From Candidatus Nomurabacteria bacterium (GTDB taxonomy: Bacteria; Patescibacteriota; Minisyncoccia; Phycocordibacterales; UBA2100), in NCBI GenBank assembly GCA_943356775.1, contig CALRFU010000009.1, positions 1-40,184 on the forward strand: a stretch of 40,184 nt of DNA, read 5' to 3'. The first letter of the stretch is position 1. The number at the start of each line of letters is the position of its first letter. The notes beneath the pieces were generated by a model. The model had not been told where the DNA came from, did no database searches, and was given only the letters and a program-made list of their open reading frames with translations. Shown here piece by piece: positions 1 through 40,184 of the stretch. The position numbers and the translations under genes are program-made.

Positions 1-110
1 TTTTTCTTTCGGGGTTGCTGGCGTACTCGCCAGTGCGTGGGGCTTTCGTCGAGCGTACAATTTAGTTTAGAGCCACCACGCGCTCCGCGCGTGCCTCATT
101 CGGGGTTCTG

Positions 111-270
111 CTGGAAATGAGTCCGAACTTTTTGGTATAATGACCACAATTCCGAATTTGAAGAAAGATTGACCTCGCCCGCGCCAAAGGCGCGGGCTCG
201 GGCTACCGTTTCCGCCAAGTCCCGCCAAGGCATTTTGAATTCCGCCAAGAGCATTCCCGCCGCTACGCGG
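111..270 (-). pseudogene. Remnant of a serine recombinase C-terminus, inverted relative to the intact recombinase
   Basis: Minus-strand peptide NRRVAAGMLLAEFKMPWRDLAETVARARAFGAGEV...VRTHFQQNPE parallels the intact recombinase C-terminus NRRIAAGNLTGEFKMPWHFLAEMPLHSRASGAGEP; the DNA forms an imperfect inverted repeat with about 1760-1870. Confidence 0.6.
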
Positions 271-382
271 CGGTTCTCCAAGCAAAGCTTGGAATGTGCC
301 AAAGGCACATGAGCCGATGTATAATGAGATTACAAATTGTCGGTGTAATGCAAAACCTTTTATCAATTTAATTCCCGAAGCT

Positions 383-1987
383 ATGATCAAATATTTTATA
401 TATTGCAGAAAATCGAGTGAGGATGAAGAACGCCAAGTTTTGAGTATTGAGGCGCAACTTCATGAGCTTCGGGAATACGCCAAGCAACAGGGTTTGTTTA
501 TTGTTCGTGAATATTATGAAAGCAAAACTGCCAAAGAGCCTGGTCGTCAGATATTTAACGAAATGCTTGGCGAAATTGAAAAAGGTTCTGCCTCGGGAAT
601 TTTAGCGTGGAATCCAGACCGTTTGGCGAGAAATAGTATTGACGGAGGCAAGATCATATATTTTGTGGACACGCTAAAAATTGTTGCGCTAAAATTTCCA
701 ACATTTTGGTTCGAAGCGACACCCCAAGGAAAATTTATGTTGAGTGTCGCTTTCGGACAAGCAAAATATTACACCGACAATTTAAGAGAAAACATTTTGC
801 GTGGAATACGGCAAAAGATACGCCGTGGTGAATTGTCGGCAAAAGCCCCTTTGGGATATTTTAATGAATCTCGTTTGCGGACTATTGAACCAGACAAGAA
901 AACTTTTCATAAGGTGAAAGAGTGTTTAGGGGCTTTTGCTACTGGACAATACACGCTCACGGCAATTCAGCGCAAAATGTTTTCTCTCGGCTTGGTTGGC
1001 TCGCGAAGCGGAAAACCGCTCGTCCTCGCCTCGGTAGAACATATTTTGAAAAATCCTTTTTACTACGGTCATTTCCAGTACCGAGGCGAGGTACATCAAG
1101 GTTCGCACAAGCCAATGATTTCAAAGAAACTTTTTGACCAAATACAGGAAGCACTTGTCGCGAACGGGAAGCCCCGCAAAAAGCGAGGAGAAAAAGGTTT
1201 GCTGTACAAAGGATTTGCGGTCTGCGGTGAGTGCGGCTACGCGATAACTGCGGAACGGAAGATAAAGAAAAGTGGATTGGTGTATCACTACTACCACTGC
1301 ACTTTCAAAAGCCGCACTCAAAAATGTTCGCAAACTCGCTTTTTGCGGGAAGAAGAATTGACGCGACAAGTGCAAGACATGGTTCAAAAAGTTTCTTTGC
1401 CTGATGAGTGGCGGGACGCATATCTCAAAAAATTGGAAAGCGAAAACACCGATGTTCGCCACTCATCAGACCTTTTCGTTCAAAATCTCAAAAATGATAT
1501 TTCCGCCACTTCAGCGCGTCTGGAACGCCTTACAGACGCCTACTTAGCAGAGGCATTGGAACTTGGCGAGTATTTGGAGCGCAAGAACGCGCTGATGTCG
1601 GAAAAGAAGTCGCTGGAGGAAAAATTGAGTGATTTTGAACGAAAAGGCAATCATTGGCTCGAACTCACGCGCAACTGGATTTTAGAGGCCAACCAAGCCG
1701 GAAATCTCATTAAGGCAGAAAATCTTTCGGGGATGAAAGATTTTCTGGTGGACATCGGCTCGAACCGCCGCATAGCGGCGGGGAATCTCACGGGGGAATT
1801 CAAAATGCCGTGGCATTTCCTTGCGGAAATGCCACTCCACTCCCGCGCCTCCGGCGCGGGTGAGCCCGATTCTGAATCAAATCAAATTGGGTGGAGGTGG
1901 GGAGAATCGAACTCCCGTCCAGAAAATGGTGTACAGATGATTCTACAAGGCTTAGGGTATTCTTTTTTGTTTGAGTACAACGAGTAG
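383..1987 (+). CDS. Large serine recombinase / site-specific integrase (resolvase N-terminal domain, recombinase domain, zinc ribbon, coiled coil)
   Basis: MIKYFIYCRKSSEDEERQVLSIEAQ (catalytic Ser region), NPDRLARNSIDGGKI, zinc ribbon CGECGY...YHYYHC; ORF 296-1987, start more likely at 383. Confidence 0.93.
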   Translation: MIKYFIYCRKSSEDEERQVLSIEAQLHELREYAKQQGLFIVREYYESKTAKEPGRQIFNEMLGEIEKGSASGILAWNPDRLARNSIDGGKIIYFVDTLKIVALKFPTFWFEATPQGKFMLSVAFGQAKYYTDNLRENILRGIRQKIRRGELSAKAPLGYFNESRLRTIEPDKKTFHKVKECLGAFATGQYTLTAIQRKMFSLGLVGSRSGKPLVLASVEHILKNPFYYGHFQYRGEVHQGSHKPMISKKLFDQIQEALVANGKPRKKRGEKGLLYKGFAVCGECGYAITAERKIKKSGLVYHYYHCTFKSRTQKCSQTRFLREEELTRQVQDMVQKVSLPDEWRDAYLKKLESENTDVRHSSDLFVQNLKNDISATSARLERLTDAYLAEALELGEYLERKNALMSEKKSLEEKLSDFERKGNHWLELTRNWILEANQAGNLIKAENLSGMKDFLVDIGSNRRIAAGNLTGEFKMPWHFLAEMPLHSRASGAGEPDSESNQIGWRWGESNSRPENGVQMILQGLGYSFLFEYNE

Positions 1988-2281
1988 GGAATACCCGAGA
2001 TCGCATTGTACCGGACTCTCTTTCTTTAGTTCCTTACCCGGAGTGAGATAAGGTTCGAACCCGAAAATATGACACGCTGGCTTCTGTATCGGATGTAGAG
2101 AAGAGCATGGTCGCTTAGGCTACTCGAGCGTAAGCGAACTGAAGGTCTTTCATCTGAATAGGTGAAAGTACTCCACGTGCTGTTTTATTTGCACTTAGGT
2201 TTTGAATGTTTTTATGGAAGGACATTCACTTCCGCCTCGCACACAAGCACACTGAATTTCCTGTCGAAGCCAGTCACCCCC
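1892..2281 (-). ncRNA. ssrA: tmRNA (transfer-messenger RNA)
   Basis: 5' end GGGGGTGACTGGCTTCGACAGG and 3' end GGACGGGAGTTCGATTCTCCCCACCTCCA; acceptor GGGGGUG pairs with CACCUCC; tag ORF starts GCA AAT AAA and stops TAA; adjacent to smpB. Confidence 0.95.
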
Positions 2282-2310
2282 CATCTGCAATCCAGGGAGG
2301 ATTGCAGATG
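2282..2310. other. 12-bp inverted repeat (hairpin) abutting the tmRNA 5' end, between smpB and ssrA
   Basis: CATCTGCAATCC-AGGGA-GGATTGCAGATG, perfect stem. Confidence 0.8.
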
Positions 2311-2328
2311 GCGATGGACTAGCCACAG

Positions 2329-2772
2329 CTATTTTGTTTTCAAAGTCCTTTCGATGTGGCGCTTCTCGTCGCGCTTCCGTATTGTCTGACGCTTATCGGC
2401 TTTTTTCTTACCCTTTGCTATCGCAATGAGAAGTTTCAAATTTCTCCCTTTATTATACACCTTAAGTGGCACTATTGTCAACCCACGTTCACCTTCTGCC
2501 GAGGATACATGGGCGATTTGTTTGCGGGAAAGGAGGAGTCGGCGCGTCCGCTCAGGGTCGTATGACTTTGGGGCATTCGCGGGCTGCCACGCAGGTATCG
2601 TCGCACCGACGAGATAGGCTTCGCCACCGCGCGCGACTACGCGCGCGCCTTTGAGCGAGCCATGTCCGGCACGAAGTGACTTCACTTCGAAACCGAGCAA
2701 TTCCAAACCCGCCTCGATTTCTTCAAGGATAGTATAGTCGAATCCGACGCGTTTGTTCACTACGATAGTCAT
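2329..2772 (-). CDS. smpB: SsrA-binding protein SmpB
   Basis: VVNKRVGFDYTILEEIEAGLELLGFEVKSLRAGHGSLKGARVV...RDEKRHIERTLKTK; start at the second Met supported by TATAGT-N6-ATG. Confidence 0.96.
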   Translation of the reverse strand: MTIVVNKRVGFDYTILEEIEAGLELLGFEVKSLRAGHGSLKGARVVARGGEAYLVGATIPAWQPANAPKSYDPERTRRLLLSRKQIAHVSSAEGERGLTIVPLKVYNKGRNLKLLIAIAKGKKKADKRQTIRKRDEKRHIERTLKTK

Positions 2773-2838
2773 GCGAACACTATACACCGTGCTCGTATTC
2801 TTTCATTCGCGATTCCACTATGTATAATACGCATTTGT

Positions 2839-4779
2839 ATGGCAACTCCAGAAAAACCAGTAGTACGCAAATCTCGTGAGGGAGGCGAGAAGCCGAAGCA
2901 TCCCGGCGGACCGTCTATCTGGTTGCAGCTCTCAGCAGCATTTGGCGTCTTCCTCCTACTCTCAGTCGGTTACTCTTTTATACGCCAGTATATAACCACA
3001 CAGGATGAGGTAGCGCCTCTCTCTCAGATAGCACTGGACATCACCGCGGGCACAATCACCTCGCTCGACGTTTCCGGCGATAAGATAACGGCAACGTATA
3101 AGGACGAAACAAAAAAGACCTCGCGCAAAGAAAGCGAGAGCTCACTCACACAGACGCTATCCGATTACGGTCTCACGCCTGAAAAAATGGCGGCGGTGAA
3201 AATAGAAATAAAAGATGAAGGGGGATTGCGATTTTGGGCACTTACGCTTTTGCCGATATTGGTGCCAGTCATCTTTCTCTTCGGTGTCATTTGGTACCTC
3301 TCGCGACAAATGCGCGGGGGAGGGGGTATGCAAGCGTTTTCATTCGGTAAATCGATGGCGCGGCTCGTGAATCCAGAAGACGAAGTACAAAAAGTTACCT
3401 TCAAAGATGTGGCAGGCGCCAAAGAAGCAAAAAGTGAACTGCTTGAAATAGTCGACTTCCTCAAAAATCCAAAGAAATTCATCCAGATAGGTGCGCGCAT
3501 TCCGAAAGGCGTACTTCTCATGGGGGCGCCGGGTACCGGCAAGACGTTGCTCGCACGCGCGGTCGCAGGTGAGGCGGGCGTGCCTTTTTTCTCTATCTCT
3601 GGTTCTGAATTCGTCGAGATGTTTGTGGGTGTGGGCGCATCGCGTGTACGAGATTTGTTTCTGACCGCGAAAAAAGCCTCTCCATCTATCATTTTCATAG
3701 ACGAGATTGATGCGGTCGGGCGCGTGCGTGGCACAGGGGTAGGTGGCGGCAACGACGAACGCGAGCAGACACTCAACCAAATACTTGTCGAGATGGATGG
3801 CTTCGAGCCAAATGAAAAAGTAATCGTGATGGCAGCATCCAACAGGCCAGATGTCTTGGACCCCGCACTGTTGCGTCCGGGCCGTTTCGACAGACGCGTC
3901 ATGATAGACCTACCCGACCGCAAGGACCGTGAAGAAATTCTCAAAGTACATGCACGATCCAAGCCGCTCGGTGCGGATGTGAAGCTCGTCGTGATTGCCG
4001 AGCGCACTCCCGGATTCTCCGGTGCCGACCTCGCGAGTCTCATGAATGAAGGGGCGATACTCGCGGCGCGTGAAGACCGCAAAGAAATTACTCAATACGA
4101 TCTCATTCGTTCGATAGAGAAGGTGATGCTCGGTCCCGAACGCCGTTCACACGTGTTGAATAAAAAAGAGAAAGAAATCACTGCATACCACGAAGCCGGA
4201 CACGCACTCGTAGCATCGGTACTTCCGTATGCCGACCCCGTACACAAGATATCGATAATCTCGCGCGGTCGTGCTGCAGGGTACACGCTCAAGCTTCCGC
4301 TCGAGGACCGCAGGATGCAGTCACGCAAAGAATTCTTGGACGATATCGCGGTATCCCTCGGTGGCTTCGTCGCGGAGAAAATGATATTCGATGATGTGAC
4401 AACGGGCGCCTCGAATGACTTGCAGGTCTTGACCGCGCTTGCGCGCAATATGGTCGCTCGCTATGGCATGTCCGACAAAATGGGACCAATCGCATTCGCG
4501 GCAGGAGCACAACGTGCCATATTCGGTGAGGGGGTAGAGAATGACCAGACTTCGCAGGAAGTCGCCGCCGAAATAGATTCTGAAGTGAAGAAAATTATTC
4601 TGACTGCGCACAAGAAGGCAGAGAATGTTCTCACAAAGAATCGCGTCGCGCTCGATGCGATTGCTCAAAAGCTCGTAGAAGTAGAAAACCTTGAGCGCGC
4701 GGAATTCGAAAATATTCTGATAGCGCACGGCATTACACCGAAAAAGAAGGAAGATATCGAACATCAGCCTTTGGCGTGA
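2839..4779 (+). CDS. ftsH: ATP-dependent zinc metalloprotease FtsH
   Basis: Walker [30 protein letters not shown], zinc motif HEAGH, N-terminal TM segments. Confidence 0.98.
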
Positions 4780-4787
4780 GGACACCA

Positions 4788-4859
4788 GAGCCGGAGAAAT
4801 TTCCGTTCGCGAGACTTGCTCCGCTTCGAACACATCGCGACCGAAAATTTCTCCGGCTC
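4788..4859. terminator. Long inverted repeat between convergent ftsH and pyrC, probable bidirectional terminator
   Basis: GAGCCGGAGAAATTT (4788-4802) perfectly complementary to AAATTTCTCCGGCTC (4845-4859). Confidence 0.7.
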
Positions 4860-4861
4860 CG

Positions 4862-5932
4862 CTATTTTGCTATCTGCCAATGAATCGTTTCGTTGCCGAG
4901 ACCGTGCACGGTGTTGCAGATAGGCCAGAGGTTGACACCTTCGTCGGTCACGACAGGATCGGTCGTTTGCCAATCTTTTTTTACGAGCGTAATTGTTTCT
5001 TTACTTGGTTCTACGCCGTAAAAACGTGGACCGTTGATTGAGAGAAAGTTCTCGAGTTTGTCGAGGCAGCCGAGCTCGTCAAATATTTGTGTGTACACTT
5101 CGACTGCGACGGGGGATGTAAATGTGCCGAAGGCGCAGCACGACGAGAACTTTTTTCCTTCGGGGTGCGGCGCTGAATCAGTGCCGGCAGAGATGAATGG
5201 CAATCCTTTTTTTGCAATATCTCGTACGCGCTCGCGGTCCGCACTCGTTTTTACCAAAGGCTTCATGTGAATGAGCGGGCGATAGCCGCCGGAGAATGCT
5301 TGACGCCTGTCGTAGAGAAGGTGTGTCGGGGTTATCGTCGCTACGAGCTGTCCCTCTTTACCGTTCTTTTCCATAAAGTCTACGGCACTCGCACTCGACA
5401 TGTGTTCGAGCGAGACTTTCAAGCGCGGGTACGCATCAAGGAGGCGGGGCAAGATGTCTGTTATAAAAAGCCGTTCGCCGTCGTACGGGTCTTCTTCTTC
5501 GTTATGTTCATTGAGGTGGACTTCTCCATGGAGCAAAAGAGGCATTCCGACTTCCTCCATCTTTTTCAGCACGTCTTTTGCTTCGAGGATACTACGGTAG
5601 CCCCACTGTGAATTTGTGGTTGCGCCATACGGATATGACTTCACCCCGTGTATGTTTCCTACCCCTTTTTCAATTTCTGCAGGTGTCAGATTTTTTGTGA
5701 GATACAACGTCATCAGTGGCTCGAACGAGTTTCCTACGGGGACTGCAGCAAGAATTTCCTTTTTATATTCCGCCGCCATTTCCACGGTGTCGATAGGCGG
5801 CTCCGTATTTGGCATGACGATAGCACTCGCAAATCTCTCGGCTGTTATAGGCGTCACGGCACGCAACATCGCCCCGCGCCTCAAATGCACGTGCGCATCG
5901 AAAGGTTTTTTGATAGTGATTGTGTCGCTCAT
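4862..5932 (-). CDS. pyrC: Dihydroorotase, PyrC type
   Basis: FDAHVHLRRGAMLRAV, MPNTEPP, KSYPYGATTNSQWG, LLLHGEVH, LEHMSSA, SAGTDSAPH; TATACT-N6-ATG at the start. Confidence 0.94.
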   Translation of the reverse strand: MSDTITIKKPFDAHVHLRRGAMLRAVTPITAERFASAIVMPNTEPPIDTVEMAAEYKKEILAAVPVGNSFEPLMTLYLTKNLTPAEIEKGVGNIHGVKSYPYGATTNSQWGYRSILEAKDVLKKMEEVGMPLLLHGEVHLNEHNEEEDPYDGERLFITDILPRLLDAYPRLKVSLEHMSSASAVDFMEKNGKEGQLVATITPTHLLYDRRQAFSGGYRPLIHMKPLVKTSADRERVRDIAKKGLPFISAGTDSAPHPEGKKFSSCCAFGTFTSPVAVEVYTQIFDELGCLDKLENFLSINGPRFYGVEPSKETITLVKKDWQTTDPVVTDEGVNLWPICNTVHGLGNETIHWQIAK

Positions 5933-5954
5933 GTCGAAAGTATACACTGGCGAG

Positions 5955-6200
5955 ATGAGCAACCCATTCGACAAACTCAGGGCAGGGAAAGACGTATCAA
6001 AAAAGACTCTAGCACTCCATAAAAAGCTCGGGGGAAAGATACGCATCGTGCCTGCGGTACCTGTGCGCAACCGCGCCGACCTCTAGCTCGTCTACACCCC
6101 GGGAGTCGCTGCCGTATCGAGCTACGTCGCGAAGAATCCGAAAGAAGCACGTGAGTACACGATAAAAGTGCGGATGGTCTGCGCTCGAGGGAAGAGAGCT
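5955..6200 (+). pseudogene. Truncated malic enzyme copy with an in-frame TAG (tandem duplicate of the intact downstream gene)
   Basis: KKTLALHKKLGGKIRIVPAVPVRNRADL*LVYTPGVAAVSSYVAKNPKEAREYTIKVR compared with QAIALHKKLGGKIRIVPAAPVRNRADLALVYTPGVAAVSSLIAKNPELARVYTMKGR at 6641; homology then ends. Confidence 0.9.
5962..5986 (+). repeat. Short FDKLRAG-type dispersed repeat inside the pseudogene N-terminus
   Basis: CATTCGACAAACTCAGGGCAGGGAA; encodes PFDKLRAGK here and PALSLSNG on the other strand; absent from the intact paralogue. Confidence 0.55.
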
Positions 6201-6299
6201 TCCGGGTGCCATCGAGGCCGTATTCATTCGCGGTGTTAAAAAGTAAGAGGTGGGCGCGTGTGGCGTCCACCTCTCCATTTTCGTCGCGAGGTGACTAGT

Positions 6300-6554
6300 T
6301 CACCACCGTTGTGCTCGCTTCAGTGCGAGAATCCGAAAATCGACCGGGTTGGTCAAACGTCCTGCGCGTTCAAGTTCGAGGCGTTCTGCCGTGGCCTCTT
6401 CGAGGGCGCGCGCCAGGTTTGCGTTCGCAAGGCGCTCTGCCTCGCTCTGAGTCTTACTCCATTCGACGAAAGAGTTGTATATCGCATTCCAGACGCGTTT
6501 CAGCGCATGTGTGAGAGCCATTCCATCCCTCTCTGTTGTGCGAGTATCGCTCAC
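6300..6554 (-). CDS. Small hypothetical protein, helical and charged
   Basis: GTG start preceded by AAGGAG; MSDTRTTERDGMALTHALKRVWNAIYNSFVEWSKTQSEAERLANANLARALEEATAERLELERAGR. Confidence 0.55.
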   Translation of the reverse strand: MSDTRTTERDGMALTHALKRVWNAIYNSFVEWSKTQSEAERLANANLARALEEATAERLELERAGRLTNPVDFRILALKRAQRW

Positions 6555-6640
6555 GTTCGTTTCTCCTTCTTTTGACGAACCTGCGGAATATACTTCTCAA
6601 AATACGTTGTGGCAATAGTCTCGGCTGGTACACTGGGGGT

Positions 6641-7768
6641 ATGAAAAACAATCAGAAGCAGGCAATTGCACTCCATAAAAAATTAGGCGGAAAGATTCGC
6701 ATCGTTCCCGCAGCTCCCGTCCGAAATCGCGCGGACCTCGCGCTGGTCTATACTCCGGGGGTGGCCGCCGTTTCGTCGCTTATCGCTAAAAACCCAGAGC
6801 TCGCGCGCGTCTACACCATGAAAGGGCGAACGGTCGCCGTCGTTTCCGACGGATCAGCCGTCCTTGGACTCGGCAACATCGGCGCACTCGGTGCCTTGCC
6901 TGTCATGGAGGGGAAGTGTGCGCTTTTCAAAACATTCGCGGGAGTGGATGCGTTTCCGATTGTCCTCGATACGCAGGATGCGGATGAGATTGTGGAAACA
7001 GTATTGCGCATAGCACCGGCATTCGGCGGTATCAATTTGGAAGACATTGCCGCGCCGAAATGTTTTGAAATCGAGCGTCGCGTGAGCGAGGCTCTCGACA
7101 TTCCGGTGATGCATGATGACCAGCATGGCACGGCGGTCGTTGTGTTAGCCGCGCTCCTTAATGCATTCAAGGTCGTTGGCAAGAGGCTTGTTTCAGCGCG
7201 AATCGTAATTCTCGGTGCGGGAGCGGCAGGAACTGCAACCGCACGACTCTTGCATGCAGCGGGAGCAAAAAATATCGTTGTCCTCGACAGCAAAGGCATT
7301 ATCGATTCGAAGCGACCGGAGCTTCACAAGCAAGAGCTTGCCACATATAACGCGGAAGGCGTCACGGGAAATTTGCAGGACGCACTCAAGAATGCAGACG
7401 TACTTCTCGGGGTATCGGGACCGAATCTTGTAAAAGCAGAAGACATCAAGCTCATGGCGAAAAAGGCTGTCGTGCTTGCGATGGCAAATCCGACACCTGA
7501 GATTATGCCTGATGAAGCAAAGCGAGGCGGTGCGATGGTGGTAGGCACCGGCCGCTCTGATTTCCCGAATCAAATTAATAATTCACTCGCATTTCCCGGC
7601 ATCTTCCGCGGAGCGCTTGATCGTCGCGTCCGGAAGATAACGACCGAGATGAAAATAAAAGCTGCACACGCAATCGCACGCCTCGTCAAGAAACCCACAG
7701 CAAACAAAATAGTGCCCGATATGTTCGACAAGCGCGTTGCAAAAGCAGTGGCAAAAGCGATTCGATAG
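6641..7768 (+). CDS. Malic enzyme (malate dehydrogenase, oxaloacetate-decarboxylating)
   Basis: VYTPGVAAVS, GLGNIGALGALPVMEGK, DDQHGTAVVVLAAL, ARIVILGAGAAGTA, ANPTPEI; TACACT-N6-ATG at the start. Confidence 0.95.
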   Translation: MKNNQKQAIALHKKLGGKIRIVPAAPVRNRADLALVYTPGVAAVSSLIAKNPELARVYTMKGRTVAVVSDGSAVLGLGNIGALGALPVMEGKCALFKTFAGVDAFPIVLDTQDADEIVETVLRIAPAFGGINLEDIAAPKCFEIERRVSEALDIPVMHDDQHGTAVVVLAALLNAFKVVGKRLVSARIVILGAGAAGTATARLLHAAGAKNIVVLDSKGIIDSKRPELHKQELATYNAEGVTGNLQDALKNADVLLGVSGPNLVKAEDIKLMAKKAVVLAMANPTPEIMPDEAKRGGAMVVGTGRSDFPNQINNSLAFPGIFRGALDRRVRKITTEMKIKAAHAIARLVKKPTANKIVPDMFDKRVAKAVAKAIR

Positions 7769-7786
7769 CTCGGGTATACTACTCTC

Positions 7787-8023
7787 ATGGACCCAATGCA
7801 GCTTGCCCAGATGAAGCGCACGGTAGAATGGCACGCTGAAGAGGCGCGGCATCACGAGCGCGATTTGCAAACCGCTGAACTTGCGCTCGAAAATGCGAAG
7901 AAAAATGTAGAAGAACTGCGTAAGAAGGCTACCGAGAGCAAACGCAAGCTCGAAGTATACAAAGGGGATGTCGTCCGTGCGGAAGCAGAGGTACGCAAAA
8001 AGATAGCCGACGCCCGTCATTAG
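7787..8023 (+). CDS. Small coiled-coil hypothetical protein
   Basis: 78 aa helical, charged; TATACT-N6-ATG. Confidence 0.6.
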   Translation: MDPMQLAQMKRTVEWHAEEARHHERDLQTAELALENAKKNVEELRKKATESKRKLEVYKGDVVRAEAEVRKKIADARH

Positions 8024-8117
8024 TCGAGCCGGTAATTCCTAGCTTTTGTCTACAGGCTTGTCTCGATAATCGGACTCTTGAATATACAATTAGAGGGCCT
8101 CTCTTTGAGGTTCGAAT

Positions 8118-8783
8118 ATGGCACGTCGAAAAGACCGCGAAAAAGCACGCTCGCTACGGGCGCGGGGGAAGAGTTATTCTGAGATTAAAGAAGTGTTGGG
8201 TATCAGCAAAAGTACGCTCAGTGGATGGTTGGGTGATATGCCGCTTACTCCTGAGCAAACCCGACTCTTGCGCGACTTGAATCCGCGACGCATTGAGAAT
8301 TTTCGGGCGACCATGCGCAAGAAGCGAGAGGTGCGTCTCCAGAATGCATATGTGCAGGCTCGGAAAGACATTGGAAAATTATCCAAGCGGGAGCTCCTCA
8401 TTGCGGGACTCTTCTTGTATTGGGGCGAGGGACTGAAGGCTCAGCGTGGAACTGTCGGCATCTCAAATACTGACCCTGTTGTTATTCTTGCATTTCTCGA
8501 TTGGTTGAAAACTATGAAAATTTCAAAGAATAAACTCCGCGTGCGTCTGCACTTGTATAAGGACATGAATGTAGGGCAGGAAACGCGATATTGGTCTAAG
8601 TGCCTCGCTATCCCTGTAGGGCAATTTAGAAAACCGTACGTGAAAGCGTCATTTCTTTCCGGTCTTACCTATAAAACAGGGTATGGGCACGGAACGTGCA
8701 ATCTTCTTTTTGTAAATATGCCTATGTGGGAGTACATTACTATGGCGCTTAGGTATATTCGAGAGCAGTACATGCGCCCATAG
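8118..8783 (+). CDS. Helix-turn-helix protein with a LAGLIDADG-like C-terminal region (probable regulator or endonuclease-derived)
   Basis: HTH SYSEIKEVLGISKSTLSGWLGDM followed by ELLIAGLFLYWGEG; ORF ends inside the adjacent tRNA. Confidence 0.6.
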   Translation: MARRKDREKARSLRARGKSYSEIKEVLGISKSTLSGWLGDMPLTPEQTRLLRDLNPRRIENFRATMRKKREVRLQNAYVQARKDIGKLSKRELLIAGLFLYWGEGLKAQRGTVGISNTDPVVILAFLDWLKTMKISKNKLRVRLHLYKDMNVGQETRYWSKCLAIPVGQFRKPYVKASFLSGLTYKTGYGHGTCNLLFVNMPMWEYITMALRYIREQYMRP

Positions 8784-8844
8784 CTCAATGGTAGAGCGAT
8801 CGTCTTATACACGGTTGACCTAGGTTCGATTCCTAGTGGGCGCA
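8774..8844 (+). tRNA. tRNA-Ile (anticodon UAU)
   Basis: Acceptor GCGCCCA/TGGGCGC, D-stem GCTC/GAGC, anticodon stem ATCGT-CTTATAC-ACGGT, T-arm CTAGG-TTCGATT-CCTAG, discriminator A; CCA not encoded. Confidence 0.8.
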
Positions 8845-8919
8845 CTTAAAAATGAGGAGACTCTTTTTTGCTGTGAATTCGCAAGTTGCGCCGTTCGGCT
8901 ACCGTGTAACAATGTCTGC

Positions 8920-10308
8920 ATGTATAAAACTCTCAGTTCCGCATTACTCGGTGCCTTTTTACTCATGCCGATTGCGGCAAACGCTGCCAGCGTTGCAGAA
9001 TTGCAGGCACAGGCACAGGCGCTCCTTGCACAAATCGCGGCACTTCAAGCTCAATTGGGAGCCAATTCGAATACGGGGGTTGGGACTGTTCGCGATGCAA
9101 GCTCGTGCCCGCTTATCGGACGAACTCTACGGCAGGGTATTTCAGGCGACGATGTGTTGCGTCTCCAGCAATTTCTTGCGCGCGATTCTTCGCTCTACCC
9201 CGAAGCCATCACAAGTGGTTACTACGGAGCGTTGACGGAGAAAGCGGTTCAGCGATGGCAGGTGAAATATAATATCGTCTCGTCGGGTTCGCCGTCTTCC
9301 ACGGGATACGGAGTTGTGGGCCCACGCACCGCGGCCGCGATTGCGCTTTTGTGTACCACGGGAAGTTACGGAGGAGTTTCGGGATCAACAGGACAACCGA
9401 CAGTCGGAGGGTATATAACCGTATCGCCGATATCGGGCGCCGCTCCGCTCGTTGTGAATGTGACGGCAAGTGTTAATACTCCAAAGTCATGTGCTGCCGC
9501 CACCTACGCGCTCGACTATGGTGACGGCACTGCAGTGCAACAGATTCCCGTTTCTGCGGGCACGTGCTCACAGCTGAGCCAGACGTATTCGCATACATAC
9601 CAATACGGCGGCACATATCAAATAAAACTCTCCGCCGGGGTGCATTCAACATCGGCAACCGTCACCGTGAGCGGCGCGCCGGCCCCTGTGTTTACTCCCA
9701 ATCTTCCGCGTGAATCATTTACGGTGAGCCCGACATCCGGCGCGGTGCCCCTTACCGTCACATTTTCAGGAGTAGTGAATAGTAACGATGCCGGCTTCTG
9801 TCTGGGGGGCTGCTCCTCGACATTGGATTTTGGTGACGGAACCGCGACCACCGTCAATCTTCCCGCCTCTGTCGGCGGCTGGCTAAATTACAGTGTCTCG
9901 CATACATACACAAAAAGCGGGGGATTCAAGGCCACCCTCTACCAAGGAGCCGCGAGCATCGGGGGTCTGACCGTAGGCTCGGCGACCATTATTGTGGGGG
10001 CTGCAACTCCGCCGCCACCACCCAGCGCGTATTCGTACAGCCCGCCGAATCTGTTACCGCCAACCGACGGCTCGCTCGTATTTGGCGTGCAATTCGATTT
10101 GCCTGCCACATGCACCGGTTACAGCATTAATTGGGGCGACGGCTCTACTGCTGATATTCAAAACGACGGTGGCAGCTCGTGTACGCAGTCGTCTGTCCTG
10201 AAGACGCTCTATCATACTTACGGCGCAAACGGCAACTACACCATAGTAGTGAAGCGGGGAGCGACGCTCTCGCGAAGTGATGACCTCTCGCTCAATATTA
10301 CAAACTAA
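8920..10308 (+). CDS. Secreted peptidoglycan-binding (PG_binding_1-like) protein with PKD-like repeats
   Basis: Signal peptide MYKTLSSALLGAFLLMPIAANA, coiled coil, LRQGISGDDVLRLQQFLARDSSLYPEA..GYYGALTEKAVQRWQ, repeated ALDYGDGT / TLDFGDGT. Confidence 0.8.
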   Translation: MYKTLSSALLGAFLLMPIAANAASVAELQAQAQALLAQIAALQAQLGANSNTGVGTVRDASSCPLIGRTLRQGISGDDVLRLQQFLARDSSLYPEAITSGYYGALTEKAVQRWQVKYNIVSSGSPSSTGYGVVGPRTAAAIALLCTTGSYGGVSGSTGQPTVGGYITVSPISGAAPLVVNVTASVNTPKSCAAATYALDYGDGTAVQQIPVSAGTCSQLSQTYSHTYQYGGTYQIKLSAGVHSTSATVTVSGAPAPVFTPNLPRESFTVSPTSGAVPLTVTFSGVVNSNDAGFCLGGCSSTLDFGDGTATTVNLPASVGGWLNYSVSHTYTKSGGFKATLYQGAASIGGLTVGSATIIVGAATPPPPPSAYSYSPPNLLPPTDGSLVFGVQFDLPATCTGYSINWGDGSTADIQNDGGSSCTQSSVLKTLYHTYGANGNYTIVVKRGATLSRSDDLSLNITN

Positions 10309-10328
10309 GAGAACGCATCTATCTACGT

Positions 10329-12485
10329 ATGAATCCAAAATATATTTCGGCGGCCGCAGTCGTCGCTCTCCTCCTTCCCTTTGCGGCGAACGCGCTGACG
10401 GTTGATGAGATTCAGCAGCAGATACAAACGCTTCTCGCGCAACTTGCGACTCTGCAAGAGCAGATTAAGGTATTGCAATCGACCCCGACAACTGTCCCGG
10501 AGGTTGTGCAAGGTGCCTGTCCTGCGCTTTCTCGTCCGCTCGGTCTCGGCGCAAACGGCTCGGATGTGCTCTCGCTCCAAAAGTTTCTTGTTGCGCAAAA
10601 TCTCCTGAGTACAGAGGTTGTCACAGGTTCTTTCGAGTCTCTGACCGAAGGCGCAGTGCAGCGCTTACAGACAAAATACGGTGTCGTCCTCTCCGGTACG
10701 CCGGCGACGACCGGTTACGGGATGGTCGGTCCGCGCACCCGCGCTCTTATTGCGCTCAATTGTAATCTGCCCGGCGCGACATCCCTTTCATGTCCAATCG
10801 CTCCGCGACCCACGAGCGATTGCTCAACCGGCTGGCAAGCAAATACTGATGCAAATGGCTGCACCACTTCATATAAATGCTCGACCCCTCTTCCTTCTGT
10901 GCCGATTACTCCTGCGCTGGTGTGCCCGGTATACCCGCAGCTCATCTGTGCAGATGGCACGATACAATCGCGCGGCACCGATGCAAACGGCTGCTCACTC
11001 GGCTACTACTGCTCGACCACGCAATCTTCGGCGCCGACTATCGCGTCCGTCGACGGTCCGGCGACACTCAAGACGGGAGAGAGGGGGACATGGACGGTAC
11101 GCGCATCGACTCCGAGCACGCAGAATGCATCGCTAAAATATTCTGTAACGTGGGGCGATGAGTACATGGCGCACTTACAATCCGCAATGTCGGCGCAAGC
11201 CCCGCAATCGATTACCACATCCGGGACATTCACCCATGCCTACTCCTTCGTGGGAGCCTTCAGCCCCCGCTTTACTGTGAGCAACGACAGCGGCTCCGCC
11301 TCGTTTACGACTAGTGTGCAAGTATCCGGTGACAGCCTCCCCAACTGTCAGATTTACATGACGACAATGGATGCTCAAATGAGCAAAATCTGGTGCCCTA
11401 CGGGTCAGCGCTGGGAGGCCGGAAAACCGACCTACGATTCAAACGGTTGTATGATTCCCGGCTATGGCAAATGTGTGCCTGATGTTCCAGCGGGTTCGAC
11501 ATTTTCCGCATCGCCGACCTCGGGTTCTGCACCGCTCGCGGTTGTGTTCTCCAGTAACGTGGGTGGTGGCATCACGCCTTATCGCGTCGACTACACGATT
11601 GATTATGGCGATGGTGTGAGGGAAGCGGCTGCGAATTGTTACGCCCCCTCGGACTACTGCATCAGCCCCGGCAAGAATACTCACACCTACACAAACACGG
11701 GCACATACACTGCAACCCTCACTATGACTAAGTACAACAATTGTCAGGCTACGGGCGATTCAGTCTGTGCGGCGTGGGTTTCTTCGACAGGAACACTCGG
11801 AACTGTAACGATTACGGTCGGCGGGCAAACCTCTTCCGCGAGCCTGAACATTTCATCTCCGAACGCCGGGCAGTCGTACGCGATTGGACAGAACATGACC
11901 ATCTCCTGGAATTCTACAAATGCACCGGCCGGTTCCGAGGCGCGTCTCTATCTGCTGAATTCGAAAGGCCAATACGTGAGCAACGGTATAGGAAGCGGGC
12001 AATCGAGTGCGTCATATCAGTGGACCGTTCCTTCGATGGTGATTAATACCGACATCGGGATGTCGCTTCAACCCGGCTCATATCGTATTGAGGCGCGTCT
12101 GATTCCATCCGACTCATGCGTCGTGATGCATCCCGGGGGAGGTTGCCGACCTGGTACAACGCAGCGCGATCCCTATGCTGTTACCTCGAGCGGAATGTTC
12201 AGCATCACCGCTTCCGCAGGAGGTGTGAAGTGTAAAGAGGATCTTACGGCACTCGATGCGTACAACGCATCACAACCATCAGGGACAATCTGCGGACAAG
12301 GCGGACCTTCCCTGAGGTGCCCGTATGATTCGTCGGTCGTATATGGGTCGCTGAGCACCTGTGCGACCGGGTTTCTCCAACAACGCGGCTGGGTCTCAGT
12401 GAGTTCGTCTGGGAACACAAATACAAATCTTGCGAACGCGCTCTCGGCGCTCGAAGCGTTGCTGAAAAAGTTCCTCGGCCAGTAA
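10329..12485 (+). CDS. Secreted paralogue: signal peptide, coiled coil, PG-binding module, Cys-rich modules, PKD-like repeats
   Basis: MNPKYISAAAVVALLLPFAANALTVDEIQQQIQTLLAQ, LGANGSDVLSLQKFLVAQ..GSFESLTEGAVQRLQ, DANGC..Y.C modules, YTIDYGDGV. Confidence 0.8.
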   Translation: MNPKYISAAAVVALLLPFAANALTVDEIQQQIQTLLAQLATLQEQIKVLQSTPTTVPEVVQGACPALSRPLGLGANGSDVLSLQKFLVAQNLLSTEVVTGSFESLTEGAVQRLQTKYGVVLSGTPATTGYGMVGPRTRALIALNCNLPGATSLSCPIAPRPTSDCSTGWQANTDANGCTTSYKCSTPLPSVPITPALVCPVYPQLICADGTIQSRGTDANGCSLGYYCSTTQSSAPTIASVDGPATLKTGERGTWTVRASTPSTQNASLKYSVTWGDEYMAHLQSAMSAQAPQSITTSGTFTHAYSFVGAFSPRFTVSNDSGSASFTTSVQVSGDSLPNCQIYMTTMDAQMSKIWCPTGQRWEAGKPTYDSNGCMIPGYGKCVPDVPAGSTFSASPTSGSAPLAVVFSSNVGGGITPYRVDYTIDYGDGVREAAANCYAPSDYCISPGKNTHTYTNTGTYTATLTMTKYNNCQATGDSVCAAWVSSTGTLGTVTITVGGQTSSASLNISSPNAGQSYAIGQNMTISWNSTNAPAGSEARLYLLNSKGQYVSNGIGSGQSSASYQWTVPSMVINTDIGMSLQPGSYRIEARLIPSDSCVVMHPGGGCRPGTTQRDPYAVTSSGMFSITASAGGVKCKEDLTALDAYNASQPSGTICGQGGPSLRCPYDSSVVYGSLSTCATGFLQQRGWVSVSSSGNTNTNLANALSALEALLKKFLGQ

Positions 12486-14639
12486 TCACTCGGAGTGCAA
12501 TGCTCCGGCAGTGCTCACAACGCGCTCTTTGAGCGCGTTGTGTTTTGAGAGGGTGGGGTCACTCGCTACGAGTTGTTGCGCTTCTGTACGCGCGGCTTGG
12601 ATGAGCTTCACGTTTCTCAAGGCTTGCATGCCGAGGTCGGAGACACCCCACTGTTTGCGTCCGAAGAGGTCTCCCGCGCCGCGATTCTCGAGGTCCGCTT
12701 CCGCAAGTTTGAATCCGTCGTCTGATTTTTCGAGCGCACGCAGGCGCTTTAAAGACATCTCGCTTTTACTCTCCGGCAAGAGAAAACACACGGGCGGGTG
12801 TGATGAGCGCATCACGCGCCCGCGGAGCTGATGGAGTTGTGCCAGTCCGAATCGCTCGGCCCCTTCTATTAGGATTGCGGTTGCATTAGGTACGTTGACT
12901 CCCACTTCGACCACTGATGTCGCTACGAGGACATCAATCTTTCCCGCGGAGAAATCCCGCATGACGGAATCTTTTTCACTTGGCTTCATGGCGCCGTGCA
13001 GGAGTCCGATAACGTAATCGGGGAAGACATCTTTTTGTAGACGCTTCGCTTCCGCCTTTGCGCTCTTCGCCTGAAGCGCATTTATTTTTGCCGGGTCGGG
13101 TTCTTCAATGCGTGGGCAGATGACAAATGCCTGCCTGCCTTTTTCGAGTTCGCCTCGCACCGCTGCGTATGCCTCCGGGCGTTCTTTGGGTCCGACGAGG
13201 CGTGTCGCTATCTTTGCGCGACCGGGCGGCAATTCATCCAAGATTGAGATATCAAGGTCGCCGTAGATGGTCAAGGCGAGTGTGCGCGGGATGGGCGTTG
13301 CGGTCATCGAGAGGAAGTGCGGTGCCGCATCTCCCTTATGCGCCAAGGCGCGGCGCTGGCGGGTACCGAATCGGTGTTGTTCGTCCACGATGCAGAGCGC
13401 AAGGTGTTGGAATTGTACGGATTTTTGGATGAGGGCATGTGTGCCGACGAGCATCGCTATTTCTCCGCTCGCTACCCATTTGAGGAGTTGCGTGCGCGAG
13501 ATGGCGGTCGGCTTATCGCGCGAGACTTTCGAAGGATATTTCCATGCGCCTGAGCCCGTGATAAGTGCGATGTTGATGGGCAGGTGTTTGAAGTATTCGA
13601 TGAAGGATTGAAAATGTTGTGTCGCAAGGATTTCCGTCGGCGCCATGTAGGCAACCTGGAGTGTGCCACTTGTTCGCCCTGGAGGGCGGCTTTGTACGAC
13701 TGTGTACGCACTTGCTGCAGCGACTAAAGTCTTTCCGCTTCCGACATCACCTTCGAGGAGTCGCGCCATCGGGTGTGGTTTCTCAAAATCGGAGAGAATG
13801 TCTGTGACAGCGCGCTTTTGTGCACCCGTTGGGGGGAAGGGGATAGTCGATAGGAATTTCTGAGCGAGGGCTGCTCCCTCGCGGATGGGGAAGGATGCGA
13901 GTGTGTCGTTCTCGCCTCTCTCACGGGCGCGTGCTACTTGTATAGAAAATATCTCCTCAAACGCAAATCGTTTGCGCGCGGCTTCCGCGTGCCTCAGTTC
14001 GTCGGGTTTGTGGATATACAAAAGCGCGCTTTGAATATCGGGCAGATTGTACCGCTCGATGATATCAGCGGGGATAGGATCTTCAATTCCGTCTAAGATC
14101 TTCGCGGCATACAACTTCTCGAATGCGTGCCGGAACCACAACGAAGTCACGCCACGACTTTCCGGATACACACTAAAGAGCGCAGGGGCTCCGCTTGGCG
14201 CGTCTTTTTTCACAAATAATCCCGTATCGGTCGGGTCTGCCGCTTCGACGTGTGGATTTGCGAGGTACGGTTTTCCGGTCTTACCCGTTACGGTTCCCAC
14301 GGCCTTCACGAACGTCCCCTCGGCAAATTTCTTGGCAAGGTACGGCTGATGAAACCACATGACCTTGATCGAGCCTGATGCGTCCGTAATCACCGCTTCG
14401 CCGACGGGAATCCTTCTCTTCCAGGATTTTCTCGTCTCAAGTTTGGTAATGGTACCGAAAATAGTTACCGATTCTCCCGCGACGAGTCCTGTTATGGTCG
14501 ACTCGCTTCCGCCCTGATCGTAGCGTACGGGGAAATGATAGAGAAGGTCGCGGACGGTGAGAAGCCCGAGCTTTTTCTGTCCTTGTAACTGGAGAGGTGT
14601 GAGGCGGAAATGTTTCGTCAAGAGGTCATCAGGGTGCAT
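12486..14639 (-). CDS. recG: ATP-dependent DNA helicase RecG
   Basis: GDVGSGKTLVA, DEQHRFGTRQR, SMTATPIPRTLALTIYGDLDISILDELPPGR, RFGLAQLHQLRGRV; start at MHPDDLL supported by TAGAAT-N7-ATG. Confidence 0.96.
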   Translation of the reverse strand: MHPDDLLTKHFRLTPLQLQGQKKLGLLTVRDLLYHFPVRYDQGGSESTITGLVAGESVTIFGTITKLETRKSWKRRIPVGEAVITDASGSIKVMWFHQPYLAKKFAEGTFVKAVGTVTGKTGKPYLANPHVEAADPTDTGLFVKKDAPSGAPALFSVYPESRGVTSLWFRHAFEKLYAAKILDGIEDPIPADIIERYNLPDIQSALLYIHKPDELRHAEAARKRFAFEEIFSIQVARARERGENDTLASFPIREGAALAQKFLSTIPFPPTGAQKRAVTDILSDFEKPHPMARLLEGDVGSGKTLVAAASAYTVVQSRPPGRTSGTLQVAYMAPTEILATQHFQSFIEYFKHLPINIALITGSGAWKYPSKVSRDKPTAISRTQLLKWVASGEIAMLVGTHALIQKSVQFQHLALCIVDEQHRFGTRQRRALAHKGDAAPHFLSMTATPIPRTLALTIYGDLDISILDELPPGRAKIATRLVGPKERPEAYAAVRGELEKGRQAFVICPRIEEPDPAKINALQAKSAKAEAKRLQKDVFPDYVIGLLHGAMKPSEKDSVMRDFSAGKIDVLVATSVVEVGVNVPNATAILIEGAERFGLAQLHQLRGRVMRSSHPPVCFLLPESKSEMSLKRLRALEKSDDGFKLAEADLENRGAGDLFGRKQWGVSDLGMQALRNVKLIQAARTEAQQLVASDPTLSKHNALKERVVSTAGALHSE
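12516..12546 (+). terminator. Perfect hairpin plus T4 inside the recG 3' coding end; probable terminator for the convergent 10329 gene
   Basis: CACAACGCGCTC-TTT-GAGCGCGTTGTG followed by TTTT. Confidence 0.7.
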
Positions 14640-14660
14640 GGGCGCAATTCTACACCACGG

Positions 14661-14838
14661 GTCGGCACGTGCTCGTGTCGACATGACACTCCTCGTATCA
14701 ATAAGCCGCGGCCCGTGCTTGCTGGCGCGTGCATGACCCACATGAGCTCATGCGGGTCTGATACTCCTCGTATCGACCTTCGGTCGACACTCGGCCGCTT
14801 CGCGCGCCTCTCGGCGGCATCACCTCTCGGCGGTGTCA
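14661..14838 (+). repeat. Structured intergenic repeat family, compound locus (outer copy 1a interrupted by copy 1b)
   Basis: Hairpin GTCGGCACG-TGCT-CGTGTCGAC; TGACACTCCTCGTATC; 64-nt core 14759-14822; terminal CCTCTCGGCGGTGTCA. Confidence 0.8.
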
Positions 14839-14933
14839 GTTATGCACAGTCGCGTTATTCGTATCTTGCGCACCCCCATTTCCTAAGTAAGATAGTCGTG
14901 TTTGGATTAAAAATCTAAGAGTTGCATAGAATT

Positions 14934-15077
14934 ATGGCATTTCACGATGAAGACGAAAAAGAGAAGGAGGTGGGAGTGGTGAGTGACGAAACGCTCGGTG
15001 AAGTGCTTGATGAGGATGCAGATCCGGGCGAAGCGCCGATTGTTCCTGTTGAGGATGACGAGAAGGCGTGGGAGTGA
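14934..15077 (+). CDS. Small acidic protein (47 aa), not in the ORF track
   Basis: MAFHDEDEKEKEVGVVSDETLGEVLDEDADPGEAPIVPVEDDEKAWE*; ends 12 nt before the response regulator. Confidence 0.55.
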   Translation: MAFHDEDEKEKEVGVVSDETLGEVLDEDADPGEAPIVPVEDDEKAWE

Positions 15078-15089
15078 TACTATTCCTCT

Positions 15090-15551
15090 GTGACCGAAAC
15101 TGTTTCTACGGAGCTCAAGGGGAAGAAAATCGTCATCGTGGAGGACGATCCGCTTTTGCATAGCCTGCTTGCCGACAAGATGAAGCAGTTGCGCGAGAAG
15201 GGGGTCGAAGTGTTTCCCACCGTGAATGCCGAGGAGGGTTTGAAACAAGCTCAAGAATCGAAGCCTGACCTCGTCATGCTCGATCTTGTGTTGCCCACCA
15301 TGGATGGTTTCGAATTTCTCCAGCGCTTACGAGCGATAGCTGGGCTTGAGAAAACTCCAGTCATCGTGCTCTCAAATCTGAGCGCGGAGACAGACAAAGA
15401 GAGGGCGCGGAGTCTCGGCGTCGTCGCCTATTTAATAAAGGCCGACTTCTCACTGAGCGAGATATCGAGCGCTGTCGAAGAGATCTTACAAGGCAAGCAG
15501 ATGAGCCCTCAGAAACCGCTCGATATCGGCGTCAAGTCGATCCCCCTATGA
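15090..15551 (+). CDS. Response regulator receiver (CheY-like) protein
   Basis: IVIVEDDPLLHSLL, MLDLVLPTMDGFEFL, VIVLSNLS, AYLIKAD; GTG start. Confidence 0.9.
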   Translation: MTETVSTELKGKKIVIVEDDPLLHSLLADKMKQLREKGVEVFPTVNAEEGLKQAQESKPDLVMLDLVLPTMDGFEFLQRLRAIAGLEKTPVIVLSNLSAETDKERARSLGVVAYLIKADFSLSEISSAVEEILQGKQMSPQKPLDIGVKSIPL

Positions 15552-15573
15552 GGCATGATCTATCTCTAGTTCT

Positions 15574-15909
15574 ATGCATACGGTATTAAAATATCTCGGC
15601 ACTGTCGCAGCGGTCTACCTGACCGTCAGTATTGTTCCCGGTATTGCGGTCGCAGGCGAATGGACGACCATTCTTTTGGTGGCGCTGGTGTGGTCAGTGA
15701 TAGTGATGGTCATAAAGCCCGTACTTTCCATACTCACGCTTCCCATAACCATCATTACCCTTGGTCTGTTCTCCTTCATTTTAAATGCACTCCTTTTTTG
15801 GGCGATGACGCTCGTCGTGCCAGGATTCGTCGTTGCGGGGTTTGTGCCTGCACTTCTCGGCGCACTCGTGCTCTCAATTCTGACTTGGCTCATCCACCAG
15901 ATTCTCTAG
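15574..15909 (+). CDS. Phage holin family IV / DUF-type small membrane protein
   Basis: Four hydrophobic segments; KPVLSILTLPITIITLGLFSFILNALLFW. Confidence 0.8.
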   Translation: MHTVLKYLGTVAAVYLTVSIVPGIAVAGEWTTILLVALVWSVIVMVIKPVLSILTLPITIITLGLFSFILNALLFWAMTLVVPGFVVAGFVPALLGALVLSILTWLIHQIL

Positions 15910-16739
15910 TGTTTTTCTATTGGAAGCCCGGCAGGCACATCGGCCGTATCGAATACCGCGATAAGCGGCCTGTGGTCGGAGCCGGGCAAATCGTACATCG
16001 CCGAAGACATGACTGTGACGTTGGTAGCGAAAATGTAGTCGAGCCGCGCACGGAAACGTACGCCGGCGCGGTGCAGTTTGGGGAGGAATCCGAGGCCATC
16101 GCTAGGGTCAGCGTGCGAAGTGTCGTAGCTCCACGAAAGCTTCGGCAGAGCGTTGATGTAGTGTGTCCCGAGAGTTTTTTCTACCCTCCGCTCGTGTACG
16201 TGTCGGAGCGCGCGGGGGGCAAGTGTATTGAAATCACCGGCGATGATACGGATGTCCGCGGGCTCTTCTTCGAGAGATTCCCGCAAATGTCGTATCTGTC
16301 GCATGCGATGGCGACTGCCTCCTTCCCACGCGATGTGTGCACTTGTTATCTGAATGGTCTGTCCTTCAGATTCAAAAAACCCGACGAGAGCTACACGGTT
16401 AGTGTCGAATCTTTTAAGCTGCGATACTTGTAAGCGCTGCAGGGTGGGGGAAATGCGCAGTTTGGGAAGCGGAATCAGCTTCGTCCGCGTAAGCTTCAGG
16501 CGGCCGCTTTTCCAGAGTATGGCAACGTTGCCTCCAAAGCCTTCATGCTCTGAATGTATTTCCCAACCGGCAAGCTCTTTTTGTCCGAGGAATTTCCGCA
16601 AGGCTCCCTTGAAACGCACCTCGGCTTCCTGAAGGCATATTACATCGGCGCCCTCATCAATGAGAAAGCGGATGTTCTTGAGCACCATTTCACGGTGATA
16701 GCCGTGAAGAATATTGTATGTCGCACAGGTGATGGTCAT
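15906..16739 (-). CDS. Endonuclease/exonuclease/phosphatase family protein
   Basis: ATYNILHG, ADVICLQEAE, IIAGDFNT, LDYIFATN, GSDHRPLIAVF. Confidence 0.85.
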   Translation of the reverse strand: MTITCATYNILHGYHREMVLKNIRFLIDEGADVICLQEAEVRFKGALRKFLGQKELAGWEIHSEHEGFGGNVAILWKSGRLKLTRTKLIPLPKLRISPTLQRLQVSQLKRFDTNRVALVGFFESEGQTIQITSAHIAWEGGSRHRMRQIRHLRESLEEEPADIRIIAGDFNTLAPRALRHVHERRVEKTLGTHYINALPKLSWSYDTSHADPSDGLGFLPKLHRAGVRFRARLDYIFATNVTVMSSAMYDLPGSDHRPLIAVFDTADVPAGLPIEKH

Positions 16740-16809
16740 AGGGATGTGCCGTCAATTCGATTATACCCGCTTCGCCATATTTAATCTCGCATGATATGGT
16801 AAGTGCCTT

Positions 16810-16897
16810 GGAGAGGTGCCAGAGCGGTCGAATGGAGCACACTGCTAATGTGTTGAGCCTCTAAAGGGTTCCGAGGGTTCGAATCCCTCCCTCTCCG
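16810..16897 (+). tRNA. tRNA-Ser (anticodon GCU)
   Basis: Acceptor GGAGAGG/CCTCTCC, anticodon loop CTGCTAA, long variable arm, T-arm GAGGGTTCGAATCCCTC. Confidence 0.95.
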
Positions 16898-16900
16898 CAT

Positions 16901-16942
16901 CCAATGAAAGAGCGTCCCTTTGTGGGGCGCTTCTTTCATTGG
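16901..16942. terminator. Hairpin downstream of tRNA-Ser
   Basis: CCAATGAAAGA...TCTTTCATTGG outer stem with inner GCG.CCC/GGGGCGC pairing. Confidence 0.6.
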
Positions 16943-17059
16943 GAGGAAAGGATTCGAAAGCCGGAGCAGCTTGGCTGCGAGGCGGGGTAGCGCAAATTTT
17001 CAGCAGGAAATTATGCGTGACCGAGTCCCCCCCCTCCCCAACAGTCGATCCGATTCGCT

Positions 17060-18181
17060 CTAGCGTGTTTCGTCTGCGATAAAGAGCATCGATTCGGAAA
17101 AAATAATACCCGTCTCATCCGCACGCCCTTTCTCGAGCACGAGGAGGTTCTTTTCTCCGTATTCGAGCGGGATGTCGGAGGGTTTCGCGCCGCGGAAAAT
17201 GCGGTCCACCATGCGAGCCGCCTGCTCGCCGGCGTGCGCAAAGTTTGCGGTGTACGCAAAGTGGCCGCCTCCTTCCACGCCTTCGCTTCCCAGGTCTTCG
17301 TATGGCGCATGCATCGGAATTCCGAGGCGCTTGGTGAGTTCGTATTCAGCCACCTGCTGTGCCTCATAGAAATGGCCGGGCAAGTGGAAGAGCCCGTCTA
17401 CGTCGCCCTGCTTCAGTGATGCGGCGACACGCTTAAACTCCGTCTCGGCCTGCGGCGGCGGCACTGCCGACTTATACTCAATAAGCTCGATTCCGAGCCG
17501 GACCGCCTCCTGTTTCATTGCCTCGAAATAATCGTCGTCCGCTACTCCCGGGATAAGAAAGCCCTCGCCAAACACGCCGACCTTCTTGATCGAAGGGTTG
17601 ATTTCGCGCAAGAAACTGTAAATCCGCGAGGCGACTTCGGTGAGGTTTTGCGTGATACCGGTTGCGTTATTACCCGATGTGCGGAAGGACCCTACGATGC
17701 CGTACTTCACGGGGTCATGGAACCGGGAAATGAAGACGATTGGCGTGTTGATCCCCATCTCACGCGTGAGCTCCACCGCTGCGCGCGCCTGATGTTCGTG
17801 ATCCGCAAAGAGAAGGTCGACGTTGTCTTCCTCGATGGCCTTGCGATATATGGCCTTGATTTCCACCACCATGTTTGGACTCGGTACGACTTCACCGCCG
17901 AAAAACTGGACATCCGTGTATCCGAGGTCGGCGAGCCCTTTTTTGAGACCGGTGATCGACGACGAACCCTGCGCGAAATTGGCGATGCCTATCTTTTTAG
18001 GTATAACTGCCGCGACAGGTACCTGCGGCGCGACCCAGTAATAGACAAGGGACGCGACCACGGCACTCGCGAGAATGCCGACCACTATCGCGGTTGTCGG
18101 GGAAATACTCGAAACGGTCGTGGGATTTGGCTCCGGCGCGGTCGCCGCAATCCCCGTATCAGGAACGTTCTGATTCAGCAT
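17060..18181 (-). CDS. Membrane-anchored ABC_sub_bind-type substrate-binding protein
   Basis: N-terminal TM anchor then KKIGIANFAQGSSSITGLKKGLADLGYTDVQ..ADHEHQARAAVEL..PIVFISRFHDPVKYGIVGSFRTSGNNATGI; TATAGT-N6-ATG places the start at MLNQNVP. Confidence 0.8.
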   Translation of the reverse strand: MLNQNVPDTGIAATAPEPNPTTVSSISPTTAIVVGILASAVVASLVYYWVAPQVPVAAVIPKKIGIANFAQGSSSITGLKKGLADLGYTDVQFFGGEVVPSPNMVVEIKAIYRKAIEEDNVDLLFADHEHQARAAVELTREMGINTPIVFISRFHDPVKYGIVGSFRTSGNNATGITQNLTEVASRIYSFLREINPSIKKVGVFGEGFLIPGVADDDYFEAMKQEAVRLGIELIEYKSAVPPPQAETEFKRVAASLKQGDVDGLFHLPGHFYEAQQVAEYELTKRLGIPMHAPYEDLGSEGVEGGGHFAYTANFAHAGEQAARMVDRIFRGAKPSDIPLEYGEKNLLVLEKGRADETGIIFSESMLFIADETR

Positions 18182-18341
18182 GTATGCACTATACATCGCC
18201 TCTCGGGTTCAAGGCTGCAATCTGTGCATAACGAGGCGCTTTTTTGATTCGTCGTTACGAGTAAGCGAGGGGTTCGAACAGCGGAGTGATGCTTCCGATT
18301 TGTCCAAGCTGAGGCTTGGTTATAAATCGCGTCCTCTTGAG

Positions 18342-18363
18342 GGTCGCACAAGCTTGTGCGACC
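18342..18363. repeat. 22-nt perfect palindrome resembling the repeat-family companion hairpin
   Basis: GGTCGCACAAGCTTGTGCGACC. Confidence 0.65.
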
Positions 18364-18508
18364 GCGCGCTGGTGCCTAGCCCGAATTCCGCGACGGCGGA
18401 ATGAGAGGCGAAGGAGAATCCTGATCCGCCGGTTATACACATACCGATGTGCAGATGAGATTTTTCCTCAAAAGGTTGGTATGGTAGGGGGGGCGGAGAA
18501 TTACGGAG

Positions 18509-18772
18509 ATGAAGGACAATCTTTCTTTTTACGAAAAATCAAAACAGAAAAAACCTGTCACGATAGTTTCTATACCTCTCGAGCTGGGTTCCGATGAGCG
18601 TGGACTTGCTGCGGCGGCCTGCCCGTCAATGGGAGTCATTTATATCGATACATATCGCAAAACCAACGTTACTCGTACGAAAGAAAAAATCGTGGTCAGG
18701 CGCGAGCTAGGGCAAGCAAAGTCACTTCTGCTCCCGAGCGACGAAGAGGTGCCGCAGCATGTACGAGTGTAG
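18509..18772 (+). pseudogene. Possible fragment of an arginase/agmatinase-like gene, antisense-overlapping comF
   Basis: VTIVSIPLELGSDERGLAAA resembles an arginase N-terminus; the rest is unrecognised and overlaps the comF 3' end by 77 nt. Confidence 0.25.
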
Positions 18773-19361
18773 CGCCGGTCGTGGTCACGTCGTCGATAAG
18801 AAATACGTGCGTTTTATTCACGAACGCTTCTTCAAATACCGCAAAAGCTCCTGCGACGTTGCTCAGTCGTTCGGAGCGATGAAGATGAGTCTGTTGTGCC
18901 GTTTCGCGAATGCGCAGCAAGGCACCGGGCATCAGTGTCGAGAGGCTGCCATTGCGGAATTCTTCGGGCAAGCTCTTTAGTACAAGCTCTATCTGATTGA
19001 ATCCGCGCTCCCGTGCGCGTGAGCTATGCAGCGGTACGGGCACAATCAGGATTTTTTTCTGGGAGAACGAGCGGTGTGAGGAAATTTCTTCCTGCAAAAA
19101 ATCCGCGAGTAATTGTGCCGCGAGATGTGCGGCGTGTGCCGAACCGTCGTATTTGAGGGAACGGATGAGGTCCTGCACCGCACTCTCCCGATAGTCCATC
19201 AAGGTCGTGATGCGCGCGTTAAGAAGCTCGTGAACGGTCGGGGCGAGAGGTATTTCTTCTGCGGTGCGCGCTTTTGTCCGCGCCGTCCGTGCGCGTAGTG
19301 GGAGGATGGTATCGAGCATCACTTCAAGGACCAGCCACAATCGGAAGAGGAGTACCTTCAT
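18696..19361 (-). CDS. ComF-family phosphoribosyltransferase
   Basis: LIRSLKYDG, VPVPLHSSRARERGFNQIELVLKSL, QTHLHRSERLSNVAGAF, VFLIDDVTTTGATL. Confidence 0.92.
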   Translation of the reverse strand: MKVLLFRLWLVLEVMLDTILPLRARTARTKARTAEEIPLAPTVHELLNARITTLMDYRESAVQDLIRSLKYDGSAHAAHLAAQLLADFLQEEISSHRSFSQKKILIVPVPLHSSRARERGFNQIELVLKSLPEEFRNGSLSTLMPGALLRIRETAQQTHLHRSERLSNVAGAFAVFEEAFVNKTHVFLIDDVTTTGATLVHAAAPLRRSGAEVTLLALARA

Positions 19362-19444
19362 GCGGACAATTGTATCGTGCACACAGAGAAAATCGCATAC
19401 CTCATCGGCAAGTGCTGCGCAGGTACTATACTGTATTACTACAC

Positions 19445-21685
19445 ATGAATCTCAAACTACATACGAAGTTTATCCTCCTGCTTACGATCGTAGCGCTCGT
19501 ACCGATCGTTATCGTAGCAACGTTCACCTTTTCGCGCTTTCAGGAATCGCTGCGTGCAGACGCGACGAAGCTCGGCCATCAGCTTGCCACGAACGCGTCG
19601 GCGGAGATCGAGATCTTCGTCGTTTCGCAGCTCGGCATACTCGATAACATCGCAGGAATCTACCAGCCGGAATTCCCCATACAGTCCGAAATTGCGCAGC
19701 AGCTGATCGAAAACATACTCTTCGGAAGCCAAAACTTTCTCGACATCACCGTTGTCAATACAAGCGGCATGGAGATCGCGCGCAAAAATCGCCTGCTCAT
19801 CATTCGGCCCATGGATCTCAGAGACCGCAGCGACACGCCGGAATATGCTGCCGTAAAAGATCGCGGAATATACGTCGGCCCCGTGTATCTCATATCAGGT
19901 CGCCCGTATTTCAATCTCGGCCGTAGAATCCTCAATGCAAAATCGGAATTCTCCGGTGCGGTGTTCGCGCAGGTGGATGCACGCGTCATGCCCACTGTCG
20001 TCGCTGAGATCTCTAAGCTTGTCGCGCAGCCGGGTCGCGTCTACATCGTGAATGAGCGGGGGATAGTAATCGCGCATCCGGATCAATCATATGTACTCGC
20101 CGAGCGAGACCTCTCTGGCCTCCCCATTGTTCACGGAATAATCACGGGCGAGAATGCGGACATAGAGTCGGGCATATACGAGAATGAGCTGGGGCAATCG
20201 GTGCTTGGCTCGATGCACCGGATGGTGATAAAGCCGTTCGACACATTCTCGACCGCTCTGCAAACCGATTGGTACATCATGACCGAGCAGCCGACGGACG
20301 TGGTGTATGCGGGTGCCCGGCACGTGCTTTTGTATTCCATCTTGATATCGCTCATTGCTGCTGGTCTTGCGATTGCCGCAGCGCTTTTCTTCGCAGGCAA
20401 GATCGCGGGACCGATTGAGTCCTTGCACAAAGCGGCGCTTCAGTTTGCAAGCGGGAACTTCGGTCATCGCGCACCTATCGAAAGCGGCGACGAGATCGGA
20501 GATTTGGCCGGGAGTTTCAACGCCATGGCAGCGACGATCGCCCATACCCTCGATACACTCAAACATGAAGAAGCGGTCGTTTCTGCCGAGCGTAATAAGC
20601 TCGGGATCATTCTCGCGGGTATTACAAATGCAGTCATCGCAACTGATCTTGGAGGACGTGTCATTCTTTTCAACAAATCCGCAGAAGCGCTTACCGGGCA
20701 GAGTGCCGATTCGCTCATGGGAAAGCAAGTGAGTGAAGCATTTGCGCTCTTTGAATCCGATCGAGAGTTGTCGCAAGAAGAATACTGCCCTTCGGCTGAA
20801 ACAGCAGACGGCCCCGTATATCATAAGAGCGACCTGCGCATGCGGGCCAAGAGTGGGGAGGAACACCGGGTCAATCTCGTTACCGGCAAGATCAAGGAAG
20901 GCGCGAGCATAGAGCTAGGACACATTCTTACGTTTCAGGACATCACCAAAGAATATCAAGTTGAGCGCATGAAGCGGGAAGTCGTTTCGATCGCGGCGCA
21001 TCAGCTCCGTACGCCGCTCACGGGGATGAAATGGGCTGTGGACTCGCTCATCAGCGGCGACAAAGGCGAATTAAAGAGTGAGCAAAAGACACTTGCACAG
21101 CAGGCGCTCGAGGCGGTGGATCGCATGATTCGGCTCGTGAACGATCTTCTAAACGTGAACCAAGTCGAAGAGGGACGGCTATCGATGGAATTAAAGCGAC
21201 AATCTATAAGCCCGCTCATTGAGCGTGTGCTTACGTTCTTCAGGCACAACGCCGAGCGGAAAGAGATCATGGTGGAGACGCATATAGGGGAAGAGATACC
21301 CAAGATACTGTTTGATGAGGAGAAAATCGAGATCGTACTCAACAATGTCCTCGACAATGCGGTCAAGTATACGCCAAGCAAGGGACGTATCAGCGTCGAC
21401 GTCTCGCTTCGGGACGGCTCCATCGTTATTTCTGTGCGAGATTCGGGCATCGGAATCTCGGTCGAAGATTCGAATAAGATTTTCACCAAGTTCTTTAGAT
21501 CGCCGCAAGCGCACTTGCGTCACACCGACGGAAGCGGCTTGGGACTCTACGTTGCGAAGCACATCATCGAAAAGCACGGGGGAAAGATATGGTTCGAATC
21601 ACCTGCTACCGCAAAAACTACGGAAGGCACGGAAGAGAAAAAAGAAACAACATTCTTTGTGTCGCTGCCTATTCCGAAAGAGTAG
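19445..21685 (+). CDS. Membrane sensor histidine kinase (Cache-like sensor, HAMP, PAS, HisKA, HATPase_c)
   Basis: TM, extracytoplasmic domain, TM; ERNKLGIILAGITNAVIATDLGGRVILFNKSAEALTGQ (PAS), SIAAHQLRTPLTGMKWAVD (H-box), NNVLDNAVKYTPSKG, RDSGIGIS, GSGLGLYVAKHIIEKHGG. Confidence 0.95.
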   Translation: MNLKLHTKFILLLTIVALVPIVIVATFTFSRFQESLRADATKLGHQLATNASAEIEIFVVSQLGILDNIAGIYQPEFPIQSEIAQQLIENILFGSQNFLDITVVNTSGMEIARKNRLLIIRPMDLRDRSDTPEYAAVKDRGIYVGPVYLISGRPYFNLGRRILNAKSEFSGAVFAQVDARVMPTVVAEISKLVAQPGRVYIVNERGIVIAHPDQSYVLAERDLSGLPIVHGIITGENADIESGIYENELGQSVLGSMHRMVIKPFDTFSTALQTDWYIMTEQPTDVVYAGARHVLLYSILISLIAAGLAIAAALFFAGKIAGPIESLHKAALQFASGNFGHRAPIESGDEIGDLAGSFNAMAATIAHTLDTLKHEEAVVSAERNKLGIILAGITNAVIATDLGGRVILFNKSAEALTGQSADSLMGKQVSEAFALFESDRELSQEEYCPSAETADGPVYHKSDLRMRAKSGEEHRVNLVTGKIKEGASIELGHILTFQDITKEYQVERMKREVVSIAAHQLRTPLTGMKWAVDSLISGDKGELKSEQKTLAQQALEAVDRMIRLVNDLLNVNQVEEGRLSMELKRQSISPLIERVLTFFRHNAERKEIMVETHIGEEIPKILFDEEKIEIVLNNVLDNAVKYTPSKGRISVDVSLRDGSIVISVRDSGIGISVEDSNKIFTKFFRSPQAHLRHTDGSGLGLYVAKHIIEKHGGKIWFESPATAKTTEGTEEKKETTFFVSLPIPKE

Positions 21686-21739
21686 CTATCCCCAGACCTC
21701 TCTCTGCGTACTCGATGAGGGTATAAAATTAAGACATCT

Positions 21740-22888
21740 ATGCCCGAAGGAAACGAGCCACAAAGCGTTACGCAGGAACCCACGAGTTCCGTGAAGCCTT
21801 CCTCATCAAGGACACCCCTCAGCACACCGATGCTCATTGCCGGCGCGGTCGCTCTCCTCGCACTCGTAGGTCTAGGGTACTGGACGTTCAACGCCAAAAG
21901 CGCGCCGCAGAAACAGTTTGTGATCGGTATTCCGTATTTCCCGCAGCAGCTCGATGCCCTCGCAGGCTTCAAAATGGGGATGGAAAAGCTTGGCTATAAA
22001 GAAGGGGAGAATGTTCGTTATGACATGGCACGGGTCATCGTCGGGCCGACGATGTTCGATGAACTAAAGAGCATGGGGGAGGGGATGATCGACGAGAAAG
22101 TAGACCTGATATTCGCGAGTCTTGAGCACGGTGCAAAGGTGATGCTCGATGTAAGCAAACAAAAAGGAAGCGATATCCCAATCGTCTTTCTCACGCGCTT
22201 CCACGATCCGATCGAATACGGTTTGATCGAGTCATACCGGTCATCGGGCAACAATACAGCGGGCGTTGCCGCGAACATGCTCGAGGTCATTGAACGCAAT
22301 CTCGAGTTCTTCAAGGAGATAAATCCGAAGTTCAAAAAATTGGGGATCTTCGCAGACGGTTTTATGGCTCCCGGTGTCGGAGATGCCCACTTCGCCGAAT
22401 TGAAGAAGCAGGCGTCTCGATTTGGTATCGAAATCGTCGAGTACAAGACATCGGTCCCGCCACCGGAGACGGAAGCGGAGTTCAATCGGGTCGCGGCTAC
22501 TATCAAAAAGGGAGATATCGATGGGCTCTTCCACATCGCAGGACATTTCTATCCGACGCAGGAGGCAGGCGAATCCGAGCTTGCAACGCGCCTCGGTATT
22601 CCAATGGCCGCACCCTTCGAAGATCTTCCCAACGGCGGCATGTTCTCATACTCTGATGAATTCGGCAGCTCCGGCGAGCAGGCAGCGGTCATCGCTGACA
22701 AGATACTGAGGGGGATGAAACCATCGGACATCCCGATAGAATTTGGAGCGCGGAGCGTCCTTACGCTCATCCTCGGCCGCGCGCGAGATGCGGGTGTGAA
22801 ATTCAGCGACTCAATGCTTTTTATCGCAGAGAACAAATTTGAAAGCGGAGAGGATTTCCCCCCGATATTCCATGAACGGAAGATATGA
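21740..22888 (+). CDS. Membrane-anchored ABC_sub_bind-type substrate-binding protein (paralogue of 17060)
   Basis: TM anchor then FVIGIPYFPQQLDALAGFKMGMEKLGYKEGENVRYD..PIVFLTRFHDPIEYGLIESYRSSGNNTAGVAANMLEVIERN. Confidence 0.85.
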   Translation: MPEGNEPQSVTQEPTSSVKPSSSRTPLSTPMLIAGAVALLALVGLGYWTFNAKSAPQKQFVIGIPYFPQQLDALAGFKMGMEKLGYKEGENVRYDMARVIVGPTMFDELKSMGEGMIDEKVDLIFASLEHGAKVMLDVSKQKGSDIPIVFLTRFHDPIEYGLIESYRSSGNNTAGVAANMLEVIERNLEFFKEINPKFKKLGIFADGFMAPGVGDAHFAELKKQASRFGIEIVEYKTSVPPPETEAEFNRVAATIKKGDIDGLFHIAGHFYPTQEAGESELATRLGIPMAAPFEDLPNGGMFSYSDEFGSSGEQAAVIADKILRGMKPSDIPIEFGARSVLTLILGRARDAGVKFSDSMLFIAENKFESGEDFPPIFHERKI

Positions 22889-23019
22889 ACCGCATCATGA
22901 CAGAGCTCTTGCAAGACGATTCTGTCGAGCTGATATGGGCTGACCATGAGTTCCAAGCAAGGGCGGGCATCTCTTTCTCGGATTCAGTGCTGTACATCGC
23001 AGATGAAAAGCGCGAGTAA
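22885..23019 (+). pseudogene. Internally deleted remnant of a third ABC_sub_bind paralogue
   Basis: MNRIMTELLQDDSVELIWADHEFQARAGISFSDSVLYIADEKRE* joins the N-half motif (EEDNVDLLFADHEHQARA) to the C-terminal motif (GIIFSESMLFIADETR). Confidence 0.8.
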
Positions 23020-23053
23020 AGATAATTCACGACGCTAGTGATACAATACAAGG

Positions 23054-23380
23054 ATGGATCTCACACAAAAGAAGTGTGTCGCGTGCGAGGGTGGTGCGAA
23101 GCCGATGACGCCAATGGAGGCGGGGGCGATGTCCAAGCATATAAACGGGTGGACTCTTGCAAGAGGTGCGAAGAATATCTCCAAGAGATTCAAATTCAAG
23201 AATTTTGTGGAGGCGATGGAGTTTGCGAATAAAATTACACCGATAGCGGAGTCGGAAGGACATCACCCGGATCTCTCAATCGGATGGGGGAGGGTAGAAG
23301 TAGAGCTTACGACGCATGCGATAGGTGGATTATCTGAAAATGACTTCATTTTGGCTGCAAAGATAGACAAAGTGCTCTGA
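23054..23380 (+). CDS. 4a-hydroxytetrahydrobiopterin dehydratase (pterin-4a-carbinolamine dehydratase)
   Basis: SKHINGWTL..ISKRFKFKNFVEAMEFANKITPIAESEGHHPDLSIGWGRVEVELTTHAIGGLSENDFILAAKID; TACAAT-N6-ATG. Confidence 0.93.
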   Translation: MDLTQKKCVACEGGAKPMTPMEAGAMSKHINGWTLARGAKNISKRFKFKNFVEAMEFANKITPIAESEGHHPDLSIGWGRVEVELTTHAIGGLSENDFILAAKIDKVL

Positions 23381-23401
23381 TATACGTGATATAATTTTTA
23401 A

Positions 23402-24550
23402 ATGGCGTTCTCTTTGGGAAACGTTCTCAAAAGCTTTGCATCAATCGGTAAATCAGCCGATGGGAGCGTGTTGGGAATTGATATCGGCGCATCAAGCGCG
23501 AAGATTGTGCAACTGCGTACATCGCGTGGCGCCGCAATTCTCGAAACTTATGGCGAGATAGCTCTCGGCCCTTACGCGCAGCAGGCGATAGGGAAGGCGG
23601 TTAAGCTCACGCCGGAAAAGACAGCGGAAGCAATCACCGACCTTATGCGTGAGGCCAATGTGACAGCCCGTGCGGGCGGACTTTCAATTCCGTTTTCGTC
23701 AAGCCTCGTCAGTGTGATAAATCTGCCGCATATCCAGCCGGAGCAACTCAAGCGAATAATACCCATCGAGGCCCGGAAATACATTCCGATACCGGTCAGT
23801 GAAGTGACGCTTGATTGGTTCGTTATTCCGGGCGAAGAGGGAGAGGATAGCGCCTTCGACCGCCTCGAGACGAAGAAGTCTCCGCAGACGAAAGGAGATG
23901 AAATCCTGCTCGTTGCGATTCACAATGATGTACTCAAGAACTATCAGACGGTCGCTACTACCGCCGGGCTCAAGATTAATTTTTACGAGATAGAAATATT
24001 CAGTACTGTCCGTTCTGCGGTAGCTCACGGAATTGCGCCCGTCTTGGTTGTCGACCTCGGAGCCGCGACAACAAAGATATATATCATAGAGCGCGGAGTC
24101 GTTCGCTTGTCGCATCTCGTTTCGGCGGGAGGTCAGCATATGACGGAAAATCTTGCACGTTCGCTCGGGTGGGAATTCGAGAAGGCAGAGCGGGTAAAAC
24201 GCGAACGCGGCCTCATTGATTCGAATGCATACAGCCCGGATGAGAACGATAAGATAAAGGCCGCGCTGTTATCAACACTCTCGCGTGTGTTTTCGGAAGT
24301 GAATCGGGTACTATTGAGCTACGGGCAGCGGTACAACAAGAATGTATCGCGCGTGGTTCTCGCAGGCGGCGGGGCGTCGCTTCCGGGACTTGCGGACGTT
24401 GCGCATAGCAGTCTGTCTGCCGAAGTTGAGATTGCTAATCCTTTTTCGCACACTGAAGCACCGGCATTTCTTGAGGCTGTGCTGAAGGAAATTGGCCCGG
24501 GATTTGTGGTCGCGGTCGGAGTGGCGTTGAGAAAACTCAAAAGCAGTTAA
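23402..24550 (+). CDS. pilM: Type IV pilus assembly protein PilM
   Basis: VLGIDIGASSAKIVQL, RKYIPIPVSEVTLDW, VLVVDLGAATTKIYIIE, VVLAGGGASLPGL; TATAAT-N6-ATG. Confidence 0.93.
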   Translation: MAFSLGNVLKSFASIGKSADGSVLGIDIGASSAKIVQLRTSRGAAILETYGEIALGPYAQQAIGKAVKLTPEKTAEAITDLMREANVTARAGGLSIPFSSSLVSVINLPHIQPEQLKRIIPIEARKYIPIPVSEVTLDWFVIPGEEGEDSAFDRLETKKSPQTKGDEILLVAIHNDVLKNYQTVATTAGLKINFYEIEIFSTVRSAVAHGIAPVLVVDLGAATTKIYIIERGVVRLSHLVSAGGQHMTENLARSLGWEFEKAERVKRERGLIDSNAYSPDENDKIKAALLSTLSRVFSEVNRVLLSYGQRYNKNVSRVVLAGGGASLPGLADVAHSSLSAEVEIANPFSHTEAPAFLEAVLKEIGPGFVVAVGVALRKLKSS

Positions 24551-24553
24551 AGT

Positions 24554-25246
24554 ATGGTTGATACAGGCATAACCTCCTCGTTCATACCGCGTGACACGTC
24601 GGTCTCTCCGAATGCATCCCGGCGCGGAGGGGGGCTCAACGATTTACTCGTCTTGTGCTCAATCGTGCTCTTCGTCGCATCCGCTGCGCTTGCGGCCGGC
24701 GTCTTTTTGTACGGCCAATATCTTGCGACCGAGAACACCGCTAAACTCGCTCAGCTCGAACGTGCGCAAGCAGGATTCCAGCCCGCCCTCATACAACAGC
24801 TCACCCGCCTCGACGACCGTATGCATGCGGCCGAGCGTGTCCTCTCTGCGCACATCGCGCCATCACTCTTTTTCCAGGCCCTTGAACAAGCGACACTGCA
24901 AACGGTATCTTTCCAGTCTTTGGATTTTCAGGTCACCGATAATCAGAATCTGACGGTCAAACTGGTTGGGGTTGCGGAGAGTGTGAACTCAATCGCGCTT
25001 CAGGCCGATCTTTTCAGTAAGAACGGAGTCATAACGAGTCCCATCTTTTCTAATATTGCTCGGCAAATAGACGGAGTGCACTTTAATCTTTCTGCGGTCG
25101 TGAATCCTTCGGCTATAAACTATGCGGGGCGGAATGCTTCTGCGGCGGCAGTACAGGAAGTCGTCACTCCTCCGGCGGACGTCTCTCCATTCCAAAGTCT
25201 CCCGCAAGGTACGACATCGTCGTCAACTCAGCCCGCAAACCAATAA
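24554..25246 (+). CDS. PilN-like pilus assembly protein
   Basis: Position after pilM, single N-terminal TM, coiled coil. Confidence 0.6.
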   Translation: MVDTGITSSFIPRDTSVSPNASRRGGGLNDLLVLCSIVLFVASAALAAGVFLYGQYLATENTAKLAQLERAQAGFQPALIQQLTRLDDRMHAAERVLSAHIAPSLFFQALEQATLQTVSFQSLDFQVTDNQNLTVKLVGVAESVNSIALQADLFSKNGVITSPIFSNIARQIDGVHFNLSAVVNPSAINYAGRNASAAAVQEVVTPPADVSPFQSLPQGTTSSSTQPANQ

Positions 25247-25247
25247 T

Positions 25248-25880
25248 ATGAAACTCGTCATCGCAATCGTCGGAGTAGTGCTCGCAGGAGGCGTATTCTT
25301 CTGGTACACAAAGCCCACGTACGACAGTTCTCAGGCACTCCGCGCGGATATTGCGCAAAATGATGCGGCTCTCGACAAGGCGGCGGAATTGCAAAAGCTG
25401 CGGCAGACATTACTTTCGCGTTTCAATACGTTCAATACGGCGGATCTCGACCGTCTGCAGAAATTGCTGCCTGATCATGTAGACAACGTACGTCTCATTC
25501 TTGATTTGGATAAGCTTGCCGAGCGCCAAGGAATTGCCCTTCAAAATGTTGATGTTTCAAACGCACAAAAACAGACCGCCAAAAGTCAGACGGCGCTCGG
25601 CACTATCGGAGCCTCAAATCAAAAATACGATTCACTTACGCTGACATTCAGCACGGTCGCTACGTATGCTAGTTTCGTCGAATTCTTAGAGAACCTTGAA
25701 TCAAGCTTACGCATCGTAGATCTTGTCTCGCTCACCGTCGCTTCGGCCGGGGGTAGCGCGGCTGTCGTATCAAGTGCAACAAATGCGTTTCCGACTAATG
25801 CAACGAATTCCGGTACTCCCAGATCATCCGAGCCGTTTTATACTTACAACATGACTCTTCGAACGTATTGGCTCAAATAA
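25248..25880 (+). CDS. PilO-like pilus assembly protein
   Basis: MKLVIAIVGVVLAGGVFFWY TM, coiled coil, LQKLLPDHVDNVRLILDLDKLAERQGI. Confidence 0.7.
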   Translation: MKLVIAIVGVVLAGGVFFWYTKPTYDSSQALRADIAQNDAALDKAAELQKLRQTLLSRFNTFNTADLDRLQKLLPDHVDNVRLILDLDKLAERQGIALQNVDVSNAQKQTAKSQTALGTIGASNQKYDSLTLTFSTVATYASFVEFLENLESSLRIVDLVSLTVASAGGSAAVVSSATNAFPTNATNSGTPRSSEPFYTYNMTLRTYWLK

Positions 25881-25881
25881 T

Positions 25882-26223
25882 ATGCAAGCACTTCTTCAGC
25901 ACAAGCTTCTTCTCGCTTTCTCAGGCCTTATTGTTGCCGGTCTTGTTTGGTACGGTTTGTCATCGCCATCGGTAGTGCCCAACCTGAGCACGACACCGGA
26001 TATAGAGGGGAGCGCCAAGGCCGACCCGGGAATCGTTGCGACACTGCTCACGCTGCGCGCGGTCAAACTCGACGGCGCAATATTTTCGGGCACCGAATTC
26101 GGGCGATTGAAAGATTTCTCGACGGAAATAGTGTCCGAGCCTGTCGGTCGTACAAACCCTTTTGCGCCGCTTTATTCTCCAAACAGCAGCACTACCCAAA
26201 CTCCGGTACCCGCAAACCGCTAA
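25882..26223 (+). CDS. Small TM protein in the pilus locus, PilP-like by position
   Basis: N-terminal TM; C-terminal FSTEIVSEPVGRTNPFAPL. Confidence 0.5.
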   Translation: MQALLQHKLLLAFSGLIVAGLVWYGLSSPSVVPNLSTTPDIEGSAKADPGIVATLLTLRAVKLDGAIFSGTEFGRLKDFSTEIVSEPVGRTNPFAPLYSPNSSTTQTPVPANR

Positions 26224-26229
26224 CGTTAT

Positions 26230-27966
26230 ATGCCGGGAGAGGGAACCACATCGGCATCTGCGAGCACCGCCCAGCCGGTCGGTGATGTGCCAGTGCGCTC
26301 GATCGGTGACACAAAGGTAGCGTACGAAGTTCTCAAGTACATTCCCGAGGAATCCGCGTCTCATTACGGCTTGGTACCCCTGGGCGTCGTTGAAGGCGTT
26401 CTTGAGGTCGGTATGGTGGACCCCGATGACATGGAGGGTATTGACGCTCTGAATTTCATCGCACGCGCGACCGGGATGCCGTTCAAAATATTTAAGATAG
26501 TTCGTGAGGATTTCGACCGGGTGTTGGGCATGTACCGTGGGCTTGGAGGCGAAGTCGAACGCGCGGTATCCGATCTGGAGAAAGAGCGCGCGCCTGATAA
26601 GATGAAGTCCGCTGAGCATGAAACCTCCTCATTAGATATTGAAGACCCGTCAATCGGACGGGGCCCCGGAGAGGGAATGGCGAAAATCCGGGAAGATGCT
26701 CCGACTATCAAAATAGTCTCGACCATCCTGCGATACGCGGTGGACGGTAAAGCTTCCGACGTACACATTGAGCCGCAACCTTCCGGAGTGCGTGTGCGGT
26801 ACCGTGTCGACGGGGAGCTCCACACGAGCGTGATACTACCTCTCTCTACCCATCGTGCGCTTGTCGCCCGGGTGAAGGTTCTCGCCTCAATGAGGCTCGA
26901 CGAAATGCGTAAGCCGCAAGACGGCCGTTTTTCCGCATCAATTGATAAGCGTCAGATCGACTTCCGCGTTTCTACATTTCCTTCGTATAACGGCGAGAAG
27001 GTGGTCATCCGTATTCTCGATCGCGAGCAAGGATACATTCCTCTCGACCAGATCGGTCTTACGCCGCGCAATCTCGAGTTGATACGTAAAGCCGTGACCG
27101 CTTCGCACGGACTCGTCTTGATATCAGGTCCCACAGGCTCAGGAAAATCGACAACACTCTACTCGATGCTCAACGAGGTTGATCGTGAGCACAAAAACGT
27201 ACTTTCTCTCGAAGATCCTATCGAGTATTACGTCGAGGGAGTCATCCAATCGCAGATGCGTCCCGAGATAGGGTATACCTTCGCCAACGGGTTGCGCACT
27301 ACCTTGCGCCAAGATCCGGATGTCATCATGCTCGGCGAAATCCGTGACGGAGAAACCGCGAAGCTTGCCATCCAGGCGGCTCTTACGGGACACCTCGTTC
27401 TGTCTACAATCCATACCAATGACGCCGTCGGCACCATTCCGCGCCTTATCGACATGGGCGTCGACCCCTACCTCATTCCTCCGGTCCTTATTGTCTCAAT
27501 TGCTCAGCGTCTGGTGCGGACCTTTTGCCCGGATGCCGCAGGCGAGACTCCGCTGAGCGCATCGCAGCGCAAAAGCATCGAGAAACAGCTCGAATCCCTC
27601 CCGGAGAAGTACCGCTTCAAGGTTCCCGACATGGTGTATGAGCCGGTGCGCACCTCCACGTGCCCGACAGGCTTGCGCGGACGTATGGCGGTATTCGAGG
27701 TTTTGGAAATGTCTCCTGCGATTGAAAAGATTGTCCTCGATGACCCCGTAGACTCAAGAGTCTGGGCGGCCGCGCGAGCCGAAGGCATGCTCACGATGCA
27801 GGAGGATGCTATGATGAAAGCGTTTGATAAACACATCCCGTTTTCTGAGGTGAATAGTTTGAGCACGCTCTTACTTTCGGGGGATCAGGAGAAGGATGTG
27901 GTCACGCCGCCTTCAAGCCCCGAAGGCTCGCTCGAAGGGGCAGCACCTGAGACCTCATCCCTATGA
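26230..27966 (+). CDS. pilB: Type IV pilus assembly ATPase PilB (GspE/PulE family)
   Basis: GPTGSGKSTTLYSMLNEVD, LSLEDPIEYYVEGVIQSQ, ALRQDPD-type box TTLRQDPDVIMLGEIRDGETAKLAIQAALTGHLVLSTIHTNDA. Confidence 0.95.
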   Translation: MPGEGTTSASASTAQPVGDVPVRSIGDTKVAYEVLKYIPEESASHYGLVPLGVVEGVLEVGMVDPDDMEGIDALNFIARATGMPFKIFKIVREDFDRVLGMYRGLGGEVERAVSDLEKERAPDKMKSAEHETSSLDIEDPSIGRGPGEGMAKIREDAPTIKIVSTILRYAVDGKASDVHIEPQPSGVRVRYRVDGELHTSVILPLSTHRALVARVKVLASMRLDEMRKPQDGRFSASIDKRQIDFRVSTFPSYNGEKVVIRILDREQGYIPLDQIGLTPRNLELIRKAVTASHGLVLISGPTGSGKSTTLYSMLNEVDREHKNVLSLEDPIEYYVEGVIQSQMRPEIGYTFANGLRTTLRQDPDVIMLGEIRDGETAKLAIQAALTGHLVLSTIHTNDAVGTIPRLIDMGVDPYLIPPVLIVSIAQRLVRTFCPDAAGETPLSASQRKSIEKQLESLPEKYRFKVPDMVYEPVRTSTCPTGLRGRMAVFEVLEMSPAIEKIVLDDPVDSRVWAAARAEGMLTMQEDAMMKAFDKHIPFSEVNSLSTLLLSGDQEKDVVTPPSSPEGSLEGAAPETSSL

Positions 27967-28364
27967 CCGATACACCGACAAAAAAAGCTTCCATTCTTCT
28001 CCTTGACGACGACAATTTTCTTTTGGGTATGTACGGGATGAAGTTTTCTCAAAACGGGTATGCCGTCGAGTCATTTCTCTCGGCGAACCAAGCGTTGGGA
28101 GCCTTGCGTGGAGGACTCAATATTGACGTCATTCTCTTCGATATCATGATGCCCGAACTCGACGGATTCTCGTTCCTGAAAGCACTTTATGATGAGCGCC
28201 TTGGAGAAGGATCGCTCAAGATTGCACTCACGAATCAGAGCGACGAATCAGAAAAAGCAAAAGCAGCAGAATTAGGTGCCTCATGCTATATCATCAAGGC
28301 GAGCATGATTCCATCGGAAGTTGTCAACACGGTGAATGAAGAACTCGCAAAGCATCGAGCGTAG
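27963..28364 (+). CDS. CheY-like response regulator inside the pilus operon
   Basis: ILLLDDDNFLLGMYGMKF, ILFDIMMPELDGFSFL, IALTNQSD, CYIIKASM; 4-nt overlap with pilB. Confidence 0.92.
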   Translation: MTDTPTKKASILLLDDDNFLLGMYGMKFSQNGYAVESFLSANQALGALRGGLNIDVILFDIMMPELDGFSFLKALYDERLGEGSLKIALTNQSDESEKAKAAELGASCYIIKASMIPSEVVNTVNEELAKHRA

Positions 28365-28389
28365 AACTGGTATCATTTCTTTATACCGT

Positions 28390-29454
28390 ATGAACGATTA
28401 TCCAACTCTCTTGAAAAAATATTTCAACGTCCTTGTGCATGAGGGGGGTTCTGATTTGCACTTATCTACGGGGGCGCATCCGACCATTCGCGTCTCGGGG
28501 GAGCTCTCGCCGATGCTCAAAGAACCCGTCCTGACTCCCGAGGACACGCGTGGCCTCCTGCAGGCTCTGGTCTCTCCCGAACTCGAAGCCAAATTCAAAG
28601 AGCGCCAGGAATTGGATTTTGCGTACGAGAGTACAGAGAAGTATCGTTTCCGGGGAAACGCCTTCATACAACGCGGTGCGGTAGGTATCGTCCTCCGGCT
28701 CATCCCGAGGCAGATACAAAGTATCAAGGACCTGAATCTCCCCGATATACTCACTTCGTTCGCGCGAAAGGAGCAGGGATTTTTCCTGGTTGTCGGTCCT
28801 GTGGGGCAGGGGAAAACGACGACTCTCGCGTCTCTCATTGAGCTCATCAACAGCGAGCGGATGGAGCACATCATAACGATTGAGGATCCTATCGAGTACA
28901 TATTCGAACCAAAACAATCGCTCATTGACCAGCGCGAGGTCGGCATTGATACAAAAGATTTCGCTTCAGCGCTTCTCTCGGCCTTTCGCGAGGATGTCGA
29001 TGTTATTTTGGTGGGTGAGATGCGGGGCCCTGAGACCATGGCGGCGGCGGTCACTGCTGCGGAGACCGGGCACCTCGTTCTCTCGACTCTGCATACCAAC
29101 AATGCGGCGCAGACCATTGACCGTATTATTGATACCTTTCCGCCGGGTCAGCAGGACCAGATACGTTTGCAGCTCGCGGCAAGCCTCGCTGGTATTTTCT
29201 CTCAACGGCTCATTCCGCGCATCTCCGGCGGTCGCATCCCATGTTATGAGCTTCTCATCAATAATAAAGCGGTCGCGAATCTCATACGCGAGAAACGTTC
29301 TCACGAAATAAACACCGTGATAGAGACCGGATCGACCGAAGGGATGATAGATATGAATCGTTGCCTCGCCGAGCTTGTAGCACGAGGAGAGATTACTCCT
29401 GAGAGCGCCTACCAACACTCCCTCAATCCAAACGTCCTCCAGAAACTTCTCTAA
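28390..29454 (+). CDS. pilT: Twitching motility ATPase PilT
   Basis: GGSDLHLSTGAHPTIRVSGEL, GPVGQGKTTTLASLIELIN, TIEDPIEYIFEPKQSLIDQREVG, LVGEMRGPETMAAAVTAAETGHLVLSTLHTNNAAQTIDRIIDTFP. Confidence 0.96.
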   Translation: MNDYPTLLKKYFNVLVHEGGSDLHLSTGAHPTIRVSGELSPMLKEPVLTPEDTRGLLQALVSPELEAKFKERQELDFAYESTEKYRFRGNAFIQRGAVGIVLRLIPRQIQSIKDLNLPDILTSFARKEQGFFLVVGPVGQGKTTTLASLIELINSERMEHIITIEDPIEYIFEPKQSLIDQREVGIDTKDFASALLSAFREDVDVILVGEMRGPETMAAAVTAAETGHLVLSTLHTNNAAQTIDRIIDTFPPGQQDQIRLQLAASLAGIFSQRLIPRISGGRIPCYELLINNKAVANLIREKRSHEINTVIETGSTEGMIDMNRCLAELVARGEITPESAYQHSLNPNVLQKLL

Positions 29455-29457
29455 GGT

Positions 29458-30666
29458 ATGGCTATCTTTACCTACACTGCCCTCGATGCGGAAGGCAATG
29501 AGCGGCAAGGCAGCATTGACGCCGTCAATATGGACATCGCGATTGCGGCATTGCAGCGACGGGGTCTTGTAATATCCGGTATTGACCCCGCAGAAGGATC
29601 ATCTCTTTTCTCAAAACGCATCTCATTCTTCGACCGCGTGACGAATGCGGATGTTGTGATGCTCTCCCGCCAGATAACGACGCTCTTCGAGGCGCAGGTA
29701 TCGGCTCTCCGCGCGTTCCGGCTCCTTGCGGCGGAGGCACGAACGCCGGCTTTGGGAGAGAAGCTGACCGCCATCGGCAATGACCTCCAGAGTGGAAGCA
29801 GTATCTCGGCGGCTCTTGCGCGCCATCCGGAAGTCTTCTCATCTTTTTATGTGAACATGGTTCGTGCGGGCGAAGAATCGGGAAAACTCGATGAGACATT
29901 CGCATTTCTCGCCGAGTACTTGGACAGAAATTTTGAACTTACCCAGAAGGCGCGCAACGCCCTGGTCTATCCGGCGTTCATCATGCTTACGTTCGTGGTG
30001 GTCATGGTTCTTATGATGACGCTCGTTATCCCACAACTCTCGGGAATGCTTGCGGAAGTCGGGCAGGACATACCGCTCTACACAAAGATTGTCATAGGGA
30101 TGTCGGAATTTCTTACGCGCTATATTTTTCTTTTCCTCATACTGATTGTGGCGGGCGGTATATTTCTCTACCGATTCTCGGGCACTGCGCGCGGAAGGGA
30201 GTTATTATCCCGGGCGCGCCTCGAGATACCGGCCGTAGGCAATATTTATCGCAAGATATTTCTTTCGCGCATCGCGGACAACCTCTCAACGATGCTTCGC
30301 AGCGGTATTCAGGTGTTGCGCGGCCTTGAAATCACGGGACTCGTGGTGGGGGATGCCGTCTATGAGAAGGTGCTTGCCGACGCCGCCGTCGACGTCAAAG
30401 GCGGTATGCCTCTTTCCGAGGCCCTCCGTAAACATCCGGAAATCCCCGGTATCGTCGTGGCTATGATTAAGATTGGAGAAGAAACAGGAAATATGGGGAA
30501 AATACTCGAGACTATGGCGCGATTCTACCGGCGTGAAGTGAATAATGCCGTGGACACCCTCGTCGGGCTCATAGAACCTCTCATGATAGTAGTTTTGGCC
30601 CTTGGTGTGGCGATACTTCTCGCGTCGGTCCTCTTGCCTATCTACAATATTGCGTCGTCATTCTAG
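29458..30666 (+). CDS. pilC: Type IV pilus inner-membrane platform protein PilC (T2SSF)
   Basis: MAIFTYTALDAEGNERQGSIDA, LSRQITTLFEAQVSALRAFRLLA, MVRAGEESGKLDETFAFLAEYLDR, IGEETGNMGKILETMARFYRREVNNAVDTLVGLIEPLMIVVL. Confidence 0.96.
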   Translation: MAIFTYTALDAEGNERQGSIDAVNMDIAIAALQRRGLVISGIDPAEGSSLFSKRISFFDRVTNADVVMLSRQITTLFEAQVSALRAFRLLAAEARTPALGEKLTAIGNDLQSGSSISAALARHPEVFSSFYVNMVRAGEESGKLDETFAFLAEYLDRNFELTQKARNALVYPAFIMLTFVVVMVLMMTLVIPQLSGMLAEVGQDIPLYTKIVIGMSEFLTRYIFLFLILIVAGGIFLYRFSGTARGRELLSRARLEIPAVGNIYRKIFLSRIADNLSTMLRSGIQVLRGLEITGLVVGDAVYEKVLADAAVDVKGGMPLSEALRKHPEIPGIVVAMIKIGEETGNMGKILETMARFYRREVNNAVDTLVGLIEPLMIVVLALGVAILLASVLLPIYNIASSF

Positions 30667-30693
30667 GTCTTATTTGCTTGTTCTTACGGCGCC

Positions 30694-30777
30694 CGCACAT
30701 GCTTGTGCGTGCGTGATTCTCCTCGTATCTGCCTACGGCAGACACTCGGCCCCTTCGGGCTCCTCACGGAGGAATCA
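30694..30777 (+). repeat. Structured intergenic repeat, copy 2 (companion hairpin plus 64-nt core)
   Basis: CGCACA-TGCT-TGTGCG, then core 30714-30777 TGATTCTCCTCGTATCTGCCTACGGCAGACACTCGGCCCCTTCGGGCTCCTCACGGAGGAATCA. Confidence 0.85.
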
Positions 30778-30872
30778 TATCCACACCCCTCCTCTGCATG
30801 CGGGGCGGAGGGGTATACAATGGTATTCATCCTCGTTAATAGGGTAATTTAGCAAGTAAACTTTACGATATT

Positions 30873-31370
30873 ATGAAGACATCTTATAAGAGGGGCTTTA
30901 CGTTGATTGAGCTCTTGGTGGTCATCGCCATTATCGGTATCCTTTCCTCGATAGTCCTTGCCTCTCTGAACAGCGCACGTAAAAAGGGCCGTGATGCGCG
31001 CCGTGTCAATGACATCAAGCAAATCCAACTTGCTCTCGAACTCTACTATGATGCTAACAGCAATTACCCGACGTCGGCACAATATGTAGCGAATCTCGTA
31101 AGTCAAGGTTTCATTTCGGCATTGCCGGTAGATCCTTTGAGCCTTGTGAGCTACGCATATGAGGCAATTGGAAGTGGTACAACCTGCTCGAGCTACCACG
31201 TGGGTGCCAAGCTCGAAACGACCGGTCATAGCGCACTGAGTGCGGACATCGACTACACCGCAGTCGCAGCCAGCCAATGCACCGGAGGTACATGGACGAC
31301 CAACGCTGACATCACCGCAGTTAACGGAGGTTTTGCGGGTACTGACCCCGTCTACGACGTCAGACCGTAA
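30873..31370 (+). CDS. Type IV major pilin-like prepilin
   Basis: MKTSYKRGFTLIELLVVIAIIGILSSIVLASLNSARKKGRDARRVNDIKQIQLALELYYDANSNYP. Confidence 0.95.
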   Translation: MKTSYKRGFTLIELLVVIAIIGILSSIVLASLNSARKKGRDARRVNDIKQIQLALELYYDANSNYPTSAQYVANLVSQGFISALPVDPLSLVSYAYEAIGSGTTCSSYHVGAKLETTGHSALSADIDYTAVAASQCTGGTWTTNADITAVNGGFAGTDPVYDVRP

Positions 31371-31371
31371 G

Positions 31372-31505
31372 TGACACCGCCGCGAGGCGCCCGCAGGGGC
31401 CGAGTGTCTGCCGAAGGCAGATACGAGGAGTGTCATGCCGACACGAGTACGTGTCGGCCAGGGCCGATAGGAGAAGGTTCACACCGGAACGAGCACGTTC
31501 CGGTG
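31372..31505 (-). repeat. Structured intergenic repeat, copy 3 (64-nt core plus two companion hairpins), inverted relative to copies 1 and 2
   Basis: Core 31372-31435; hairpin 31437-31458 GCCGACACG-AGTA-CGTGTCGGC; hairpin 31482-31505 CACCGGAACG-AGCA-CGTTCCGGTG. Confidence 0.85.
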
Positions 31506-31522
31506 AGGGAACAAAAAACAAC

Positions 31523-31550
31523 ACGAAGCCCCGCAAACGCGGGGCTTCGT
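31523..31550. terminator. 12-bp perfect hairpin, flanked by an A-rich tract on its left
   Basis: ACGAAGCCCCGC-AAAC-GCGGGGCTTCGT preceded by AACAAAAAACAAC. Confidence 0.7.
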
Positions 31551-31566
31551 ACGTTATACTTCGACA

Positions 31567-32424
31567 ATGATTCCATTCATCTTCGGAATCTTTGGCCTTA
31601 TCGTCGGGAGTTTTCTTAACGTCACTATTCTTCGGCACGGAGTACGTTCTCTTGGCGGTCGAAGCGGATGCATGAGTTGTGGAATACGGCTGAGATGGTA
31701 CGACATGATACCTGTCTTCTCGTGGCTCGTACTCGGGGGAAGGTGTCGAATGTGCCGGGGCCCTGTCTCCATTCAGTATCCGCTCGTGGAGGGTGCGACG
31801 GGTTTTCTCTTCGCCATACTTGGTTTCTCGGTGAGCCCGGCACTTCCCGGTCTACTCTGGTCCGGAGCCGCTCTCATAGTCCTGTACCTCTGCATTCTCG
31901 CCGTCCTCGTATGCATTGCCGCGTACGATATGTTGCATACGATAATTCCTGACGAATGGGCGTATGCGTTTGCGGCACTTGCATTTATTTCCCAATTTTT
32001 GCAACCGTTCCCGCTCGATTACGAATTGTTGTGGTTCTTTCTTGCGGGACCTATCGCTGCAACGCCGCTTTTCGCGCTCTGGCTCTTCTCCCGCGGTATG
32101 TGGATGGGGTTGGGAGACGCCAAACTTGCTCTCGGCATTGGATGGTTGCTCGGCCCTGTCCTCGGCCTGTTCGCGGTCTTCGGGGCGTTCATTATCGGTG
32201 CGATTGTATCGGTGTGCATACTGTTGCCCCTGCCACACATCATTCGGACGCTGTACACACTTGGGATAACTTCCCGCGAAAAGCCCGCCGGAGGGTTTAC
32301 AATGAAAAGCGAGATACCATTTGGGCCGTTTCTCATATGTAGCTGCATCATTATATGGTTCGCATCAATCTACGGAATAGACAGCCTTCGCGTCTTCGAG
32401 CTTTTACTTTGGTCGAGCTCGTAG
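31567..32424 (+). CDS. pilD: Prepilin peptidase / N-methyltransferase PilD
   Basis: IVGSFLNVTILRHG, CMSCGIRLRWYDMIPVFSWLVLGGRCRMCRGPVSIQYPLVEGATG, MGLGDAKLALGIGWLLG; TATACT-N6-ATG. Confidence 0.95.
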   Translation: MIPFIFGIFGLIVGSFLNVTILRHGVRSLGGRSGCMSCGIRLRWYDMIPVFSWLVLGGRCRMCRGPVSIQYPLVEGATGFLFAILGFSVSPALPGLLWSGAALIVLYLCILAVLVCIAAYDMLHTIIPDEWAYAFAALAFISQFLQPFPLDYELLWFFLAGPIAATPLFALWLFSRGMWMGLGDAKLALGIGWLLGPVLGLFAVFGAFIIGAIVSVCILLPLPHIIRTLYTLGITSREKPAGGFTMKSEIPFGPFLICSCIIIWFASIYGIDSLRVFELLLWSSS

Positions 32425-32987
32425 TCGTCACGGGCATTATCATTGTCGTTTCATCTGTTGTTCTGGTAAACAACAACCGGTTCGGCGGCGTGGTACAGCT
32501 CGAAAACCTTGCGTACGATGTGGCGCTTTCAATCCGGCAAGCCCAGGTCTACGGCATCTCGGTTCAGCGCTACGGAGCCGATAACTTCTCATCAGGATAC
32601 GGTATGCATTTCGATATTAACGACCCGCAACATTACGAACTCTTTGCCGATGTCGACCGGGACGGTTTCTTCGATTCGCCCGACGAGAATGTCTCCCCGT
32701 CGCCGTATACGATTCGCAACGGCTTCACGATAACTGGCCTCTGTGCTCCCGAGGGGGCTGACGCCGCCACGTGCGTGGGCACTACCCCCGTCACTCAACT
32801 CGATATCGTCTTTAAGAGGCCGGAGGCGGATGCGTGGATAAGCGCGGGTGGGGTAGGCTGTGCGTATGGTGCAGGGACGTGTGCCGAGAGTGCTCGCATC
32901 ATCCTCCTTTCTCCACGGGGCGATGTCATGAGTGTGATAGTGGGAGCAAACGGTCAAATCTCAGTTCAGAGAGAGGCCTCACAATAA
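32355..32987 (+). CDS. Minor pseudopilin (GspH/FimT-like)
   Basis: RLRAFTLVELVVVTGIIIVVSSVVLVNNNRFGG; overlaps the pilD 3' end by 70 nt. Confidence 0.8.
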   Translation: MVRINLRNRQPSRLRAFTLVELVVVTGIIIVVSSVVLVNNNRFGGVVQLENLAYDVALSIRQAQVYGISVQRYGADNFSSGYGMHFDINDPQHYELFADVDRDGFFDSPDENVSPSPYTIRNGFTITGLCAPEGADAATCVGTTPVTQLDIVFKRPEADAWISAGGVGCAYGAGTCAESARIILLSPRGDVMSVIVGANGQISVQREASQ

Positions 32988-32990
32988 AGT

Positions 32991-33566
32991 ATGCGACGTA
33001 CCACTATTCACACCGCAGGATTCACTCTCGTTGAAATGATTGTGGCGATAGCGTTGTTTTCAACCGTCATGGTTGTGTGCGTCGGAGCGCTCCTCGCTCT
33101 TGTGGCTGCAAACAGGAAAGCGCAAGCTCTGCAATCGGTCATGAACAACCTCAACATTGCACTCGACGGTATGGCGCGCTCCGTACGCATGGGTAACGGG
33201 TATGACGGCTCTACGGGGTGTACGGGTAATACGGGAGATGCGAATGACTGCACTGGCGGAAGCACCACATTTGAATTCCAACCATACGGCGGCTCATCGG
33301 ATTCGAGATGGATATACAATTTCAATGGTGCAACAAATCGGATAGAGAGATCAACGAACGGTTCCATTTCAGGTGCGGCACCCATCACGGCGCCGGAAGT
33401 CACTATCGATGAAATGCTTTTTTATGTAGTCGGCACAACGCGCGGTGATACGGTACAGCCGAAGGTTGTTATCGTAATAAAGGGAAGTGCGGGAGCTCCC
33501 GGATCCTCGAGCCGTACCACATTCCATTTGCAAGCAGCAGCGGTGCAACGGGTACTTGACCTATGA
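32991..33566 (+). CDS. Minor prepilin (GspJ/PilW-like)
   Basis: HTAGFTLVEMIVAIALFSTVMVVCVGALLALV. Confidence 0.8.
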   Translation: MRRTTIHTAGFTLVEMIVAIALFSTVMVVCVGALLALVAANRKAQALQSVMNNLNIALDGMARSVRMGNGYDGSTGCTGNTGDANDCTGGSTTFEFQPYGGSSDSRWIYNFNGATNRIERSTNGSISGAAPITAPEVTIDEMLFYVVGTTRGDTVQPKVVIVIKGSAGAPGSSSRTTFHLQAAAVQRVLDL

Positions 33567-34138
33567 GCATCAAGAAAACAAGACAAGGCGGATTTACCCT
33601 TATCGAAACGCTCGTGGCGGTTATGCTTTTGTCCATCGCGGTGGTGGCGCCGATGTCATTAGCCTCGAAGAGTCTCGGTTCCGCTTACTATGCCCGTGAC
33701 CAGATAACAGCCTTTTATCTCGCGCAGGAGGCGATTGAGGCGATACGAAGTATTCGGGATTCTCAGATACTTATCATTGCCGGAACGTCGGCCGGGGCGC
33801 CCGATATCTTCGGGCTCATCCCGCATCTCAATGAGCCGTTTACGGTCGATGGACGTAAGGGAGACGCTGCTACCGCTATCGTCCGCTGCGATGGGACATG
33901 TCCTCCGCTTCAGACTGACCTCACCTTGTACGGATATCCGGGTCTCGGTGACGACTTGGGTGCATGGAAGCCGACATACTTCACACGAACGATGCATGCT
34001 TATTCCGTAGTGGGCAATCCGGACGAGATACGTGTTACGGTAACCGTCACATGGCAGACGGGGCCAATCCAAAAGCGTTCATTCACCATTTCCGAAAACA
34101 TGTACCGTTGGGTTGATGACGGGGTAGGCCAACAATAG
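33563..34138 (+). CDS. Minor prepilin (PilV-like)
   Basis: RQGGFTLIETLVAVMLLSIAVVAPMSLASKS. Confidence 0.8.
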   Translation: MSIKKTRQGGFTLIETLVAVMLLSIAVVAPMSLASKSLGSAYYARDQITAFYLAQEAIEAIRSIRDSQILIIAGTSAGAPDIFGLIPHLNEPFTVDGRKGDAATAIVRCDGTCPPLQTDLTLYGYPGLGDDLGAWKPTYFTRTMHAYSVVGNPDEIRVTVTVTWQTGPIQKRSFTISENMYRWVDDGVGQQ

Positions 34139-34139
34139 T

Positions 34140-34721
34140 ATGAAAGAACAAAAATTACATCTCAAACATCGGGTGCGCAGACAAGCGGGCTTCACCCTGC
34201 TTCTCGCCGCACTTGTTTCCTCCATTGTTCTTGCTGTCGGTGCCGCCATCTTCGGGATTGCGCAAAAACAGGTTCTCCTCTCCGCCATCGGGCGCGATTC
34301 GCAGTTCGCTTTCTATGCCGCCGATACCGCCGCGGAGTGTGCTCTTTACTGGGATTTCCGCTGCAATTATTTTGCAAGTTCTACGGCTTTGATAAATGCT
34401 TCATGTAATAATCCCAACCCCACATGTGACACTAAGCTTATCCGGGCGGAAGGCCGGCCGACCCAAGCGCCCTACTATCCCTACACAATGACCTCTCAGA
34501 AGATGGATTTTTTCGAGGACACCACGATTTCCGGTAATCTGTGCGCACAGGTGTCGGTCACGAAATGCCGCGGTACTTTCAACTCAGATGGAGTGTGCCT
34601 CTCGGGAGCATCAACGGATCCGATACGCACTGTTATCCATGCAGACGGATATAGTACGAATTGCGCGGCGATACTGACGAGTGCGCGGGCCTTACAACGC
34701 TCCGTGGAACTCCGCTACTAG
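34140..34721 (+). CDS. Minor prepilin (PilX-like)
   Basis: RQAGFTLLLAALVSSIVLAVGAAIFGIAQKQVLLSAIGRDSQFAFYAADTAAECALYWD. Confidence 0.75.
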   Translation: MKEQKLHLKHRVRRQAGFTLLLAALVSSIVLAVGAAIFGIAQKQVLLSAIGRDSQFAFYAADTAAECALYWDFRCNYFASSTALINASCNNPNPTCDTKLIRAEGRPTQAPYYPYTMTSQKMDFFEDTTISGNLCAQVSVTKCRGTFNSDGVCLSGASTDPIRTVIHADGYSTNCAAILTSARALQRSVELRY

Positions 34722-34727
34722 GTCTAG

Positions 34728-37045
<2,318 letters not shown>

Positions 37046-37046
37046 C

Positions 37047-38450
37047 ATGGACCTTTCTACACTTACGATAACAGAGGCTCGCCGCGCATTGGACGCCAAG
37101 GAGTATTCCGCGCTCGACCTCACCAACGCATATCTCGATGCGATAGAAAAAAAGAATGGAGAGATACACGCATACCTCGAAGTGTGGGCAGATTCTGCGA
37201 GAGAGGAGGCAAAAGCCGCCGATGCGGTGATTGCGGCAGGTAAGTCACAACCCCTCACGGGAATCCCGATTGCAGTCAAAGACAATATTCTCATCGAAGG
37301 GCGTATCGCGAGTGCGGCGTCGAAAATCTTGGAAAACTACAAAGCTTCATACGATGCGACGGTGATTTCAAAACTTAAGGCACAGGGTGTGGTATTTCTC
37401 GGACGCACAAATATGGATGAATTCGCACTCGGCAGTTCGACCGAGAATTCAGCATACGGGCCGACCAAAAATCCTCACGATACGTCACGCGTACCGGGCG
37501 GCACTTCCGGCGGCTCGGCTGCTGCTGTTGCGGCCGGGATGGCGCTTGCAGCTCTCGGTAGTGATACGGGCGGCTCTATACGCCAGCCCGCAGCCTTCTG
37601 TGGTATCGCAGGATTGAAGCCGACGTATGGCGCCGTTTCCCGTTCGGGCCTCATCGCCGCTGCGTCATCTCTCGACCAGATAGGTACGCTTGGGAAGAAT
37701 GTGGAGGATGCAAAAATTCTTTTCGACGCTGTTCGTGGACATGATGCGATGGACAGCACATCGCTGCCCGATGCCAACATTCCGCCAAAGGCAGGGCGGA
37801 AGGCGATAGGGGTGCCGCGTGAATTTTTGACGGACCTCACTCCCGAAATACGCGCGCAATTTGAAAGTACATTGGACACATTAAAAAACAAGGGATACAC
37901 AATCGTCGATGTTGCACTTCCGTCTTTGCAATACGCGCTGGCGGTGTACTACATCATCAACCCTGCAGAAGTTTCTACGAATCTTGCACGACTCGACGGA
38001 ATTCGTTACGGCCTCTCCGTCCCTGCGGATGTCATAGGAGAAGTGTACTCAAAGACGCGAGCGGCGGGATTCGGCCCCGAAACACGTCGTAGAGTTCTGG
38101 TGGGCACATTCGTCCTTTCCTCGGGGTATGCCGATGCGTACTACCGCAAGGCACGTTCGGTCCGCGAGCTGATACGTGCAGATTTTGCAAAAGCATTCGA
38201 AACGGTTGACGCTATTGTCATGCCGACGACTCCTTCACCTGCATTCAAGCTTGGCGAGAAGAACAGCGACCCTGTATCGCTTTATTTGGAAGATATTTTC
38301 ACGGTGCCCGTGAATCTCGCAGGCGTACCGGCGATATCAGTGCCGGGAGGCACTGTAGAGAGGGATGGGAAAAAGTTGCCGGTAGGTTTCCAGATAATCG
38401 GCGCATGGGGCGGAGAGCAGACAATCTTTGCCATTGGCAAAGATGTCTGA
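37047..38450 (+). CDS. gatA: Asp-tRNA(Asn)/Glu-tRNA(Gln) amidotransferase subunit GatA
   Basis: GIPIAVKDNI, GSSTENSAYGPTKNPHDTSRVPGGTSGGSAAAVAAGMALAALGSDTGGSIRQPAAFCG. Confidence 0.97.
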   Translation: MDLSTLTITEARRALDAKEYSALDLTNAYLDAIEKKNGEIHAYLEVWADSAREEAKAADAVIAAGKSQPLTGIPIAVKDNILIEGRIASAASKILENYKASYDATVISKLKAQGVVFLGRTNMDEFALGSSTENSAYGPTKNPHDTSRVPGGTSGGSAAAVAAGMALAALGSDTGGSIRQPAAFCGIAGLKPTYGAVSRSGLIAAASSLDQIGTLGKNVEDAKILFDAVRGHDAMDSTSLPDANIPPKAGRKAIGVPREFLTDLTPEIRAQFESTLDTLKNKGYTIVDVALPSLQYALAVYYIINPAEVSTNLARLDGIRYGLSVPADVIGEVYSKTRAAGFGPETRRRVLVGTFVLSSGYADAYYRKARSVRELIRADFAKAFETVDAIVMPTTPSPAFKLGEKNSDPVSLYLEDIFTVPVNLAGVPAISVPGGTVERDGKKLPVGFQIIGAWGGEQTIFAIGKDV

Positions 38451-38479
38451 CCCCGCTAGCGGTGAGTTATAATCTCCAC

Positions 38480-39193
38480 ATGGATCCAAATCCTTCACCG
38501 GGCAACTCAATAGGTTCGGCGTTGTGGTTTCTCAGCGAAGTCGCATTCAAATGGATACCGGGCGCGGTGATGGCCGTCTCGGGTACTGCCGCGCCGGTAC
38601 CGGGAGGAGAGCCTGTGTCTCCGCTCGCCGCTCCGATTACGACGCCCGTATCCGCTCCTGAAGTCGTCCAGTATCTACAGTTGGCCTCAGCGCCCGGAGA
38701 GTACGACCAGATGTTTCAGCAATGGAGTACGTTTGTAGCCTTCTCACTCCTCGTTACCCTGTGCCTGGGTGCCCTCATTATTTACTGCGCGATTCGTGTC
38801 TTCCAGATACGTCAGATAGAGCGGCGCAGGTTCTATCAGACCCGACGTACGGTCGCCGCCCAGGATATTCCGAAATCACAATTGCGTTGGAATAGGATAC
38901 GGGAAGAGGCAAATTCCGATTCTGAACAATCCTGGCGGCTCGCTATCCTCGAAGCGGACATCATGCTCAACGAGCTCCTCGATGTCATGGGTTACAAAGG
39001 CGAGACGATGGCGGATAAGATGCGCGGTGTGGACCGCGCAAATTTCAATTCTATCGATCTCGCATGGGAGGCGCACAAGATTCGCAACAAAATCGCACAT
39101 GACGGCAGCGCACACCAGATGACGGCGCGCGAAACCCGTCGCGTCATCGCACTCTACGAAAAAGTCTTAAAAGACGCACGTTACATTGAGTAA
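38480..39193 (+). CDS. Hypothetical membrane protein with a conserved-looking cytoplasmic domain
   Basis: TM segment FVAFSLLVTLCLGALIIYCAIRVF; C-terminal WRLAILEADIMLNELLDVMGYKGETMADKMRG...AHKIRNKIAHDG; TATAAT-N6-ATG. Confidence 0.75.
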   Translation: MDPNPSPGNSIGSALWFLSEVAFKWIPGAVMAVSGTAAPVPGGEPVSPLAAPITTPVSAPEVVQYLQLASAPGEYDQMFQQWSTFVAFSLLVTLCLGALIIYCAIRVFQIRQIERRRFYQTRRTVAAQDIPKSQLRWNRIREEANSDSEQSWRLAILEADIMLNELLDVMGYKGETMADKMRGVDRANFNSIDLAWEAHKIRNKIAHDGSAHQMTARETRRVIALYEKVLKDARYIE

Positions 39194-39245
39194 ATCTTTT
39201 TCAGGGTTTATTGCATCGGCATCTCGCTTGTAGTACATTGACGCC

Positions 39246-39320
39246 AGCGGGGTGGAGCAGTAGTAGCTCGCAAGGCTCATAACCTTGAGGTCGCGGGTGC
39301 AATTCCCGCCCCCGCAACCA
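39246..39320 (+). tRNA. Initiator tRNA-fMet (CAU), with CCA encoded
   Basis: AGCGGGG..CCCCGCA with unpaired position 1:72, anticodon arm CAAGG-CTCATAA-CCTTG, ACCA end. Confidence 0.9.
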
Positions 39321-39321
39321 A

Positions 39322-39741
39322 ATGGAGAAAACAGAAGTCGCAGGAGGAATTATCACAAACTCGAAAGGGGAGGTAGTGCTCGTACGCAACGGTCCGGATT
39401 TTTGGGGATTTCCCAAAGGCCATATTGACGAGGGAGAAAATGCGCTCGCGGCGGCGCGGCGCGAGGTCGCAGAGGAAACCGGCTTGGAGTACGTTTCGTT
39501 CGTCAAAGATCTCGGTTCATACGAGCGTTATAAAGGCACACCCGATGGGGGAGACGACACGAGCGAATACAAAACCATTCACATGATTCTTTTTACGGCC
39601 AAACAAGTAGAGCTCGCGCCGACCGACCCGGCTAATCCGGAAGCGAGGTGGGTGGCTCATGCAAAAGTCGATGGAATGCTCACGCACCCCAAGGACAGAG
39701 AATTTTGGCAGACGATACACCTAAGTTTAGGGCTCTTGTAG
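39322..39741 (+). CDS. NUDIX hydrolase
   Basis: Nudix box GHIDEGENALAAARREVAEETGLE. Confidence 0.95.
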   Translation: MEKTEVAGGIITNSKGEVVLVRNGPDFWGFPKGHIDEGENALAAARREVAEETGLEYVSFVKDLGSYERYKGTPDGGDDTSEYKTIHMILFTAKQVELAPTDPANPEARWVAHAKVDGMLTHPKDREFWQTIHLSLGLL

Positions 39742-39906
39742 GGCCGAAATGACGACCGCAGTGATTGAAAGAAAGACGAAGAGTAAAAGCGAGAGCAGGA
39801 ACTGTTTTCCCGCCCACGTCAGGATGGCATTGCCGGTGGAATACACGAGGAAGACGGCGGACAAAATCCATAGAACGGAATTTATCTGTAAAATCGTATT
39901 CCACAT
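39727..39906 (-). CDS. Small two-TM membrane protein (59 aa), not in the ORF track
   Basis: MWNTILQINSVLWILSAVFLVYSTGNAILTWAGKQFLLSLLLFVFLSITAVVISALQEP*; TATACC-N7-ATG. Confidence 0.7.
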   Translation of the reverse strand: MWNTILQINSVLWILSAVFLVYSTGNAILTWAGKQFLLSLLLFVFLSITAVVISALQEP

Positions 39907-39963
39907 ATCAGTAGGTATAGCATGAAAGGGAAATATGCGATATTCTCATTTTGATCCTCATTT

Positions 39964-40040
39964 GTCGGGGTAGCTCAGCCGGTTAGAGCGAGCGTTTCAT
40001 AAGCGCTAGGTCGAGAGTTCGAGTCTCTCCCCCGACACCA
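39964..40040 (+). tRNA. tRNA with CAU anticodon (elongator Met, or Ile2 if lysidine-modified), CCA encoded
   Basis: Acceptor GTCGGGG/CCCCGAC paired (not initiator), anticodon arm AGCGT-TTCATAA-GCGCT, T-arm GAGAGTTCGAGTCTCTC, ACCA. Confidence 0.92.
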
Positions 40041-40060
40041 GAGTAGAGATTAATGGAGTT

Positions 40061-40104
40061 CCGCATTGGTTTTCTTTGCCCCCCACCAAAGAAAACCAAT
40101 GCGG
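40061..40104. terminator. 18-bp perfect hairpin downstream of the CAU tRNA
   Basis: CCGCATTGGTTTTCTTTG-CCCCCCAC-CAAAGAAAACCAATGCGG. Confidence 0.7.
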
Positions 40105-40184
40105 CTTCGCCGTGCCGCGCGCTTCGCGCGCGACCAAAGAGAGGTTCGAGCCGAAGATTTTTTGGAGGGAGGATTTTTTGGCGG

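What the first reader, a model, noticed from the sequence alone, without database searches (positions are those of the whole stretch)
23390..23404. Window-wide leaderless promoter layout: -10 hexamer 6-7 nt before start codons
With exactly 6 nt between hexamer and ATG: smpB TATAGT (2779-2784, -), pyrC TATACT (5939-5944, -), malic enzyme TACACT (6629-6634), 7787 gene TATACT, ABC_sub_bind TATAGT (18188-18193, -), pterin dehydratase TACAAT (23042-23047), pilM TATAAT (23390-23395), pilD TATACT (31555-31560), ligA TATGAT (34728-34733), 38480 gene TATAAT (38468-38473). With 7 nt: recG TAGAAT, comF TACAAT and the 59-aa gene TATACC. A sigma70-type start 6-8 nt after the -10 would fall on or beside the start codon. 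This implies leaderless mRNAs across housekeeping and pilus genes, and it also corrects several start sites.
Basis: partly seen in the sequence, partly recalled or inferred. Interest (0 to 1): 0.74.

Follow-up and report, generated by a model that had tools for sequence, protein, structure and literature searches.

The report
Leaderless genes in Shine-Dalgarno-less CPR bacterium
In this tiny uncultured bacterium (a Kaiserbacteria-like member of the Candidate Phyla Radiation) about a third of genes appear to have their promoter box exactly six bases before the start codon, so the messenger RNA begins at the start codon itself, and its ribosomal RNA has lost the usual sequence bacteria use to find gene starts.

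Summary
In 440 kb of the genome, ATG follows a TATAAT-like hexamer at exactly 6 nt 82 times against 20.7 expected; GTG and TTG do not. A mixture model puts the box before about 41% of operon-first genes (control at most 2%). Many boxes are extended -10 (TGn); no -35 is enriched.

Independent support: U is strongly preferred at -1 in operon-internal genes (0.69), is rare in genes with the box at 6 nt (0.14, p=9e-10), and returns with the box at 8 nt. This fits a transcription start fixed six bases after the box.

[quoted passage not shown] Helix 45 is intact but is followed by GGAAUCAUUCAAAAA instead of GGAUCACCUCCUU. All 26 order relatives readable there lack it, and it is lost or eroded in two thirds of readable class genomes. 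Box-to-ATG enrichment is higher where it is lost.

Leaderless -10 layouts are known (Deinococcus). The combination with anti-SD loss was not found in the papers searched. No transcription start was measured.

The parts
2779..2784 (-). smpB -10 box TATAGT, 6 nt to ATG at 2772 (mechanical ORF starts at GTG 2787)
   Evidence: SmpB by Pfam
5939..5944 (-). -10 box TATACT, 6 nt to ATG at 5932 of an amidohydrolase-like gene ('pyrC', name not confirmed)
6629..6634 (+). malic enzyme -10 box TACACT with TGn, 6 nt to ATG 6641; corrects the mechanical start TTG 6536
7775..7780 (+). -10 box TATACT, 6 nt to ATG 7787 (78-aa gene)
14647..14652 (-). recG -10 box TAGAAT, 7 nt to ATG 14639
   Evidence: RecG by Pfam
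18188..18193 (-). ABC_sub_bind -10 box TATAGT, 6 nt to ATG 18181
19369..19374 (-). -10 box TACAAT, 7 nt to ATG 19361 ('comF', name not confirmed by Pfam)
23042..23047 (+). pterin dehydratase -10 box TACAAT, extended (TGA), 6 nt to ATG 23054
23390..23404 (+). pilM extended -10 TGA-TATAAT-N6-ATG (box 23390-23395, ATG 23402), first gene of the type IV pilus operon
   Evidence: PilM by Pfam
24554..30666 (+). downstream pil operon genes, gaps -4 to 25 nt, no strict -10 box at their starts; operon-internal genes as a class show no SD signal
31555..31560 (+). pilD (prepilin peptidase) -10 box TATACT, 6 nt to ATG 31567
34728..34733 (+). ligA -10 box TATGAT, 6 nt to ATG 34740
36743..36748 (+). box TATGAT, 6 nt to ATG 36755 of the small gene between ligA and the amidase (gatC-like), inside the end of ligA; may be chance
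38468..38473 (+). -10 box TATAAT, 6 nt to ATG 38480; corrects the mechanical start 38405
39914..39919 (-). TATACC, 7 nt to ATG 39906; weakest item, lacks the final T
39246..39320 (+). initiator-type tRNA-Met (CAU) with loop CUCAUAA, A at position 37, the base that could pair with a -1 U of the mRNA

Best explanation
The boxes are extended -10 promoter elements (TGn-TATAAT) recognised by the housekeeping sigma factor with little use of a -35. Transcription starts about 6 nt after the box, so with a 6-nt spacer the first transcribed base is the A of AUG and the mRNA is leaderless; spacers of 7-8 give 1-2 nt leaders. About 40% of operon-first genes and about a third of all genes use this layout. 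Such mRNAs are inferred to be initiated by ribosomes recognising a 5'-terminal AUG with initiator tRNA. The organism has no Shine-Dalgarno system: its 16S rRNA ends after an intact helix 45 in a tail without CCUCC, and no SD or replacement complementary motif precedes genes. Operon-internal genes are closely packed and favour U at -1, inferred to help by a fourth pair with A37 of initiator tRNA and/or by reinitiation after the upstream gene. Shown: the layout, its spacing and ATG specificity, absence of SD and anti-SD, the -1 U pattern. Inferred: the start sites, sigma usage, the 70S/initiator-tRNA mechanism and the role of -1 U.
For: Peak at spacer 6: 43 vs a baseline of 1.0 per position; without gene calling, ATG 82 vs 20.7, GTG 19 vs 19.2, TTG 14 vs 23.2. 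Fraction in first genes 0.41, operon-internal 0.14, control positions about 0.02 or less. TGn before 23 of 53 boxes vs 3.9% of other boxes, -35 not enriched. -1 U: 0.69 in operon-internal genes, 0.14 in box-6 genes (p=9e-10), 0.62 in box-8 genes with A at -2 in 0.46. SD words at control level in own genome (0.08 vs 0.09), 0.39 vs 0.05 in the Chloroflexota positive control. Own 16S tail GGAAUCAUUCAAAAA, same in same-genus G305; own plus 26 order relatives without CCUCC within 60 nt; h45 8/8 paired with covariation in 29 sequences. Same-genus orthologs keep a box in 7 of 18 pairs while upstream identity is near background. Class-wide, box-ATG enrichment is 3.07 in anti-SD-lost vs 1.60 in intact genomes. 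A 385-aa protein with several S1 domains, most likely bS1, is retained.
Against: No transcription start data exist here. Gene starts come from a home-made caller. About 60% of first genes show no box at 5-9 nt, so they have ordinary leaders, other promoters or wrong starts. Some class relatives with intact anti-SD also lack an SD signal, so loss of SD use looks older than anti-SD loss and not caused by it. Clades with intact anti-SD (family f28) also show a strong box-ATG layout. The box-8 inference rests on 13 genes (19 with relatives). The ortholog association is modest (p=0.04).
Confidence: 0.88

Rival explanations
1. The hexamers are chance A/T-rich words or a by-product of how the reader chose start codons.
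Against: The peak persists without gene calling, is confined to spacers 6-8 and to ATG, and controls are flat.
Confidence: 0.01
2. The A/T-rich word before ATG is a translational signal (for example an S1-binding or unstructured A/U element), not a promoter, in ordinary leadered mRNAs.
For: A bS1-like protein is retained; A/U-rich stretches before starts are discussed as possible S1 sites in bacteria with few SD genes (PMC5397173).
Against: The motif has -10 character (T at -12, A at -11, T at -7 near invariant, TGn upstream), is rare inside operons where a translational signal would also be needed, sits at one exact spacing, and the -1 U preference disappears with it.
Confidence: 0.05
3. The boxes are real -10 elements but starts scatter, so most transcripts have short leaders of 1-10 nt rather than none.
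For: Secondary peaks at spacers 7 and 8; box-8 genes show -1 U and -2 A.
Against: The dominant peak at exactly 6 with -1 U depletion points to +1 at the A for the main class.
Confidence: 0.06
4. The missing anti-SD is an assembly or annotation artefact, for example an insertion separating the true 3' end.
For: Own 16S does carry an insertion of roughly 640 nt near the 3' end, and the Rfam match ends wrongly inside it.
Against: The true h45 and tail are found after the insertion; same-genus G305 and 26 order relatives, assembled separately, show the same kind of tail with no CCUCC in 60 nt; h45 covaries.
Confidence: 0.03

Closest known systems
-10 motif adjacent to ORFs in Deinococcus-Thermus (Zhong et al. 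2025, PMC12340547; D. deserti leaderless mRNAs)
   Same: TAnnnT box 6-7 nt before the ORF in about a third of genes; leaderless mRNA; corrects annotated starts.
   Different: Deinococcus keeps a GGAG ribosome-binding motif for other genes. Here SD and anti-SD are both absent, the box is often extended -10, and GTG shows no peak at spacer 6.
Leaderless genes in mycobacteria and Streptomyces (reviewed in PMC9031893)
   Same: 20-25% of genes depend on leaderless mRNAs.
   Different: To my knowledge these keep SD and anti-SD and also use GTG in leaderless genes; distant lineage.
Non-SD initiation survey (Nakagawa et al. 2017, PMC5397173)
   Same: Pribnow-like bias at -20 to -10 read as leaderless mRNA in several phyla.
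   Different: The passages read name no Candidate Phyla Radiation phylum and no anti-SD loss there.
Ribosomes without a usable anti-SD: mammalian mitochondria (anti-SD absent, PMC10582724) and Bacteroidetes (SD interaction not used, own knowledge)
   Same: Initiation without SD pairing (for mitochondria).
   Different: Here a bacterial order has lost the sequence itself from its chromosomal 16S gene while keeping helix 45.

Membership tests
Bacterial leaderless-mRNA (-10 adjacent to ORF) expression mode | -10 hexamer at a fixed 6-7 nt before the start codon in many genes | tested here: met
Bacterial leaderless-mRNA (-10 adjacent to ORF) expression mode | Start codon is AUG | tested here: met
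   GTG and TTG show no peak at spacer 6
Bacterial leaderless-mRNA (-10 adjacent to ORF) expression mode | Enriched in operon-first and isolated genes, rare inside operons | tested here: met
   strict box at 6-8: 0.30 divergent, 0.06 within 25 nt of an upstream gene
Bacterial leaderless-mRNA (-10 adjacent to ORF) expression mode | Transcription start at the first base of the start codon | not testable with these tools
   only indirect support from the -1 U pattern; needs 5'-end mapping
Deinococcus-type system (leaderless genes beside SD genes) | GGAG-type ribosome-binding motif for the remaining genes | tested here: not met
   no SD enrichment in any gene class; Chloroflexota positive control works
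Canonical SD/anti-SD initiation | CCUCC at the 3' end of 16S rRNA | tested here: not met
Sigma-70 extended -10 promoters | TGn upstream of TATAAT, weak or absent -35 | tested here: met
   TGn 23/53 vs 3.9%; -35 matches 0.15 vs 0.11
Sigma-70 extended -10 promoters | Recognition by the housekeeping sigma factor | not tested
   the sigma factor gene of this genome was not examined

The most novel reading that the evidence does not exclude
A whole order of Candidate Phyla Radiation bacteria has dispensed with the Shine-Dalgarno system, losing the anti-SD from its 16S rRNA. It marks gene starts by two other means: promoters placed so that the mRNA begins at AUG, and, for genes inside operons, a U at -1 giving a four-base codon-anticodon contact with initiator tRNA. 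Anti-SD erosion has occurred in many families of the class (74 genomes lost, 19 reduced, 43 intact of 136), giving a series of natural intermediates.
Probability: 0.6. Interest if true: 0.87.

Novelty: new variant of a known kind. Interest (0 to 1): 0.76.

Why it matters
SD/anti-SD pairing is treated as the default bacterial start signal, and many gene finders lean on it. A bacterial order that lacks both halves, with about a third of genes leaderless and -1 U as the visible start context elsewhere, offers a natural test of which signals suffice to define a start. The class holds relatives at every stage of anti-SD loss. It also means start codons in Candidate Phyla Radiation genomes are probably often mis-annotated when SD-based models are used.

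Tried and rejected
A free EM over spacers 0-29 gave an inflated fraction (0.72) by absorbing stop codons and A/T words; replaced by a constrained model with control positions. A new SD-like motif complementary to the own 16S tail was sought: of its 4-mers only GATT (and weakly TGAA) rose and neighbouring ones did not, so no replacement pairing is claimed. The first 16S tail pattern required AAGGTA and missed the order because it carries AAGGCA; repeated correctly. Named genomes reached through loci rarely yielded a 16S end, so named clades could not be matched to anti-SD state. Era was not searched because its loss in most of these phyla is already published (PMC10582724). One anti-SD-bearing 16S end in order member G233 lies at a contig edge, beside a normal anti-SD-less copy in the same genome, and looks like contamination.

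Full report
What was checked. The window is contig 9 of an 811-kb, 14-contig, 98%-complete genome. Its FtsH is closest to Candidatus Kaiserbacteria and other Paceibacterota (77-78% identity), so it belongs to the Candidate Phyla Radiation. The boxes quoted with coordinates were read back exactly, and the 7-nt cases too.

Is it chance? No. In the window and 20 further stretches (440 kb), every TATAAT-like hexamer (TAnnnT, at least 5/6) was taken on both strands and the triplet at each distance tabulated, with no gene calling. ATG at 6 nt occurs 82 times against 20.7 expected, with shoulders at 7 (40) and 8 (38); other spacers are near expectation. GTG and TTG show nothing at 6. In the window alone it is 11 against 2.06. 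Anchored on the 5'-most ATG of called genes, spacer 6 has 43 boxes against a baseline of 1.0 per position. A constrained mixture model gives 41% of 254 first genes and 14% of 109 operon-internal genes, with about 2% or less at control positions, or roughly a third of all genes.

What kind of element? The box is an extended -10: T-G at -15/-14 in 23 of 53 cases against 3.9% before other boxes, with no -35 enrichment. Six nucleotides after the box is the usual sigma-70 start distance (established knowledge), which falls on the A of ATG.

Independent evidence for the start site. Operon-internal genes of this genome strongly prefer U at -1 (0.69; upstream background 0.26). Genes with a box at exactly 6 nt do not (0.14, p=9e-10), as expected if -1 is not in the mRNA. 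Genes with a box at 8 nt show U at -1 again (0.62) and A at -2 (0.46), as expected for a 2-nt leader starting at A. The box-8 numbers are small (13 genes, 19 with relatives).

No Shine-Dalgarno system. SD words before starts are at control level in this genome (0.08 vs 0.09), including inside operons, while the same method finds 0.39 vs 0.05 in Chloroflexota. The 16S rRNA explains why. The Rfam match ends inside an insertion; after roughly 640 nt the true 3' end follows: AACAAGGCACGGCTAGCGGAAGCTGGTCGTGGAATCATTCAAAAA. Helix 45 is there, 8 of 8 pairs with covariation across 29 sequences, but GGATCACCTCCTT is gone. A same-genus genome assembled separately has the same tail, and the own genome plus 26 order relatives carry no CCTCC within 60 nt of helix 45.

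How far does it reach? Among 136 class genomes with a readable 16S tail, 74 lack the anti-SD, 19 have a reduced form and 43 keep it. TATAMT-N6-ATG enrichment over its reversed control is 3.07, 3.05 and 1.60 respectively (genomes p=2e-7; family values p=0.002; 0.012 without the own order; families are not fully independent). Across the wider phylum the layout is common but uneven, and one group (f28) has it strongly with CCUCC intact. Some anti-SD-intact relatives in the class also show no SD signal. So loss of SD use appears to come first, anti-SD erosion follows, and the leaderless layout is strongest where the anti-SD is gone. That order of events is inference.

Conservation at orthologs. 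In 86 ortholog pairs with the same-genus genome G305, upstream DNA is near background identity, yet 7 of 18 boxed genes keep a box at 5-9 nt (10 of 68 otherwise, p=0.04).

Mechanism. Shown: layout, spacing, ATG specificity, absence of SD and anti-SD, the -1 U pattern, a retained multi-domain S1 protein and an initiator-type tRNA with A37. Inferred: transcripts begin at AUG; 70S or initiator-tRNA-led initiation; a fourth U-A pair or reinitiation for operon-internal genes.

Comparison with the known. Leaderless -10 layouts are established in Deinococcus-Thermus and actinobacteria, so the expression mode is not new. Its description in this lineage, joined to loss of the anti-SD across an order, was not found in the open-access papers searched; subscription journals and preprints could not be searched, including a 2022 RNA paper on these ribosomes, so priority is uncertain.

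Noticed in passing
G000 contig 3, about 37,935-38,560 (L115, L102): The 16S rRNA gene carries an insertion of roughly 640 nt (intron-like) just before helix 45; the Rfam model ends wrongly inside it. Two order relatives (L128, L141) carry insertions near the same place.
   Followed up: partly
L054, L057, L063, L067, L068, L075, L081, L094: In Uhr-, Magasanik- and Falkowbacteria-type loci U at -1 reaches 0.76 (0.87 in operons) with no leaderless peak and little SD signal, suggesting -1 U is the main visible start context there.
   Followed up: partly
phylum sample, family code f28 (e.g. G157, G205, G293, G301): Very strong TATAMT-N6-ATG enrichment (up to 129 vs 12) although the 16S tail of members keeps ACCUCC.
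   Followed up: no
window 39246-39320: Initiator-type tRNA has anticodon stem CAAGG/CCUUG, so one of the three G-C pairs usual in initiators is A-U.
   Followed up: no
window 296-1987 and 1889-2281: A large serine recombinase ends beside the tmRNA gene, which lies next to smpB; possible integration at tmRNA.
   Followed up: no
G094, G291 (family f56): 16S tails read GGAAUACCGCC, an altered anti-SD outside the class.
   Followed up: no
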